Below, piece by piece: positions 1 through 64,000 of a stretch of 64,000 nucleotides of DNA. The position numbers and the translations under genes were made by a program. Every line of letters starts with the position of its first letter. Position 1 is the first letter of the stretch. This DNA is from Pseudoduganella plicata (GTDB lineage Bacteria; Pseudomonadota; Gammaproteobacteria; Burkholderiales; Burkholderiaceae_D). The notes beneath the pieces are model-generated. The model had not been told where the DNA came from and did not search any database. It saw only the letters and a program-made list of their open reading frames with translations. Location of the stretch: positions 5,456,001 to 5,520,000 of the forward strand of contig NZ_CP038026.1 in NCBI RefSeq assembly GCF_004421005.1. The letters run 5' to 3'.

Positions 1-174
1 GGACGCGTTGACGACGGCGTTGTCGAACGACAGCGAGACTTCCATGATGCCCAGCACGCCCGTGATCCACAGCGCCGTCAGCGCGCCGGCCACGCCGCCC
101 TGGGTATAGCCCCACCAGCCCGCCAGTACCATCAATGCGACGGTGACGATGATCGAGATTCTGAAGTGCTTCAT
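1..174 (-). CDS. DUF475 family integral membrane protein (3' end cut by window)
   Basis: Only the first 58 codons are inside the window; the gene runs off the left edge. It starts with MKHFRISIIVTV, has a long first membrane segment, and then reads EVSLSFDNAVVNA, a signature of the DUF475/YjbE-TerC-like family where an acidic SxDNA motif sits in a membrane helix. Family members are polytopic membrane proteins sometimes linked to metal or tellurium resistance, but the substrate is not established. An AAGGGGAAG ribosome binding site lies 6 bases upstream of the ATG at 174. It is divergent from the DUF212 gene. Confidence 0.8.
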   Translation of the reverse strand, partial: MKHFRISIIVTVALMVLAGWWGYTQGGVAGALTALWITGVLGIMEVSLSFDNAVVNAS

Positions 175-286
175 CCGATGCTTCCCCTTATATATATGTA
201 ATCGTCAGGCAGGCGATTCTACTTGACCTGCTTTTGCGGGGGAGCCGGCTTCTGCGATAATGGAGAATTGCTCATCTGGACACACC

Positions 287-709
287 ATGGACATCGCGCA
301 TCTGGACCTCGCCTACCTCGTCACGCCATTGATCACCTGGATCACCGTCGGCCCGATCAAATTCCTGATCAACAGCATCAAGGCGCGGCAATGGGCGTTC
401 AACCTCGTCGGCAACGGCGGCTTCCCTTCCAACCACAGCGCCGTCGTGTCGAGCATGGCGACATTGATCGCACTGCGCGAAGGCATCGGCCATCCGGCGT
501 TCGGCGTGGCCGTCACGCTGTGCTTCATCGTCATCATCGACGCCAACAGCCTGCGCCAGCACGTGGGCCGGCAGGCGGCTGCCATCAACCGGCTGGCAGG
601 CGACAAGAGCCTGCGCGAACGGATGGGGCACACCGTTGTCGAGATCATCGGCGGGCTGTGCACCGGCGTCATCATCGGCCACGTCGTTCACGCCATCTTC
701 TCCCGCTGA
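287..709 (+). CDS. Divergent PAP2 family protein (DUF212)
   Basis: About 140 residues. The motif GGFPSNHSAVVSSMATLIAL near residues 45-65 and DANSLRQHVGRQAAAINRL near 90-110 are the hallmarks of the DUF212 (YuiD-like) family, distantly related to PAP2 acid phosphatases. Hydrophobic stretches at the N-terminus, middle and C-terminus suggest three or four membrane helices. I chose ATG 287 (MDIAHLDLAYL) because homologues begin near this point; an in-frame ATG at 260 would add nine residues. No obvious operon partner: the next gene starts 299 bases downstream. The biochemical role of the family is unknown. Confidence 0.8.
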   Translation: MDIAHLDLAYLVTPLITWITVGPIKFLINSIKARQWAFNLVGNGGFPSNHSAVVSSMATLIALREGIGHPAFGVAVTLCFIVIIDANSLRQHVGRQAAAINRLAGDKSLRERMGHTVVEIIGGLCTGVIIGHVVHAIFSR

Positions 710-1008
710 GTACCCGGGCAGGGCTCGTTCTTCGCCGGCGAGGCAGGGAACGCGCCCGCTGCCTGCCGTCCCTTCTTCCCTCCCATCCGTTTCATCCGCG
801 TTTTTCCGCACTCCAGCCACAAAATCGGGCGTTTCGGCGCACCGCGAATTGACCTGCGCCCGGCGCTCGGGGATACTCTTCGGCTGTTATCCTGATAACA
901 AAAATGCCGGGCTGCCACGCATGGCCGAGCAGCCCGCTCCCATAATAAATAAGCAGTACGTCCGTAAGCAGTACGTCTGAAGCGGTCCAAAACTTCCGGA
1001 GATAGTCC
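710..1008. promoter_or_regulatory. Intergenic leader of the RND operon with a tandem 15-bp repeat
   Basis: No gene seen in this 299-base stretch. Two copies of AAGCAGTACGT lie at 951-961 and 966-976, exactly 15 bases apart, so the repeat unit is TAAGCAGTACGTCYG. The second ends 32 bases before the ATG of the adaptor gene. A tandem repeat this close to a start is compatible with an operator for a local regulator, but no regulator gene is adjacent and the promoter elements are not clear. Confidence 0.4.
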
Positions 1009-2187
1009 ATGTTGCGAAATACCCTGTTAGCCATCGCCATCGCCACGGCGCTCGTCGCCTGCGGCAAGCCGGATGGGGCAAGTCCGGCCGGCGCGTCCGA
1101 CGCCAGCGCCTCCACCAAGGGCAAGGGCGACGACAAGAAGCTCCCGCGACTGCTGATCGCTCCGGAAGACCTGCTGACGGTGCAGAGCAACGCACTGGCG
1201 TCCGGTCCCGTCATCACGGGCTCGATCCAGCCCGAACGCAAGGCCGACCTGCGCGCCGAAGTGGGCGCCGTCGTGCTGCAGGTGCTGAAGGAAAACGGCG
1301 AGGTCGTGCGCAAGGGCGATCTGCTGGTGCGCCTCGACGAGACGTCGATCCGCGACAGCCTGACTTCCGCCGAGGAAGCCGTGCGCTCCGCCCGCCAGGT
1401 ACTGGACCAGGCCGAACGCATGCTGGAGCGCAACAAGACGCTGCGCACGTCCGGCATGACGTCGATGCAGGCGCTGGAGGATGCGGAAGTGCGGCGCAAC
1501 ACGGCGCAAAGCGAAGTGGTGGCCGCCAAAGCCCGCCTGGCCCAGGCCCGCCAGCAGCTCGAGCGCACCAACGTGCGGGCGCCGTTCGACGGCATCGTTT
1601 CCGAACGCAAGGTGTCGAATGGCGACACGGCGCAAGTGGGCAAGGAGCTGATCAAGGTGATCGATCCGACGTCGATGCGTTTCGAAGGCCTGGTTTCGGC
1701 CGACAAGATTGGTGTGGTCAAGGTGGGCCAGCCGGTGCTGTTCCGCGTCAACGGTTATCCCGGCCAGAACTTCCAGGGGCGCATCAAGCGCGTCGATCCG
1801 GCCGCGAACCCCGTCACGCGCCAGGTCGAGGTTCTGGTCGAGTTTGCCGACAAGCTGCAGCCGCGCGTGGCGGGCCTGTATGCGGAAGGGCGCGTCGAGG
1901 CGGAAACGTCGAACGCGCTGATGATCCCGCAGACGGCAATGGTGAACGCCGGCGACACCAATTATGCGTGGAAGATCAAGGACAACAAGCTGGCCAAGGT
2001 CAACCTGGGCATCGGCACGCGCGACGAGCGCAGCGGCCTGTGGCAGGTCACCAGCGGCCTCTCGGCGGGCGACCTGGTGCTGCGCGCACCCGGCCCGACG
2101 GTCCACGACGGCCAGCCCGTACAGCTGACGGCGCCGAAGAACGTGGCGTCGGCCGCCCAGCCGTCCGCGGCCGCCAAGGGGAACTGA
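1009..2187 (+). CDS. RND efflux periplasmic adaptor (membrane fusion lipoprotein)
   Basis: 392 residues. The N-terminus MLRNTLLAIAIATALVAC is a lipoprotein signal with the acylated cysteine at residue 18. The rest follows the HlyD/AcrA layout: beta-barrel and lipoyl half-motifs (ADLRAEVGAVV, then ERTNVRAPFDGIVSERKV), a coiled-coil hairpin between about residues 110 and 185, and a C-terminal membrane-proximal domain. It links the inner-membrane pump encoded next to an outer-membrane channel. The pump gene begins one base after the stop codon, so the two are co-translated. No outer-membrane factor gene is adjacent, implying use of one encoded elsewhere. Substrate unknown. Confidence 0.93.
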   Translation: MLRNTLLAIAIATALVACGKPDGASPAGASDASASTKGKGDDKKLPRLLIAPEDLLTVQSNALASGPVITGSIQPERKADLRAEVGAVVLQVLKENGEVVRKGDLLVRLDETSIRDSLTSAEEAVRSARQVLDQAERMLERNKTLRTSGMTSMQALEDAEVRRNTAQSEVVAAKARLAQARQQLERTNVRAPFDGIVSERKVSNGDTAQVGKELIKVIDPTSMRFEGLVSADKIGVVKVGQPVLFRVNGYPGQNFQGRIKRVDPAANPVTRQVEVLVEFADKLQPRVAGLYAEGRVEAETSNALMIPQTAMVNAGDTNYAWKIKDNKLAKVNLGIGTRDERSGLWQVTSGLSAGDLVLRAPGPTVHDGQPVQLTAPKNVASAAQPSAAAKGN

Positions 2188-2188
2188 T

Positions 2189-5100
2189 ATGTTCCTTTCC
2201 GATTTCAGCGTCAAGAAACCCATCGCCACGATCGTGCTGATCGTGGCGATGATGTGCCTTGGCCTCATGGCCCTGAAAAAGCTGCGCGTCAACCAGAACC
2301 CGGACGTCGAGGTGCCGTTCATTGTCGTCTCGATCCCGTATCCGGGTGCATCGCCGGAAACCGTCGAGCGCGAGGTCATCAACCGCATCGAAAAGTCGCT
2401 GCAGAGCATTACCGGCGTGACCGAGACCAACAGCACGGCGTCCGAAGGCTCCGCGTCGATCTTCCTGAAGTTCACGTTCAACAAGGACCTGATCGAAGCG
2501 TCCGACGAGATCCGCAACGCGATCGCGTCGGTGCGCTACAAGCTGCCCGTCGAGATGCGCGAGCCCGTGCTGCAGCGCATCGACACGGCGGCGCAGCCCG
2601 TCATGCAGCTGTCGCTGTCGTCCAGGGCGCAAAGCCACGCGGCCATCTCGCGGCTGGCCGAGGACGTGCTGGCCGACCGCTTCCGCGGCATCGACGGCGT
2701 GGCGGCCGTCAATGTCGATGGCGCGCTGCGGCGCGAGCTGTCGGTACTGCTGAAGGCCGAGAAGCTGCGCGAGTACAACGTCTCCGTCAGCGACGTGACG
2801 AACGCGCTGCGCATGCAGAACACCAATGCCCCGGTGGGCAAGCTGCGCGGCAATATGGACGAGAAGAGCATCCGCCTCGTCGGCCGCATCGAGCGTCCCG
2901 AGGACTTCCAGCAGGTCGTCGTCAAGCGCAACGGCGACGAACTGGTGCGCCTGGCACAGGTAGCCACGATCGAGGACGGCTTTGCCGAGATCAACGGCCT
3001 GTCGATGCGCTCGAACCAGCCGAACGTGGGCATTTCGATCATCCGCTCGCGCGACGCCTCGACGGTGGCGCTGTCGAAAAAAGTGCACGAGGAAGTCAAG
3101 GAAATCCGCAAGACGCTGCCGGCCGGCACGGAACTGGAAATCACGGAGGATGGCGGCGAGGACGCCCAGAGCAGCCTGAACAACGTCATCGAGGCGCTGG
3201 TGCTGGGCGGCGGGCTGACGATCTTCGTGGTCTACGTGTTCCTGAACTCGTGGCGTTCCACGCTGATCACGGCGCTGTCGCTGCCCACGTCGGTCATTGC
3301 CGCGTTCATCGGCGTCTGGTTGTGCGGTTTCACCTTGAACTTCATGACGCTGCTGGGCCTGTCGCTGGCCATCGGCGTGCTGATCGACGACGCCATCGTC
3401 GTGCGGGAAAACATCGTCCGGCACATGCAGATGGGGGCGGATCGCCGCACGGCCGCGCTGAACGGCACGGCCGAGATCGGCATGGCGGTGGCCGCCACGA
3501 CGTTCTCCATCATGGCCGTGTTCATCCCCGTCGCATTCATGCCGGGCATCACAGGCGAATGGTTCCGGCCGTTCGCGCTGACGGTGACGTGTTCCGTGGC
3601 CGTGTCGCTGTTCATCTCGTTCACCCTGGACCCGATGCTGTCGGCCTTCTGGGGCGACCCGCCGGGCCACCACGACGCGCCGCGCAAGGGCGTCGAGAAA
3701 TACCTGCAGCGATTCAACACATGGTTCGACCACCAGGCTGACCGCTACGGCAACGTGATTGCCTGGGCGCTGCACCACCGCCGCTGGATGGCCGTCATCG
3801 CCATCGCCAGCTTTGTCGGCGCCATCGCGCTGCAGGCCAAGTTCGGTGGTGCCAGCTTCGTGCCGTCGTCGGACTTCGGCACCATCGCCATCGACATCCG
3901 CACGCCGTCGTCGAGCAGCCTGGAGTATTCGCGGCTGAAGGTACAGAAGGCGGCCGAGATGGCGCACCAGCTGCCGGAGATCAAGGACACGAACGCTCAC
4001 GTCAATCTGACGGGTGGCCGTGTCTACGTCGACATCGGCAAGAAGCATGAACGCGAGCGGGGCGCGCTGGAAGTGGCGCAGGACCTGCGCGGCAAGCTGG
4101 CCCAGCTGGTCGGCGCCGAGTACACGGTGCTGGACGACCTGGCCAACGGCGACCGCAAGCCCGTGCAGATCGAGTTCACGGGCCAGGACACGCGCAAGCT
4201 GATGGACCTGACCAACCGCTTCATGGAAGAATTGAAAAAGGTGCCGGGCGCCGTCGACGTCAGCCTGTCCGAGCAGGATCCGAAGGACGAGCTGCAGATC
4301 GAACTGAACCGTGGTCTCGCCAACTCGATGGGCATCGCCGCCGGCGACGCCGCCGCCGCGCTGCGCGTCGCATTTGCCGGTATCGAGGTGGGCGACTGGG
4401 TCGACCCGACGGGCGAGTCGCGCGACGTCGCCGTGCGCCTGGCGCCGGAAGACCGCACCAGTGCGGAAAACATCGAGCGCCTGCCGATCGCCGTCACCGG
4501 CACGAACCAGATGGTGCCGCTGGACCAGATCGCCACGATCACGATGGGCAAGGGCCCTGCCAAGATCCGCCACAAGGACGGCAACCGGGTGATTTCCGTC
4601 AGCGCCAACGTGCAGGGCCGTTCGCCCGGCGAAGTGACGGCGGACGCGATGAAGCTGGCCAGGGAAATGGACTTCCCGCCGGGCTACGGGCTGGCGCTGG
4701 GCGGCTCGGGCAAGGACATGCAGGAAGTGTTCACGGAGATGGGCATCGCGCTGGTCGCCGGTATCGGCCTGATGTACCTGATCCTCGTGATGCAGTTCGG
4801 CTCGTTCACGGCGCCGGGGGCGGTGATGCTGTCGTTGCCGCTGTCGCTGATCGGCGTCGTCGTTGCGCTGCTGCTGACCAACAGCACGATCAACCTGATG
4901 AGCCTGATCGGCGTCATCATGCTGATGGGCCTGGTAGCGAAGAACGCGATCCTGCTGCTGGACGCGGCCCGCAAACGGGAAGCCGAGGGCTTCGGCCGCG
5001 AGGATGCACTGATGTATGCCGGCCGCATGCGCCTGCGTCCCATCCTGATGACGACGTTCGCGCTGATCGCGGGCATGCTGCCGGTCGCCATCGGCCACGG

Positions 5101-5410
5101 CGAAGGCGGCGAGTTCTACCGCCCGCTGGCGATTGCCATCATCGGCGGCACGATCACGTCGACGTTGCTGACGTTGCTGATGGTGCCGACGTTCTACGAC
5201 AGCATCGAAATCACGCGCGACCGCATGTTCGCCAAGTTCGGCCGCCGCAGCGCGCGCTGGAACGTGGGCGTGGCCACCTTGCTGACGGCGGTGGAAGTGA
5301 TCCTGGCGCTGACGCTGGTGCGGCTGGTCTACCGGCTGCTGAAAGCGGGCGTGCTGAAGCTGACGGGGCGCGGCAAACCGCCGGCGCCGCCGCTGGCGAA
5401 GGCGGCTTGA
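2189..5410 (+). CDS. RND efflux pump permease (AcrB/MexF-like family)
   Basis: 1073 residues, the normal length for HAE-type RND permeases. It starts MFLSDFSVKKPIATIVL, the standard first helix, and the proton-relay region reads GVLIDDAIVVREN near residue 400. The porter and funnel domains are present twice (about 40-330 and 560-870), each followed by a block of membrane helices; the C-terminal block includes GLVAKNAILLLDAA. It exports substrates by proton antiport as a trimer together with the upstream adaptor lipoprotein. A strong intrinsic terminator follows, so this is a two-gene operon. The sequence does not tell which drug or metabolite is exported. Confidence 0.95.
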   Translation: MFLSDFSVKKPIATIVLIVAMMCLGLMALKKLRVNQNPDVEVPFIVVSIPYPGASPETVEREVINRIEKSLQSITGVTETNSTASEGSASIFLKFTFNKDLIEASDEIRNAIASVRYKLPVEMREPVLQRIDTAAQPVMQLSLSSRAQSHAAISRLAEDVLADRFRGIDGVAAVNVDGALRRELSVLLKAEKLREYNVSVSDVTNALRMQNTNAPVGKLRGNMDEKSIRLVGRIERPEDFQQVVVKRNGDELVRLAQVATIEDGFAEINGLSMRSNQPNVGISIIRSRDASTVALSKKVHEEVKEIRKTLPAGTELEITEDGGEDAQSSLNNVIEALVLGGGLTIFVVYVFLNSWRSTLITALSLPTSVIAAFIGVWLCGFTLNFMTLLGLSLAIGVLIDDAIVVRENIVRHMQMGADRRTAALNGTAEIGMAVAATTFSIMAVFIPVAFMPGITGEWFRPFALTVTCSVAVSLFISFTLDPMLSAFWGDPPGHHDAPRKGVEKYLQRFNTWFDHQADRYGNVIAWALHHRRWMAVIAIASFVGAIALQAKFGGASFVPSSDFGTIAIDIRTPSSSSLEYSRLKVQKAAEMAHQLPEIKDTNAHVNLTGGRVYVDIGKKHERERGALEVAQDLRGKLAQLVGAEYTVLDDLANGDRKPVQIEFTGQDTRKLMDLTNRFMEELKKVPGAVDVSLSEQDPKDELQIELNRGLANSMGIAAGDAAAALRVAFAGIEVGDWVDPTGESRDVAVRLAPEDRTSAENIERLPIAVTGTNQMVPLDQIATITMGKGPAKIRHKDGNRVISVSANVQGRSPGEVTADAMKLAREMDFPPGYGLALGGSGKDMQEVFTEMGIALVAGIGLMYLILVMQFGSFTAPGAVMLSLPLSLIGVVVALLLTNSTINLMSLIGVIMLMGLVAKNAILLLDAARKREAEGFGREDALMYAGRMRLRPILMTTFALIAGMLPVAIGHGEGGEFYRPLAIAIIGGTITSTLLTLLMVPTFYDSIEITRDRMFAKFGRRSARWNVGVATLLTAVEVILALTLVRLVYRLLKAGVLKLTGRGKPPAPPLAKAA

Positions 5411-5450
5411 GAACTTGCTTCCTAGCATCTGGTGCCAAATATAGTTCAGT

Positions 5451-5475
5451 AAAGGCCGCCGTTGGCGGCCTTTTT
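5451..5475 (+). terminator. Intrinsic terminator of the RND operon
   Basis: A perfect 10-bp stem AAAGGCCGCC / GGCGGCCTTT with a 3-base loop and a T run, 40 bases after the pump stop codon. Confidence 0.9.
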
Positions 5476-5516
5476 CATGCCGAAGGAGCGCTATAGGTAG
5501 CGAATTGACAGCGTTG

Positions 5517-5532
5517 TTGACATGTGACATGT
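5517..5532 (+). promoter_or_regulatory. Direct repeat in the fadL-like gene leader
   Basis: The sequence TTGACATGTGACATGT carries GACATGT twice back to back and contains a TTGACA hexamer; another TTGACA lies 12 bases upstream at 5505. It could be a promoter -35 region or an operator for the porin gene 150 bases downstream. No well-spaced -10 is evident, so this is tentative. Confidence 0.3.
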
Positions 5533-5679
5533 TGCTATGCACAAATAGCACACTCGTATCAAAACTTCCGGAGCTGTAGTATGCTTCGCCCCTCGTGGCC
5601 CATCGTTGCCGGGGCTGCGTAATGGAATGACAACCAAGACAAACTACGACAGTAAATAACTATAGATAGTGAGACCCAA

Positions 5680-7095
5680 GTGACCCCAAAATACCTGACC
5701 CTGATCATTGCTGCGGCGCTGTCCGCCGTGTCCGTTTCCGCGACCGCTTCCGGCTACCGCTTCGGTTCCCAGAGCGTGTCGTCGCAAGGTACTGCCGAAG
5801 CGAACGGCGCCGAAGCTGGCGACGCTTCGACGATCTTCGCCAACCCGGCCGGCATGGCCCGGCTGGAGGGCCGCCAGATCATGGGCGGCGTGACCGCCGT
5901 CGTGCCGCACTCGACGTTCAATGATGAAGGTTCGACCCGCTTCACCCGTACCAGCACCGGCGGCCTGAAGTCGCAGGACGACTACGTGCCGGGCGCCGTG
6001 GCCGCGCCATCGCTGTACTACACCCAGAAGGTCAACGATCAGTGGACTGCCGGCTTCGGCATGTTCGTTCCTTACGGCACGAACCTGAGCTATGACTGGA
6101 ACTGGGCCGGCCGCTACGCGCTGACCAACATCAAGCTGACCTCGGTCAACCTGAACCCGTCGATCGCCTTCAAGCCGAACGAGCACCACGCCTTCGGTTT
6201 CGGCCTGAACGGCGAGTTCATGAAAGCTTCGCTGGGCCAGGGCGTTGACGTGCCAGGTTCGGTCGCCGCATCGCAGGCCGCCGGCACCGGCGCCGCGCTG
6301 CTGCGCCAGATCGTCGCCGCCGGCGGCAACCCTGCCGTGCTGGCGAACGTGCGCGACGGCCATGCAACCGTGGAAGGCAAGGATTGGGGCTTCGGCTTCA
6401 ACCTGGGCTATATGTACATGCCAACGGAGAACACCCGCTTCGGTATCGCCTACCGTTCGTCGATCAAGCATGAGCTGAAGGGCAGCGCGGGCTGGGACTT
6501 CTCCGGCGTGACGACCGATGCGAAAGTCAACGCGATCCTGCAGGCCGCTTCGCATCACGTCAATTCGGCCGCGCTGGTCGAACTGCGTACGCCGGAGACG
6601 CTGTCGTTGAACGGCTTCCACCAGTTCAACGATCGTTGGGCCGGCATGTTCGACGTCACCTGGACGAAGAACTCCCGCATGCAGAACATCGACATCCAGT
6701 TCCCTGGTACGGAGTCGGGCGACGAGGTGATCCGCCAGCAGTGGAAGAATACCGTGCGCGTGGCGCTGGGCGCGAACTACAAGGTCAATGACAACGTCAC
6801 GCTGCGCGGCGGTATCGCGCACGACGACGCGCCGATCCGCAGCGACGAGCTGCGCCACGCCGCGCTGCCGGACGCCGACCGCGTCCAGCTGTCCTTCGGT
6901 GCGAACTGGAAAGTCACGCCGAACTCGTCGATCGACCTGGCCTACAGCTACCTGGACTTCAGCGACGCCCGCGCCAACTACACGAACCAGTGCCGTCCAG
7001 GTCTGCTGACCTGCACGGGCAATGGCGAAACCACCCGCGGCACGTGGTCGACCCACATGAGCCTGGTTGGGCTGTCGTACAACTACAAGTTTTAA
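5680..7095 (+). CDS. FadL/OmpP1-type outer membrane transport protein
   Basis: 471 residues starting at a GTG; an in-frame stop lies just upstream (TAG at 5667), so no longer start exists. A cleavable signal peptide ends at SVSATASG. The mature N-terminus (GYRFGSQSVSSQGTAEANG, then ASTIFANPAGMARLEG) is the FadL hatch signature, and the rest alternates in short amphipathic strands ending in YNYKF, a C-terminal phenylalanine typical of outer-membrane beta-barrels. The family takes up long-chain fatty acids or aromatic hydrocarbons. It stands alone between two terminators, and its ligand cannot be told from sequence. Confidence 0.9.
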   Translation: MTPKYLTLIIAAALSAVSVSATASGYRFGSQSVSSQGTAEANGAEAGDASTIFANPAGMARLEGRQIMGGVTAVVPHSTFNDEGSTRFTRTSTGGLKSQDDYVPGAVAAPSLYYTQKVNDQWTAGFGMFVPYGTNLSYDWNWAGRYALTNIKLTSVNLNPSIAFKPNEHHAFGFGLNGEFMKASLGQGVDVPGSVAASQAAGTGAALLRQIVAAGGNPAVLANVRDGHATVEGKDWGFGFNLGYMYMPTENTRFGIAYRSSIKHELKGSAGWDFSGVTTDAKVNAILQAASHHVNSAALVELRTPETLSLNGFHQFNDRWAGMFDVTWTKNSRMQNIDIQFPGTESGDEVIRQQWKNTVRVALGANYKVNDNVTLRGGIAHDDAPIRSDELRHAALPDADRVQLSFGANWKVTPNSSIDLAYSYLDFSDARANYTNQCRPGLLTCTGNGETTRGTWSTHMSLVGLSYNYKF

Positions 7096-7156
7096 CTGAC
7101 GTATCGGGTCGGATCCATCGGATCCGGCCCCGGCCGTCGGCAGGACCGACGACATG

Positions 7157-7193
7157 AAAAAAGCCGGCGCCCCGTAAGGAGCGCCGGCTTTTT
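7157..7193. terminator. Bidirectional intrinsic terminator
   Basis: Stem GCCGGCGC / GCGCCGGC flanked by A5 and T5 runs, so it can end transcription in both directions. It lies between the convergent porin and lipoprotein genes. Confidence 0.85.
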
Positions 7194-7247
7194 GTATTGC
7201 AGGCAGCAATGACCGGCGCTGGCGCCGGTCACCGTGCCTTCCGTGCC

Positions 7248-7682
7248 TTAACGGCCCGTGGTACCGCCCGCCGGCGTCGAAGCGCCGTCGGCCGTGCCCG
7301 CGGTGCCCGTGCCGGACGCGGTGCCAGTGCCCGACGTGGTGCCGGCAGCGCCGCTCGTTGCGCCGGTGCCGGTTGCACCCATATCGCCCGTTGCGCCCGT
7401 CGTGCCGCCGGCCGTGCCGGCTGCGCCGCCCGTGGCGCCCGCGTCGGTGGCACCCGTGCCGCCGGTGGTGCCGGCAGCGCCGGTACCGGACGTGCCCGCT
7501 GCGCCCGTCGCGCCCGTGTCAGGGGTAGTGCCCGTTGCGCCGGACGTGCCGTCGCTGGTGACTGCAGGCGAGCCCGTGTCGGTCGGAGCCTGGTCGGCAT
7601 TGCGGTCCTTGCAGGCGCCCAGCAGTGCGGCGGACAGAGCTGCGGTGACGATCATCGCGGTGGTTTTGCTCAAGGTTTTCAT
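7248..7682 (-). CDS. Low-complexity Gly/Ala/Thr-rich lipoprotein
   Basis: 144 residues from the ATG at 7682, which has an AAAGGAG site 5 bases upstream; an in-frame start at 7700 is less well placed. [24 protein letters not shown] is a lipoprotein signal with Cys at residue 24. After a short charged stretch ([11 protein letters not shown]) the entire remaining protein is made of short GAT, GTG, GAAGT and TGG units with almost no charged or bulky residues. It resembles a flexible surface spacer or collagen-like low-complexity tail, but without a strict Gly-X-Y period. Function unknown. It is monocistronic and faces the porin gene. Confidence 0.75.
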
Positions 7683-7991
7683 GTCGACTCCTTTTTCCAA
7701 GTGGTGGGATGGACGATGCTTCTATCGCCGGCACCGCGGAATGCGATGCCGATCGACTCTTCATAGCCGCCCCGGCTGCACGGCCCGGAGCCGTGACAAA
7801 GGGAACGGCTAACAATGCTGGCGGCGGCGCCTTGACGACACCTGCCTCCACTCATCTTTCTACTGCGCGGCACATCGCTTCCACTGCCGCTGTGGCAAAC
7901 AACCCGATACTATGTACTGCGCGAGGACTTATCCGTTCGCTTCCGCACATCCAGCGGATTTTTTCGAGAGGAGCCCCCTTTGCAGCGCACG
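7683..7991. other. Intergenic region upstream of the lipoprotein gene
   Basis: 309 bases with no convincing gene. It must contain the promoter of the minus-strand lipoprotein gene and the 3' end of the NAD(P)HX dehydratase transcript. A weak hairpin TCCGC / GCGGA followed by T6 lies near 7947-7969 on the plus strand. The base composition is less GC-biased than the flanks around 7850-7970. Confidence 0.4.
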
Positions 7992-8930
7992 CTAGCCTGG
8001 GGCGAGGGTGCGAAGCAGCCCCGGCACTTCTGCCGAGATCTCGCGCGCCAGGTAGCCCAGCACGCCGTACTTGATCGACAGCTGTTCGCCTGCGGACGCG
8101 TGCAGTGCCACGCCCCAGGCCGCCGCCTGCGCGAGCGTGGCGCCGCGCGCGGCCAGCCCGGCGATGATGCCGGCCAGCGCGTCGCCGGAGCCGGAAATGG
8201 CCAGGCCGATATTGCCGCCTTCGTGCCGCCAGCGTTGCCCGTCGGGGGCCGCGATAACGGTGGTGGCCCCCTTCAGTGCGACGACGGCGTTCCAGCGGCG
8301 GGCCGCCTCTGTCGCGGCGGCCAGCGGATCGGCCGCCAGTGCTTCCTTGTCCTCGCCGGTCAGGTGCGACAGTTCGCCCGCATGGGGCGTCAGCAGCACC
8401 GGCTCGGCAAAGCGGAAGTGCGCCATGTCCTTCGGCTCTTCCAGCAGGTGCGGTTCGCCGGCCATGCGCACGGCGCCCATTGCCGCCGCGTCCAGGATCA
8501 GGGCCGTGCCGGCAAAGCGGGGCAGCAGCGCATGCACCAGTTCGGCCGTCGCGCCTTCGTCCTGCATGCCCGGCCCGACCAGCATCGCGCCGATCTTGCC
8601 GGCCAGCTCGCCCAGCTTGCGCGCGGCCTCGAGCGTGAAGCCGCCGTTGGCCGTTTCGGCCAGGCCGATGACCCTCGCTTCAGGGATGGCCATGGCGACC
8701 AGCGGGGCAACGCTGGCGGCCGTGGCGATCGTCAGCTTGCCGGCGCCGGCGCGCAGCGCGGCCGTCGCGGCCAGCATCACGGCACCCGGCATTTCGCGGG
8801 CGCCGCCGACGATCAGTACATGACCGCGCACTTCCTTGTCGCCATCGAACGACGGTTGGGGCAGGGGCCAGTCGCGCAGCGTGCGCGCCGTGATATCGGT
8901 CGTGCCGGCTGCTTCGGTCGCATTGCTCAT
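7992..8930 (-). CDS. nnrD: ADP-dependent NAD(P)H-hydrate dehydratase
   Basis: 312 residues. It belongs to the YjeF C-terminal/carbohydrate kinase-like family that dehydrates damaged S-NAD(P)HX back to NAD(P)H at the expense of ADP. Visible signatures are GHVLIVGGAREMPGAVMLAA near residue 35, LLTPHAGELSHLTG near 185, and GGNIGLAISGSGDALAGIIAG near 250, the nucleotide-binding GxGD loop with the catalytic Asp. The epimerase domain (NnrE) that is fused in many bacteria is absent here. Start is ATG 8930 with GAGGAA upstream. It lies 8 bases downstream of the phosphatase gene, so they probably form an operon. Confidence 0.9.
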   Translation of the reverse strand: MSNATEAAGTTDITARTLRDWPLPQPSFDGDKEVRGHVLIVGGAREMPGAVMLAATAALRAGAGKLTIATAASVAPLVAMAIPEARVIGLAETANGGFTLEAARKLGELAGKIGAMLVGPGMQDEGATAELVHALLPRFAGTALILDAAAMGAVRMAGEPHLLEEPKDMAHFRFAEPVLLTPHAGELSHLTGEDKEALAADPLAAATEAARRWNAVVALKGATTVIAAPDGQRWRHEGGNIGLAISGSGDALAGIIAGLAARGATLAQAAAWGVALHASAGEQLSIKYGVLGYLAREISAEVPGLLRTLAPG

Positions 8931-8938
8931 AGGGTTCC

Positions 8939-9703
8939 TCAGGCTTTGGGGGCCGCCGGCTGGTCCTTGCCGGCGGTGACGGGTACGCCCGTCTCGGTCA
9001 GTGGCGCAACGAAGTTCGCCATCTGCAGCACGAGCTTGCCGTTCTTGCCCGCGTTCGGGTCGAAGGCATAAGCGGTCACGCCGCAGTTGGGTACGTCGCC
9101 GGCGCGGTCGATGTCGAGGATGCCGCGCTCGTCCAGCCGTTCCAGCAGGTAACGCAGGCAGTTGACGATGACCTGGTGGCCGACGATCAGCACCCGCTCG
9201 CCACGGTATTCGCGGGTAATGGTGTCGAGCACGCTGCGCAGGCGCAGGATCACGTCGCACCAGCTTTCGCCGCCCGGCGGGCGGAAATAGAACTTGCCGA
9301 CGTGGCGGCGCTGTTCGTGCAATTCGGGGTATTTATCGGCAATGCCGAGCGGCGTCAGGCGGTCGACGATGCCGAACTCCTTTTCGCGCAGGCGCTCGTC
9401 GGCGACGACCGTCAGCAGGTCGTCGCGGCCGAGCTTGTCCACGACGGCCATGGCCGTCTCGCGGGCACGCAGGTAGGGCGAGTGCAGTACGACATTCGGG
9501 CGCGCCTCCGGTGGCATCGCGCAGAACCAGTCGGCCAAGGCCTCGGCCTGGCGTTCGCCCAGGGCGGACAGTGGCACGTCCACGTCGCGCTCGGCAATAT
9601 CGATGAGAAACTGGGACGCGGCTTCGGCCGCTTCACGCGCCACGTTGCCGGCACTCTGGCCGTGACGCACGACCCAGATCTGTTGGGGCCATTTCTGTTC
9701 CAT
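8939..9703 (-). CDS. Histidine phosphatase family protein
   Basis: 254 residues. The phosphoacceptor motif VVRHGQSAGN is near residue 11, and the second catalytic histidine is in LIVGHQVIVNCLRYLL near residue 175. Both are characteristic of the phosphoglycerate mutase-like branch of histidine phosphatases. The substrate is not evident; sugar phosphates, phosphoproteins and nucleotides are all known in the family. It is the first gene of a likely two-gene operon with nnrD. A C-terminal tail of about 25 residues after the core ends in KDQPAAPKA. Confidence 0.88.
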   Translation of the reverse strand: MEQKWPQQIWVVRHGQSAGNVAREAAEAASQFLIDIAERDVDVPLSALGERQAEALADWFCAMPPEARPNVVLHSPYLRARETAMAVVDKLGRDDLLTVVADERLREKEFGIVDRLTPLGIADKYPELHEQRRHVGKFYFRPPGGESWCDVILRLRSVLDTITREYRGERVLIVGHQVIVNCLRYLLERLDERGILDIDRAGDVPNCGVTAYAFDPNAGKNGKLVLQMANFVAPLTETGVPVTAGKDQPAAPKA

Positions 9704-9796
9704 CGCTGTCCGTCTCTGTGATTCGGTGCTCGAATACTAGACGATTCGGCAAAACCGTGGCGCCCGGGCGGAACCGTGTCCGCTTATGCCAGAGCC

Positions 9797-11203
9797 TCAG
9801 GCGGCTTTTTCTTCCGCATCGGCATCCGGCTCGGCGTCGCCATTGAACACGGCAACGTCCGTCTCGCCCAGCACGCGGCTGGTGACGGTACCGGCCGTGA
9901 TGGAGCCGGACACGTTCAGTGCCGTGCGGCCCATGTCGATCAGCGGCTCGATGGAGATCAGGAGGCCGGCCAGCGCGACGGGCAGGTTCATCGACGACAG
10001 CACGATCAGCGCGGCAAACGTGGCGCCGCCGCCCACGCCGGCCACGCCGACGGACCCGATCATGATGATCGCCAGCAGCGGGGCCAGGAAGCTGGCCGTG
10101 AACGGGTCGATGCCGACGGTGGGCGCGATCATCACGGCCAGCATGGCGGGATAGATGCCGGCGCAGCCGTTCTGGCCGATGGTGGCGCCGAACGACGCGG
10201 CGAAATTGGCGATGCCCTCGGGCGTGCCGAGGCGCTGCGTCTGCGTCTGCACGTTCATCGGAATGGCGCCGGCGCTGCTGCGCGACGTGAAGGCGAACGT
10301 CAGCACCGGCAGGATCTTGCGGGCAAAGCGCAACGGGTTCAGACCCGTGCCGGCCACAATGGCCAGGTGCACGCCGAACATCAGCAGCAGCGCGCTGTAC
10401 GACGCGACCACGAAGCTGAGCAGGTTGACGATGTCGGCATAGCTGGAAGTGGCCACCACCTCGGCCATCAGCGCGAACACGCCGTACGGCGTCAGGCGCA
10501 GTACCAGCGTGACGATGCGCATCACGATGGCGTGGGCCACCTTGACGAAATGGTCGAACGAGGTGAACAGCTCGGGCTTCTTGTCGGCAATGCCGTGGGC
10601 GGCAATCCCGATGAAGACCGAGAAGATGACGACGGCAATCGTCGACGTCTTGCGCGCGCCCGTCATGTCCTGGAACGGGTTGGCGGGCAGGAACGACAGG
10701 ATCATGTTCGGCAGCGACAGCGCCTGCGCGTCGGCAAGCTTGCCCTGCAGGTAGACGCCGCGCGCCACCTCGGCCTCGGTGGCCGTCAGTCCCACAGCCG
10801 TCAGTCCGAACAGCTTGGCCATCAGGATGCCGATGGCGGCCGCCACGAGCGTCGTCAGCATCAGTGTGCCGATCGTCAGCGCGCTGATCTTGCCCAGCGA
10901 ACTGGCGTTGCGCAGCTTCAGGATGGCGCCGACGATCGATACCATGATCAGCGGCATGACGATCATCTGCAGCAGCTTGACGTAGCCGCTGCCGACGATG
11001 TCCAGGTAGTCGCCGGTCGTCCTGACGACATCGCTGCCGGCGCCATACATGGCTTGCAGTGCGGCGCCCAGCACGACACCGAGGCCCAGCGCCGTGAAGA
11101 CGCGCACCGTGAAGGTGGCGTGCTGGCGCTGCTGGCGGTAGAGGAAGCCCAGCAGGACGAGGGCGGCGGCAAGGTTCAGGACGACGGAAAGGGTGGCGGT
11201 CAT
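9797..11203 (-). CDS. tcyP: Sodium- or proton-coupled L-cystine symporter, YdjN/TcyP type
   Basis: 468 residues from ATG 11203 (MTATLSVVLNLAAAL). It is a DAACS/SLC1-type carrier. The blocks GYVKLLQMIVMPLIM, LTFAFTSRSSAGAIPMNVQ, FGATIGQNGCAGIYPAML, GVGGGATFAALIVL and EPLIDMGRTALNVSGS match, from memory, E. coli YdjN (TcyP) more closely than glutamate or C4-dicarboxylate carriers. The expected role is uptake of cystine across the inner membrane. The reading frame extends 33 codons further upstream without a family match, so the start given is preferred. The C-terminus is a short acidic tail. Confidence 0.88.
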   Translation of the reverse strand: MTATLSVVLNLAAALVLLGFLYRQQRQHATFTVRVFTALGLGVVLGAALQAMYGAGSDVVRTTGDYLDIVGSGYVKLLQMIVMPLIMVSIVGAILKLRNASSLGKISALTIGTLMLTTLVAAAIGILMAKLFGLTAVGLTATEAEVARGVYLQGKLADAQALSLPNMILSFLPANPFQDMTGARKTSTIAVVIFSVFIGIAAHGIADKKPELFTSFDHFVKVAHAIVMRIVTLVLRLTPYGVFALMAEVVATSSYADIVNLLSFVVASYSALLLMFGVHLAIVAGTGLNPLRFARKILPVLTFAFTSRSSAGAIPMNVQTQTQRLGTPEGIANFAASFGATIGQNGCAGIYPAMLAVMIAPTVGIDPFTASFLAPLLAIIMIGSVGVAGVGGGATFAALIVLSSMNLPVALAGLLISIEPLIDMGRTALNVSGSITAGTVTSRVLGETDVAVFNGDAEPDADAEEKAA

Positions 11204-11364
11204 GGCTGGAGGGAAGTTGTTTGCCCGACAGATTTTATCGGAATTGCCAGGACTGTACCGGAAGCCGTGCGACTTGCTGAGCAGAACTCTGCGAATATTC
11301 ACGCATATCGATATGCGCCGGCGTCCCGTCGGCCCGTAGTCAGTCTATTAAACCGAAGGATTGC

Positions 11365-11880
11365 ATGAAAGCGTTGCTCAAGTTGTTTGGTGTTGGCTAC
11401 ATCGCCATTTCGCTGCTGTTCTGGGTCTGCGGCATCGCCCTGCTGGGCATGGCCGGCATGGAGATCTGGGGAGCGCTGACGCCGGCCGTCAAGGAGGGGG
11501 AGCAGCCACGTTTCGTGGCCATCCTCGAGTGCATCGGTCTCCTCACGATCGCCGTGGCCGCGTTCGAGCTGGGCCAGACCGTGCTGGAGGAAGAAGTGCA
11601 GCGCGAGGCCAGCATCAGCACGCCCACGCGGGTGCGCCGCTTCCTGTCGCGTTTTCTCATCGTCGTTATCGTCTCGCTGTCGATCGAGTGCCTCGTCTCG
11701 GCATTCCAGTCGTTGCATGGTCATCCGGAGTTGCTGCCGCATGCCGGCGTGATCGGTGCCTGCGCGGCAGTCTTGCTGCTGGCATGGGGTGGGTTCGTAC
11801 GCCTGAATATCGAGGCCGAGCGCCTTGAGCCGCTGGCCATGGAAAACGCCCAGGCTGAAGATGAGAAGATTGCCACATAG
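11365..11880 (+). CDS. Small four-helix membrane protein, unknown function
   Basis: 171 residues. Four hydrophobic segments are visible at about 7-30, 52-70, 92-112 and 126-146, with a charged loop (EEEVQREASISTPTRVRR) between the second and third. The C-terminus is acidic and soluble (AMENAQAEDEKIAT). I do not recognise a named family; the pattern resembles uncharacterised general-stress or YidD-like membrane proteins but no motif supports a name. It is divergent from the cystine carrier and is followed by a long inverted repeat. Confidence 0.65.
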   Translation: MKALLKLFGVGYIAISLLFWVCGIALLGMAGMEIWGALTPAVKEGEQPRFVAILECIGLLTIAVAAFELGQTVLEEEVQREASISTPTRVRRFLSRFLIVVIVSLSIECLVSAFQSLHGHPELLPHAGVIGACAAVLLLAWGGFVRLNIEAERLEPLAMENAQAEDEKIAT

Positions 11881-11980
11881 ATTTCCCTGTGGCAATATCG
11901 GCTTCACATATCCGGCGCCAGGTCACGATGTTCCGTGATGCGCTGTAGCGTCAAGGCAACACTTGCGCCGCCCGTCTCCC

Positions 11981-12026
11981 ATAGCTGCACGCTGAAATCG
12001 CCCAACTTTCAGCGTGCAACTGCTAT
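11981..12026. repeat. Long inverted repeat upstream of the RTX-like gene
   Basis: TGCACGCTGAAA (11986-11997) and TTTCAGCGTGCA (12007-12018) form a perfect 12-bp stem with a 9-base loop. Outer ATAGC/GCTAT arms extend it with a 3-base bulge. There is no T run, so it may be a processed 3' end of the preceding gene, or an operator or leader hairpin 46 bases before the RTX start. Confidence 0.6.
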
Positions 12027-12071
12027 TTCCTCATGGTAAATTGTTGTACGGAAATAGATTTGGGGCAAGAC

Positions 12072-15000
12072 ATGACGGTCAAGATCAAGGGTGCATATGT
12101 GTTCGGCGGCATGCTGGACGACGAACAAGTGGGCACCGAAGGCGGCGATATCTTTCTCGGCGGCTTCGGTGTGAACGGCGACGACGGCAACGATCGCGTT
12201 CTGGCTGGCGGCGGCGACGATGTGATTTTCGGCTCCGACGGCGCCGACACGCTGGACGGCGGCACCGGCATCGACCTGGTCGATTATTCCGGCGCGCCGG
12301 GGGCGGTCACCGCCAACCTGGCGACCGGCCGGGCAACCGATGGCGCAACGGTCGAGGCACTGGTCGACACGCTGATCGGCATCGAAAACCTGAGCGGTTC
12401 CCTATACGGCGACTTGCTGACGGGCGACGCCGGCTTCAACATCATCGCCGGCAACGGCGGCAACGACACCATCGACGGCGGTGCCGGTTTCGATACGGCG
12501 ACCTATATGGGCGCGGCCGGGTCCGTCACCGTCAACCTGGCGCCGGGCACGGCTTCCGGGGCGGACGGTGCCGATACCCTGCGCAATATCGAAGGCGTGC
12601 AGGGCTCCGCGTTCGGCGACGTGCTGACGGGCGACGCCAACGCCAACCTGCTGGACGGCCAGGCCGGTAACGACACGCTGCGCGGCGGCGCCGGCAATGA
12701 CACGCTGTCCGGTGGCAGCGGCGACGACACGGCCGTATTCAGCGGCAAGCTGTCCGACTACACGATCGCCACGGCTGCCGACGGCCGCGTGACCGTCACG
12801 GACCTGCGCGCCGGCCAGGACGGCACCGACCTGCTGCACGGCATCAGCCATCTGCAGTTCTCCGACCAGATCCTGAACCTGACGCTGGTGGACCGGGCGG
12901 TCGCCTCGACGGGCACCGCTACCCCCGGCGCCACGGTTGCCAGCCTGCTGGACGGCTCTTACGTCGTGACCTATACGGCAACGGACGGCGGCGGCGATGG
13001 CATCTGGTTCCGCAAATTCAGCGCGGCCGGCGTCGCTGCCGACAGCGCGGCGACCGTCATCAATACGGCCACGGCCGGCGACCAGCGTGCCCCCGCAGTG
13101 ACGGGCCTGTACGATGGCGGCTGGGCTGCGGTCTACCAGAGCCAGGGTGCATCCGGATGGGACATCGTGCTGCAGCGCTTCAACGCCGATGGCAGCCGAA
13201 ACGGCACCGAGCAGGTCCTTGGCAGCACGAGCGACCAGATCCAGCCGACGCTCGCGTCGACGCCGGACCAGGGCTTCGTGGTGGCCTGGCAGACCAGATC
13301 TGCCGATGGCACGTTCGATGTCCAGGCACAGAAATTCGATTTCGACGGTGCGCCAATGGGTGCGCCGTTCGTCGTCAACACGGGCACGGCGGGCGACCAG
13401 ACGGGCGTGGCCGTGGCCGAACAGGACAACGGCTACCTGCTGGCATGGCAGTCCGACAACGGCACCAGCCACGGTGTCGTCGTCAGGCAGTTCCGTTGGG
13501 ATGGCGAAGCGGCGGGCGGCGAAGTGCGGCTGGCCACGACGGGCAGCGTCGCCGGCGTCGCGGCCGGTACGCTGTACGGCCAGGGCGGCGAAAAAGTGGC
13601 CGGCAACGTGGTGAGCTGGATCCAGGGCGACGGCAACGCGGCAACCGCCGACGATGCGGTGATGGTGCAGCGCTTCGGCGCGGACGGCGCAGCCGTCGGC
13701 GGCCCGATTACCGTGGCGGCAGCCGCTAACGGACAGAACCAGAAGGTGACGGGCCTTGCCGACGGCAGTTTCCTTGTCACGTGGGATAACCTGGGCAGCG
13801 ACGGCACGTCCGCCATCATGGCCCGCCATTACACGGTTTCCGGGACGCCTGCCGGTGCCGCGTTCCAGGTCAGCCAGAGCGCAGTGCAGGGCCGCGCCAC
13901 CCTGGCCGGCGTGGCCGAGACAGCCGGCGGCCATGTCACGGTCGACTGGACCGTGAAGGCGACGGACGGGACGAACAAGGTGTACCAGCAGGTGATCGGC
14001 TATGACGGCGGCGCGGAATACGCAGCGCCCGCCAGTTCGGGCCAGGCGCCCGCGGTGCCGACGTTTGCCATCGCACCGGCCACGTCGGGCACCTCGCCGA
14101 CCGGCGGCAAGGGCGGCACGGGCAGCGACGGCATGGACGTGGTCGTCAGCGGCAAGGCCGATGCCGGCGCGCTGATCACGCTGTACGAGGATGGGGTGGC
14201 CGTGGACACGGTGGCGGCCGACGGCAACGGCCTGTGGTCCACCAATGTGGCAGGCGTCGATGCGGGCAAGCATGCATTCACGGCAACGGCAATGGACGCG
14301 CTGGGCCAGACCAGCGCGGCCAGCCAGGCGGTGTATTTCACCGTGGCCGAGGCGGCACCGGCTCCAGCGCCTTCGCCGGCACCTGCACCTGCGCCGGCAC
14401 CTGCGCCGGCACCTGCACCCGCACCCGCACCCACACCGGCCGGCCCCAGCAGTGGCGGTGTCGACACGCGGCCGGAAAAGCCTGCCGTAGCGGGCACGAA
14501 GGGCAACGACCACGTCAAGCTGTCGACCAAGGAGGCGACATCGTTCGACGGCGGCGACGGCCAGGATACGGCAGTCGTCGAGACCAGCCGCGCCGCATTC
14601 ACGCTGAAGAAAGTCGGCGACAAGTGGGAAGCGAAGGACGTCGCCAGCGGTACCGTGAACGAGCTGGAGAACGTGGAACGGGTGGCGTTCGACGACGTGA
14701 CCGTGGCGCTCGATACGGATGGCGTGCCGGGGCAGGCGTTCCGGCTGTACCAGGCCGCCTTCGACCGCAAGCCGGACCATGGCGGCCTGGGCTTCTGGAT
14801 CGGCGCCATGGACAAGGGCGCCAGCATGTTTACCGTCGCGCACGAGTTCATCAAGTCGCCGGAGTTCGCCACGCTGGTCGGCAGCGAAGAACCGACGGAC
14901 GAGGCGTTCGTGGGGGCGCTGTATAAAAACGTACTGCACCGCGATCCGGACGGCGAAGGCTACAAGTGGTGGGTGGAAAAGCTGCACGGCGGCGCGGCCC

Positions 15001-16580
15001 GCGAGGATGTGCTGATCGGTTTCTCCGAATCGGCCGAGAACGTGGAGACCGTTAGCGGCTCGATCGAGGATGGTATCGAATACACGCCGTACCCGGCGAG
15101 CGAGCCGGCCGCCATGACCGTGGCCGGCGGGGCCCCGGCGTCCATGGGTTCCGGCAACGGCGGCGGGGCCGCGCGGCCCGAAAAGCATCCCGCAGCGGGT
15201 ACGAAGGGGAACGACCACGTCAAGCTGTCGGCCAAGGAGCCGACATTGTTGGACGGCGGCGACGGCCAGGATACGGCAGTCGTCGAAACCAGCCGCGCCG
15301 CCTGGGCGCTGAAGAAAGTCGGCGACAAGTGGGAGGCCAGGGACGTTGCCAGCGGCACCGTCAGCGAACTGGAGAACGTGGAACGGATCGAGTTTGACGA
15401 TGTGACGGTGGCGCTCGATACGGATGGCCCGCCGGGGCAGGCGTTTCGTCTGTACAAGGCCGCATTCGATCGCAAGCCGGACCATGGCGGCCTGGGCTTC
15501 TGGATTGGCGCCATGGACAAGGGCGCCAGCATGTTTACCGTCGCACACGAGTTCATCAAGTCGCCGGAATTCGCCACGCTGGTCGGGAGCGACGCGCCGA
15601 CGGACGAGGCGTTCGTGGGGGCGCTGTACAAGAACGTGCTGCACCGCGATCCGGACGGCGAAGGCTACAAATGGTGGGTGGAAAAGCTGCACGGCGGCGC
15701 AGCGCGCGAGGACGTGCTGATCGGTTTCTCCGAATCGGCCGAGAACGTGGAAACGGTCAGCGGCTCTATTGAGGAGGGTATCGAATACACGCCGTACCCG
15801 GCCAGCGAGCCAGTGGCACCGACCGAGCCAGTGGCGCCGAGCGAGCCAGTGACGCCGAGCGAGCCAGTGACGCCGAGCGAACCGGTGGACGCGACCGTGG
15901 CCGGCGGGGCCCCGGCATCAATGGGTTCCGACAACGGCGGCGGCGCCGCGCGGCCCGAAAAGCACCTCGTGGCGGGCACGAAGGGGAACGACCACGTCAA
16001 GCTGTCGGCCAAGGAGCCGACATCGGTGGACGGCGGCGACGGCCAGGATACGGCAGTCGTCGAGACCAGCCGCGCCGCATTCACGCTGAAGAAAGTCGGC
16101 GACAAGTGGGAGGCCAGGGACGTCGCCAGCGGTACCGTGAACGAGCTGGAGAACGTGGAACGGGTGGCGTTCGACGATGTGACCGTGGCGCTCGATACGG
16201 ATGGCCCGCCGGGGCAGGCGTTTCGACTGTACAAGGCCGCATTCGACCGCACACCGGACCATGGCGGCCTGGGCTTCTGGATCGGCGCCATGGACAAGGG
16301 CGCCAGCATGTTTACCGTCGCGCACGAGTTCATCGAGTCGCCGGAGTTCGCCACGCTGGTGGGCAGCGAGGCGCCGTCGGACGAGGTGTTCGTGGGGGCG
16401 CTGTACAAGAACGTGCTGCACCGGGATGCGGACGGCGAAGGCTACAAATGGTGGGTCGAAAAGCTGCACGGCGGCGCGGCCCGCGAGGATGTGCTGATCG
16501 GCTTCGCCGAATCGGCCGAGAACCAGGCGACCGTCGTCGGTTCGATCGAAAGCGGTATCGAGTACATCCCGTACGCCTGA
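12072..16580 (+). CDS. Large RTX-like secreted protein with three DUF4214 modules
   Basis: 1502 residues from ATG 12072, preceded by GGGGCAAG; an in-frame ATG at 12033 has no clear binding site. Layout: calcium-binding nonapeptide-type repeats (GGNGGNDTIDGGAGFD, GGAGNDTLSGGSGDD) at about residues 27-240; a region of four to seven repeated beta-sheet units (patterns such as GFVVAWQTRSADG and GYLLAWQSDNG) at 280-650; a bacterial Ig-like domain at about 685-760; a Pro-Ala linker; then three near-identical modules, each a GTKGNDHVKLS calcium-type motif plus a DUF4214 domain (FRLYQAAFDRKPDHGGLGFW). No signal peptide is present, as expected for type I secretion, but no secretion genes are adjacent. 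Probably extracellular or surface-located; exact role unknown. Confidence 0.88.
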   Translation: MTVKIKGAYVFGGMLDDEQVGTEGGDIFLGGFGVNGDDGNDRVLAGGGDDVIFGSDGADTLDGGTGIDLVDYSGAPGAVTANLATGRATDGATVEALVDTLIGIENLSGSLYGDLLTGDAGFNIIAGNGGNDTIDGGAGFDTATYMGAAGSVTVNLAPGTASGADGADTLRNIEGVQGSAFGDVLTGDANANLLDGQAGNDTLRGGAGNDTLSGGSGDDTAVFSGKLSDYTIATAADGRVTVTDLRAGQDGTDLLHGISHLQFSDQILNLTLVDRAVASTGTATPGATVASLLDGSYVVTYTATDGGGDGIWFRKFSAAGVAADSAATVINTATAGDQRAPAVTGLYDGGWAAVYQSQGASGWDIVLQRFNADGSRNGTEQVLGSTSDQIQPTLASTPDQGFVVAWQTRSADGTFDVQAQKFDFDGAPMGAPFVVNTGTAGDQTGVAVAEQDNGYLLAWQSDNGTSHGVVVRQFRWDGEAAGGEVRLATTGSVAGVAAGTLYGQGGEKVAGNVVSWIQGDGNAATADDAVMVQRFGADGAAVGGPITVAAAANGQNQKVTGLADGSFLVTWDNLGSDGTSAIMARHYTVSGTPAGAAFQVSQSAVQGRATLAGVAETAGGHVTVDWTVKATDGTNKVYQQVIGYDGGAEYAAPASSGQAPAVPTFAIAPATSGTSPTGGKGGTGSDGMDVVVSGKADAGALITLYEDGVAVDTVAADGNGLWSTNVAGVDAGKHAFTATAMDALGQTSAASQAVYFTVAEAAPAPAPSPAPAPAPAPAPAPAPAPAPTPAGPSSGGVDTRPEKPAVAGTKGNDHVKLSTKEATSFDGGDGQDTAVVETSRAAFTLKKVGDKWEAKDVASGTVNELENVERVAFDDVTVALDTDGVPGQAFRLYQAAFDRKPDHGGLGFWIGAMDKGASMFTVAHEFIKSPEFATLVGSEEPTDEAFVGALYKNVLHRDPDGEGYKWWVEKLHGGAAREDVLIGFSESAENVETVSGSIEDGIEYTPYPASEPAAMTVAGGAPASMGSGNGGGAARPEKHPAAGTKGNDHVKLSAKEPTLLDGGDGQDTAVVETSRAAWALKKVGDKWEARDVASGTVSELENVERIEFDDVTVALDTDGPPGQAFRLYKAAFDRKPDHGGLGFWIGAMDKGASMFTVAHEFIKSPEFATLVGSDAPTDEAFVGALYKNVLHRDPDGEGYKWWVEKLHGGAAREDVLIGFSESAENVETVSGSIEEGIEYTPYPASEPVAPTEPVAPSEPVTPSEPVTPSEPVDATVAGGAPASMGSDNGGGAARPEKHLVAGTKGNDHVKLSAKEPTSVDGGDGQDTAVVETSRAAFTLKKVGDKWEARDVASGTVNELENVERVAFDDVTVALDTDGPPGQAFRLYKAAFDRTPDHGGLGFWIGAMDKGASMFTVAHEFIESPEFATLVGSEAPSDEVFVGALYKNVLHRDADGEGYKWWVEKLHGGAAREDVLIGFAESAENQATVVGSIESGIEYIPYA
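14350..14443 (+). repeat. Pro-Ala dipeptide repeat tract inside the RTX-like gene
   Basis: Repeated GCACCTGCGCCGGCACCT units encode about 15 consecutive PA pairs forming a stiff linker between the Ig-like domain and the first DUF4214 module. Such tracts can change length by slippage. Confidence 0.75.
14470..15095 (+). repeat. DUF4214 module, copy 1
   Basis: First of three direct repeats of about 625 bp. The anchor CACGTCAAGCTGTCG is at 14511; the next copies have it at 15216 and 15993. It encodes one calcium-type motif and one DUF4214 domain, ending ESAENVETVSGSIEDG. Confidence 0.85.
15174..15804 (+). repeat. DUF4214 module, copy 2
   Basis: Second copy, offset 705 bp from the first. Over long stretches it is nearly identical at DNA level to copies 1 and 3, indicating recent duplication or gene conversion. 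Confidence 0.85.
15805..15891 (+). repeat. 18-bp tandem repeat (SEPVTP spacer)
   Basis: Five tandem units related to GAGCCAGTGACGCCGAGC encode an EPV(A/T)P(S/T) spacer present only between modules 2 and 3. This explains why the third module is offset 777 bp rather than 705 bp. Confidence 0.85.
15949..16577 (+). repeat. DUF4214 module, copy 3
   Basis: Third and C-terminal copy, slightly diverged near its end (FAESAENQATVVGSIESG). It runs to the stop codon. Confidence 0.85.
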
Positions 16581-16596
16581 TCGTACCCAGCGCAGG

Positions 16597-16633
16597 AAAA
16601 AGCCGGACCGCAGCTGCGGCCCGGCTTTTTTTT
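16597..16633 (+). terminator. Intrinsic terminator of the RTX-like gene
   Basis: AAAAAGCCGG A CCGCAG / CTGCGG C CCGGCTTTTT followed by more Ts: a long, almost perfect hairpin 17 bases after the stop codon. The A run on the left lets it act on the opposite strand as well. Confidence 0.9.
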
Positions 16634-16676
16634 CGTCGGACGAATCCGGGACGGTTCCGGATTGCTCCGAGGTCGG

Positions 16677-17174
16677 TCAGCGTGCTGCCAGGGTGAACGC
16701 CCGGACGCAGCGCAGCGGGCGGCCGGCGAGCAGGCCGTTGAAGAGTCCCAGCAGCAGGCTGGCCGACATGGCGAACGTGGCGCTGTGCTGCAGCGCCGGC
16801 TGCATGGCGCTGGCGGCGGCCAGCGCGTAGCGGGTTGAAAAGACGGCCAGCATCATGGCCAGCGGCAGCCAGCTGCCGCGCTGCGTGACGGTGCCGGCGG
16901 TGTGATCCAGGCCAGTGACGCTGCCGGCCGCCACATGCCACGCCACCATGGCGCCGGCGGCGGCCCCCGCTCCCCAGGCGGCAAACGGCACGCCCGCCAG
17001 GCCGAAGCGGCGGTCGATTTCCTGCAGTGCCAGTGCCGTCATCACCAGCGGAACGATCGCGACGGCGCGCAGGGTCATGGTGCGCTCACGGCTGGCCGCA
17101 ACGCCCCGATGGACCAGGAAAGCCAGGATGGCCCAGACGTAGAGTGGCGTGTGGCTGATGATCTGTTGCAGCAT
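16677..17174 (-). CDS. Small multi-pass membrane protein (DUF6622-like)
   Basis: 165 residues starting MLQQIISHTPLYVWAILAFLVHRG, a pattern I associate with the DUF6622 family common in Massilia and relatives. Hydrophobic segments are at about 10-25, 36-52, 63-82, 100-120 and 130-150, consistent with four or five membrane helices. An AAAGGAACC site precedes the ATG. It is divergent from the molybdenum hydroxylase operon and shares a roughly 240-base promoter region with it. No function is known. Confidence 0.7.
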   Translation of the reverse strand: MLQQIISHTPLYVWAILAFLVHRGVAASRERTMTLRAVAIVPLVMTALALQEIDRRFGLAGVPFAAWGAGAAAGAMVAWHVAAGSVTGLDHTAGTVTQRGSWLPLAMMLAVFSTRYALAAASAMQPALQHSATFAMSASLLLGLFNGLLAGRPLRCVRAFTLAAR

Positions 17175-17413
17175 GAGGAGGTTCCTTTCGTGGGGTGGAT
17201 AACGCCATCTTTGCCGCCACGCCCGCCGGTCGCCAGCGCGGTGCGACGAAACGGTCCGGTGGCGGCGCGAAACGGGTGGCGGCGGCGCGGACGCGGCGCG
17301 CCACCCTCTTCACAATGGATGAGCCGCGCCTCGGGCTTCGGACAGCAGACCAGCAAAAAGTCGGCAATTCCCCTATAGTGGCGGGATTGAAGAAGCATCA
17401 TTAAAGGATCGAT

Positions 17414-17866
17414 ATGCCTACCCTGAACATCAACGGAACCGACACCGCGCTGGACGTGCCGGACGATATGCCCCTGCTGTGGGCGCTGCGCGACGTGGCC
17501 GGCCTGACCGGCACCAAATTCGGCTGCGGCGTGGCGCTGTGCGGTGCCTGCACCGTGCACCTGGACGGCCAGGCCACCCGCGCCTGCGTCACGCCCGTCT
17601 CGGCGGCGGCGGGCAAGAAGATCGTCACCATCGAGGCCGTCGGCCAGGATCCCGTGGGCGCCAAGGTGCAGGCGGCGTGGAAGCAGATCGACGTCGTCCA
17701 GTGCGGCTACTGTCAATCCGGCCAGGTGATGGCCGCGACGGCGCTGCTGCACGCAACGCCGAAGCCGACCGATGCCGACATCGACAACGCCATGTCCGGC
17801 AATATCTGCCGATGCGGTACCTACGGGCGCATCCGCGCCGCCATCAAGATCGCGGCTGCGAAATAA
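17414..17866 (+). CDS. (2Fe-2S)-binding subunit of a molybdenum hydroxylase, IorA-like
   Basis: 150 residues, the full length of the small iron-sulfur subunit. The plant-ferredoxin cluster is bound by C38, C43, C46 and C58 ([10 protein letters not shown]), and the second cluster by C97, C100, C132 and C134 ([13 protein letters not shown]). It passes electrons from the molybdenum centre in the next subunit to an acceptor. In isoquinoline 1-oxidoreductase-type enzymes this two-subunit arrangement lacks a FAD subunit, as here. A possible extended -10 (TATAGT, 17374-17379) precedes it. The catalytic subunit gene starts 10 bases after the stop. Confidence 0.92.
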
Positions 17867-17876
17867 GGGGAACGGC

Positions 17877-20114
17877 ATGGGAACCATGAAGGATCTGGAA
17901 ATCGCCTCGGGCGCACGGCGCCGTTTCCTGCGCGTGGGCGCCGCACTGGGCGGCGGGCTGCTGGTGGGCTTCGTACTGCCGGGCTGCGAGCGCAAGGAGT
18001 CGGACCGCAAGGAGGCGCCGCCGGAGAAGGCCGTTGGCCAGGCGGCCACCGCCGCCTCCGAAGCGCCCGGACTGGCGCCAAACGCATTCATCCGCATCGA
18101 CCGCAAGGGCGTCGTCACGCTGATCATGCACAAGGTCGAAATGGGGCAGGGCACGTACACGTCGATGCCGATGCTGATCGCCGAGGAGCTGGGTGTCGAC
18201 CTGGCCAAGGTCAAGCTGGAACACGCCCCGGCCGACAACAACCTGTACAGCGATCCGCTGCTGGGCGGCCAGGTCACGGGCGGGTCCACGTCCGTGCGCG
18301 GTGCCTGGAAGCCGCTGCGCGAAGCCGGCGCGGCAGCGCGCATGGTGCTGGTTCAGGCGGCGGCGCAGCAGTGGAACGTGGCGGCCGACCAGCTGGCGGT
18401 CGCCAACGGCGTCGTCACGCATGGTGCCACCAACCGCTCGCTGCATTACGGCGAGCTGGTGGACGCGGCGGCAAAACTGCCGGCGCCGAAGACGGTGGCG
18501 CTGAAGGACCCGTCCACCTATAAACTGATCGGCAAGAAGCACGCCCGCCTCGACTCGGCGGGCAAGGTGGACGGCACGGCGCAATTCGGCATCGATGCGA
18601 AGCTGCCGAACATGCTGATCGCCACGGTGGCGGCATCGCCCGTCGTCGGTGGCAAGCTCAGGGCCTATGACGACAAGGCTGCCCTGGCCGTCAAGGGTGT
18701 GCGCGAGGTACTGAAGCTCGACAACGCCATCGCCATCGTGGCCGACCATATGTGGGCCGCGAAACAGGGGCTGGCGGCGGCTGCGCCGAAGTGGGACGAC
18801 GGCGAGCACGGCAACCTGTCGACGGCATCCATCGTCACCGAAATGATGAACGCCTCGCGCCAGAAAGGCGCCGTCGCGGCGGACAAGGGCGACGCGCTGA
18901 AGGCGCTGGGCCAGGCCGGCGGGCGCAAGCTCGAAGCCGTGTACGAGATGCCGTTCCTCGCGCATGCGACGATGGAGCCGATGAACTGCCTGGTCGACCT
19001 GCGCGCGGACGGCTGCGACCTGTACTGCGGCACCCAGGTGCCTAGCCTGGCGCAGGGCGCCGCGGCCAAGCTGACCGGCCTGCCGCTGGAGAAGGTCAGG
19101 GTGCACAACTTCTACCTGGGCGGTGGCTTCGGGCGCCGTCTCGAGGTCGATTACGTGACGCAGGCCGTGGCGCTGGCGCGCACGCTGGCCAGGCCGGTAC
19201 CCGTCAAATTCGTCTGGACGCGCGAGGAGGACATCCAGCACGACATGTACCGCCCGTACTACATGGACCGGCTGGCGGCAAAGCTGGACGACAAGGGCAT
19301 GCCGCTGGCATGGTTCCACCGTGTCACGGGGTCTTCCGTGATGGCGCGCTTCGCGCCGCCGGCCGTGAAGAACGGTGTCGATCCGGATGCGGTGGAAGGG
19401 GCGGCCGACCTGCAGTATTCGATCCCGGGCCTGCACGTGGAATACATGCGCCACGAGCCGCCGCTGCCAACAGCTTTCTGGCGTGGCGTCGGGCCGACGC
19501 ACAATGTGTTCGTCGTCGAAAGCTTCATGGACGAACTGGCGCATGCGGCGAAGCAGGACCCGGTCGCATATCGCCGCGCGCTGCTGGACAAGTCGCCGCG
19601 CCTGCTGGCCGTGCTGAACCTGGCCGCCGAAAAGGCCGGCTGGACGACGCCGATGAAACCGGTGGCCGGCCGCAAGGTGGGCAAGGGCGTGTCGGCGCAG
19701 TTCGCCTTCGGCAGCTACATGGCGCAGATCGCGGAAGTGTCGGTCGGCCCGGACGGCGACGTGCGCGTGCACCGCGTCGTCTGCGCGCTCGACTGCGGCC
19801 AGGCCATCAATCCCGATGGCATCGTGGCGCAGATGGAAGGCGGCATCGTGTTCGGCCTGACGGCCGCGCTGTGGGGCGAGATCACGCTCGACAAGGGCCG
19901 CGTGGTGCAATCGAACTTCGGCGACTACCGGATGATGCGGATGAACGAGACGCCGACGATCGAGGTCCACATCGTCAACAGCCACGACGAGCCGGGCGGC
20001 ATCGGCGAGCCCGGTACGTCAGGCGCGGCACCGGCATTGGCCAATGCGATCTTCGCCGCCACGGGGCAGCGGCTGCGCAAGCTGCCAGTTTCCGCCACGC
20101 TGAAGAAAGCATAG
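17877..20114 (+). CDS. Molybdopterin-binding subunit of a xanthine dehydrogenase-family oxidoreductase, IorB-like
   Basis: 745 residues from ATG 17877, which has AGGGGAA just upstream. The N-terminus ARRRFLRVGAALGGGLLVGF followed by VLPGC combines a twin-arginine motif with a lipobox, so the enzyme is likely exported folded and anchored by lipid. Then come molybdopterin-binding features: HKVEMGQGTYTSMPML, QVTGGSTSVRGAW, YLGGGFGRRLEVDYV, and the C-terminal GGIGEPGTSGAAPALANAI holding the putative catalytic Glu. The family hydroxylates N-heterocycles or oxidises aldehydes; the substrate is not determinable. It forms a two-gene operon with the iron-sulfur subunit. No chaperone (XdhC) gene is adjacent. 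Confidence 0.9.
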   Translation: MGTMKDLEIASGARRRFLRVGAALGGGLLVGFVLPGCERKESDRKEAPPEKAVGQAATAASEAPGLAPNAFIRIDRKGVVTLIMHKVEMGQGTYTSMPMLIAEELGVDLAKVKLEHAPADNNLYSDPLLGGQVTGGSTSVRGAWKPLREAGAAARMVLVQAAAQQWNVAADQLAVANGVVTHGATNRSLHYGELVDAAAKLPAPKTVALKDPSTYKLIGKKHARLDSAGKVDGTAQFGIDAKLPNMLIATVAASPVVGGKLRAYDDKAALAVKGVREVLKLDNAIAIVADHMWAAKQGLAAAAPKWDDGEHGNLSTASIVTEMMNASRQKGAVAADKGDALKALGQAGGRKLEAVYEMPFLAHATMEPMNCLVDLRADGCDLYCGTQVPSLAQGAAAKLTGLPLEKVRVHNFYLGGGFGRRLEVDYVTQAVALARTLARPVPVKFVWTREEDIQHDMYRPYYMDRLAAKLDDKGMPLAWFHRVTGSSVMARFAPPAVKNGVDPDAVEGAADLQYSIPGLHVEYMRHEPPLPTAFWRGVGPTHNVFVVESFMDELAHAAKQDPVAYRRALLDKSPRLLAVLNLAAEKAGWTTPMKPVAGRKVGKGVSAQFAFGSYMAQIAEVSVGPDGDVRVHRVVCALDCGQAINPDGIVAQMEGGIVFGLTAALWGEITLDKGRVVQSNFGDYRMMRMNETPTIEVHIVNSHDEPGGIGEPGTSGAAPALANAIFAATGQRLRKLPVSATLKKA

Positions 20115-20127
20115 TCCGGGAACCGCT

Positions 20128-20160
20128 GGGGACCGTTACCTGCGCGAGGTGCCGGTCCCC
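20128..20160. other. Hairpin between convergent genes
   Basis: GGGGACCG / CGGTCCCC forms an 8-bp stem with a 17-base loop in the 90-base space between the hydroxylase and the kinase stop codons. There is no T run; it may limit read-through or be incidental. Confidence 0.35.
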
Positions 20161-20204
20161 GACGTGGCGGTCGAGGCAGCGACCGGCGGCAGGTTGCCGG
20201 CATT

Positions 20205-21466
<1,262 letters not shown>

Positions 21467-21472
21467 GGCCGC

Positions 21473-22942
21473 CTAGCTTTCGTCGGCCTGCGCGGACGGA
21501 TGGCCCGACAGCATGCCGTCGAAATGCACCCGTGTCTGGTCGATCTCCAGGCCCGCGTTGGTGATCCGGAACGTGCGCAGCGCATGACTGTGCGACACGC
21601 CGCGCATCTTGACGACGGCGATCACCTTGCGCAGCTCGCCTTCCATTTCCACGTAACGCATGGCGATGATGCCGTCGGTCAGGAACGACACCTCCGCTTC
21701 GGAAAAACGCAGCTCCGTGAAGCGGTCTTCCATGCCCAGCGTGACCAGCACCGTCACGCCAAGTTTCGCCAGGTGCGACAGGATGCGGAACACGGACAGC
21801 CGGAACTCGCGCCGGAATTCCGGCGCCAGGTACAGCAGCACTTCCGACAGCGAATCGAGCACCACGCGCCTGGCACCCGTGGCGGCGATGGCGTCAAGCA
21901 GGTCTTCCAGCAGTTCGTCGACGGACAGATCGAGCGAACGGCTTTCGACCACGGTCACGTGGCCGGCCTGGACCATCTCGGCCAGCTCGGCGTTGCGCAG
22001 GCGCGACGTGCCCTTCTCGAAATAGGCGGCGACGCCTTTTTCGCCCTGGCGCACGCCCTCGGCCAGGAACTGCGTTCCCAGGATCGTCTTGCCGGAGCCG
22101 GACGGGCCGGCCACCAGCACGGAATGGCCTTCCGGGATGCCGCCATGCAGCAGGATGTCCAGCGACGGCACGCCCGACGGGATGCGCCGCTTGTCGCGGT
22201 CGACCTTGACGCCCTCGTGGCGGTCGTCGGCCAGCGGCGGCAGCTGGCGCGGGAAGATGCGCACGCCATCGTTACCCATGCGGAAGGTGTGGTGGCCGGC
22301 CATATGCGCCTGGCCCCGCATCTTGACGATACGGATCTTGCGCACGATGGAATTGTCCTGCTGCGACTGCGACAGCGCAAAGACGCCGTCGGCCACCGTC
22401 ATGATGGGATTGGCCTCGGCGTCGACGTTGACGTATTCGCCGATCAGGAAGCTGGTGGCCTGCCAGCTCGTCATGCGCGTGCCCAGTTCTTGGATGAAGT
22501 GCTGCAGGTCAGCCACGCCTTCGCTGCCGGAGCGGGCCGTCTGCGCCACGGAGCGGAACGAATCGACAAACACGAGGCTGGGGGTAAATGCTTCCACTTC
22601 CAGCATGATGCGCTCGAGCACGCGGGAGAAGTCGCCTGCGCGCAGGTCATCGGACAGGTTGACGTAGCGGACGGCGCTGCCAACCTTGTCGAGGTCGAAG
22701 AACTCGTACTGCTGCTGGTAGCGCAGCATCTTCATCGGCGGTTCGCCCAGCACGGTAAAGAACAGCGCGCGCCGTTCCGTACTGGCCAGCGTGAACATGA
22801 TCTGGTGTGCCAGGGTCGTCTTGCCGCTGCCGGGAGCACCGGCGATCAGGTTGAAGGAATATTCGCCCAGACCGCCCCCGAGGAGGGTGTCCAGCCCCGG
22901 CACGCCCGTTTCCAGCATTCCCAAGCTTACTTTGTCGGTCAT
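21473..22942 (-). CDS. KaiC-like two-domain RecA-type ATPase
   Basis: 489 residues with two KaiC-type domains (about 1-235 and 250-470). Walker A motifs are GAPGSGKT at 35-42 and GPSGSGKT at 279-286; Walker B-like strands are LVFVDS and RVVLDS. Each domain ends in the KaiC pattern VKMRG followed by H and an F-x-I strand. The usual Glu-Glu pair after the first Walker region is only half kept: LGEP in domain 1 and FEKG in domain 2. No KaiA or KaiB gene is present, so a clock role should not be assumed; such proteins are often signalling ATPases paired with histidine kinases. Its ATG directly follows the TAA of the upstream gene. Confidence 0.88.
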   Translation of the reverse strand: MTDKVSLGMLETGVPGLDTLLGGGLGEYSFNLIAGAPGSGKTTLAHQIMFTLASTERRALFFTVLGEPPMKMLRYQQQYEFFDLDKVGSAVRYVNLSDDLRAGDFSRVLERIMLEVEAFTPSLVFVDSFRSVAQTARSGSEGVADLQHFIQELGTRMTSWQATSFLIGEYVNVDAEANPIMTVADGVFALSQSQQDNSIVRKIRIVKMRGQAHMAGHHTFRMGNDGVRIFPRQLPPLADDRHEGVKVDRDKRRIPSGVPSLDILLHGGIPEGHSVLVAGPSGSGKTILGTQFLAEGVRQGEKGVAAYFEKGTSRLRNAELAEMVQAGHVTVVESRSLDLSVDELLEDLLDAIAATGARRVVLDSLSEVLLYLAPEFRREFRLSVFRILSHLAKLGVTVLVTLGMEDRFTELRFSEAEVSFLTDGIIAMRYVEMEGELRKVIAVVKMRGVSHSHALRTFRITNAGLEIDQTRVHFDGMLSGHPSAQADES

Positions 22943-23371
22943 TTACTTCTGCTCCCCTGCATTCTTTTGTATCAGCCCGCCACCCCAGGCAGCGTCCAGT
23001 AGCCGTGTTGTCAGTGCTTCGCCGATGAGTTCGGAAAGCAGGCTGGTCAATGTCAGCAACAACGCTTCATTGACCTCGGCGGCGACTGCCGGTTCGGCCT
23101 GGCGCAAGTCCTCGTCCAGGATCTGAAACAGTTTTTCGAGCGACGTGGACGACGGACCCGTGCTCAGCCAGCCGTATTGCGCCGCCTGCAGGCGGGCCGT
23201 GCGGCCGTACAAGGCACCGAAGCCGTTGTCGCCAATGAGGGGGCTCAGGTGGGTCGCCAGTGCACGCCACGGCCGCAGATTGTGCTCGGCGATCCCGGTC
23301 GCTGTCGAGCCGGCGGGCTGCGCCAGCATCGTGTGGATCAGTTGCCGGCGCTTTTGGTCTTTATTATCCAT
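22943..23371 (-). CDS. Unknown 142-aa protein heading the KaiC-like operon
   Basis: 142 residues, probably soluble and mostly helical. I recognise no family. The middle (PLIGDNGFGALYGRTARLQAAQ) and a hydrophobic C-terminal half (EALLLTLTSLLSELIGEALTTRLLDAAWG) are notable. The stop codon TAA abuts the ATG of the KaiC-like gene with no spacing, implying translational coupling and a shared task. A role as sensor, adaptor or regulator of the KaiC-like ATPase is inference from position only. Confidence 0.75.
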   Translation of the reverse strand: MDNKDQKRRQLIHTMLAQPAGSTATGIAEHNLRPWRALATHLSPLIGDNGFGALYGRTARLQAAQYGWLSTGPSSTSLEKLFQILDEDLRQAEPAVAAEVNEALLLTLTSLLSELIGEALTTRLLDAAWGGGLIQKNAGEQK

Positions 23372-23704
23372 GCATGCTGATCGGTGTAGTTTTGGTTGTT
23401 ACCGCGGCTATCACGCCGCTATCGGCGCTGGATTATATTGCGCCGCCGCTCTCGTGGAAGGCACAGCTCGCTCCAGCCCCGATCCCATCCGTCATCGTGG
23501 CATTGTTGAGGCAACATGGCAATCGAAACAGTGTTGCTGTGCTGTCGGCCGTGCTCGACGAAGGCAGACCAGTGACACGCAATCGGCATGCGATCTCCGG
23601 CCGACGGCCACGTGGGCACCCGCACGCACGGCCTGCAAGAAAAGGCAGAGCATGCTATCCTGCCCGGCTTCGTTTTTACCGGCCCCGTCACACGGCCTTC
23701 CGTC
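23372..23704. other. Divergent intergenic region, KaiC operon / MFS exporter
   Basis: 333 bases between the two divergent genes, holding both promoters. No tRNA, repeat or convincing small gene was found. The left third is AT-richer than its surroundings (around 23380-23450), which fits a promoter region for the minus-strand operon. Confidence 0.4.
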
Positions 23705-24934
23705 ATGCATTCCCCAACCCAGTCCGACCCCTCCCTCCCCACCATCGTCGCGCCGCGCGGCGCCGGCCTTGCCGAGCTGGCGCTGGCCGTCGGCGGCCTT
23801 GCCATCGGCACCGGCGAGTTCGCCTCGATGAGCATCCTGCCGCTGGTCGCGAACGACCTCGGCACCACCCTGCCGGCGATGGGCCACATGATCAGCGCCT
23901 ACGCACTGGGTGTCGTCATCGGCGCGCCCCTGATCACGATCTTCCTGGCCCGCATGCCGCGCCGCCTGATGCTGATCTGCCTGATGGCGATGTTCGCCGT
24001 CGGCAATTTCCTGGGGGCGCTGGCCCCTACGCCAGGTCTGCTGATTGCCGCCCGGTTCGTTGCCGGGATTCCGCACGGCGCCTATTTCGGCGTGGCCGCC
24101 CTGGTGGCCGCCGCGCTGGTAACGCCGGACAAGCGGGCGCAAGCCGTCTCACGCGTCATGCTGGGGCTGACGGTGGCCAATATTGTCGGCGTGCCGCTGG
24201 CCACATGGCTGGGACAGGTGCTGGGCTGGCGTTCGGCGTTCGTCATCGTCGGCGTGCTGGGCCTGCTGACGGCCGCACTGGTGGCCTTTCTGCTGCCGCC
24301 GATCCCGGCCGGCAACGCCAGCCCGCGCGGCGAGCTGGGCGTGTTCCGCCGCCTGCAGGTGTGGCTGACGCTGGCGATGGTGGCGATCGGCTTCGGCGGC
24401 CTGTTCGCACTGTATACCTATGTCACGCCGACGCTGCAGCAGATTACGCACGCGTCGCCGCTGGCGATCTCCGTACTGCTGGGCCTGATGGGTGTCGGCA
24501 TGACGGTGGGGAACCTGGCCGGCGGCTGGCTGGCCGACCGTTCCAACACGGCCACGATCTGCGGCGTGCTGATCTGGAACGCGCTGGCGCTGGCGTGCTT
24601 CAGCTGGACCAGCTCGAACCTGTGGCTGGCGGGCCTGAACCTGTTCCTGATCGGCACCGGCATCGCCGTCGTGCCGGCCGTGCAGACGCGCTTGATGGAC
24701 GTGGCCGGCGACGCCCAGACGGTGGCTGCCGCGCTGAATCACTCGGCGTTCAATATTGCCAACGCCCTGGGCGCATGGGTAGGCGGCATGGCGATCGCGG
24801 GCGGCCTGGGACTGACGTCGACCGGTCCGGTCGGCGCCGTGCTGGCGCTGGGCGGTATCGTCGTGCTGGGCATCTCGCTGGCGGTCGACCGGCGCGCCGC
24901 CGCTGCGCCACGGCTGGCCAGCGCCTGCAAATAA
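23705..24934 (+). CDS. MFS transporter of the DHA1 (AraJ/YdhP-like) drug or sugar efflux group
   Basis: 409 residues from ATG 23705 (MHSPTQSDPSLPT). Twelve membrane helices are visible. The first helix reads GLAIGTGEFASMSILPL, and ARFVAGIPHGAYFGVAA and GVGMTVGNLAGGWLADR are typical of the DHA1 branch that includes YdhP and AraJ. It is expected to export small molecules with proton antiport. The frame is open for 39 more codons upstream, but that part is unlike the family. No clear ribosome binding site precedes the ATG. It is monocistronic. Confidence 0.85.
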   Translation: MHSPTQSDPSLPTIVAPRGAGLAELALAVGGLAIGTGEFASMSILPLVANDLGTTLPAMGHMISAYALGVVIGAPLITIFLARMPRRLMLICLMAMFAVGNFLGALAPTPGLLIAARFVAGIPHGAYFGVAALVAAALVTPDKRAQAVSRVMLGLTVANIVGVPLATWLGQVLGWRSAFVIVGVLGLLTAALVAFLLPPIPAGNASPRGELGVFRRLQVWLTLAMVAIGFGGLFALYTYVTPTLQQITHASPLAISVLLGLMGVGMTVGNLAGGWLADRSNTATICGVLIWNALALACFSWTSSNLWLAGLNLFLIGTGIAVVPAVQTRLMDVAGDAQTVAAALNHSAFNIANALGAWVGGMAIAGGLGLTSTGPVGAVLALGGIVVLGISLAVDRRAAAAPRLASACK

Positions 24935-25347
24935 TATGACGGCCACGGACGTGATGCCGTTAAGTTAATCCGGATTTCAGGCGGGCCTTCTCAGCCGCTA
25001 CCACACTCCCAGACACCGCAACGCAACGCCATTTCGGTTACGGACGGAGCTTCCGTCCAGGCCGGGTGTCCAACCTTTCGGATCGGCGCCTGTGGACAGT
25101 GCGACGGCGCACGGCAGGGCACGTAATACCCGGATAGCGTGCTACCCGCCCCGAAAACCAACGTGGCGTTACCATCCATGCCGGCATACGGCGGCAGGGC
25201 ACGCGCGTCGGACGGGAGATAGGTATGGAGCGAGCGCGAGGCATCGCGTCATGCAGCACGCCGATAAGCCGGCTGCTTTGCCACCCGTACAACGGACCGG
25301 CCCGCCGACACGCTATACTCGGGCCGTTTTTTTGACGCCCCGAAGCC
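24935..25347. other. Long intergenic region before the helicase gene
   Basis: 413 bases without a supported gene. A short open frame on the minus strand (24991-25179, 62 codons) has no recognisable features. A small hairpin GGACGGA / TCCGTCC lies at 25042-25058. The promoter of the helicase gene is presumably near 25290-25330 (CGCTATACTCGG includes a TATACT -10-like hexamer). Confidence 0.4.
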
Positions 25348-27294
25348 ATGACGATTGCCAGCAACGACGACGATGACGACCTGAGCCAGGAGCTCGGACT
25401 GGAAGCGCGAGGCATTGCCCTCGTCAAGATGGAGGGCCGCGTGTTCCTGCGCTTCGACGGCGAGATCGAGGAAGCGGGTCTTGTGGTGCCATACGGCCTG
25501 GTCCCGGCGCAGGGTGTACTGGCCAAGCCGTCGAAGTGGCGCAAGCTGGAGCGCGATGCCCGCGCTGCGCTGATCGGCGAGCGCGCCAACGAACGCGCGC
25601 GGCGCGAGCTGGACGAGGCCGTCCGCGCCTTCGTGCGCGAAATGGCGGACGAGTGCGAGGAATTCGGTCTGAAGGCAATGGATTTCCTGCATACGCTGGC
25701 CGATCTGCAGACTTCGGAGCCGTACGGCATCGTGTTCGACCGCATCCGCCAGCGGCTGGGCCATGCGGTCGAACGCCAGCGCGAGGAGCGTCACGCGGAA
25801 CGTACCCGGCAGAGCATCAACCTGGCCGAATATCCGGCATCGTTCGAGGTGGCGCGGCGGCTGCCGCGGCGCTTCATTGCATTGCTGGGACCGACCAATT
25901 CCGGCAAGACGCACAAGGCGATGGAAGCGCTGGCCAAGGCAGGCAGCGGCGTCTACCTGGCGCCGCTGCGCCTGCTGGCGCTGGAAAACTACGAACGATT
26001 GCTGGAGGTGACGCAGCACGGCAAGCCGCTGGCCGTCAGCCTCGTCACGGGCGAGGAGCGCCGCCTGGCCGAGGGTGCCACGCACGTAGCCAGCACGGTG
26101 GAAATGCTGGACACGCGCACGCCGGTGGACGTGGCCGTTATCGACGAGATCCAGATGCTGGCCGACCGCGACCGCGGCGCCGCGTGGACGGCGGCCGTGT
26201 GCGGCGCGCCGGCCCGCACCGTCTACCTGGTGGGCGCGCCGGAAGCGCGCCGCGCCATCGAGGCGCTGGCCGAGCGCCTGGAATGCCCGCTGGAGGTGCA
26301 CGTGCTGAAACGCAAGGGACCGCTGGCCATGGAGCCGGCGCCCGTGCGCAAGGTCAAGAACCTGCGCCCCGGGGACGCGCTCATCGCGTTCTCGCGGCGC
26401 GACGTGCTGATGTGGCGCGACATGGTGGCCGAGATGGGCCACTCCGTGTCGACCGTCTACGGCAACCTGTCGCCGGAAGTACGGCGTGCACAGGCGCAGC
26501 GCTTCCGCGACGGCAGCGCCGAGATCGTCGTCGGCACGGACGCCATCGCGATGGGGCTGAACATGCCGATCCAGCGCATCGTCATGACGAGCTCGGTCAA
26601 GTTCAACGGCTACGAGGAAGAGGAAATCCCGGCCGCGCTGGCGCGCCAGATCGCCGGGCGCGCCGGCCGCTACGGCATCCATGAGGAAGGGCTCGTCGCC
26701 GGTTACGATGCCGAAACCCACGAGGTGATGCGCTCGCTGCTGAAGGAAAAGCCCACGCCACTGAACACGAGCGGCTTTTCCGTCGCGCCGACGCTGGAGC
26801 ATCTGCACCGGATCGCGGCCGTGACGGGCGAGACGTCGCTGGCGAAGCTCCTGAAACGCTTCATCCACAATATCGACGTGCCCGACGGGTTTTTCTATCC
26901 GCGCATCACGGAAGACCAGAAGGACCGCGCCGAGTGGCTCGATACGCTGCCGCTGACGGTGGCCGAGAAGTTCACGATGTCGCTCGTGCCTGTGGCCACC
27001 AAGGTGATGTCGCTGCAGACGGCGTGGGAGCACTGGGCCGTGTCGCTGTCGAAAAAGAAGATCACGCGGCTCAAGGCGGACGATCACACGCTGCACTACA
27101 TGACGCTGCAGGAAGTGGAAGACACGTGCCGCATGTATTCGGCATACGCCTGGCTGGGCTACCGGCTGCCGGAATACTTCCCGGACGTGGAGCTGGCGCA
27201 GGAGCTGTCGCGCGAGGCGTCGACGCGGGTCGATTCGATGCTGCAGGACCAGAACGCGGCGGCACGGCGGCGCCCGGCGCGGCACCGGCGCTGA
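25348..27294 (+). CDS. Suv3-like DExH-type RNA helicase
   Basis: 648 residues. Walker A is GPTNSGKT at 181-188 and motif II is DEIQ at 266-269, the pairing typical of the Suv3 group rather than ordinary DEAD-box helicases. Motif VI reads RQIAGRAGRYG. A Suv3 C-terminal helical domain follows (LPLTVAEKFTMSLVPV). The first 160 residues form a charged, helical N-terminal extension. In mitochondria Suv3 unwinds RNA for degradation; in bacteria a role in RNA turnover is likely but unproven. The gene stands alone and ends in a basic tail (RRRPARHRR). A collapsed membrane-protein remnant begins about 80 bases after it. Confidence 0.9.
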   Translation: MTIASNDDDDDLSQELGLEARGIALVKMEGRVFLRFDGEIEEAGLVVPYGLVPAQGVLAKPSKWRKLERDARAALIGERANERARRELDEAVRAFVREMADECEEFGLKAMDFLHTLADLQTSEPYGIVFDRIRQRLGHAVERQREERHAERTRQSINLAEYPASFEVARRLPRRFIALLGPTNSGKTHKAMEALAKAGSGVYLAPLRLLALENYERLLEVTQHGKPLAVSLVTGEERRLAEGATHVASTVEMLDTRTPVDVAVIDEIQMLADRDRGAAWTAAVCGAPARTVYLVGAPEARRAIEALAERLECPLEVHVLKRKGPLAMEPAPVRKVKNLRPGDALIAFSRRDVLMWRDMVAEMGHSVSTVYGNLSPEVRRAQAQRFRDGSAEIVVGTDAIAMGLNMPIQRIVMTSSVKFNGYEEEEIPAALARQIAGRAGRYGIHEEGLVAGYDAETHEVMRSLLKEKPTPLNTSGFSVAPTLEHLHRIAAVTGETSLAKLLKRFIHNIDVPDGFFYPRITEDQKDRAEWLDTLPLTVAEKFTMSLVPVATKVMSLQTAWEHWAVSLSKKKITRLKADDHTLHYMTLQEVEDTCRMYSAYAWLGYRLPEYFPDVELAQELSREASTRVDSMLQDQNAAARRRPARHRR

Positions 27295-27371
27295 CCCAGC
27301 GGGGCGCCCGGCCGCCATCCCGGCGGTATTCTGTGATAACGTTTTCAAAAAAAGCGATATCCGGGGACGCC

Positions 27372-27635
27372 TTGACCCATTCTTCCCGCCTCGACCTGGT
27401 GGACGCGCTGCGCGGGTTCGCCATCGCGTCGATCATGCTGCTGCACAATATCGAACATATCACGGGCGCTTCCGCCTGCCTGCTGATCGGGATTGCGCTG
27501 GCACTGCTGCGGGGAGGCCCGAGTGCCTGGTGGCTGCGGCATTGCCGGCCGGGGCCACTGGAAGCGCTATGGCACCGGGCCACGTGGATCGGCGCGCCGA
27601 ATCAAGCCTCGTCAAACCATAGCACGCGCCCGTGA
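27372..27635 (+). pseudogene. DUF418 family membrane protein remnant with internal deletion
   Basis: The first part (RLDLVDALRGFAIASIMLLHNIEHI) is the conserved N-terminus of DUF418 proteins and the end (WWLRHCRPGPLEALWHRATW) is their conserved C-terminus. Only a short hydrophobic link remains where roughly 300 residues should be. It begins at a TTG with GGGGA upstream; an in-frame GTG at 27333 is an alternative. The reading frame is intact, so the deletion was in frame, but the product of about 87 residues cannot form the normal polytopic protein. Its last 34 bases overlap the convergent yigZ gene. Confidence 0.7.
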
Positions 27636-28192
27636 CCGGCCTCGTTCAGACGGGCGACCAGGGCGTCGACCCCCGTCTGCGGCAACGTGAACGATGCCCG
27701 CACCGCGTCGCCATGCGCCACGTCGCTCAGGATGGCACCGGCCGCCTCCAGTTCGCGCCGCAGCAGGCCCTCCAGTGCATACGGCACGGCGCAGTGCAGC
27801 GTGCGCGACTTGACGATGGCAATGCGTTCGGCACCCAGCAGCGCCCGGGCCACGCTGTCGGTATAGGCTCGCACGAGGCCGCCGGCGCCCAGCTTGACGC
27901 CGCCGAAGTAGCGGACCACGGTCGCCAGCACGCCTTCCAGGTCCTGGTGGCGCAGCACGTCCAGCATCGGCCGGCCTGCGGTGCCGCTGGGCTCGCCATC
28001 GTCGACAGCCGCCGACTGTCCGCCAGCCAGCAGGGCCCAGCAGACGTGCGCAGCGCCCTGGTGCTGCGCCTTCAATCCCGCCACGACGGCCTGGGCGGCA
28101 GCGCGGTCCGTCATCGGCTGCACGCAGCAAATGAAGCGGCTTTTCTTGATCGACAGTTCGAAGGTCGCGGGCGTGGCTATGGTGTACGGCAT
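27602..28192 (-). CDS. yigZ: YigZ/IMPACT family protein
   Basis: 196 residues. Conserved blocks are FELSIKKSRFICCVQP at the N-terminus, DDGEPSGTAGRPMLDVLRHQ near residue 65 and VVRYFGGVKLGAGGLVRAY near 92; these define the UPF0029/IMPACT N-terminal domain. The last 60 residues are the ferredoxin-like DUF1949-type domain. The family is widespread; eukaryotic IMPACT modulates Gcn2 signalling, but the bacterial role is unsettled. Its stop codon overlaps the convergent DUF418 remnant. Confidence 0.92.
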   Translation of the reverse strand: MPYTIATPATFELSIKKSRFICCVQPMTDRAAAQAVVAGLKAQHQGAAHVCWALLAGGQSAAVDDGEPSGTAGRPMLDVLRHQDLEGVLATVVRYFGGVKLGAGGLVRAYTDSVARALLGAERIAIVKSRTLHCAVPYALEGLLRRELEAAGAILSDVAHGDAVRASFTLPQTGVDALVARLNEAGHGRVLWFDEA

Positions 28193-28263
28193 CGGGGCGG
28201 CGTGGTGGCGGCATAAGCAGCCTTGAAAACGGCGAAAGGGCGATTGTACCGCCCGCCGCCGCG

Positions 28264-28743
28264 TCAGAAGGTCGTCTGCTCGTCCTGCTCCGCCGCGGAG
28301 ACCGGCCGGCGCGGTTCGCCGGAGCGGCGTCGCGTGGGGTCGTACAGCACGCGCATGATCGTGGCCGTGCTCACCGAATGCATGCGCAGGAACTCTTCCG
28401 CGTAGTGGCGGTCATGGCGTTTCAGCAGGACGAGCGCTTCGTCGATGATGGTGGCCAGTTCCAGGTTGCTGCGCGGGCATGGCTCCGTCACGCGGGCCGC
28501 CGGATTGCGTGCCGAAAGGGTGGGGATCGATCGTCGCAGCCGGTCCTCGCGCAGTGCCGGATGCGCTGCATCGGCCGCTCGGCGGGGACCGTCCCTGGAC
28601 AACACGCGCAGCGCCACGTGGCGTGGCACTTCGCGCATCCGCATATGCCGCCACGCCTTGACGCAGCCCCACAGGATGTCGATATCCAGTGCGGCGGCGA
28701 CGGCAAGCGCGGTCTGCTGGTCATGGCGCTGATCGTCGGTCAT
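28264..28743 (-). CDS. Unknown 159-aa soluble protein
   Basis: 159 residues without signal peptide or membrane helix. The most protein-like part is LELATIIDEALVLLKRHDRHYAEEFLRMHSVSTATIMRVLYDP near residues 93-138, predicted helical and possibly a DNA- or RNA-binding helix pair; the rest is rich in Arg and Pro. No family recognised. The start at 28743 has only a weak binding site, so it could begin further inside, for example at M33 or M35. It lies between yigZ and the cohesin-like gene, all on the minus strand, but a terminator separates it from the latter. Confidence 0.55.
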   Translation of the reverse strand: MTDDQRHDQQTALAVAAALDIDILWGCVKAWRHMRMREVPRHVALRVLSRDGPRRAADAAHPALREDRLRRSIPTLSARNPAARVTEPCPRSNLELATIIDEALVLLKRHDRHYAEEFLRMHSVSTATIMRVLYDPTRRRSGEPRRPVSAAEQDEQTTF

Positions 28744-28914
28744 CCGGGTCTCGCAAGAGTCGTTGATGAATCCCGCTGAAGTCTGCTGCTGAAGTTCGCT
28801 GCTGCTCGTGACTCACTGCGCTGTCATGTGGTGTGACCTTAGCACGTTACAAGGGCGGCCGGCATAGAATTTGGCAATCAAAGCACGCGTGCGGACAGCC
28901 GGGATCGCGTGGAT

Positions 28915-28942
28915 AAAAAAACGGCCCCGCAAGCGGAGCCGT
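28915..28942 (-). terminator. Intrinsic terminator after the protease/cohesin operon
   Basis: On the minus strand ACGGCTCCGC TT GCGGGGCCGT followed by T7; one G-U pair in a 10-bp stem. It lies 18 bases after the stop codon at 28960. Confidence 0.88.
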
Positions 28943-28959
28943 CCGTGAGCGTGCCGCCG

Positions 28960-29538
28960 TCAGAGCGCGCGCCGCCGCAGTGCTGCCAGACCAAGCAGGC
29001 CCGCGCCCATCATCAGGTAAGTGGCCGGCTCAGGCACTGCCTGCAGCGGCGTCGAGTCGATCCGCACGTCGATTGCGGCGTCGCGCGAGTCGACGAACAG
29101 CGCGTCGCCGAACGTCAGCGGCGTGCTGCCGACGCCGATCACGTCGAAGCGGATATGCGCCAGCGTGCCGCTGCCGCTGACACCGGCAGCCGGTCCCAGC
29201 AGGAGGTTATACACGTACGACACGGCACCCGTCGCGTTGTCGATATTCCCGAGGCCCGGCGACGTATTGCCGCCGCCGGCAAGGAAGTCGCCTTCCGTGA
29301 CCGCCGTTGCGCGCAGCACCGTCGGGTCGAACGCCAGCGAGAACTGGTAGCCGTACAGGTCGTCGACATCGTCGATCAGAATGGAGAGGTCGACGGTCGA
29401 ACCCACGACGGCGGGATTGGGGGAGGCGCTGACGGACAGCACGGCCGCGGCCGATGCTGCGGCCGACATGCCGGCCGATGCGGCGCCCAATACCAGTGCG
29501 ATCAACAGGCGTTTATTCCAGGCTTGCCAACTCTTCAC
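28960..29538 (-). CDS. Cohesin-domain protein with PEP-CTERM sorting signal
   Basis: 192 residues. Signal peptide to about residue 31 (ASAGMSAAASAA). Residues 33-165 look like a cohesin fold: VSASPNPAVVGSTVDLSI, then YGYQFSLAFDPTVLRATAV and GSGTLAHIRFDVIG are the usual cohesin strands. The C-terminus is a PEP-CTERM signal: VPEPATYLMMGAG, a hydrophobic stretch and RRR, which an exosortase would cleave to anchor or release the protein at the cell surface. It lies 61 bases downstream of a dockerin-bearing protease on the same strand. Cohesin-like domains in PEP-CTERM proteins are known, but pairing with a neighbouring dockerin is an inference. Confidence 0.85.
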   Translation of the reverse strand: MKSWQAWNKRLLIALVLGAASAGMSAAASAAAVLSVSASPNPAVVGSTVDLSILIDDVDDLYGYQFSLAFDPTVLRATAVTEGDFLAGGGNTSPGLGNIDNATGAVSYVYNLLLGPAAGVSGSGTLAHIRFDVIGVGSTPLTFGDALFVDSRDAAIDVRIDSTPLQAVPEPATYLMMGAGLLGLAALRRRAL

Positions 29539-29599
29539 AATTTTCTCCTAGCAGATGGTGGTGATCCGCCGGCCCGTGCCGGCGAACGTGCAGCGGCAA

Positions 29600-32500
29600 T
29601 CAGTTGCAGGCGGTACCCGCGGGCAGGCCCTGCGACACGGTGGTGAGGTCGCGCAGGTCGATCACGCCGTCCCCGTTGACGTCGGCGCGCGCCTCGTAAC
29701 CCGGCTGGCCGGTGCGTTTGCCGATGGCGGCCTTGACGATAGCCAGGTCGGCGCAGGCGACCGTGCCATCGCCGTTCACGTCGCCCGCCAGTGTGATGCG
29801 CAGGTTGGCGTTGGACACGTCGAAGAAGACGTTGCCGATCGCTTCCACCTTGATACGCCCCGTGGCCGTGGCGACGGCGGGCAGCGTGACCGCCTTGCTG
29901 CCCGTGTTCGGCGTGCTGGCCGCCAGCACGTGCGGGTACGTCTTGCCGCCATCGGTCGACAGCGTGATGCGTACGCTGGCCGTATTCACCGGCGCCGCGT
30001 TCGTGTTCGCCACGCTCCACGTCACCGTCTGGGTCGAGCCGCCTGCCACCGTCGCCGCGCCGTTGTGCGAGGTGACGCGGAACGGGCCGGCGTTCGGCGC
30101 CAGCGTCAGCTTCGTATTGGCGCTGGCAACGCCGCCCTGGCCGTCGCGCGCCGTCAGGCGGAAGTTCAGCGACGCCGGGTTGGCGTTCTCGCCCGGAACG
30201 CCGCGGTAGGCCGCCGTCGGCAGGAGCTCGGAGTAGCAGTCGATGTCCGCGGCAGTCGGCGTGGCGGCCGGTGTCGGGCATGCGCCGGTCTCGGCATTGG
30301 TATTGTTGGCCAGGATCTGCGCGATGTCGGGGAACACGCGCGTCGGGTCGGCTGTCGTGTGGTTCTCGCCAGGCGAGTTGTACTGGATCGTGCCGGTGCT
30401 GGTGACGACCGCCCGTTCGCCGAACTGGCGGAACAGCGGACCGCTGACCCTGGCGTTACCGAGCAGATCCACACCGTCGTCGCCGCCGCGGTCGTTCTGT
30501 TCCCACATGTAGGTGAGGGCATCGCCATCGCCGTCGGTGGCGCTGCCCGTCAGCGCGAACGGCGTGCGCACGGGAATCGTGTAGCCCTGGGGCGCCGTGA
30601 CGACGGGCGCCACGTTGCCGGTGGCAGTGATCTTGCCGCGGCGGTTCGTCGGCCCGCCGGCCACGATCTCGCCCACGAAGCCGCTGCAGCCGGCCGAACA
30701 GTTGACCACTTCCAGCGGCGTCACATTGGTGCCGGCCATCTGGCCGCCGAACGTCGCGGTGAAGCCGGCGTTGGTCACCGACGCGATCGTCACGACGCCG
30801 CCTGCCGGCCAGCCTTCGATGGCCTGGAGAGCCGTCTTGATGCGGGCGCCGGTCAGGCCGTTGCCGCGCACGATGGGTGCCGTCAGTTTGCCGTTCCAGC
30901 GCAGCTGGAATTGCTGGCTGGCGTTGGCAAACCCGCGCAGCACGACCTGCTGCACTTCGTTCAGGTCCTCTTCCGGCCCGGACGTGTAGGCGACGATCTC
31001 GTCGAAGCTGCGTTGCGACCAGTAGGGGTCGCTGTGCGGCTGCAGGTTGTCCGGGCCGCAGATGCCCGCATAGGCCATGATCGACGAGCCGCTGCCGGGC
31101 TCGACCGACGTTTCGGGATTGCGGTTGCCGCCCGTGCAGCTGCCGTTGGCACCGTCGAAGGTGTGGTTGCCCGAAAACTGGTGGCCCATTTCGTGCGCCA
31201 CGTAATCGACTGCGAAATAGTCGCCCACCGGCGTCGGCACACCCGTGCAGCCCTGCGCCTTGTAATTGCCGCCGACGACGCCCAGGCTGGCGACGCCGCC
31301 GCCGTTCAGGCCCAGCGCAATGTGGCCGATGTCGAAATTGCTGGCGCCGGCCAGCAGGCCCGTGACGATGCGGTTGCGGCCCAGCAGGCCGCCGCCGCAG
31401 CCGCTGGCCTGGCTAGGGGTGTAGCAGGCCGCTTCGCCGCACGGGCCGTTGGTGCCCGTCATCTGCGCCGTCGTATTGAGGTTCAGCGCGTCCGTGCCGT
31501 CGATCAGCACGAGGCGGATCGACGTTTCGTCTTCATAGATCTGCGTGACGCGATTGATCAGCGTGACCTTGGCTGCGGTGACGTTGGCCGAGCCGAAATA
31601 ATTGGCATACGACGGGTCCGTCACCAGCGCCAGACGGTAGGTGCGCAGCTGCGTGCCCGTGCTGACATTGGCCGCGTCGTCCGCCACCACATGGTAGGCG
31701 ACGTTGCCCGTGCGCGTGCCGTCGCTGGCGCTCACTTCATAGGCGCCCGTCGCGCCTTTCTGGTCGGCGCGCAGCGTGGCCTTGACGACGCCATCGGCGT
31801 CGGCCGTGGCGACGACCGTTTGCAGCGGCGCAGTCTCGCCCTCGGCGCGCACGGTCACGTTGACGGTGGCGCCCGGCGCGAAGCCGGCGCCGCGCACCTC
31901 CAGTGTGTCGCCGGCGCGATAGAAGCTGCGAGACAGGCTCAGCCGCGCCTCGGCTCCGCCGTTGCCCATATCCCGCTCGAACAGCGGACCGTGCTGGTTG
32001 GGCAGGTCGGCACGGTGGTAGCTGGCGTACAGGCTGTCGTCGAGGTGATAGTACGGGTCGACGTACCAGTTGCCGGACGTGGAGCGCACCGAGGCGTGCA
32101 GGCCCAGCGGCGTGATGTCCATGCGCAGCGTCGCGCCCGGATCGTCCAGGCCACGGCCTTTGTAGGTCTTGATGTCGGGGTGTTTCGCGGCGAGCCCCGC
32201 TTCCATGATGGGCGACTCGACGATTACGAAGCGCTGGTAGCCGCCGTCCGGATGCGGCAGCGAAATGGTCTGCTGGCCGACGACGGCGCCGTCGGCGCGC
32301 TCCATCGGCGTGCCGGCGGTAAGCGACTTCATGCCGCCCTTGTCGAGAATGGATGCATGAAATTTACGAGGCTTGACGGACAGCTGCCGGCCGCCACCGG
32401 TCGTCACGCCATCCGGCGGTACCGCCACGCTTTGCCAATACGGCGCTGCAGCCTGCGTGGCGACCGGTGCCCCGGCCTGGGCGGCCTGGGCGGGTGCGAG

Positions 32501-32620
32501 TGCGGCTGTCCAGCCGAGGGCGATACACAGGGCCAGCGTGGTACGTGCGCCGGGACCGCGCGCGCGGCGCGGGCAGTTCAGCCCATCCTGGCCGGATGGG
32601 GTTGAAAACTTCAATTTCAT
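29600..32620 (-). CDS. Secreted metzincin (reprolysin-like) metalloprotease with C-terminal dockerin
   Basis: 1006 residues from ATG 32620, with AAAGGACACC upstream. A signal peptide spans roughly residues 20-48 (LALCIALGWTAALAPAQA). A propeptide-like region is followed by a stretch with the extended zinc motif HEMGHQFSGNH at 476-486, the metzincin HExxHxxGxxH pattern. Later regions look like fibronectin or Ig-type beta domains. The last 60 residues contain two calcium-loop repeats, DVNGDGTVACADLAIVK and DVNGDGVIDLRDLTTV, a type I dockerin. The next gene encodes a cohesin-like PEP-CTERM protein, suggesting the protease docks to it outside the cell. Confidence 0.9.
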   Translation of the reverse strand: MKLKFSTPSGQDGLNCPRRARGPGARTTLALCIALGWTAALAPAQAAQAGAPVATQAAAPYWQSVAVPPDGVTTGGGRQLSVKPRKFHASILDKGGMKSLTAGTPMERADGAVVGQQTISLPHPDGGYQRFVIVESPIMEAGLAAKHPDIKTYKGRGLDDPGATLRMDITPLGLHASVRSTSGNWYVDPYYHLDDSLYASYHRADLPNQHGPLFERDMGNGGAEARLSLSRSFYRAGDTLEVRGAGFAPGATVNVTVRAEGETAPLQTVVATADADGVVKATLRADQKGATGAYEVSASDGTRTGNVAYHVVADDAANVSTGTQLRTYRLALVTDPSYANYFGSANVTAAKVTLINRVTQIYEDETSIRLVLIDGTDALNLNTTAQMTGTNGPCGEAACYTPSQASGCGGGLLGRNRIVTGLLAGASNFDIGHIALGLNGGGVASLGVVGGNYKAQGCTGVPTPVGDYFAVDYVAHEMGHQFSGNHTFDGANGSCTGGNRNPETSVEPGSGSSIMAYAGICGPDNLQPHSDPYWSQRSFDEIVAYTSGPEEDLNEVQQVVLRGFANASQQFQLRWNGKLTAPIVRGNGLTGARIKTALQAIEGWPAGGVVTIASVTNAGFTATFGGQMAGTNVTPLEVVNCSAGCSGFVGEIVAGGPTNRRGKITATGNVAPVVTAPQGYTIPVRTPFALTGSATDGDGDALTYMWEQNDRGGDDGVDLLGNARVSGPLFRQFGERAVVTSTGTIQYNSPGENHTTADPTRVFPDIAQILANNTNAETGACPTPAATPTAADIDCYSELLPTAAYRGVPGENANPASLNFRLTARDGQGGVASANTKLTLAPNAGPFRVTSHNGAATVAGGSTQTVTWSVANTNAAPVNTASVRITLSTDGGKTYPHVLAASTPNTGSKAVTLPAVATATGRIKVEAIGNVFFDVSNANLRITLAGDVNGDGTVACADLAIVKAAIGKRTGQPGYEARADVNGDGVIDLRDLTTVSQGLPAGTACN

Positions 32621-32959
32621 GCGGTGTCCTTTCGCGTTTCGGTTCGCTACACTGGGATGGTGGTGCGCCTGCTTTCCTCGTCGCTGTCTGCGCAGCTTGC
32701 ACATTCGTCATGCAAATATTGCAATGATGCACAGACAAGTATTCCCGAATAGTTCAGTCATCACAATGTCATTCGGCGCGATGTTGTAAAGAGCACGAAG
32801 ATAGCCGCATGGGTACTTTGACGGGTACACCGGCGTGGTGTATGCGGACAGGCCGCTGGGGAATTAAGTGCCGGCAAATAATATTGCTCGCCTATAGCGG
32901 TGCGGTTGCGAAGGATGCGGGGTGTTACGATGGCGGTCGTTTTTATACCGGAGAGAATC
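32621..32959. other. Divergent intergenic region upstream of the protease gene
   Basis: 339 bases with clearly lower GC than the flanks around 32690-32790 and 32860-32960. It holds the promoters of the protease operon (minus) and the 75-aa gene (plus). No RNA gene or repeat was identified. Confidence 0.4.
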
Positions 32960-33187
32960 ATGACCGTATTTGCCATGCCCGTATTCGATGCCACCGTCAT
33001 TTACGAAGGCAAGGAGCTGTTCAAGGGGAAGGGCGCCGCTGGCCTCTGGGCCGAGAAGCTGGCCGCCGAAATCGGCGGCCCTGTGACCGTCGAGAAGATC
33101 GGTACGGGCTGGGCCTTGTGCGGCCGCAGCGACGATGTGGACTGCAAGTGGGGCATCCACGGCCAGCGCCTGAAACGGCTGGACTAG
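32960..33187 (+). CDS. Unknown 75-aa protein
   Basis: 75 residues from ATG 32960, which has GGAGAG seven bases upstream. The sequence is balanced and looks folded (FDATVIYEGKELFKGKG, then KIGTGWALCGRSDDVDCKWG) with two Cys near the C-terminus. No family recognised. It is alone between the protease gene and the Rhs region. Confidence 0.6.
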   Translation: MTVFAMPVFDATVIYEGKELFKGKGAAGLWAEKLAAEIGGPVTVEKIGTGWALCGRSDDVDCKWGIHGQRLKRLD

Positions 33188-33314
33188 CATTTCCCGGCGT
33201 GCACGTCGCTGCCGTGGCTGCAGGGCTTCGGCGATGCGAGCCCGTTCCTGACGCTGCAGGCGAAGGGGGGCGCGTGAACGCCGGATGCTCATGGCATGCT
33301 GAGTCGTGTGGCGT

Positions 33315-33327
33315 GGGGACTGTCCCC
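33315..33327. repeat. Short palindrome GGGGACTGTCCCC
   Basis: A 13-base palindrome with the GGGACWGTCCC core that recurs at 40811-40837 and 60867-60932, in each case between genes. Confidence 0.5.
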
Positions 33328-33440
33328 TCGGGGCGCCAGCCTGTTCAGACGCCCGCTGTCGGTATTTCAATAAATTGTGTTTATACTATCGAAATTCAGA
33401 CCTCGGCTGACAGCGCTGCACCTCCCCAACACTGCCCGCA

Positions 33441-36400
33441 ATGACAATGCCCGACGCCTCCAGCAACTGGACCGATTTGACGCAAGCGCTGCGCAGCATG
33501 CAGCGCAACTACGAACGGGTCGGCGCCCAGACCCGGCTTGACATCGAGCGCCGCGTGCAGCGCTGGTCCAACCGTGCCGGCGACGCGCTGATGGACGTCG
33601 CCCAGGCGGGCGCGAACGCCAGCGGCGTGCCGTCGATGATGGCTGTGGGCATGGCACTGGAAGGCTCGGAGGCGCAGTTCCGCAAGCTGCTCAAGACGCA
33701 GCTCGAAGGCATCGACGTCTCGATGGTGGTCGACCTGCTGTTCGGCATTGCGAAAGAGATCGCCCTGTACCTGGGCGGTGGCGCGGTGCTGGGCGCTGCC
33801 GCGGGGGGGCGTCATCGGGGCGTTTGCCGGCGGCGTCGGTGCGATTCCCGGCGCGGCCATCGGCGCGCAGGCCGGCGCGGCAGTCGGTGGCGAAATCCTC
33901 GCCTGGATGGGCCTGGGCATGCTGGTCATGGACGTCAGCAAGACCGTTCCCGACATGTGCCGGGAATTCGGCCACGGTTTTGCCACGGCCTGGTCGGCCG
34001 GGCTGTTGCCGGGGAACGCGCACGGGGCGCGCAAGGCGCTGATGGAGGACGCGACCCAGTCATTCGCGCACGGCGAATTCCTGCTCGTCAAGGCGGTGCT
34101 GACGGCGCTGGTGCTGTACCTGTCGCGCGGCCAGGCGAAAACGCTGATCCAGAATCTGTCGAAAAGCAAGCTGGGCCCGAGGTTCGGCGAATGGGTGCGA
34201 CAGAACGAAGGCGCGCTGCGCCGTCACCCGAACCTGCAGCCGAAGACGGCCAGCGCGCAAGGCGCCGTCGAAGGCGGCGCCGCCAAGCCCGCCGCCCGGC
34301 CGGCACCCGACAAAACGCCGGAACCGTCCCGTCCGGCCACGCAAGGCGAAGCCAGGCGCCCAGCGCCCTGCGAGCTGGTGGGCCACCCCGTCAATCCGAA
34401 CACGGGCAGCAAGATCCTCATGGGCGAGCTCGACCTGGACTTCGCGCTGCCGGCGCCGCTGCCGCTTGTCTGGCAACGTACCTACAGCTCGGCCCTGCGG
34501 CAGACGGGCTGGCTGGGCCAAGGCTGGGCCTTGCCCATCAGCGACACGCTGCGGATCGGCGCGGACGAAGTCGTCATCGAGGATGCGTTCGAGCGCGCCG
34601 TCACGTTCTCGCTGCCGCGCGTTAGCGAAGCCATCTATTCGCCGTCCGAGCAGATCGCGCTGGAGCGCACGGGCGACACCACGTTCGAGCTGATCGACAA
34701 CAACGGCTTGCGCACGCAGTTTGCCGTGCTGCACGGCGGCGACACGGCGCGCCTGGTTGGCTGGCGCGATCGCAACAACAACCATATCCGCATCGACTAC
34801 GACGCCCGGCAATTGCCGGTCCGCATCGAGGACAGTGCCGGCCACAGTCTGGCGCTGGAATTCGGCAACGTGCACGGCGGCGTTCGTCTGCTGGGCGTGG
34901 CGCTGCTGTCGGAAGGCGCTGCCGAAACGCTGGTGCGCTACGAATACGACGCCATCGGCGACCTGCGCCGCGTGCGCAACCGCGTTGGTGACGTTGTGCG
35001 TCAGTTTGCCTACAGCCACCACATCATGGTGGAACACGGCCAGCCCGACGGTCTCATTTCGCGCTATGAATACGACGTCGAAAGTCCCGATGGCAAGGTG
35101 CTGCGCAACTGGACGAACCTCGGCCAGGTGTGGACGTTCGAGTATCTGCCGAAGGAGACGGTCGTCACCGACGGGCTCGGCCGGATACAACGTTACCGCT
35201 TCGATGCCAAGGGCCGCCTGATCGAACACATCGACGCCAGCGGTGGCGTCACCACGCACCAGCTCGACGCCAACGGCAACCTGCTGGCGCTGACGGACCC
35301 GGCCGGCCGCCAGGTGCGCTACCGCTACGACGAGCGCAGCCGCATCATTCGCATCGAGCGGGGCGGCAATGGGACGGGCATCGTCTACGACGCCCGCTTC
35401 GACAAGCCGGCCTTTATCACGGACGCGCTCGGCGCGAGGACAACCCTGCGCTACGACGCGCTGGGCAATCTCACCAGCGTGACGAACCCGCTGGGCCAGC
35501 GCACCGCGTACCAGTACGACGACCGCGGCCTGCCGGTCCAGGTGACGGACGCGCGCGGCGGTGTCAAGAAGCTCGACTACAACCGCGCCGGCCAGCTGAT
35601 CGCCTACACGGACTGCTCGGGCAGCACGAGCACCTTCAGCTACGACCCGCAAGGCCGCCTCGTCCGCGCCGTCGATGCCAACGGCAACGCCAGCACGTAC
35701 GCCTACGACGCACTCGGCCGTCTGGCATCGGTCACGCACGCGGACGGCGCCACCGAACGCTACGAATACGACAGCCTCGGCCGCCTGATCGCCCACGTCG
35801 ACCCGGCCGGTCACCGCACCGCCTACGAACTCGACCGCGACGGCAAGCCTTTACGGCGCATCGACGCGCGCGGCGGTGTACTGGAATACCGCTACGACGA
35901 AGCCCGCCGCATCGCCGAGCTGATCAACGAAAACGGCGACGCCCACCGCTTTGTCTACGACGCGCTGGATCGCCTGGCCGAAGAGACGACGTTCGATGCG
36001 CGCCTGACGCGCTACACCTACGACGGCAGCGGCCTGCTCGCCGGCAAGGAAGAGCTAGGCTGCGCCCCGCGCGACGAGACGACGCCGATTGCGACGACGT
36101 ACGTGCGCGACCCGCTGGGCCAGCTGACGGAGAAGGTGATCTCGCGTGTGACAGGCATCGCGCAAGCCCAGCAACTGCGGCTGCGCTTCGCTTACGACGC
36201 GCTGGGCCGGCTGACGCAGGCCATCAACGCCGACGCCACCGTCAGCCTGGGCTATGACGCGCTGGGGCAGCTGATCACGGAGGCGACGGAAGCGTCCGGC
36301 ACGACATCGCTGCTGCGCCACGCTTACGACGAGCTGGGCAACCGGGTGCAGACGACGTTGCCGGATGGCCGCGTGCTCAACTCGCTCTTCTACGGCTCGG

Positions 36401-37848
36401 GCCACCTGCACCAGATCAACCTGGACGGAGACCTTGTCACCGACATCGAACGTGACATGACGCACCGGATGATCTCGCGCACGCAGGGCGCACTGGTCAG
36501 CCAGTTCCAGTACGACCAAGTCGGCCGGCTGCTGTCGCAAACGGCGGGCCAAGGCGCCGAGACCATCATCGCGCGCAAGTACGAATACGACGCGATCGGC
36601 AACCTGATCTCCATCGACGACCGTCGCAACGGTGTCACGCACTACAGCTACGACCCGATCGGCCGCATCCTGTCGGCAGTGCAACCCGACCTGACCGAAC
36701 GCTTCGCCTTCGACCCGGCGCACAACCTGCTCGACACCACAGTCGGCTCAGGCGGACGTGTGGAAGGCAACCGCGTCCGCGTCTACGAGGACAAGCGCTA
36801 CGACTACGATGCGCATGGCAACGTCAGCGAAAAGCTGGTCGGCAAGCATACCCGGATGCGCTTCGAGTGGAATCCCGCGCATCAGCTGGTGAAAAGCATC
36901 GTTGCGCGCAATTCTTCCGACACTGCGCAGACGACCCGCTATGTCTACGATCCGTTTGGCCGTCGTATCGCCAAGCGCGATGCGTTCGGCACTACTCGCT
37001 TCGTCTGGGACGGCAACCGACTGCTGTGTGAGCAGCGCGCAAGTCATTGCCGGACCTACGTTTACGGCGAAGACGCATTTGTGCCGCTGGCACGAATCGA
37101 TTCCGTCAACAGTAGCGATGGCACTTCGCTGGCGGAAGTTCGGCATCTGCACACGGACCACCTCGGCACGCCGCGCGAGCTGACGGACTCGGATGGACGG
37201 GTGGTTTGGGCTGCGCAGTATCGGGCTTGGGGTAACGTACTTCGGGTCGTGGATGAAGAAGTGGCAACGACGCCCGCGGCAGGGGATGCACAGCTTCTCG
37301 ACGATGCGCAGCCGATTCGCTTCCAGGGACAATACTTCGACAACGAAACCGGATTGCATTACAACCGATTCCGCTATTACGATCCGGATATTGGGCGCTT
37401 TATTTCCATAGATCCGCTTGGTTTAGCAGGCGCGGCGAATACGTTCGGCTACGCAATCAATCCGGTGCAATGGGTTGATCCCTTAGGGCTAAGTCCTTGC
37501 AGGCCCTCTCTTGGGCTATCCTATGATAAGAGCACGCGAACGTGGACAACCCCAGCAGGACTTGCTTACGGCGTAGGATCTGTTCATGGAAACCGCATTC
37601 GACATATATTGGATCACGCCGCACCGAATCTAAGCAAAACTAACCATAGCGTTTTTAACGTAGACCGTCGGGAAGTCTTAGGCCTGGTTGATGAAGCTTG
37701 GCGTACAAGGACGAACCCTCTGCCGAATGATCCGGGCGCTTATGTGATACCTATGGGCAGGGCAATAGGTACCGCCGGTGAGTCAAGCATAAAAATTATC
37801 GTGCGCCCGGGAACGAATAAAGTAATTACTGCTTACCCTATTTTTTAG
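33441..37848 (+). CDS. Rhs-family polymorphic toxin, frameshifted at a G7 run
   Basis: If the frame is corrected it encodes about 1468 residues. Residues 1-105 are soluble and helical; 107-150 is a glycine-zipper membrane region (GVIGAFAGGVGAIPGAAIG); DUF6531 begins near 309 (NTGSKILMGELDLDF); Rhs/YD repeats fill about 400-1270; the core ends with RFRYYDPDIGRFISIDPLGL and YAINPVQWVDPLGL near 1350. The tip of about 118 residues (GNRIRHILDHAAPNL to the end NKVITAYPIF) is the toxin, on AT-richer DNA. Its ending resembles BECR-fold ribonuclease toxins; that assignment is inference. A G7 run (33803-33809) needs six Gs to join the two frames. There is no PAAR domain; export probably uses a type VI system elsewhere. 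Confidence 0.85.
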
Positions 37849-37858
37849 AGAGTACCCA

Positions 37859-38065
37859 ATGCTTTGTCCTCGATGCAATCAAGGTGACGTAATACACGCG
37901 AGAGTTAAAAAAACCGGCCAACATCTATTTGTTTGCGAGGAATGCGAGGCCACATGGTTTTCGCGCGAAGCCATTGGTTTGCATGGATTTATCGATTTTG
38001 GAAGCTACATGGAAACGATTGGATCGGCACCTTTATGGAGCGAAATAACCATCGAGGACTCATAA
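37859..38065 (+). CDS. Zinc-ribbon protein, probable immunity protein of the Rhs toxin
   Basis: 68 residues. Two CxxC knuckles (CPRC at 3-6 and CEEC at 26-29) suggest a zinc ribbon, followed by YMETIGSAPLWSEI. It starts 10 bases after the Rhs stop codon, on the same AT-rich DNA as the toxin tip, which is the usual place and character of a cognate immunity gene. Short proteins with this CPxC...CxEC...YM pattern are, as I recall, often found behind such tips; neutralisation of this toxin is not shown by sequence. Confidence 0.7.
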   Translation: MLCPRCNQGDVIHARVKKTGQHLFVCEECEATWFSREAIGLHGFIDFGSYMETIGSAPLWSEITIEDS

Positions 38066-38166
38066 AGCGTCTAACATCTGACCGAGCTGCGCGAACGAAA
38101 AAAAATTCATGAAAACGATAGGGAATTTGGCCCGTGAAGGCGATCTTATTGTTGCAGATACTGAGG

Positions 38167-38249
38167 TACTCTGATTTTTTCGGACACTCTTGTTTGGTAA
38201 AGTTCACCAACAAGAGCCTTTATGAAGACATTGAAGAAGACGTACGCCC
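38167..38249 (+). mobile_element. Possible left end of a second, truncated insertion sequence
   Basis: The segment has an inverted pair (CTTGTTTGGT...ACCAACAAG) just before a start codon at 38222 reading MKTLKKTYAL and then a stop supplied by the IS3 end. The opening resembles the first residues of many IS3-type OrfA proteins. It is cut off exactly where the IS3 element begins at 38250. Too little remains to name it. Confidence 0.3.
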
Positions 38250-38291
38250 TGTAGTGGTCTAATGTCCCCGGACACCTCGATAGGTGGATAA

Positions 38292-39489
<1,198 letters not shown>

Positions 39490-39497
39490 CCACTACA

Positions 39498-39743
39498 GAA
39501 AGCAGGCCTGGGCGAAACGGTGGCGAGGTGTTCTATCCGCCCGGAACCAATCCTGCCGCAGGCGAACACATCCGTATAATGCCTCCTGGCTCCTCGCCGG
39601 TCCCAGGGTACGAGAATGGGTATTGGCGATGGGTTAACGGCAATAAACAGCCCATGAATTCAGCTACCGGCAAGCCCGGAAGGGGCCAAGGGGACACGCA
39701 TGTCCCGCTACCCCCGGACTCGCTACCCCCTCCTCGTCGTTAA
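39498..39743 (+). pseudogene. Detached Rhs C-terminal tip fragment
   Basis: The frame leads out of the IS end with no start codon of its own and reads EVFYPPGTNPAAGEHIRI, then NGYWRWVNGNKQPMNSATGK and DTHVPLPPDSLPP. This Gly/Pro-rich style is typical of the tail of Rhs or similar polymorphic toxins (GxPxxGxGxTHxPLP). The body that should precede it is missing, replaced by the IS3 element. It is followed 41 bases later by a small gene that looks like its immunity partner, so this is a silent or displaced toxin cassette. Confidence 0.6.
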
Positions 39744-39784
39744 CGAGGCCTTGCTGGATTGTCAAATATAAAATACGGTCTTCA

Positions 39785-40177
39785 ATGTACACCTTGCCCG
39801 ACAACTTTAACTATGAACTGCTCTCAGGATGCTACCTTGAGATGATAAGTTTTGGAGCTAGCATCACAAAACTTGATTTTGCGCGACCCCAATTGAGTCC
39901 TGGTGAACCGACGTATAGGGTAGCGTTCGGCATTGAAGGGCCTCTGCGGTACCGCATTCACAATAAAATTGGCTCGAGAGAGTTTTCCGATGCGTCATCA
40001 TGTTCACCGCTTATCGAATTACTCTTGCATGACGTCACTGAGGTTGCGAAGACCGGAGCAGCTTCGCTCGCGATTAAATTCGGAGATATTGGCATGGTGG
40101 AGGTCGATGGAGAGTTCGACTCAGAATTTGAATCGTACTCGATCTACCTTGCTTCCGGCGAGGTCGTCGTCGTTTGA
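39785..40177 (+). CDS. Probable immunity protein for the detached Rhs tip
   Basis: 130 residues, acidic, on AT-rich DNA. It has a beta-rich pattern (ISFGASITKLDFARPQ, YRVAFGIEGPLRYRIHNK, VEVDGEFDSEFESYSIYL, ending GEVVVV) like small DUF6188-type immunity proteins, but I cannot assign a family firmly. Its place directly after a toxin-tip remnant and its deviating base composition support an immunity role. It may now be an orphan protecting against toxins from sister strains. Confidence 0.65.
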   Translation: MYTLPDNFNYELLSGCYLEMISFGASITKLDFARPQLSPGEPTYRVAFGIEGPLRYRIHNKIGSREFSDASSCSPLIELLLHDVTEVAKTGAASLAIKFGDIGMVEVDGEFDSEFESYSIYLASGEVVVV

Positions 40178-40318
40178 TTCCTATACTGGCGCAGCTTGGC
40201 GCGTTTTCTCAGGGCTAAGATCGCCGCCATGAATTAATCAGCGTTTCTAGGGGCGGAGCGGTTTTGTGCATGTCGCAAACTATTTTCTTTGCGCTGCGAC
40301 CAGAGAGCGACCGGAAAC

Positions 40319-40352
40319 AAAAAAGCCCACGAACCGAAATTCGCGGGCTTTT
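40319..40352 (-). terminator. Intrinsic terminator of the tRNA-Lys array
   Basis: On the minus strand AGCCCGCGAA / TTCGTGGGCT with a 6-base loop and a T run, 12 bases after the 3' end of the last tRNA. Confidence 0.85.
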
Positions 40353-40363
40353 CTGGGAATTCT

Positions 40364-40439
40364 TGGTAGGCCGTGCGGGATTCGAACCTGCGACCAACGG
40401 ATTAAAAGTCCGCTGCTCTACCAGCTGAGCTAACGACCC
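40364..40439 (-). tRNA. tRNA-Lys (UUU), copy 3 of the array
   Basis: 76 bases with encoded CCA. Anticodon loop CTTTTAA gives UUU. D-arm AGCTCAGCTGGTAGAGC and T-loop TTCGAAT are canonical. The acceptor stem pairs GGGUCGU with ACGGCCU, with G1-U72 and U4-G69 wobbles, and the T stem has an A-C mismatch; all three copies share this. Confidence 0.95.
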
Positions 40440-40466
40440 AAGGTAAAACTGTTCACTACTTGCAAG

Positions 40467-40542
40467 TGGTAGGCCGTGCGGGATTCGAACCTGCGACCAA
40501 CGGATTAAAAGTCCGCTGCTCTACCAGCTGAGCTAACGACCC
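40467..40542 (-). tRNA. tRNA-Lys (UUU), copy 2 of the array
   Basis: Identical in sequence to the other two copies, 27 bases upstream of copy 3 in the direction of transcription. Anticodon UUU. Confidence 0.95.
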
Positions 40543-40589
40543 CTTGCAGTACAACCATCATCACAACAACTGCGACAACATCTTTCGAG

Positions 40590-40665
40590 TGGTAGGCCGT
40601 GCGGGATTCGAACCTGCGACCAACGGATTAAAAGTCCGCTGCTCTACCAGCTGAGCTAACGACCC
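40590..40665 (-). tRNA. tRNA-Lys (UUU), first copy of the array
   Basis: Identical to the other two; probably the promoter-proximal gene of a three-tRNA transcript. Anticodon UUU. Confidence 0.95.
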
Positions 40666-40810
40666 TCCGAAAGAAGCGGGATTATAGGATGCCCCGGCGG
40701 CTGTGTCAAATGCTGCTGAGCAAAAAATCCTTGGCTGGGCCCGCGGGTGCGAACGCAGGCCAAGCAGGCCGCCTGCTTTTGCAGGTTGGTCGGGATGCAG
40801 GCTAAAGGTC

Positions 40811-40837
40811 GGGGTCAGTCCCCATGGGACAGACCCC
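40811..40837. repeat. 27-bp palindrome, GGGACAG/CTGTCCC family
   Basis: GGGGTC-A-GTCCC-CAT-GGGAC-A-GACCCC: a near-perfect palindrome between cpoB and the tRNA array. It shares its core with the intergenic elements at 33315 and 60867. Confidence 0.7.
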
Positions 40838-40906
40838 AGGCACTCGCCGGTCGACGCGCCAGCCAGGGGACCGGGTCGGATCTCGTGCGAAAGCAGACCC
40901 GGGTCG

Positions 40907-41653
40907 TCACTTCGCGCCCAGCCGCTCCTTGGCCGTGCGCGCAGCGGTCGTGTTCGGATAATTCTTGATCAGCTCCTGCAGCGTCTTCTTGGCGTTGTTG
41001 ACGGCCTTCAGCTCGGTCTGGCAGCTGGCGATGTTCAGCATGGCGTCCGGTGCCTTCGGGCTGTCCGGGTAGCTCTTCACGACGGTCTGCTGGGCGGTGA
41101 TGGCGTTCTTGCAGTCGCGCTGCGCGTAGTAGGCGTTGCCGAGCCAGTATTGGGCGTTCGGCGCGTACGCGGAGCCCGGGTAGCGGCGCACGAAGTTCTG
41201 CAGCGACGTGGCGGCGGCTTCGTAATTGCCTTCCTTGAACTGCTGCATGGCGGCATCGTAGGCGTTCTGTTCGGACTGGTCGACGGAGGCCGTCTTGCCG
41301 TCGATTTCCACTTCGCGCGGCTCCAGCTTGCGCAGGCGCGCGTCCAGGTCGGCATAGAAATCCTTCTGGCGCTTCGTCGAGATGGTGATCTCGTTTTCCA
41401 GCACTTCCAGCTGGCCGCGCAGACGGGCAATTTCCTGCATCGTCTGTTCGTGCTGGTTCAGCATGTCCAGCGTGACGCTCTTGTCCGCCTTGCCGTCCAT
41501 GCGGGCGTTGACGTCCTTGGTCAGCGCTTCGACCTTGGCACGCAGATCCAGGATGGCGCGGCGCGCTTCGTCGTCGTCGAAGACGCCGGCCGTTGCGTGC
41601 AGGGACAGGCCGGCAAATGCCAGTGCGAGGGCCGTCTTGGCGAATTTCATCAT
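40907..41653 (-). CDS. cpoB: Tol-Pal system protein CpoB (YbgF)
   Basis: 248 residues. Signal peptide (ALAFAGLSLHATA), then an N-terminal coiled coil (about 30-110: ILDLRAKVEALTKDVNAR, RLRGQLEVLENEITI) for trimerisation, then TPR repeats (NAYDAAMQQFKEGNYEAA, PNAQYWLGNAYYAQRD). CpoB links peptidoglycan synthesis with Tol-driven outer-membrane constriction in the periplasm. It is the last gene of the tol-pal cluster, but an intrinsic terminator stands between it and pal, so its expression may be partly uncoupled. Confidence 0.92.
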   Translation of the reverse strand: MMKFAKTALALAFAGLSLHATAGVFDDDEARRAILDLRAKVEALTKDVNARMDGKADKSVTLDMLNQHEQTMQEIARLRGQLEVLENEITISTKRQKDFYADLDARLRKLEPREVEIDGKTASVDQSEQNAYDAAMQQFKEGNYEAAATSLQNFVRRYPGSAYAPNAQYWLGNAYYAQRDCKNAITAQQTVVKSYPDSPKAPDAMLNIASCQTELKAVNNAKKTLQELIKNYPNTTAARTAKERLGAK

Positions 41654-41673
41654 GTTTCTTTACGCTTTCAAAT

Positions 41674-41713
41674 AAAAAACGGGACAGCACGCAGTATATC
41701 GCGTGCTGTCCCG
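41674..41713 (-). terminator. Intrinsic terminator between pal and cpoB
   Basis: On the minus strand CGGGACAGCACGC / GCGTGCTGTCCCG, a perfect 13-bp stem with an 8-base loop, followed by T6. It lies 19 bases after the pal stop codon and inside the tol-pal-cpoB series. Confidence 0.9.
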
Positions 41714-41732
41714 CCTGGATGTGCAGCAGGAA

Positions 41733-42263
41733 TTACTTGTAGACGATGTCGGCACGGCGGTTTTGCGCCCATGCTTCTTCGTTGTGGCCTTCGGCCTTTG
41801 GCTTTTCCTTGCCCAGCGAAACAGCTTCGATCTGGCCTTCCGGTACGCCCAGGGCCGTCATGGCTTTACGGACGGCTTCGGCGCGCTTCTGGCCCAGTGC
41901 CAGGTTGTATTCCGCGCCGCCGCGTTCGTCGGTGTTACCCTGGATCAGGATCTGACGGTTCGAGTTCTTCGTCAGGTACGACGAGTGGTTTTCCACGACT
42001 GGCTTGCCGTCTTCACGCACAACGTAGCTGTCGAAATCGAAGTACACGCTGCGATTGGCCAGCACGCCTTTCGGATCGTCCAGCGGGTCGATCGACTTGG
42101 TTTCCACCGGTGCCACGGCGCGGGTCTGGTCCTGCTGGGCTGGCGTTTCCGCCGGCTTGCTTTCCACTACCGGTGCCGGTTCGGTCACTTTGACGGGCGA
42201 CGAGCAAGCAGCGAGCAGGGCTGCGCTGGTGATGATGAAGGCGAGACTTTTTACGTTACGCAT
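41733..42263 (-). CDS. pal: Peptidoglycan-associated lipoprotein Pal
   Basis: 176 residues. Lipoprotein signal with Cys20 (ALLAAC). A Pro-rich linker follows, then an OmpA-like domain from about residue 65: SVYFDFDSYVVREDG, and GNTDERGGAEYNLALGQKRA, the peptidoglycan-binding loop. It anchors the outer membrane to peptidoglycan and binds TolB. CAGGAGAAATAAC precedes the ATG. An A10 run (coding strand) lies between tolB and pal. Confidence 0.96.
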   Translation of the reverse strand: MRNVKSLAFIITSAALLAACSSPVKVTEPAPVVESKPAETPAQQDQTRAVAPVETKSIDPLDDPKGVLANRSVYFDFDSYVVREDGKPVVENHSSYLTKNSNRQILIQGNTDERGGAEYNLALGQKRAEAVRKAMTALGVPEGQIEAVSLGKEKPKAEGHNEEAWAQNRRADIVYK

Positions 42264-42306
42264 GTTATTTCTCCTGGTCGTTGTGAAAGGTTTTTTTTTT
42301 GCTGCT

Positions 42307-43578
42307 TTACTTCATGAAAGGACCCCAGGTGGGCTCCTTGATTGCTCCCGCCTGGATCGTCAGGCGTTGCTTGACCCGGCCGTCCACGGACACCACCGCC
42401 AGTGCCTTGCGCCCGCCCGATTCGGTCGAGTACAGGATGTACTTGCCGTTCGGCGCGAAGCTCGGTGCCTGATCATTGGTGTTGTCAGACAGACGTTGCT
42501 CCTGACCGCTGGCAAGGTCCATCACATAGAGCTGGAAGCTGCCAGAGCGGCGGGAAATATACGCCAGCGATTTTCCATCGGAGGAAATGCGCGGGCTGAT
42601 GTTGTACGAGCCGGTGAACGTCACGCGCTGGGCATCGCCGCCGTTGACACTCATGCGGTAGATCTGCGGTCCGCCGCTGCGGTCGCTCGTGAAGTAGATC
42701 GACTTGCCGTCCGCGGAAAACTGCGGTTCGGTGTCGATGCCGGTACTGTTCGACACCCGGCGCAGGCCGCCCCCGCTGGCGTTGGCGATATAGATCTGCG
42801 TATTGCCCGTCTTGGACAGCGCGACAGCGATCTTGCTGCCATCCGGCGACCAGGCGGGCGCGGAGTTGCTGCCTTTTTCATTGGCGATCACGGTACGGGC
42901 GCGCGTGATCAGGTTCTGCACGTAGATCACGGGCTTCTTTTGCTCGAACGACACGTAGGCCACCTTGGTGCCATCGGGCGACCACGATGGCGAAATGATC
43001 GGCTCGTTCGACGACAGCGCCAGCTGCACGTTCTCGCCGTCCGCATCGGCCACTTCCAGGCGGTACGAACGGCCCTGCTGCGTGACGTAGGCGATGCGGG
43101 TGGCGAAGATGCCGCGCACGCCCGTCAGCTTTTCATAGACGTCGTCGGCGATCTTGTGGGCCGACAGGCGGGTGAACTGCGCCGGCGCCTGCTGGTCCAG
43201 CTGCGACAGCTTGCTGTTCTGCACCGTCGACATCAGGCGGTAGCGCACGGCGAACGTGCCGTCCGCCGCTTTCTGCACGGTGCCGACCACGACGGCGTCC
43301 GCGCCTTTCGATTTCCAGGCCGACAGGTCGACATTGTTGACGTCGCTGATCGTGCCCGCATCGATGACCTTGAAGGCGCCGCTGCGTTCCAGGTCGGTCT
43401 TGATGACTTTCGAGATCTGCGTGGGGGAGATGGACTCGTCGGCAAACGTCGCCACGGCAACGGGAATCTGGTTGCTGCCGACGCCGGAAATTTCCACGCG
43501 CAGTTGCGCCTGGGCGGACAGGGCCGCCAGCATGCCGGCGGTCAGGAAAACGGTATTGAGTTTGTTCATAGTTCGCAT
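42307..43578 (-). CDS. tolB: Tol-Pal translocation protein TolB
   Basis: 423 residues from ATG 43578, which overlaps the tolA stop codon (TGATG); an in-frame ATG at 43569 (MNKLNTVFL) is the alternative. A signal peptide ends at ALSAQA. The N-terminal domain (LRVEISGVGSNQIPVAVATF) is followed by a six-bladed propeller of repeated PSWSPDGTKVAYVS, PAWSPDGSKIAV, PQFSADGKSIYFTSDRSG and PRISSDGKSLAYIS blades. It is periplasmic, binds Pal and is acted on by TolA. Confidence 0.95.
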   Translation of the reverse strand: MRTMNKLNTVFLTAGMLAALSAQAQLRVEISGVGSNQIPVAVATFADESISPTQISKVIKTDLERSGAFKVIDAGTISDVNNVDLSAWKSKGADAVVVGTVQKAADGTFAVRYRLMSTVQNSKLSQLDQQAPAQFTRLSAHKIADDVYEKLTGVRGIFATRIAYVTQQGRSYRLEVADADGENVQLALSSNEPIISPSWSPDGTKVAYVSFEQKKPVIYVQNLITRARTVIANEKGSNSAPAWSPDGSKIAVALSKTGNTQIYIANASGGGLRRVSNSTGIDTEPQFSADGKSIYFTSDRSGGPQIYRMSVNGGDAQRVTFTGSYNISPRISSDGKSLAYISRRSGSFQLYVMDLASGQEQRLSDNTNDQAPSFAPNGKYILYSTESGGRKALAVVSVDGRVKQRLTIQAGAIKEPTWGPFMK

Positions 43579-44552
43579 CAAGGCAGATCCTTCAATTTAA
43601 ATGCGGCGGTGATGTCCCGTTCCACCGTACCGTCTTGCTTTTTCGGAAGAGGCGACGATTTGGCAATCGCGTTCTCCACGGCGGTATCGTAGGCGGGTAT
43701 CCCGCTGCTCTTGATCTTTCGGACCGAAATAATTTCCCCAGTTGGCAATTGCGTGATCTGGAACTCCGCACTCGGGTTGCCCGGAACGTCCTGGCTGCCC
43801 GCGTAGCTGATATTGCTCTTGATCTTCGCAGCGATCTTGGCCTTGTAGCCGCTGTCGGAACGCGGCGCCGTCGACTTCTCGGCCGTGCCCGTGCCGCCCG
43901 CAGCCGAACCCATGATGCGGCGCATTTCTTCCGCGCGCTGCTTCTCGAGCTTGGCGGCCGATTCGGCGGCGGCCTTTTTCTTCGCCAGTTCCTTTTTCTT
44001 CTCGTCGTCTTTTTTCTTCTCGGCCGCTTCTTTGTCCTCGGCCAGCTTCTGCTTTTCTTCTTCTTCGCGCTTTTTCTTCTCGGCGAGCTTCCTGTCCTCG
44101 AGCTTTTTCTGCTCGAGTTTTTCCTTGCGCTCTTCCTCCAGCTTGCGCTGCTTCGCTTCCTGTTCCGCAGCCAGCTTTTCTTCCAGCTTCTTCTTCTCGC
44201 GTTCCTTCCTCAAGGCGATCTCCGGATCCACCTTCGGCGGGGCGACCTTTTCCGGCGGCGCCACGGGCGTCGGTGGCGGCGGCGGTGGCGGCGTGCGTAC
44301 CGGTTCCGGTTCCGGCTCTGGTTCCGGCTCCGGCTCCGGGGCTTTCGGCGCGGCCTGCTGCGTCGTCAGGTCCCATACTTCCGCTTCCACGGCCACCGGC
44401 TCCGAATTCTGCCAGTTGATGCCGCCCCACAGGAACACGAACAGCAGCACGTGCATGCCGATGGCCAGCGCGAACGAGCGCCAGCCGCTGTCGGGCCTGG
44501 GCACCCGGTAGGGGCCGCGGGGTGGTTCCGCCGGTGTTGCAGTGTTCGTCAT
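43578..44552 (-). CDS. tolA: Tol energy-transducing protein TolA
   Basis: 324 residues. A single membrane helix at about 26-44 (FALAIGMHVLLFVFLWGG), a Pro-Glu repeat (PEPEPEPEPEPEP) and poly-Pro stretch, a long Lys/Glu/Ala coiled coil (about 115-215), and the C-terminal TonB-like domain (GYKAKIAAKIKSNI, then SAEFQITQLPTGEIISVRKI). It spans the periplasm and couples TolQR proton flow to TolB-Pal. Its stop overlaps the tolB start. The Lys/Glu and Pro/Glu tracts can vary in length between strains. Confidence 0.94.
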   Translation of the reverse strand: MTNTATPAEPPRGPYRVPRPDSGWRSFALAIGMHVLLFVFLWGGINWQNSEPVAVEAEVWDLTTQQAAPKAPEPEPEPEPEPEPVRTPPPPPPPTPVAPPEKVAPPKVDPEIALRKEREKKKLEEKLAAEQEAKQRKLEEERKEKLEQKKLEDRKLAEKKKREEEEKQKLAEDKEAAEKKKDDEKKKELAKKKAAAESAAKLEKQRAEEMRRIMGSAAGGTGTAEKSTAPRSDSGYKAKIAAKIKSNISYAGSQDVPGNPSAEFQITQLPTGEIISVRKIKSSGIPAYDTAVENAIAKSSPLPKKQDGTVERDITAAFKLKDLP

Positions 44553-44556
44553 GCCG

Positions 44557-44997
44557 TTACTTGGTCGCCAGTCCGACGCGCGCGATGCCCATCTTCTTCG
44601 CTTCCGAAATCAGCTGGATCACGTCGTCGTACTTGCTTTCCTTATCGCCCGCGATCAGGACAGGGTAATCCGGATTGTCGTCATGCAGCGCGCGCAGCTT
44701 TCGAACCAGCGCGTCGCGGTTCGGCGCCGTTTCCGGCGCATCCGCATTCTTGCCCGCCACGCCGATCGACAGCGCACCGTTGGGCTTGATCGTCACCTGG
44801 ATATACGCGTCGGGCGGGCGCACGGATTTCTCCGCGTGCGGCAGGTCGATCGAGCTGGGGTTGTTCGAGCTGGGCATGACCATGAAGATGATCAGGAGGC
44901 ACAGCATCACGTCGATATACGGCACGACGTTGATTTCGGACTTGAGCTTGCGTCCGCGCCCGCCCCGCATGCCGCCGCTGTTGAAGGAGGAAGCCAT
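44557..44997 (-). CDS. tolR: Tol-Pal system protein TolR
   Basis: 146 residues. The single helix contains the proton-path Asp in INVVPYIDVMLCLLIIFMV, as in ExbD/TolR. The periplasmic domain (PVLIAGDKESKYDDVIQLI) follows. It forms the inner-membrane motor with TolQ. It starts 15 bases after tolQ and ends 4 bases before tolA. Confidence 0.95.
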   Translation of the reverse strand: MASSFNSGGMRGGRGRKLKSEINVVPYIDVMLCLLIIFMVMPSSNNPSSIDLPHAEKSVRPPDAYIQVTIKPNGALSIGVAGKNADAPETAPNRDALVRKLRALHDDNPDYPVLIAGDKESKYDDVIQLISEAKKMGIARVGLATK

Positions 44998-45012
44998 CGT
45001 GTCCTCGCCTTC

Positions 45013-45705
45013 TTAGCGCGACTGCCGCTGCAGGATGTTGGAGAACTCCTCGACGAAGCTCTCGAAGCGGATCGCCAGACGGTCGACGTCGTGCGAAAAA
45101 CGGTTGTAGGCGACGACGGCGGGGATGGCAGCGAACAGGCCGATGGCGGTGGCGATCAGCGCTTCGGCAATGCCGGGGGCGACGGCCGACAGCGTTGCCT
45201 GCTGCACGTTGGCCAGGCCGCGGAACGCGTTCATGATGCCCCAGACGGTACCAAGCAGACCGATGTAAGGTGACACGGAACCGACGGAAGCCAGGAACGC
45301 CAGGTGGGATTCCAGCGCATCCATCTCGCGCTGGAACGCGGCGCGCATCGCGCGGCGGGCGCCATCGAGGATCGCGCCCATGTCCAGCGTCTCGCGGGCG
45401 GCGCTCGCAGCCTGTTTGCCCTTGATGAATTCGCCCATGCCCGCTTCGAAGATGCGCGCCAGCGCGCCGTTGCTGGCGCGGTTGCTGCTGGCGTTCTGGT
45501 ACAGCGCGTGCAGGTTGCCGCCGGCCCAGAAGGTTTTTTCAAAATCGATCGTCAGGCGCCGGGCGGCGCGCACGTCGAACATTTTCTTGAAGATGTAGGT
45601 CCAGCTGACGAGGGACACGCCAAGCAGCAGCGCCATGATCAGCTGCACGATCAGGTGTGCGTTGGAGATGAGGGCGATGAAGGAAAGGTCCTGGGTGGCG
45701 TTCAT
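45013..45705 (-). CDS. tolQ: Tol-Pal system protein TolQ
   Basis: 230 residues with three membrane helices: one near the N-terminus (LIVQLIMALLLGVSLVSW) and two in the C-terminal half (FLASVGSVSPYIGLLGTVWG and GLFAAIPAVVAYNRFS). These are the MotA/TolQ/ExbB signature. It is the stator of the proton-driven Tol motor. Confidence 0.96.
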   Translation of the reverse strand: MNATQDLSFIALISNAHLIVQLIMALLLGVSLVSWTYIFKKMFDVRAARRLTIDFEKTFWAGGNLHALYQNASSNRASNGALARIFEAGMGEFIKGKQAASAARETLDMGAILDGARRAMRAAFQREMDALESHLAFLASVGSVSPYIGLLGTVWGIMNAFRGLANVQQATLSAVAPGIAEALIATAIGLFAAIPAVVAYNRFSHDVDRLAIRFESFVEEFSNILQRQSR

Positions 45706-45759
45706 TGTTTCTCGGTCTGGTTGTTCGGTCTGTTTATATGTGTCGTCGAAGGCGCCGGC

Positions 45760-46176
45760 TTACGCGGCGTCGGGCTGCATGGAGCGCATGCGCGCCAGCA
45801 CGGCATCGGGCAGCCCGCGCGGGCGCAATGCCGAGCTGACGCAGCCGACCCGCACATGTGCCGTGTTCAGCAGCGTACCGCCGCACCACGCTTCCTGGCG
45901 GAATACCACGGAGGCGCGGCCCAGCTTTTCGATTGTCAACGTTAAGTTTAGTACATCGTCCAGCTTTGCCGGCGCATGATAGTCCGCGCTCACGCTCTTG
46001 ACGACGAACATGGCGTCGTGTTCTTCCAGCAAGACCTGCTGACCGACACCAATCGCACGCAGCCATTCCGTACGGGCGCGCTCGAAGAATTTCAGGTAAT
46101 TCGCGTAGTAGACGATGCCGCCCGCGTCCGTATCCTCGTAGTAGACACGGACCTCCCAGGTAAACTGTGCAGACAT
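45760..46176 (-). CDS. ybgC: Tol-Pal associated acyl-CoA thioesterase YbgC
   Basis: 138 residues from ATG 46176 (MSAQFTWEVRVYYEDTD); an in-frame start at 46209 would add 11 residues. The hotdog-fold motif VYYEDTDAGGIVYYANYLKF carries the catalytic Asp. The enzyme hydrolyses short or acyl-ACP-type thioesters and is typically the first gene of the tol-pal cluster, as here (54 bases before tolQ). Confidence 0.93.
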   Translation of the reverse strand: MSAQFTWEVRVYYEDTDAGGIVYYANYLKFFERARTEWLRAIGVGQQVLLEEHDAMFVVKSVSADYHAPAKLDDVLNLTLTIEKLGRASVVFRQEAWCGGTLLNTAHVRVGCVSSALRPRGLPDAVLARMRSMQPDAA

Positions 46177-46336
46177 GGATGAATTGTTAGTGTTATTGGG
46201 CAACATCATACGTCATTTCTGTTGAAAACGTTGCCGGAAGTTTGCTCGATTGAAATGCGGTCGTTTTTACAAGGCGGCCATTAAAGCAAATCCTGGCGGC
46301 GCCTCCGACCGATGTAACAATCCTTTACGTTTGACC

Positions 46337-47083
46337 TCAGCCGCGCTTGATGGCGAACGGCGAAAAGCCCTGGCACGTCGGCATCAGCTCGATCACGTTG
46401 ACGTTGACGTGCGGCGGCAGCGTGGCGATCCAGTAGGCCGTGGCGGCGATGTCCTCGGCCGTCAACGGCGTCGTGCCTTCGTAGACCTTTGCTGCGGCCG
46501 CATCGTCGCCCTTGAAGCGCACGTTCGAGAATTCCGTGCCGCCGCACAGGCCCGGCGCGATATTGGTCGCGCGCACCCCGGTGCCGACGAGGTCGGCCCG
46601 CAGGTTCAGCGTGAACTGGTCGACGAATGCCTTGGTGGCGCCGTAGACGTTGCCGCCCGGGTAAGGGTAGGCGCCGGCGACGGAGCCAAGATTGATGACG
46701 AGGCCGCTGTTGCGCTCGACCATGCCGGGCAGCACGGCACGCGTCATCGTCACGAGACCGCTGCAGTTGGTGGCGATCATCGTTTCCCAATCTTCCAGGG
46801 ACGCTTCGTGCGCCGGCTTGACGCCCAGTGCCAGGCCGGCGTTATTGATCAGCACGTCAATATCGCGCCAGCCCGCGGGCAGGGCGTCCAGCGCGGCGTG
46901 GATGGCGGCCTTGTTCGTCACGTCCAGCGGCACCGTGCGCACGTTCGGGCCCAGCTCGGAAGCAAGCGCGTCGAGGCGGTCCTCCCGGCGGCCGGCGATC
47001 AGCACCTTGTGGCCGTTGGTGGCGAACGTACGCGCCATCGCGGCGCCGAAGCCGGCGGTGGCGCCGGTGATAAAGACGATCAT
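46337..47083 (-). CDS. ydfG: Short-chain dehydrogenase, YdfG-type 3-hydroxy acid/malonic semialdehyde reductase
   Basis: 248 residues from ATG 47083, with AGGA upstream. The Rossmann motif is TGATAGFGAAMA at the N-terminus, NNAG near residue 85, and the catalytic YGATK near 150. Blocks such as DVLINNAGLALGVKPAH, EDWETMIATNCSGLVTMTRA and GLCGGTEFSNVRFKGDD follow E. coli YdfG closely, from memory. Expected to reduce malonic semialdehyde or oxidise L-allo-threonine/serine with NADP. Divergent from glyA. Confidence 0.9.
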   Translation of the reverse strand: MIVFITGATAGFGAAMARTFATNGHKVLIAGRREDRLDALASELGPNVRTVPLDVTNKAAIHAALDALPAGWRDIDVLINNAGLALGVKPAHEASLEDWETMIATNCSGLVTMTRAVLPGMVERNSGLVINLGSVAGAYPYPGGNVYGATKAFVDQFTLNLRADLVGTGVRATNIAPGLCGGTEFSNVRFKGDDAAAAKVYEGTTPLTAEDIAATAYWIATLPPHVNVNVIELMPTCQGFSPFAIKRG

Positions 47084-47270
47084 GCTTTGCATCCTGTCTG
47101 TTAGCGGTCGTGAACCTGACGATTGTAGCCGAAACGGCAGTATTGTCACCAATTCTCACGCGTTGCCCGACTGCTATCGCCTGCCGTGGTGTTGTATGCG
47201 TGAAAATGTTGTCGGAAGTCCGATTCTTGCTCTCGCGGACCAGTTCACATACAATCGCCACTCCATTTAT
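47084..47270. other. Divergent promoter region, ydfG / glyA
   Basis: This 187-base segment upstream of the riboswitch carries the promoters for ydfG (minus) and the riboswitch-glyA transcript (plus). A possible -10 (TACAAT, 47250-47255) lies 17 bases before the riboswitch. Confidence 0.4.
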
Positions 47271-47375
47271 GTCTCACGTAACTGGCGAAAAGCGGACACC
47301 GCCATCGGGCAGCCCGCGAAAGGTGGATCTCCACCGGGGAACGTGAGATTCCAACACAGCCGTTCGCCTGGGCAG
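47271..47375 (+). promoter_or_regulatory. ZTP (pfl) riboswitch upstream of glyA
   Basis: Stem P1 is TCTCACG (47272-47278) with CGTGAGA (47342-47348). Inside lie the conserved ACTGGCGAAA and CCACCGGGGA blocks, and after P1 comes CCGTTCGCCTGGGCA (47360-47374), the signature 3' hairpin and pseudoknot strand of ZTP/ZMP-sensing riboswitches. These turn on one-carbon and purine genes, glyA included, when the folate-starvation alarmone ZTP accumulates. Recognition is from memory of the consensus. Confidence 0.88.
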
Positions 47376-47473
47376 CCACGATGGAATCGCGCGGATGAGT
47401 GCGCGCCCGGGCTGCCTACGACATTCCGGCGACCTCATTCGATCCTATCTGCCAGTCCTAATCGGAGTAATTC

Positions 47474-48721
47474 ATGTTCGCAAAAGATCACACCCTCGCC
47501 GCCATCGACCCGGAACTGTTCGGCGCCATCCAGAATGAGAACCGTCGCCAGCACGATCACATCGAGCTGATCGCTTCGGAAAACTACACGTCGCCCGCCG
47601 TCATGGAGGCACAGGGCTCCCAGCTGACCAACAAATATGCGGAAGGCTATCCGGGCAAGCGCTACTACGGCGGCTGCGAATACGTCGACGTCGTCGAACA
47701 GCTGGCCATCGACCGCGTCAAGCAGCTGTTTGGCGCCGAAGCGGCAAACGTGCAGCCGAACTCGGGTTCCCAGGCCAACCAGGGCGTGTTCTTTGCCGTG
47801 CTCAAACCGGGCGACACGATCATGGGCATGTCGCTGGCCGAAGGCGGCCATCTGACGCACGGCATGGCGCTGAACATGTCCGGCAAATGGTTCAACGTGG
47901 TGTCGTACGGCCTGACGGCTGAGGAAGACATCGACTACGACGCCATGGAGAAGCTGGCCCACGAACACAAGCCGAAGCTGATCGTGGCCGGCGCCTCGGC
48001 GTTCTCGAAGAAGATCGACTGGGCGCGTTTCGCCAAGGTTGCCAAGGACATCGGCGCCTACTTCATGGTCGACATGGCCCACTATGCCGGCCTGATCGCC
48101 GCCGGCCTGTACCCGAATCCCGTGCCGCACGCCGACTTCGTCACGTCCACCACGCACAAGTCGCTGCGCGGTCCGCGCGGCGGCATCATCCTGATGAAGG
48201 CCGAGCACGAGAAGATCATCAACTCGGCGATCTTCCCCGGCATCCAGGGCGGCCCGCTGATGCACGTGATTGCCGGCAAGGCCGTCGCGTTCAAGGAAGC
48301 GCAAGGCGCCGAGTTCAAGGCTTACCAGGCACAAGTCATCAAGAATGCCGACGTGCTGGCCAAGACCCTCATCAAGCGCGGCCTGCGCATCGTTTCCGGC
48401 GGCACCGAGTCGCACGTGTTCCTCGTCGACCTGCGCGCCAAGAACCTGACTGGCAAGGAAGCCGAAGCCATCCTGGGCAGCGCGCACATCACGACCAACA
48501 AGAACGGCATTCCGAACGATCCGCAGAAGCCGTTCGTGACGTCCGGCATCCGCCTGGGCAGCCCGGCCATGACGACGCGCGGCTTCAAGGAGCTTGAGTC
48601 CGAAGAAGTGGGCAACCTGATCGCCGACGTACTGGACAACCCGCACGACGCCGCGACGATCGAAAGAGTCAAGGCCGCCGTCAAGGTCCTGGCCGACAAG
48701 TTCCCCGTCTACGCGGCCTGA
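47474..48721 (+). CDS. glyA: Serine hydroxymethyltransferase GlyA
   Basis: 415 residues, full length. The pyridoxal phosphate lysine is K229 in [15 protein letters not shown], the same number as in the E. coli enzyme. Other family blocks are [34 protein letters not shown] and [16 protein letters not shown]. It interconverts serine and glycine and loads tetrahydrofolate with one-carbon units for purine and thymidylate synthesis. Controlled by the ZTP riboswitch ahead of it. A terminator follows the gene. Confidence 0.98.
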
Positions 48722-48766
48722 TAACGGCGACAGCTTTACGCCTGAAACAGTCGTTGTTACACTCTG

Positions 48767-48796
48767 AGCGCCGGACCCGAAGTCCGGCGCTTTTTT
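48767..48796 (+). terminator. Intrinsic terminator after glyA
   Basis: GCGCCGGAC / GTCCGGCGC with a 5-base loop and T6, 46 bases after the glyA stop and 19 bases before nrdR. The nrdR gene therefore needs read-through or a promoter of its own within this space. Confidence 0.9.
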
Positions 48797-48814
48797 ATCC
48801 CTGAATGCCTCCCC

Positions 48815-49285
48815 ATGAAATGTCCGTTCTGCCAGCACGATGATATCCACGTCCTCGATACCCGCGTATCGGAGGAGGGGGACGCCATCAAGCGCCGGCG
48901 GCGTTGCGGCAAGTGCGACAAGCGCTTCACGACGTACGAACGGATCGAACTTTCGATGCCGTTCGTGGTCAAGAAAAATGGCAGCCGGACCGAGTTCTCG
49001 GAAGCGAAGTTGCGCGACAGCCTGATGCTGGCCCTGCGCAAGCGTGCCGTCGCGGCCGCGTCCGTCGACACGGCCGTGCAGTCGATTTCGGAAAAGCTGC
49101 TGACCAGCGGCAAGCGCGAAGTGGACTCGAACCATATCGGCGAGCTCGTCATGCAGGAACTGAAGCGCCTCGACAAGGTGGCGTATATCCGTTTTGCGTC
49201 CGTCTACAAGAATTTCGAGGACCTGGCCGAGTTCCAGGACGCCATCGAAGAGGCAGGGCAGGAGCGCAAGCCGAAGGGGGAGTGA
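48815..49285 (+). CDS. nrdR: Transcriptional repressor NrdR
   Basis: 156 residues. An N-terminal zinc ribbon (MKCPFC, with the second pair in RRCGKC) is followed by an ATP-cone domain (about 49-139). NrdR senses ATP/dATP and represses ribonucleotide reductase genes. The glyA-nrdR order is common in betaproteobacteria. In many relatives ribD follows directly; here it comes after a pilin operon. Confidence 0.97.
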
Positions 49286-49610
49286 CGGGCTCCCGGCTGC
49301 GGCGTTCATCCGCGGCCGCGAAATAGGGAGACCAGCGCCCGGCACAGGGCGAGCGCCGTGTGGTCGCGCCCGGGGTACTGTTTGCGGCGGTCTGCACCAC
49401 TCAGGCACCTTGTCCCCTTGCGGCGGGCGCACCCCGCGCTGCGACGCCCGTTCGGTTATGCCTGAATTTCTCCTGCTCAGCCCGCAATTTTGCAACCCGG
49501 CAGCACAACTTCTTGCCAGAAATTCTTCAGTTCCCCCCATATCCTTGAGGTAGCGCAACCGACGACCGGCCCGACCGCCTAACTTGTAAGGGCGAAGTCG
49601 AGGAGATCCC
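49286..49610. other. Intergenic region upstream of the minor-pilin operon
   Basis: 325 bases. No gene or RNA recognised. The right half (49480-49560) is AT-richer and should hold the pilV promoter; GAGGAGATCCC is the ribosome binding site just before pilV. Confidence 0.4.
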
Positions 49611-50156
49611 ATGCGTGCTGCCGCGGGCTTTACGTTGATCGAAGTGCTTGTTGCCGTGCTGGTGCTGGCCGTTGGCCTGATCGGCGGGACGGCCATGCAG
49701 CTGCATGCGATGCGCACCCGGCACGAATCGGCCCTGCTGTCGGCGTCCGTGCAGGCCGCCACCGCTATGGCCGACCGGATCCGCGCCAATGCCGGCCAGG
49801 TTGGCAGCGTCTATCTGGCGATCGATTACGACGCCCACCGCGAACCCACGCCGCCCGCCCCGGCCAGCCTGTGCATGGCGGCCCCATGCGACAGCGCGGC
49901 GCTGGCCGAGCTCGACGCGTATGAACTGAAGCGCCTGGTGCGCACCACCTTGCCGGCGGGGCGCGTGCGCGTGTGCCGCGATGCGGGCATCTGGCAGGCG
50001 GGCCGGCTGCGCTGGCCGTGCTCGGGCGGGGCCACGGCGCCGGTGGTCGTCAAGATCGGCTGGCGCGGCAAGAATCCCGACGGCACGCCGCAGGCGGACG
50101 CGGAAGACGGCTTCGTGCCAGGCGTGGCGGTGGCCGTGGCGGGGGTTGCGCCATGA
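49611..50156 (+). CDS. pilV: Type IV pilus minor pilin PilV
   Basis: 181 residues. Prepilin cleavage site AAAG/FTLIEVLVAVLVLAVGL, with the conserved Glu at mature position 5 and the long hydrophobic helix. The order pilV-pilW-pilX-pilY1-pilE identifies it. With PilW, PilX and PilE it forms the priming tip complex of the pilus. Its TGA stop overlaps the pilW ATG (ATGA). Confidence 0.88.
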   Translation: MRAAAGFTLIEVLVAVLVLAVGLIGGTAMQLHAMRTRHESALLSASVQAATAMADRIRANAGQVGSVYLAIDYDAHREPTPPAPASLCMAAPCDSAALAELDAYELKRLVRTTLPAGRVRVCRDAGIWQAGRLRWPCSGGATAPVVVKIGWRGKNPDGTPQADAEDGFVPGVAVAVAGVAP

Positions 50157-51100
50157 CCGGCCGCCAGCACCGCTGCGCCGGCGCCGGCCTCGTCGAGATG
50201 CTGGTCGCGCTGACGATCGGCATGCTCGTCACGCTGGCATCGGCGGCGATGCTCGTCACGGCGAATGGCGACTACCTGCACCACGGCGCCACGGTAAGGC
50301 TGAACGACGGCGGCCGTTACGCCCTCGAACTGATCGGGCAGGCGCTGCGCCAGGCGGGCTATGCGGACGCGGCCGCACCCGGTGGCGCCGCGCCGGCGGC
50401 GGAGGAGGGCGCCGGCATCGAGGGTCTCGACGCACGCAGCGTCACCCGTACCGGGCCGGGCATCGCGGACGCGCGGGCATCGTCCGTCAACGGCAGCGAC
50501 GTGCTGGCGGTGCGTTTCGGCGGCGCCGGCGCGGGTTCCGGGGACGGTTCCATCGTCGATTGCGCCGGCTTCGCCGTCGGCGCGTCGGCGCAGGGCTGGA
50601 GCATCTTCTTTGTCGCGCGGGGCGACGATGGCGAAGCGGAGCTGCGTTGCAAGTACCGCACCGACAGCGGCGGGTGGAGCGCCGATGCCGTGGTGCGCGG
50701 CGTCGACAGCCTGCAGGTGCTGTATGGCGTAGATACCGATACGCCGGTGGACGGTGTCGCCAACCGCTACCTGAACGCCACGGCCGTGCGTGCGCTGGAC
50801 GATGCGCTGGCCGTGGCGGGTGCCTCGGCGGCCGAGCGCGAACGGGAGCGGCGGCGTCGGTCTTACTGGCATCGGGTCGTCGCCGTCCGGCTGGCGCTGC
50901 TGCTGCACGGCGAAAGCGGCACGCGCAGCGGCGGCGCGCCGATGGCGTTCGATCTGTTCGGGGCCGCCTATACGGCGGCGGCAAGGGGCGGCGATGCCGG
51001 TACGCGGATCGACGAGGCGGCGCTGCCGGCGTCGCTGAGGGCACGGTCACGCCGGCTGTTCGAGGCGGCCGTGTTGCTGCGCAACCGCGCGGGGTCGTGA
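50153..51100 (+). CDS. pilW: Type IV pilus assembly protein PilW
   Basis: 315 residues from the overlapping ATG. The N-terminus has AGAGLVEMLVALTIGMLVTL, a degenerate prepilin site (G/LVEML) as usual in PilW. A large C-terminal beta-rich domain follows, including VLAVRFGGAG and VVRGVDSLQVLYGVDTD, as in PilW of pseudomonads and burkholderias. Its last base starts the pilX ATG. Confidence 0.87.
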   Translation: MTGRQHRCAGAGLVEMLVALTIGMLVTLASAAMLVTANGDYLHHGATVRLNDGGRYALELIGQALRQAGYADAAAPGGAAPAAEEGAGIEGLDARSVTRTGPGIADARASSVNGSDVLAVRFGGAGAGSGDGSIVDCAGFAVGASAQGWSIFFVARGDDGEAELRCKYRTDSGGWSADAVVRGVDSLQVLYGVDTDTPVDGVANRYLNATAVRALDDALAVAGASAAERERERRRRSYWHRVVAVRLALLLHGESGTRSGGAPMAFDLFGAAYTAAARGGDAGTRIDEAALPASLRARSRRLFEAAVLLRNRAGS

Positions 51101-51720
51101 TGGACGTACCGCGTCGTTGGACCGGGCCGCGCTGGCGGCGCTGGGGCCGGCAACGAGGCGTGACCCTCGTCGTCGGCCTGCTGATGCTGGCCGCCGTGTT
51201 GCTGCTGGCGGCGTCCGCCACCGATATGGCGTTGATGGGTGAAAAATCGGCGCGCGCCGAGCGGGACCGGCATATCGCGCTGCAATCTGCGGAGGATGCG
51301 TTGATGGATGCGGAACTCGATATCGAAGGCGTGGCCGCGGTGCCGGCGGAACGCCGCGCCCTGTTTGGCGCGGCGGACGCTTTCAGCCCTGGCCCGGGCG
51401 CCGCCTGTGGCGTGGGACTGGCGCTGGGACTTTGCGCACGCAGCGCACCGGGCGAGCCGCCGCCGTGGCAGGCCGTCGATCCGGGCGGCGGGACAGGCGT
51501 GCCGCTGGGGACATTTACCGGTGTCGAGGCGGAGACGGGCGAGGGATTCCTGCCGTTGCGGCGGCCGCGCTATATCGTCGAGCGGCTGCCGTATCGGCCG
51601 CCCGGTGCGGAGGTGGGTGCGGACGATGGCTACCTGTACCGCGTCACCGCCATCGGTTTCGGCAGCCGCGAAGGCACGCAGGTCGTGCTGCAGGCAACCT
51701 ACCGCCGGCACGATGACTGA
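51100..51720 (+). CDS. pilX: Type IV pilus minor pilin PilX
   Basis: 206 residues. RQRGVTLVVGLLMLAAVLLL is the PilX-type N-terminal helix, which lacks the usual FTLIE. Then comes a QSAEDALMDAELDIEG segment typical of PilX. The end (TAIGFGSREGTQVVLQATY) matches the family. Start and stop overlap pilW and pilY1. An arginine-rich leader of 19 residues precedes the cleavage region. Confidence 0.87.
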   Translation: MDVPRRWTGPRWRRWGRQRGVTLVVGLLMLAAVLLLAASATDMALMGEKSARAERDRHIALQSAEDALMDAELDIEGVAAVPAERRALFGAADAFSPGPGAACGVGLALGLCARSAPGEPPPWQAVDPGGGTGVPLGTFTGVEAETGEGFLPLRRPRYIVERLPYRPPGAEVGADDGYLYRVTAIGFGSREGTQVVLQATYRRHDD

Positions 51721-51727
51721 GGCGACG

Positions 51728-53920
51728 ATGGACGCATCGCACCAGCGGCGTCGCCGGCGGCGTCGACTCTGCGGCCTGGTACTGGCGGTCCAGTGCATGG
51801 GTGGTTGCGTCGCGGACGCGGCCGCGCAAGCGTCCGACGAGCAGGTTGCCGTCGGCTGCGCCGCCCGCTATCGCACGGTGCGCGGACCCGCAGTGACCGT
51901 GCCGGCAGCGCGCCTGGCTCCTGTCGGCGCGGAAGAGGCCACTGTGTTTCGCGCCGCTTATGTGCTGGCGCGCGGCAGCGGCACGCTGACACGAACGCCG
52001 CTGGTGCGCAACGCGGCCGGCGCGCTGCGTCAGATGCCGCCGCTGTGGGATGCGGGTATGCTGTTGGCCGACAGGCCGGCCGCGGCACGCAATATCTACA
52101 CGTTCGATGGCGATCCTGCTGCGCGCCGGGCCACGATACCGTTCCTGTGGGATGCCCTGTCGCCGGGGCGCCAGGCGGAACTCGACCGGCCGCCCGTGCC
52201 GGTGGATGGCGAGGATGGTCCGGACGGCCTTGGCTCCGCGCGGCTGGAGTACCTGCGCGGCGACCGCACGCTGGAGGGCCACGGCTTGCGCGTGCGCAGC
52301 GGCGTACTGGGTGACGCCGTGCACAGCACGCCGGTGTTCGTCGGCGCCGGCGCGAACGCGCCCGCGCGCGGCAGTGCCGACCCCGCCTATGCGGCATTCC
52401 ACCAGCGCACGTTACGCCGCGCGCCGGCCGTCTACCTCGGCGCCAACGACGGCATGCTGCATGCGTTCGACGCGCGCAGCGGCGCGGAACTGTTCGCCTA
52501 TGTGCCCGACATGCTGTTCGGCGCCTTGAAGGAATTGACGTCGCCGGCGTACACCCACCGCGCTTACGTGGACGGGCCGCTGGCCGTTGGCGAAGCGAAC
52601 CTCGGCGGCGCCTGGCGCACGGTGCTGGTGGGATCGCCTGGCGCGGGCGCCCGTGGCCTGTTTGCCCTTGACGTGACGGATCCGTCCTACTTCGAGGGCG
52701 GACTTGGCGTACTGTGGGAATTCACGCCGCGCGACGATGCCGCCATCGGCAACGTCATGACGCCGGCCCAGGTGGCGCGCCTGCAAGTACGCTCGCGCAA
52801 CGGTGTGCGCCAGTACCGCCATTTCGCGGCGACCGGTAACGGCGAGGGCGCCGGACGCGCCGCCCTGTTGCTGCTGGCGCTGGACAAGCCGCCCGGGCAG
52901 CGCTGGCGCCTCGACACCAGCTACTACCGCCTCGACATACCACCGGGCGAAGCGGGGCTGCCCGCCGGCCTGTCCGCGCCGGCCCTGGTGACGGACGATG
53001 ACGAGACGCTGCGTCACGTCTACGCGGGCGACCTGCAAGGTAATCTGTGGCGCTTCGACTTCACGCGCACGCCGCCGTGGCGCGCCAGCCCGGGACTGCG
53101 GCCCGTGTTTGTTGCCCGCGACACGAACGGTGTGCGCCAGCCCATCGCCCAGCAACCGAAAGTGGTGCATGCCGCCGGTGGCGGCTATCTGGTGCTGTTC
53201 GGTACCGGGATGCTGCGCTCGCGCGCCGACCGCGACCCGGCAGGGTTCACGCCGCAGTCGTTCTACGCCATTCATGACGATCCCGCCCACCCGGCCACGG
53301 CGGCCACACGCGCCGACCTGCTGCAGCGCCGGCTCGATGCCACGGACGGCGGCATGGGGGTCACGGTCAGCGGGACGCAGCAGGCCATCGGCGGCGGAAC
53401 GCGGCCGAAAGGGTGGTACATCGATTTCGGCGTCGGCACGGGCGCCGGCGAACGCAATATTGCCGGCGCGACGATCGTTGACGGCAAGGTGGCGTTCAGT
53501 ACCGTCGTGCCCGGCCGTACCGCCTGCACGGAAAGCTACGGCCGGACGTACCTGCTCGATGCCTTGTCCGGCCTGGCGCCCGACAGCGCCGGGGTCGCGG
53601 TCAGCGGCGCCACGACGGGCGCGGTGGTGATGGATTTCGTCGACGGTCCGCCGGCGGCGCTGCCGGCCGCGCGCGTGCGCGGTCACGGCGGAAGGGGCAA
53701 CGGCACGCGGATCGAGGTGACGCGATCGGCCGAGGTCGTCGCGCTCGGCACGTCTGGCGGCGTACCGCGCGTTACTTCGACCCAGGCGACGCTGCCGGCC
53801 GGGCGCCTGAGCTGGCGCGAGGTCGTCAACTGGCGCCAGTTGCATCGTGCCGCGGCCCGGCGCGGCGATGCGGATCCGTCCGGCGGCGCTCCGGCAGCGA
53901 CAGGGAGGGAAAGCCAATGA
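51728..53920 (+). CDS. pilY1: PilY1-type pilus tip protein, short form
   Basis: 730 residues from ATG 51728 (GAGGCG upstream); an ATG at 51713 overlaps the pilX stop and is also possible. A strongly basic start (RRRRRRR) leads to a signal peptide. The seven-bladed PilY1 propeller is present: HSTPVFVGAG, YLGANDGMLHAFDARSGAELFAYVP in part, and VYAGDLQGNLWRFD. The usual PilY1 has 1000 or more residues with an N-terminal von Willebrand factor A domain; that domain is missing. The calcium-loop before VYAGDLQGN, often DxDGDG-like, is TDDDETLRH here. Expected to sit at the pilus tip and influence adhesion and retraction. Confidence 0.85.
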   Translation: MDASHQRRRRRRRLCGLVLAVQCMGGCVADAAAQASDEQVAVGCAARYRTVRGPAVTVPAARLAPVGAEEATVFRAAYVLARGSGTLTRTPLVRNAAGALRQMPPLWDAGMLLADRPAAARNIYTFDGDPAARRATIPFLWDALSPGRQAELDRPPVPVDGEDGPDGLGSARLEYLRGDRTLEGHGLRVRSGVLGDAVHSTPVFVGAGANAPARGSADPAYAAFHQRTLRRAPAVYLGANDGMLHAFDARSGAELFAYVPDMLFGALKELTSPAYTHRAYVDGPLAVGEANLGGAWRTVLVGSPGAGARGLFALDVTDPSYFEGGLGVLWEFTPRDDAAIGNVMTPAQVARLQVRSRNGVRQYRHFAATGNGEGAGRAALLLLALDKPPGQRWRLDTSYYRLDIPPGEAGLPAGLSAPALVTDDDETLRHVYAGDLQGNLWRFDFTRTPPWRASPGLRPVFVARDTNGVRQPIAQQPKVVHAAGGGYLVLFGTGMLRSRADRDPAGFTPQSFYAIHDDPAHPATAATRADLLQRRLDATDGGMGVTVSGTQQAIGGGTRPKGWYIDFGVGTGAGERNIAGATIVDGKVAFSTVVPGRTACTESYGRTYLLDALSGLAPDSAGVAVSGATTGAVVMDFVDGPPAALPAARVRGHGGRGNGTRIEVTRSAEVVALGTSGGVPRVTSTQATLPAGRLSWREVVNWRQLHRAAARRGDADPSGGAPAATGRESQ

Positions 53921-54384
53921 AGAGCCGAATCGGCCGGCGCGCGGCGGCCGGGTTCACCTTGACGGAACTGCTGGTCACGGTCGGCATCGCCGGCATCCTG
54001 GCGGCCTTCGCGTATCCGGGCTTCCAGGATCACCTGGTGCGCACGCGGCGCACGGAAGCGCAGGCGGCGTTGCAGCGGCTGATGCAGCAGGAGGAGCGCT
54101 ATTTCACGCTGCACAACAGGTACTTCGCCTTTGCGTCCGATGCCGCCGGCGCCGGCGCACCGGCATTTCGCTGGTGGTCCGGCACCAGCCCGGCGCGCAG
54201 CGGTTATGAGATCGAAGCCAGGGCCTGCGACGACCAGCCCATCGAACAGTGCGTGCAACTGGTGGCCACGCCGGGCACGCCGCGCGTCGACGTTACTTTC
54301 AGGGATCCCCAATGCGAACGACTCATACTGACCAGTACCGGCGAGCGCCGCGCCACTGGCCGCGGCCAGCGCTGCTGGCGCTGA
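53917..54384 (+). CDS. pilE: Type IV pilus minor pilin PilE
   Basis: 155 residues. Prepilin site AAAG/FTLTELLVTVGIAGILAAFA. The rest matches PilE-type minor pilins (YPGFQDHLVRTRRTEAQAAL, QLVATPGTPRVDVTF). Overlaps the pilY1 stop (ATGA). Two Cys pairs near the C-terminus may form a disulfide loop. Confidence 0.88.
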   Translation: MKSRIGRRAAAGFTLTELLVTVGIAGILAAFAYPGFQDHLVRTRRTEAQAALQRLMQQEERYFTLHNRYFAFASDAAGAGAPAFRWWSGTSPARSGYEIEARACDDQPIEQCVQLVATPGTPRVDVTFRDPQCERLILTSTGERRATGRGQRCWR

Positions 54385-54920
54385 ACACCGCCTTTACACT
54401 GGTCGAGGCGCTCGTCGCGCTGGCGGTGGCCGGCGTGCTGCTGGGCGCCGCCGTGCCCGACCTGCGCGGGTTCGCGCAGCGTCAGCAGTTGCGCGCTGCC
54501 GCCGCCGACCTGCTGGCCGCACTGCACCTGGCGCGTGCCCAGGCGCTGGGGCGGGGCGATATCGTCGTGGTGGCCCCGATCGATCCGGCTGGCGTCGCGT
54601 GGCAGCACGGCTGGGCCGTGTTTGCCGACCGCGATGGGGACGGCCGCCCCGGTACCGGCGACGAGGTGCTGTTCCGGCATGGACCCGTGGCCGATGGCAT
54701 GCGCATCTGGTCGCGGCTGTCGGCCGCTGCACCGCCCTGGTATGTCGCCTATAATAGTGCCGGCCGTTCGTGCCGGGCGGGAAACGGCAATGCCGCCAAT
54801 TTCGGCACGCTGTCGCTGCGCGCCGGCGACCAGGCACGCAACATCAAGATCAACATGCTGGGCCGTGCGCGCCTGTGCGACCCGCTGAGGGAGTCCGGCT
54901 GTGCCGCCGCGAGCGAATGA
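54312..54920 (+). CDS. fimT: GspH/FimT-type minor pilin
   Basis: 202 residues from ATG 54312, inside the end of pilE. An unusually long basic leader (about 30 residues) precedes NTAFTLVEALVALAVAGVLL, the prepilin helix; the residue before Phe is Ala rather than Gly, so processing may be poor or the start may differ. The globular part (DLLAALHLARAQALGRGD, FADRDGDGRPGTGDEVL) is the GspH/FimT domain. Last gene of the operon. Confidence 0.82.
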   Translation: MRTTHTDQYRRAPRHWPRPALLALNTAFTLVEALVALAVAGVLLGAAVPDLRGFAQRQQLRAAAADLLAALHLARAQALGRGDIVVVAPIDPAGVAWQHGWAVFADRDGDGRPGTGDEVLFRHGPVADGMRIWSRLSAAAPPWYVAYNSAGRSCRAGNGNAANFGTLSLRAGDQARNIKINMLGRARLCDPLRESGCAAASE

Positions 54921-54974
54921 CGGGCGGCGGCATGGAGACAAACCGAACCACGGAGCTGGGCGAACAAGCGAGCG

Positions 54975-56075
54975 ATGAACATACACAATGACCTGGACGG
55001 CATGCGCCTGGCCTTGCAATGGGCGGAAAAAGGCCTGTACACGACGTCGCCCAATCCGCACATCGGCTGCGTCATCGTCAGGGACGGTGTCGTCATCGGC
55101 GCCGGCGTCACGCAGCCCGCAGGGCAGGACCACGCCGAGATCCAGGCGCTGAAGGATGCCGCGCAGCGCGGCCACGACGTGCGCGGCGCCACCGCATACG
55201 TCACGCTGGAACCTTGCGCGCATTACGGCCGCACGCCGCCATGTTGCGACGCGCTGGTGCGCGCGGGGCTGGGCCGCGTCGTCTGCGCGATGGAGGACCC
55301 GAACCCGCTGGTGGCGGGGCAGGGCTTGGCGCGGCTGGCGGCAGCGGGCATCGAGGTGTCGTCGGGCCTGCTGGCCGACGAAGCGTATGAGCTGAACATC
55401 GGTTTCTTCTCGCGCATGCGCCGCCAGCTGCCGTGGGTGCGCCTGAAAACGGCCGCCAGCCTGGACGGCATGACGGCGCTGCACAACGGCAGCAGCCAGT
55501 GGATCACGGGGGCCGAGGCGCGCGCCGACGGGCACGCATGGCGCGCGCGCGCCTGCGCCATCCTGACCGGCATCGGCACCGTCAAGGCAGACGATCCGCA
55601 ACTGAACGTGCGCGCGGTGCAGACACTGCGCCAGCCGCGTCGCATCGTCATCGACAGCCGGCTGGAAATCGATCCGGGCGCGAAGGTGCTGGCTGGCGGC
55701 GGTACGCTTGTCGTCGCGGCTGTCAGCGACCATGAACGCGAGGCGGTGCTGCGCGACCGTGGCGCGGAAATCATCACGCTGGCCAATGCGCACGGCAAGG
55801 TGGATCTGCCGGAACTGATGCGCGAGCTGGGCCGGCGCCAGATCAACGAGCTGCACGTGGAGGCGGGCACGAAGCTGAATGGCTCGCTGGTGCGCGAAGG
55901 CTGCGTGGACGAGCTGCTGGTCTATCTGGCACCAACCCTGCTGGGCGATGCGCAAGGTATGTTCGCGCTGCCGGCCCTGACGGACCTTGCGCAAAAACGC
56001 GCGCTGCGCTTCCACGAAGTTTGCAACGTCGGCGGCGACCTGCGCATCCTGGCCCGCTTCATGGATCGGCCATGA
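54975..56075 (+). CDS. ribD: Bifunctional riboflavin biosynthesis deaminase/reductase RibD
   Basis: 366 residues. Deaminase domain: HAE at 53-55 and LEPCAHYGRTPPCCDAL at 79-94 bind zinc. Reductase domain: VRLKTAASLDGMTAL, then ITGAEARADGHAWRA and LHVEAGTKLNGSLV. It converts the GTP-derived pyrimidine intermediate in two steps of riboflavin synthesis. ribE follows 92 bases later, so they form a small rib cluster. Confidence 0.96.
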   Translation: MNIHNDLDGMRLALQWAEKGLYTTSPNPHIGCVIVRDGVVIGAGVTQPAGQDHAEIQALKDAAQRGHDVRGATAYVTLEPCAHYGRTPPCCDALVRAGLGRVVCAMEDPNPLVAGQGLARLAAAGIEVSSGLLADEAYELNIGFFSRMRRQLPWVRLKTAASLDGMTALHNGSSQWITGAEARADGHAWRARACAILTGIGTVKADDPQLNVRAVQTLRQPRRIVIDSRLEIDPGAKVLAGGGTLVVAAVSDHEREAVLRDRGAEIITLANAHGKVDLPELMRELGRRQINELHVEAGTKLNGSLVREGCVDELLVYLAPTLLGDAQGMFALPALTDLAQKRALRFHEVCNVGGDLRILARFMDRP

Positions 56076-56167
56076 ACCTGGAGCGGCCGCGCGCGGATCG
56101 GCCTGCCAACTGACACGTACAACCGGCGGTCACGCATCGCCATGATTTGGATTGAAGGGACTCAAGC

Positions 56168-56806
56168 ATGTTTACTGGAATCGTCGCCGCTGTCGGCAAA
56201 ATCAAGACCATCACCCCCCTGCCGGGTGGTCATGACGCGGGCGTGCGCCTCGATATCGATGCGGGCCCGCTGCCGCTGGCGGACGTGGCGCTGGGCGACT
56301 CGATCGCCATCAACGGCGCCTGCATGACGGTGGTTGAAAAGACCGGCGGCACGTTCACCGTCGACGTCTCGCGCGAAAGCCTGAACTGCACCGTGGGCCT
56401 GGACACGCCGGCGGAAGTGAACCTGGAAAAGGCGCTGACCCTCAATGAGCGCCTGGGCGGCCACCTGGTCTCCGGCCACGTGGATGGCCTGGGCGTCGTA
56501 CGCAAGTTCGAGCCCGTCGGCGAGTCGTATGAACTGGTGGTCGAAGCGCCGCGCGAGCTGGGCAAGTACCTGGCGTTCAAGGGTTCCATCGTCGTCAACG
56601 GCGTCTCGCTGACCGTCAACCGCGTCGAGGACGTGCCCGAGGGCTGCCGCTTCTCGATCAACCTGATCCCGCACACGATCCAGGTCACAACCCTGAAACA
56701 CCTGGCGGTGGGCGGCAAGGTCAACCTGGAAGTGGATCTGATCGCCCGGTATGTCGAACGCATGCTCTCGGCCTCCGGCAGCGCGGGCGCCACGAAGATC
56801 GCTTGA
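56168..56806 (+). CDS. ribE: Riboflavin synthase alpha subunit
   Basis: 212 residues with two similar lumazine-binding halves: MFTGIVAAVGKI with GDSIAINGACMTV, and HLVSGHVDGLGVV with GSIVVNGVSLTVN. It makes riboflavin from two molecules of dimethyl-ribityllumazine. The MFTGIV start is diagnostic. A perfect hairpin follows the stop codon. Confidence 0.96.
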   Translation: MFTGIVAAVGKIKTITPLPGGHDAGVRLDIDAGPLPLADVALGDSIAINGACMTVVEKTGGTFTVDVSRESLNCTVGLDTPAEVNLEKALTLNERLGGHLVSGHVDGLGVVRKFEPVGESYELVVEAPRELGKYLAFKGSIVVNGVSLTVNRVEDVPEGCRFSINLIPHTIQVTTLKHLAVGGKVNLEVDLIARYVERMLSASGSAGATKIA

Positions 56807-56820
56807 TGCCCCCGCCCTCG

Positions 56821-56847
56821 GGAAGTACCGGCTGCGGCGGTACTTCC
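56821..56847 (+). other. Hairpin after ribE
   Basis: GGAAGTACCG / CGGTACTTCC, a perfect 10-bp stem with a 7-base loop, 14 bases after the stop. No T run, so it may be a factor-dependent or processed 3' end. The remaining 250 bases before the chemoreceptor gene show no other gene. Confidence 0.5.
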
Positions 56848-57099
56848 CCGGCATGTCGAACGCCGGCCTCGCGCTGGCGTTCCTGCATCTGGTGCGGCCG
56901 GCGACCTACCGCGCCGCCGGCCAGGGAGCGCAGAACATAGTCATGGCTACGCTGAACTGGTGTTTGCGCAACACTTTGAAAAAAGACCGGGTGAACATAA
57001 GGCAAGTAACGACTTTCCCCGAAGGGAAGGATGCTAGAGTTTCCGTATGGAAATTACCGATTTTCAAATTGCATCTCACCCCGACCACCGCCTACGATC

Positions 57100-58731
57100 A
57101 TGAAACTCAGCTTTCGCGCCAAACTCTATCTGCCGCTGATCCTCAGCTGGCTATGCCTGTCCGGCATGACCCTTTTCCATATTTATGAGAGCAAGGCGCT
57201 GCGCTTCGAAGAGCGTCAGCATGCGCTGAAATTCGCCACCGACGTCGGCATGTCCACCGTGAAGGAATATGCGGCGCTGGCCGCGTCCGGCGCGATGCCG
57301 CTGGAGCAGGCGCAAAAGCAGGCACTGCAGCGACTCAAGGCCATGCGCTATGGCAAGGACGGCTACTACACCGTGGTCGACTCGCGTCCGACGATGCTGA
57401 TGCACCCGATCAAAGCCGAATTGAGCGGCAAGGACATGAGCGACTTCCACGATGTCAAGGGCACCTACCTGTACCGTGACGCGGCACGTATTGCACAGGG
57501 CAGCGGAGAAGGATGGATCGAATACGTCTGGCCGAAGCCAGGCAATGCCGACCAGAAGCAGGTCTTTGCCAAGGGGGCCTATGTGCTGACCTACAAGCCG
57601 TGGGACTGGACCTTCATTACGGGGCTGTACCTGGACGACCTGCAGGACGCCTTTGTTGCCGACCTGCGGCGCGCCGCGCTCGTGCTGGCAGCCATCGGTG
57701 CCGCGCTGAGCCTGATCGTTGTGGCCGTGATCCGCAGCGTGGCCCGTTCCATGGACCAGGCCGTCAGGGCCGCGGACGCGGTGGCGCAGGGCGACCTGAC
57801 GCACCCTATCCACGTCGAGGGCGATGACGAGATCGCACGACTGCTGGGAGCGCTGGCGGCCATGCAGCGCAGCCTGGCCGACCTGGTCAGGGAAGTGCGC
57901 CAGGGCACGCATACGATCACGGCGGCGTCGTCGCAGATCGCCGCAGGCAACCAGGATCTGTCGTCGCGCACGGAGCAGCAGGCCGGTTCGATCGAGGAAA
58001 CGGCGGCATCGCTGGAAGAGCTGGCGTCCAATGTGCGCCAGAACGGCGAGCATGCCGGCAAGGCCAACACGCTGGCGCGCTCCGCCTCGGAGGTGGCCAC
58101 GCACGGCGGCGCCGTCGTGGCGCAGGTGGTGGAAACAATGGCGACCATTAACAATTCGGCGCGCAAGATCGTCGACATCATCGGCGTCATCGACGGGATC
58201 GCCTTCCAGACCAATATCCTGGCGCTGAATGCCGCCGTCGAGGCGGCCCGCGCCGGCGAGCAGGGCAGGGGCTTCGCGGTCGTTGCCGCCGAAGTGCGCA
58301 GCCTGGCCCAACGCTCGGCCGCAGCCGCCAAGGACGTCAAGGCGCTGATCGGCGACTCGGTCGCGTCGGTCGAAGCGGGAAGCGTGCTGGTCAATCAGGC
58401 CGGCAGCACGATGAGCGAGATCGTCGACAGCGTCCGGCGCGTCACCGGGATCATCGCGGAAATTGCCGATGCCGGCCAGGGGCAGCAGCACGGCATCAAC
58501 CAGATCAACGACGCCGTCGCCGACATGGACACGGCCATGCAGCAGAACGCCGCGCTGGTGGAAGAAGCCGCGGCGACGTCCGCTTCGCTGCACGAGCAGG
58601 CATCGAACCTGGCGCGTGTCGTCAGCGTGTTCCGCCTCGATGCGGACGAAATGGGCACGCGTGCCACCGCGTCCGGGCAGCCGGCGCGCAAGGCCGCTGC
58701 AACGAAAGTGGCCGCGCGCCTGCGTGCCTGA
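57100..58731 (+). CDS. Methyl-accepting chemotaxis protein with periplasmic Cache domain
   Basis: 543 residues from ATG 57100. A first helix ([18 protein letters not shown]) is followed by a single Cache domain (about 35-185; [18 protein letters not shown], and [14 protein letters not shown]), a second helix ([19 protein letters not shown]), HAMP (about 215-265) and the signalling domain. The hairpin tip reads [43 protein letters not shown] in part, the hallmark of MCPs. Methylation helices flank it. The ligand is unknown; sCache_2 domains often bind small carboxylates. It stands alone. Confidence 0.94.
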
Positions 58732-59124
58732 CTTGCTGCGGCGTCTGTCCTGTCGGACCACATCGGGTGTGCACGCCAACGCGCCGGCGCGCCCCGGTCC
58801 GGCCACTGCGCCTGCCGCTGCCGGGTCGCGTCGATAAAGGCGTCCGGTTCGCCCAGGCTCAGACAGACGCGGGCCACGGGATGCAGGCGCGCGAGGGGAT
58901 CCGGCAGGCGTGTCGCGGCCAGTGCCAGCACCACGTTTAGCGCGCCGCATTGGCGTAGCCGCGCCCCGCCGCGGCGCACGACGGTGCCACGTCATCGCAG
59001 CGCCAGGATGGACGACGTGGCCGCACCCGCCAGCCAGGCCGTTGCAGCCCGGAGGCGGGTCGCTTGCCCGGCCGGTCGTGTATCTCCTACACTGCAATCT
59101 CTCCGCTCAGCCATTCGACCGCCC
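58732..59124. other. Intergenic region, chemoreceptor / antiporter
   Basis: 393 bases without a supported gene. A minus-strand frame across 58735-58979 reads in a protein-like manner (VVLALAATRLPDPLARLH) but it runs into the antisense of the chemoreceptor with no start or family support, so at best it is a decayed remnant. Confidence 0.35.
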
Positions 59125-60867
59125 ATGACCATCGCCGACCTACGAGAGGTACTACTGTTCCTGCTGCTGGCCGGCCTGGCGGTGCCGCTGATGCAGCGCC
59201 TGCGCGTGAACCAGATGCTGGGGTTCCTGCTGGTCGGTCTCGTGTTCGGTCCGCACGGCCTGGGCAGCTGGGGCGCGGACCTGCCTTGGCTGGCCGATGT
59301 CACGTTTCATGACGTCGAGAGCGTCAAGCACGTCGCCGAACTGGGCATCCTGTTCCTGATGTTCATGATCGGGCTGGAGCTGTCGCCGGCGCGCATCTGG
59401 GCCTTGCGGCGCAGCGTGTTCGGCAGCGGCATCCTGCAGGTCGTGCTGACAGCCGCGGTGGTCGGCGGCTTTGCGCTGGCGTTCGGCAATCCGCCCGGCG
59501 CCGCGCTGACGATCGGGCTGACTCTGGCGATGTCGTCCACGGCCGTCGTCATGCAACTGCTCAGCCGCGGCCAGGGCCTGGCGTCGCCGCTGGGCCAGTC
59601 GTGCTTCAGCATCCTGATGCTGCAGGACCTGGCTGTCGTGCCGATCCTGATCCTGGTCGACGGGCTGGCGGGCAGCGGCACGGGCGGCGGGGCGCTGTGG
59701 CTCGTGTTGTTGCTGGCGCTGGCGAAAGCGGGCGTGACGATTGCCGCCGTCTACCTGGTCGGGCGGCGCGTGGCGCGGCCCATGTTCGCCGCGTTTGCCG
59801 TGCACCGCCAGCCGGAGATTTTTGTCGCGTTGATCCTGCTGCTCACCCTGGGGATTGCCGCCGCGACGGCCGCGGCAGGGTTGTCGATGGCGCTGGGCGC
59901 GCTGCTGGCGGGGCTGCTGCTGGCCGATACGGAATTCCAGTACGAAGTCGAGATGATCGTCGAACCGTTCCGCGGTTTGCTGATGGGACTGTTCTTCATG
60001 TCGGTCGGCATGGAGCTGGACCTGCGCACCGTGGCCGACTACCCGTTCTGGCTGCCCGCGTCCGTCGTCGGGCTGCTGCTGATCAAGGCCGCCGTTATCG
60101 CGGCGCTGTTGTGGCGTCTGGGCGCGGGGCAGGCCGTGCACGCGGGGCTGCTGATGGGGCAGGGCGGCGAGTTTGCGTTTATCGTACTGGGCGTTGCGGC
60201 CGGCGCGGGGCTGCTGGTGCCGGCGACGGGGCAGTTCCTGCTCGTTGTCGTCAGTCTCAGCATGCTGGCCGCACCGGCCAGCGCCGCGCTGGGCCAGCGT
60301 TTCGCGCAGTGGTGGGAGGCCACGCGCGGCAGCTTCGCGCCCGCACAGGGGGACGCCGCGGAACGGCCCCGCGCCGGGCATATCGTCATTGGCGGCTATG
60401 GCCGGGTCGGGCGCCTGGTGGCGGACGTGCTGACGCGCCAGGGTATCGGGCACGTGGCCATCGAGCGCGATCACCAGCTGGTGGCGGCCGGCCGCGAGGC
60501 CTCGCGCGATGTCTATACGGGCGACGCGTCGATGCCGCACCTGCTGGCACGCCTCGGCACCGGCCAGTGCGCAGCCGTCGTACTGACGATGGACGATCCG
60601 AAATCGGCGCTGGAAGCGGTGCTGGCGCTGCGGCGGCATTATCCGGCGCTGCCCGTGTTCGCGCGGGCGCGCGACGAGAAACATGCGCGGCTGCTGAAAG
60701 CGGCCGGGGCCAACGAGGTGATTTCGGAGACGGTGGAGTCGGGACTGCAGCTGGCCCGGTTTGCGCTCAGCTCGGCCGGGATGCCGGAGGGGGCGGCCGG
60801 GTTTCATATCCAGGTGGAGCGGGCAGAGCGGATTGCTACGGCGACGTCGGCGGACCGGCAGGACTGA
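59125..60867 (+). CDS. CPA2-family cation/proton antiporter with TrkA-N domain (KefB/C or YbaL type)
   Basis: 580 residues from ATG 59125. About 12 membrane helices fill residues 5-380, including the CPA2 motifs MLGFLLVGLVFGPHGLG, GLELSPARIWALRR and MLQDLAVVPILILVDGL. A cytosolic RCK_N (TrkA-N) domain follows (HIVIGGYGRVGRLVADVL, DDPKSALEAVLALR) that binds NAD(H) or nucleotide and gates transport. Likely potassium or sodium efflux coupled to protons. No KefF/KefG ancillary gene is adjacent. Confidence 0.92.
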   Translation: MTIADLREVLLFLLLAGLAVPLMQRLRVNQMLGFLLVGLVFGPHGLGSWGADLPWLADVTFHDVESVKHVAELGILFLMFMIGLELSPARIWALRRSVFGSGILQVVLTAAVVGGFALAFGNPPGAALTIGLTLAMSSTAVVMQLLSRGQGLASPLGQSCFSILMLQDLAVVPILILVDGLAGSGTGGGALWLVLLLALAKAGVTIAAVYLVGRRVARPMFAAFAVHRQPEIFVALILLLTLGIAAATAAAGLSMALGALLAGLLLADTEFQYEVEMIVEPFRGLLMGLFFMSVGMELDLRTVADYPFWLPASVVGLLLIKAAVIAALLWRLGAGQAVHAGLLMGQGGEFAFIVLGVAAGAGLLVPATGQFLLVVVSLSMLAAPASAALGQRFAQWWEATRGSFAPAQGDAAERPRAGHIVIGGYGRVGRLVADVLTRQGIGHVAIERDHQLVAAGREASRDVYTGDASMPHLLARLGTGQCAAVVLTMDDPKSALEAVLALRRHYPALPVFARARDEKHARLLKAAGANEVISETVESGLQLARFALSSAGMPEGAAGFHIQVERAERIATATSADRQD

Positions 60868-60932
60868 AACCCGGGACAGACCCCTGTTTTCGAGAAGTTT
60901 TTCCTCAAAACAGGGGACTGTCCCGGGTTTTT
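60867..60932. terminator. Long inverted repeat acting as terminator
   Basis: AAACCCGGGACAG, two mismatched bases, CCCCTGTTTT on the left and CAAAACAGGGGA, CTGTCCCGGGTTTTT on the right: a stem of more than 20 bp with a 15-base loop. Run of A at one end and T at the other allow use on both strands, between the convergent antiporter and osmC genes. It shares its core with the palindromes at 33315 and 40811. Confidence 0.8.
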
Positions 60933-60941
60933 GCCTGCGTG

Positions 60942-61367
60942 TTACTGCACCAGCTTCGCGTCCAGCGTGATCTTCGTGTTCAGCAGCTTCGACACCGGGC
61001 AACCTGCTTTCGCCTTGCCGGCCAGCTCCTGGAACTTCGCGTCGTCCGCGCCGGGGATCTTTGCTTCCAGCGTCAGGTGCACGGCCGTGATGGCGAAGCC
61101 GTCGTCGAGCTTGTCCAGCGTGACTTCCGCTGTCGTGTTCATCTGCTCCGCCGTCAGGCCTGCTTCGCCGAGGATGAGCGACAGTGCCATCGTGAAGCAG
61201 CCGGCGTGGGCCGCGCCGATCAGCTCTTCGGGATTGGTGCCCGGCTTGCCTTCGAAGCGGCTGGCGAAGCCGTAGGGGTATTCCTTGAGTGCACCGCTGT
61301 GGCTGCTGATGGCGCCTTTGCCATCCTTGATGCCGCCGGACCAGACGGCCGAACCGTGGGTTTTCAT
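60942..61367 (-). CDS. osmC: OsmC-family organic hydroperoxide peroxidase
   Basis: 141 residues. The two redox cysteines are in GAAHAGCFTMALSL and KAKAGCPVSKLL. GGIKDGKGAISSHSGAL and GTNPEELIGAAHA are typical of the OsmC subgroup rather than Ohr. It reduces organic peroxides through a Cys-Cys mechanism in the cytoplasm. AAAGGAGCTCCTCC precedes the ATG. It is convergent with the antiporter gene. Confidence 0.92.
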   Translation of the reverse strand: MKTHGSAVWSGGIKDGKGAISSHSGALKEYPYGFASRFEGKPGTNPEELIGAAHAGCFTMALSLILGEAGLTAEQMNTTAEVTLDKLDDGFAITAVHLTLEAKIPGADDAKFQELAGKAKAGCPVSKLLNTKITLDAKLVQ

Positions 61368-61456
61368 GGAGGAGCTCCTTTACGTGGTTGAGTGGTTCAC
61401 AACGCGACCATGGTAAGGCCAGTCGGGCGAAACCCACGTCCCCCTTGGGAGAGAGG

Positions 61457-61855
61457 CTAGCCAAGCAGCATGCCGGCCAGCACGCCGAGCGTATCGACGA
61501 GGAAAAACAGGAGCAGGAAGCCGGCCATGCGCAGCAGCGCGCGACCACGGCCGTGGGGCGGGGCGCGACGCAGCAGATACCCGGGCACGGCAAGCGGCGC
61601 CAGCAGGATGACGAACACGTTCCAGGTGCGCGTGCGGTGGATGCCGCGCACGTCCGTGTCGCGGCAATACCAGACGAACGTCGCGTAGTTCAGCACTGCC
61701 GCCGCGAAGACGGTCCACCACAGCGGTTCCTCCGTCTCGTGGAGGTCATAGACACCGTCGACGACGCCGGTCACGGCCGTCAGCGCGAACAGGAACCACA
61801 CGACGTGGCGCGGATCGCGTACGCCGCGGTACGCCTGGGCCGGCGTCTCGCTCAA
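61457..61855 (-). CDS. Unknown four-helix membrane protein, overlapping start
   Basis: 132 residues if it starts at the TTG overlapping the TGA of the upstream SMP-30 gene. The frame runs on without an ATG to 61936 but that part is only antiparallel to nothing known and very Arg-rich. Hydrophobic segments: VVWFLFALTAVTGVVDGVY, WWTVFAAAVLNYATFVWY, WNVFVILLAPLAVPGYLL and LLLFFLVDTLGVLAGMLLG. No family recognised. The overlap implies co-translation with the SMP-30 gene. Confidence 0.6.
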   Translation of the reverse strand: MSETPAQAYRGVRDPRHVVWFLFALTAVTGVVDGVYDLHETEEPLWWTVFAAAVLNYATFVWYCRDTDVRGIHRTRTWNVFVILLAPLAVPGYLLRRAPPHGRGRALLRMAGFLLLFFLVDTLGVLAGMLLG

Positions 61856-62751
61856 CCGAACTGGGCAGCGGGCACGCCCGGCACGTCCACCCGTACCGAG
61901 AACAACGCACCGGCCTGCGGATCGGCCGCGCGGCATGCGTCGTCATAGCCTTGCCACGCGCTGGTGATGTACAGCGTCTTCAGGTCCGGTCCGCCAAACG
62001 CGACGGACGACGGCTGCGCCACCGGCATCGCGATGGTCGTGAGCAGCTCGCCGGCGGGGCTGTAGCGGCAGACGCGGGCGCCGCCCCATTGGGCGATCCA
62101 GACGCAGTCCTCGCTGTCCACCGTCATGCCGTCCGGCGATCCTTCGCCCGCACCGAACTGGCGCCACAGGCGCGGGTTGTCCAGGCCGCCGTCGGCGTTG
62201 ACGTCGTAGGCGTAGGTCCGGTCCAGGAAGCTGTCGTTGTGGTACATCGTGCGGCCGTCCAGGCTGAACGTGGGGCCGTTGCAGATGTGGTATTCCGTCA
62301 GCGCCGTGCGCAGGCCGCCGTCCGGATCGAGGCGGAACAGTTTGCCGTGCGGACGGCTGACGTCCGCCGCGTTCATCGTGCCGGCCCAGATGCGTCCGGC
62401 CGCGTCAACCTTGGCATCGTTGAAGCGCAGGTCGCCATGCTCGAGCGGGCGATGCAGATATTCGATGCGCAACTCCGGCACCAGCCACAGCCGGACGATT
62501 CCGTCGCGCAGGCCGGCCATGAAACCATCGCCGTCCTTGCGCGGGAGCAGCCAGCACACATACGTCGGCAGCTGCCACGTGTGGCGGCCGCCATCCGCGT
62601 CGACGGCATGCAGCGCATTGCCGACCAGGTTGACGAAATACAGGCGCTGCTCGGCGGCGTGCCATAACGGGCCTTCGCCCAGTTCGGCGGCCAGCGGCCA
62701 GATGCAGTCGGGAATCAACCCGGTCGATGCGGCGGAATTCGATGCGGTCAC
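61852..62751 (-). CDS. SMP-30/gluconolactonase/LRE family protein
   Basis: 299 residues, a six-bladed propeller of the senescence marker protein 30 type. Key blocks are LGEGPLWHAAEQRLYFVN (metal-binding Glu), NDAKVDAAGRIWAGTM (metal-binding Asn), ICNGPTFSLDGRTMYHND and GSPDGMTVDSEDCVWIAQW. The family hydrolyses sugar lactones such as gluconolactone or L-arabinonolactone with a divalent metal. No sugar pathway genes are adjacent. Followed, with overlap, by a membrane protein gene. Confidence 0.93.
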   Translation of the reverse strand: MTASNSAASTGLIPDCIWPLAAELGEGPLWHAAEQRLYFVNLVGNALHAVDADGGRHTWQLPTYVCWLLPRKDGDGFMAGLRDGIVRLWLVPELRIEYLHRPLEHGDLRFNDAKVDAAGRIWAGTMNAADVSRPHGKLFRLDPDGGLRTALTEYHICNGPTFSLDGRTMYHNDSFLDRTYAYDVNADGGLDNPRLWRQFGAGEGSPDGMTVDSEDCVWIAQWGGARVCRYSPAGELLTTIAMPVAQPSSVAFGGPDLKTLYITSAWQGYDDACRAADPQAGALFSVRVDVPGVPAAQFG

Positions 62752-62817
62752 AGTGTCTTCGAGGCAAGTTAATGGAGGCCATACCTTACCTGAAATCCCG
62801 GCTCAGGTGTAGCGCCG

Positions 62818-64000
62818 TTACGCCGTCTGCCCGGCCCGCTCGCCAGCGTCGCGTTCGGCCTGTCGGAACGCCATGCGCACGACCTGCAGCAATTCGTCGT
62901 CGTCCCACGGTTTGCTGAGGAACTTGCTGATGGCACCCCGGTTGACCGCTTCCGTCACGCTGGCCAGGTCGGCGTAGCCGGACAGGATCATGCGCACCGT
63001 GTGCGGATACAGTTCGCGGGCACGGGCCAGGAACTCGGTGCCGTTCATGCCGGCCATGCGCTGGTCGGACAGGATCACGTGCACGTCGTGCGTTGCCAGC
63101 AGCTCCAGCGCTTCTTCGGCACTGCCGGCGGCCAGCACCTGGTAGCCCTCACGCCGGAACATCCGTTGCAGCGAGCGCAGCACGCCGGGCTCGTCGTCCA
63201 CCAGCAGCAACGTACGGGCGGGCCGGGGCGGCATGTCCGGCGATGCGAGGCAGCGCCGTTCCCGCAGGAGCGTGGCCAGTTCGTTGGGTGGCAGGGGGCG
63301 GCTGAACAGGTAGCCCTGGATCTTGTCGCAGCCCATATTGCGCAGGAAAGCCAGTTGGCCCAGCGTTTCCACGCCTTCCGCGACGACGACAAGGTTCAGC
63401 CCGTGCGCCAGCGCCGTGGTGGCGCGGGCGATGGCGGCGCTGCGCGGGTCGCTCGTGATATTGCGCACAAAGGTCTGGTCGATCTTCAGCTTGTCCAGCC
63501 GGAAGCGCGACAGGTAGCCCAGCGACGAATAGCCTGTGCCGAAGTCGTCCAGTGATACGGACACGCCCAGCGCCGACAGCTCGTTCAGCTGCGCCTGCAC
63601 CTGCTCGGCGTCGTGCATCATGACGGACTCCGTCAGCTCCACTTCCAGGTAGCGCGGCGCCAGACCCGTCCGGGCCAGTGCGGCCCGCACGACGGCCGGC
63701 ACCGTGCCCGCGGCAAACTGGCGCGCCGACACGTTGACGGCAACCGTCATCGGCGGCAGCCCAGCCTGCTGCCACGCCTTGTTCTGCCGGCATGCCTCCT
63801 CGATGACCCAGTTGCCGATTGGCAGGATCAGGCCGCTGTCCTCGGCCAGTGGAATGAAGTCGCCCGGCGGTACCATGCCCAGCTGGGCGCTGTTCCAGCG
63901 CAGCAGCGCCTCCATGCCGCTGACCTTGCCGTCCACCAGCGCTACCTGCGGCTGATAGTACAGTTGCAGCTCGCTGCGCTCGATGGCATGGCGCAGGTGC
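62818..64000 (-). CDS. EAL-domain phosphodiesterase with C-terminal receiver (5' end cut by window)
   Basis: The last 394 codons are visible. The EAL domain is complete with catalytic motifs MEALLRW, NVSARQF, ELTESVMM, DDFGTGYSSL, KIDQTFV and EGVET, so cyclic-di-GMP hydrolysis is likely. A receiver domain follows (LLLVDDEPGVLRSL, VILSDQRMAGMNG with the phospho-Asp, ISKFLSKPWDDDELL). Its C-terminal placement is unusual; in most EAL response regulators the receiver comes first. Whatever precedes the EAL domain (possibly GGDEF or PAS) is outside the window. Confidence 0.92.
   Translation of the reverse strand, partial: HLRHAIERSELQLYYQPQVALVDGKVSGMEALLRWNSAQLGMVPPGDFIPLAEDSGLILPIGNWVIEEACRQNKAWQQAGLPPMTVAVNVSARQFAAGTVPAVVRAALARTGLAPRYLEVELTESVMMHDAEQVQAQLNELSALGVSVSLDDFGTGYSSLGYLSRFRLDKLKIDQTFVRNITSDPRSAAIARATTALAHGLNLVVVAEGVETLGQLAFLRNMGCDKIQGYLFSRPLPPNELATLLRERRCLASPDMPPRPARTLLLVDDEPGVLRSLQRMFRREGYQVLAAGSAEEALELLATHDVHVILSDQRMAGMNGTEFLARARELYPHTVRMILSGYADLASVTEAVNRGAISKFLSKPWDDDELLQVVRMAFRQAERDAGERAGQTA

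Follow-up and report, generated by a model that had tools for sequence, protein, structure and literature searches.

A candidate cohesin-dockerin docking cassette with a PEP-CTERM tail in Pseudoduganella plicata

Described docking systems and the P. plicata locus

Docking of enzymes through cohesin and dockerin modules is best known from cellulose-degrading anaerobes. In Clostridium thermocellum, a Gram-positive cellulolytic anaerobe, the surface proteins OlpA and OlpC each hold a dockerin-bearing enzyme directly by a single cohesin, and their anchors are of the S-layer homology or cell-wall type. The docking principle is also known outside this setting, from C. perfringens and the hypothetical planctosome as well as from cellulosomes. 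In C. perfringens the non-cellulosomal cohesin of NagJ binds the dockerin of another protein, NagH (2ozn). For the planctosome of freshwater Planctomycetes, it was proposed earlier that cohesin and dockerin, outside any cellulosome, dock M12B reprolysin-like peptidases to the outer surface (PMC6461901); the accessible part of that paper describes a 2,210-aa anchor with a lamin-tail domain and an adaptor protein, and neither a PEP-CTERM tail nor a two-gene cassette with interchangeable cargo was found in it. The use of cohesins and dockerins outside cellulose-degrading anaerobes is called unknown in the accessible text of PMC5244752. On the side of the anchor, PepA of Zoogloea/Aquincola has a signal peptide, a PEP-CTERM tail and an exosortase in the genome, but is described for floc formation, and the word "dockerin" is absent from the accessible text of PMC9850573.

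The locus analyzed here lies in the genome of Pseudoduganella plicata (GCF_004421005.1), in a stretch of 64,000 nucleotides (positions 5,456,001-5,520,000 of the forward strand of contig NZ_CP038026.1), which we refer to as the window. It contains a protease gene for a dockerin-bearing protein followed by a gene for a small cohesin protein. The complexes containing Coh-OlpA (3ul4) and Coh-OlpC (4dh2) are among the fold matches of the structural models of both proteins. Unlike OlpA and OlpC, the P. plicata protein has a PEP-CTERM tail, the pair occurs in Gram-negatives, there is one cohesin per enzyme gene, and most of the cargo is not directed at cellulose. With respect to NagJ-NagH, chain 2ozn_B ranks fourth for the dockerin model and the NagJ cohesin matches our cohesin alignment (A3); the cohesin of NagJ however sits on an enzyme itself, whereas here it sits on a small anchored protein. 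The locus does not have the features of a cellulosome either: the protein contains a single cohesin rather than the several of a scaffoldin, the whole genome contains one dockerin and one non-secretin cohesin, and the cargo is a protease and not an enzyme for plant cell walls. A PEP-CTERM-anchored single-cohesin cassette was not found in the literature searched; an earlier mention of proteobacterial pairs elsewhere is possible.

The protease and cohesin genes

The protease gene (29600..32620, minus strand) encodes a 1006-aa protein, the putative cargo, identified by Pfam, motifs, BLASTP and alignment. It matches Reprolysin_2 (E 7e-29) and, at residues 945-997, Dockerin_1 (E 1.2e-12). Its zinc motif, HEMGHQFSGNH, is close to the consensus HExxHxxGxxH, with Ser in place of Gly, and the stretch SIMAY is the Met-turn. 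Residues H476, E477, H480, H486 and M515 are invariant in the protease alignment (A2). Zinc motif, Met-turn and Reprolysin profile together identify the protein as an M12B-like metzincin, and BLASTP revealed 19 further family loci with proteases of 63-71% identity. The dockerin module occupies the last 78 residues plus the stop codon (29600..29836, minus strand). Its two calcium-type loops, D947-N949-D951...D958 and D980-N982-D984...D991, are complete, and their duplicated F-hand arrangement with helices is that of a type I dockerin (PF00404), in agreement with the sequence-only reading of this DNA, which had described a metzincin ending in a two-loop dockerin of this type. Cysteine C956 lies in loop 1, R990 in loop 2, and C1005 at the C-terminus. 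The AlphaFold model of the dockerin has a mean pLDDT of 89, and its first 26 matches among PDB folds are all dockerins or dockerin-bearing chains, with a best E of only 1.7e-3; the closest solved relative by sequence is 2y3n_B (E 1.5e-10).

The second gene (28960..29538, minus strand) encodes a 192-aa protein, the putative anchor, which according to Pfam and AlphaFold combines a signal-peptide-like N-terminus, a cohesin domain and a PEP-CTERM tail. The match to cohesin family PF00963 (residues 44-153, E 5.6e-11) is over the cut-off. The tail (residues 167-190; 28969..29040, minus strand) matches PF07589 (E 2.6e-7) and also TIGR02595, and coincides with a predicted C-terminal helix. The AlphaFold model has a mean pLDDT of 92, with helices at the N- and the C-terminus, and the 50 PDB matches listed for it are all from cohesin entries. 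The significant PF00963 match, the cohesin fold and the PEP-CTERM match bear out the small cohesin-like domain with a PEP-CTERM anchor that had been proposed. The signal-peptide-like N-terminus (the N-terminal helix of the model), the PEP-CTERM tail and the presence of an exosortase in the genome are the features of an exosortase substrate. In addition, the dockerin and cohesin models match opposite sides of the same solved complexes, for example 2y3n A/B, 5m0y A/B and 4u3s A/B.

Coordinates, strand, gap and domain content of the pair were all as originally read, the protease gene being followed by the cohesin gene after 61 bases. This intergenic stretch (29539..29599, minus strand) contains a Shine-Dalgarno-like AGGAG ahead of the GTG start of the cohesin gene (29538); the ATG start of the protease gene (32620) is preceded by AAGGA. 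A terminator scan detected no terminator-like site on the minus strand of the gap, and an intrinsic-terminator-like hairpin after the cohesin gene (28919..28944, minus strand). The hairpin folds with -21.8 kcal/mol, with a z-score of only -1.2, and is weak on its own, as three terminator-like sites were found in the region where 2.6 are expected. No promoter-like site was found in a scan of the gene-pair region. Because the gap lacks a terminator-like site, one is present just past the cohesin gene and no promoter-like site was detected, it is plausible from the sequence that both genes are on one transcript. In the whole 5.9-Mb genome, Pfam profiles (E <= 0.001) detected no dockerin besides the C-terminus of the protease, and two cohesins, that of the pair and the tail of a secretin. 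Profile searches at this threshold further revealed two exosortases and 59 PEP-CTERM matches.

Adjacency in relatives and the proposed docking

We surveyed 294 genomes of the family, sorting cohesin frames into short (n=24) and long (n=59) ones. A Pfam dockerin was located within 1.5 kb of 20 of the 24 short frames (22 when a custom profile was used), whereas the 59 long frames had none, even when the distance was extended to 20 kb; all 17 long frames checked were secretins. The pairing of dockerin and cohesin is due to more than chance. A scan seeded on the cohesin only gave the same picture, with an adjacent dockerin ORF at 38 of 41 loci. The dockerin gene came first at 20 of these 38 loci, the genes were divergent at 14, and the cohesin gene came first at four (the layout of L143 was counted by hand, the automatic frame being over-extended). 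Likewise, a cohesin-PEP-CTERM neighbour was present in 20/20 family genomes with an M12B dockerin protease. The sequence-only reading had called for such a search and had named beforehand, as an outcome that would speak against it, that the genes lie apart in most relatives; both counts are the opposite of that outcome. An exosortase was present in all 20 genomes with the M12B pair versus 160/294 overall (Fisher p 3e-6, uncorrected for kinship).

Together, the adjacency and the exosortase counts support the docking of the protease onto an exosortase-anchored cohesin protein, and we consider it likely that the pair forms a minimal docking cassette of one enzyme and one cohesin with an exosortase-type anchor. 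Domains, fold matches, adjacency in three gene orders, replacement of the cargo and co-occurrence with exosortase were computed for this cassette. Signal peptides would export both proteins, and exosortase would process the PEP-CTERM tail, placing the cohesin at the cell surface or in exopolysaccharide. The protease would fold outside the cell with its dockerin loops filled by calcium, and the dockerin would bind the cohesin non-covalently, so that the enzyme is kept near the cell and not lost. It is in this scheme that we infer physical binding, calcium dependence, exosortase cleavage and final location. At a guess, the protease probably degrades protein outside the cell, in biofilm or flocs.

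Improbable, though the likeliest of the alternatives, is that the two modules are cohesin and dockerin homologues with no binding between them. The dockerin would then be a calcium-stabilised C-terminal cap for folding or secretion and the PEP-CTERM protein an unrelated matrix protein. Family cohesins are indeed often secretin tails with no dockerin gene nearby, PEP-CTERM genes are abundant in the genome of P. plicata itself, and the mirror-tree signal is weak. Dockerin and cohesin distances correlate at 0.55 when the catalytic domain is controlled for, but the value drops to 0.26 when the control is the remainder of the protease, and among the 14 divergent pairs it is -0.13 (p 0.90); some other segments of the protease correlate with the cohesin equally well or better than the dockerin does. 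With a signal that is weak once the whole protease is controlled for and nil in divergent pairs, mirror-tree analysis was dropped as support for docking. Non-binding is at odds, however, with the persistence of the adjacency across unrelated cargo and three gene orders, and with the sharp difference between the neighbours of short cohesins and those of secretin cohesins. We regard as still less probable a role of the cohesin protein in export, in which it would hold the protease as a chaperone or inhibitor and later be removed, instead of serving as a stable surface anchor. Such a protein would be tightly linked to the protease gene too, and the accessible part of PMC12188702 leaves open whether PEP-CTERM proteins stay attached or are released; but one type of cohesin is found beside penicillin amidase and GH10 as well as beside proteases and lipases, and this is easier to reconcile with a general anchor than with an inhibitor of proteases. 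Finally, it is highly improbable that the dockerin serves as a secretion signal by docking the enzyme to the cohesin at the end of the outer-membrane secretin, the PEP-CTERM neighbour being secondary: the genome does hold a secretin with a C-terminal cohesin, but long-frame cohesins are present in 4/20 genomes with the M12B pair versus 45/274 others (p 0.75), a lack of association that argues against the secretin cohesin as the true partner.

Cargo and sequence classes

The pair had been proposed for a protease, with a search across the Oxalobacteraceae in view; it proved specific neither to this protease nor to that family. In class A the cargo is a metzincin, a GDSL lipase, GH10 or penicillin amidase, dockerin and cohesin being retained throughout, and the cohesins beside non-metzincin class A cargo exceed the Pfam cut-off in 7/7 cases scanned. 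Further cargo types accompany more divergent modules. The dockerin class equals the cohesin class in 51/51 class A and 9/9 class B pairs, according to class motifs picked after the alignment had been inspected; these 60 pairs omit L087, L215, L221 and L254 (distant or uncertain) and duplicates, and L230 and L252 never entered. Adjacency is partly built into class B, several of whose pairs were located by searching beside dockerins. Just one of the nine class B cohesins (L258) is over the Pfam cut-off, and several class B dockerins are under it.

For a general system of cargo-swappable enzyme display in exosortase-bearing Gram-negatives, with a matched cohesin anchor per enzyme and at least two orthogonal specificity classes, through which proteases, lipases, nucleases, xylanases and amidases would be retained in the matrix at the cell surface, we put the chances at even, slightly lower than our initial estimate because class B cohesins are mostly under the Pfam cut-off. 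If true, PEP-CTERM proteins would gain a concrete job in retaining enzymes within the surface matrix, and docking pairs that are small and possibly orthogonal would become available for display on Gram-negative cells. As each candidate dockerin adjoins its candidate cohesin, experiments on partner, specificity and anchoring could each be confined to two genes of a culturable betaproteobacterium.

Several loci depart from the common arrangement; the orphan genes, the low count outside the family, the weak class B matches and the altered class A GDSL modules speak against the docking reading. Outside the family a clear adjacent cohesin was present at only 6/41 dockerin loci (custom profile). No cohesin match was found in the 14-kb loci of dockerin proteins L089 and L091, and a near-mode search found no relatives on plasmids. 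Eight PF00404 matches in proteins of ~400 aa (L095-L102) were rejected, being half motifs in the middle of the protein with no cohesin-profile match in their 11-kb loci. Eight other dockerin matches, in frames of >2,000 aa, are on contigs without a Pfam cohesin match, the retrieved sequence stopping short of most frame ends. Among the class A GDSL proteins, the first calcium loop is degenerate in L083, L085, L145 and L147; a profile scan found no PEP-CTERM match in the tails of L083, L085, L145 and L146, and one below the cut-off for L147. Relatives at greater distance are known by weak profile matches. L082 is an orphan cohesin-PEP-CTERM gene without a dockerin, and in three relatives (L140-L142) the cargo is GH10.

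The metzincin and cohesin genes of the window

The analysis confirmed the two genes of the sequence-only reading in coordinates, strand and, by Pfam searches, domains. The gene at 29600-32620 (minus strand) encodes an exported-type metzincin of 1006 aa (Reprolysin_2, E 7e-29), the last ~60 residues of which correspond to a type I dockerin (E 1.2e-12). The other gene (28960-29538, minus strand) encodes a 192 aa protein in which a cohesin (E 5.6e-11) is followed by a PEP-CTERM tail (E 2.6e-7). They are separated by 61 bases containing a Shine-Dalgarno-like AGGAG. Because a terminator-like hairpin is located 3′ of the cohesin gene (28919-28944, minus strand) and our scan detected none on that strand between the two genes, it is plausible from the sequence that they are co-transcribed. 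An RHS-repeat protein whose N-terminal part matches DUF6861 is encoded nearby on the opposite strand (33748-37848, plus strand).

The AlphaFold model of the cohesin protein, built with the family alignment, had a mean pLDDT of 92, and the 50 PDB matches listed were cohesin entries, with 4u3s_A and 2xdh on top. The dockerin module was modelled by AlphaFold with a pLDDT of 89; its first 26 structure matches were dockerin or dockerin-bearing chains headed by 2y3n_B, the best Foldseek E for this very small domain being only 1.7e-3. Chain 2y3n_B is also the closest solved sequence relative of the window dockerin (E 1.5e-10), followed by calmodulins with weaker E values, and the cohesin profile retrieved 2y3n_A (E 5.6e-5) among 24 sequences. 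Thus, judged by models and sequence matches, each of the two window domains resembles a different partner of the same solved complexes. The own genome (5.89 Mb, one contig) contains one dockerin match, two exosortases, 59 PEP-CTERM matches and two cohesin matches, the second of which is the C-terminal tail of a secretin (locus L002, G000:C1:2831108-2831395).

Adjacency of dockerin and cohesin genes

The sequence-only reading proposed that the protease docks onto an exosortase-anchored cohesin protein, with co-occurrence of the genes in relatives as a check. Such co-occurrence was borne out in a family sample of 294 genomes drawn without regard to pairing: an M12B-type dockerin protease was flanked by a cohesin gene with a PEP-CTERM tail in 20 of 20 cases, the window and 19 relatives whose proteases are 61-72% identical to the window protein. 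The sample contained 44 PF00404 matches (37 genomes) and 83 PF00963 matches (67 genomes). A Pfam dockerin was present within 1.5 kb of 20 of the 24 cohesins in short frames (<500 aa), and within 20 kb of none of the 59 in long frames. These latter are spread over 49 of the 294 genomes, and all 17 scanned of the 59 are secretins with a C-terminal cohesin. Two more short cohesins (loci L083 and L085) adjoin a dockerin below the Pfam cut-off; the last two are a short frame (L086) and an orphan (L082). The orphan cohesin-PEP-CTERM gene lies at L082:10160-10744, and a dockerin match was absent from its 16-kb locus and, by Pfam, from its genome.

On the dockerin side, a Pfam cohesin lies beside 20 of the 44 matches, and our own profile detected a divergent cohesin-like neighbour for four more (L081, L088, L090, L092), the L088 assignment being marginal (E 0.03 by this profile, 0.013 by Pfam). 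The remaining 20 comprise eight half-motif proteins of ~400 aa, eight frames of >2,000 aa, one 113-aa frame, L089 and L091, in which a cohesin partner was not seen at the locus, and L087, in which a weak cohesin-like gene is two genes away. The L087 row (3487-7574) consists of this gene, with a sub-threshold PEP-CTERM match, an alpha/beta-hydrolase-like gene and the dockerin gene. Several family genomes also carry dockerin modules inside giant proteins (frames >11,000 aa; L106-L110).

Scanning genome contigs with a pattern built from the cohesin alone yielded 41 loci, and a dockerin ORF adjoined the cohesin ORF (gap <1 kb) in 38; at least nine of these match contigs of the family sample in length and do not count as independent observations. 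One Saprospiraceae locus had no dockerin match, and in two Poribacteria loci both modules are within one protein (L149 and L150, from MAGs; L149 has a second, adjoining cohesin ORF). The dockerin gene comes first in 20 of the 38 pairs, 14 are divergent (Paucibacter, Roseateles, Rubrivivax and kin) and four have the cohesin first (Aquincola, two Pseudorhodoferax, Schlegelella); 30 contain a metzincin motif. The pair in a MAG named Bryobacter (L146) may reflect transfer or contamination. For the wider dockerin class our profile found a clear adjoining cohesin in only six of 41 fetched loci (L215, L221, L230, L232, L241, L248), with L222, L242 and L243 ambiguous; some of these contigs end nearby, and the Burkholderiales-derived profile misses distant cohesins. 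Nine Gammaproteobacterial dockerins (L215, L223, L225, L226, L233, L236, L238, L252, L254) have a PGPSG-type tail close behind loop 2, which may function in sorting or recognition.

Sequence classes and cargo of the pairs

After removal of duplicates, L087, L215, L221 and L254, 60 pairs were kept. In class A (51 of 60) the dockerin has a Cys in loop 1 and another near the C-terminus, an Arg precedes the last loop-2 Asp in 49, and all 51 neighbouring cohesins contain the motif [DE]L[YFA]x[YF][QN][FY]. The nine class B dockerins lack the loop-1 Cys, and the motif is absent from all nine neighbours. Since the motifs were picked after viewing the alignment and the Fisher test (p 7e-11) ignores shared ancestry, this class match is a description and not an independent test. 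Class B is the weaker of the two: only the L258 cohesin exceeds the Pfam cut-off (1/9), three of nine tails pass for PEP-CTERM (L081, L088, L092), and several dockerins fall below the cut-off. Mirror-tree coevolution failed as specific evidence: the dockerin-cohesin correlation was 0.55 when controlled for the catalytic domain but only 0.26 when controlled for the remainder of the protease, and the divergent pairs showed none (-0.13).

The cargo varies in both classes (Pfam assignments). Besides metzincins, class A includes GDSL lipases (L083, L085, L145, L147), GH10 proteins (L140, L141, L142), a penicillin amidase (L143, whose dockerin, missed by Pfam, was found by our profile at E 2e-9) and an Ig-type protein lacking a catalytic family (L146). 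Class B contains a GDSL lipase (L232), a C39-like peptidase (L081), a glucose/sorbosone dehydrogenase (L248), an endonuclease I plus exo/endonuclease-phosphatase (L261), an Ig/NHL type (L088) and proteins without catalytic family (L090, L092, L241, L258). All seven cohesins scanned beside non-metzincin class A cargo exceed the Pfam cut-off (L083, L085, L140, L143, L145, L146, L147), and only L140 and L143 pass that for PEP-CTERM. Where the genes are divergent or the cohesin comes first, the cargo gene has its dockerin at the end away from the cohesin gene, which makes joint transfer of the two modules without the cargo unlikely. Retention of the pairing suggests selection.

A candidate docking cassette

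Exosortase was found in 20 of 20 genomes with M12B pairs versus 160 of the 294 family genomes (158 above the cut-off; p 3e-6, uncorrected), and in 32 of 33 tested genomes with pairs or single modules, the exception being an 85%-complete genome. The best-supported interpretation is that the pair constitutes a minimal docking cassette, in which an exported enzyme carries a dockerin and has a dedicated cohesin borne on a surface protein of the exosortase type. The dockerin would bind this cohesin, probably in a calcium-dependent manner, and processing of its tail by an exosortase would leave the cohesin protein at the cell surface or in the exopolysaccharide. In the literature consulted, PEP-CTERM proteins are described as surface- or matrix-associated, their final attachment being unsettled (PMC9850573, PMC12188702). 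The candidate cassette would work like a cellulosome's surface anchor with a single cohesin, but it differs from a true cellulosome: a multi-cohesin scaffold was not found in the own genome, and the cargo is mostly not directed at plant walls.

Our search of open-access literature found no paper combining cohesin, dockerin or both with PEP-CTERM. Dockerin and exosortase appear together in a paper on methanotrophic archaea, as entries of a domain table (PMC5244752). The closest published idea found is the hypothetical planctosome, which likewise would dock M12B-like peptidases, as proposed for the window pair (PMC6461901). The form of the cassette thus appears to be new and its principle known; the surprising part is the distribution of the docking pair and the exchange of its cargo.
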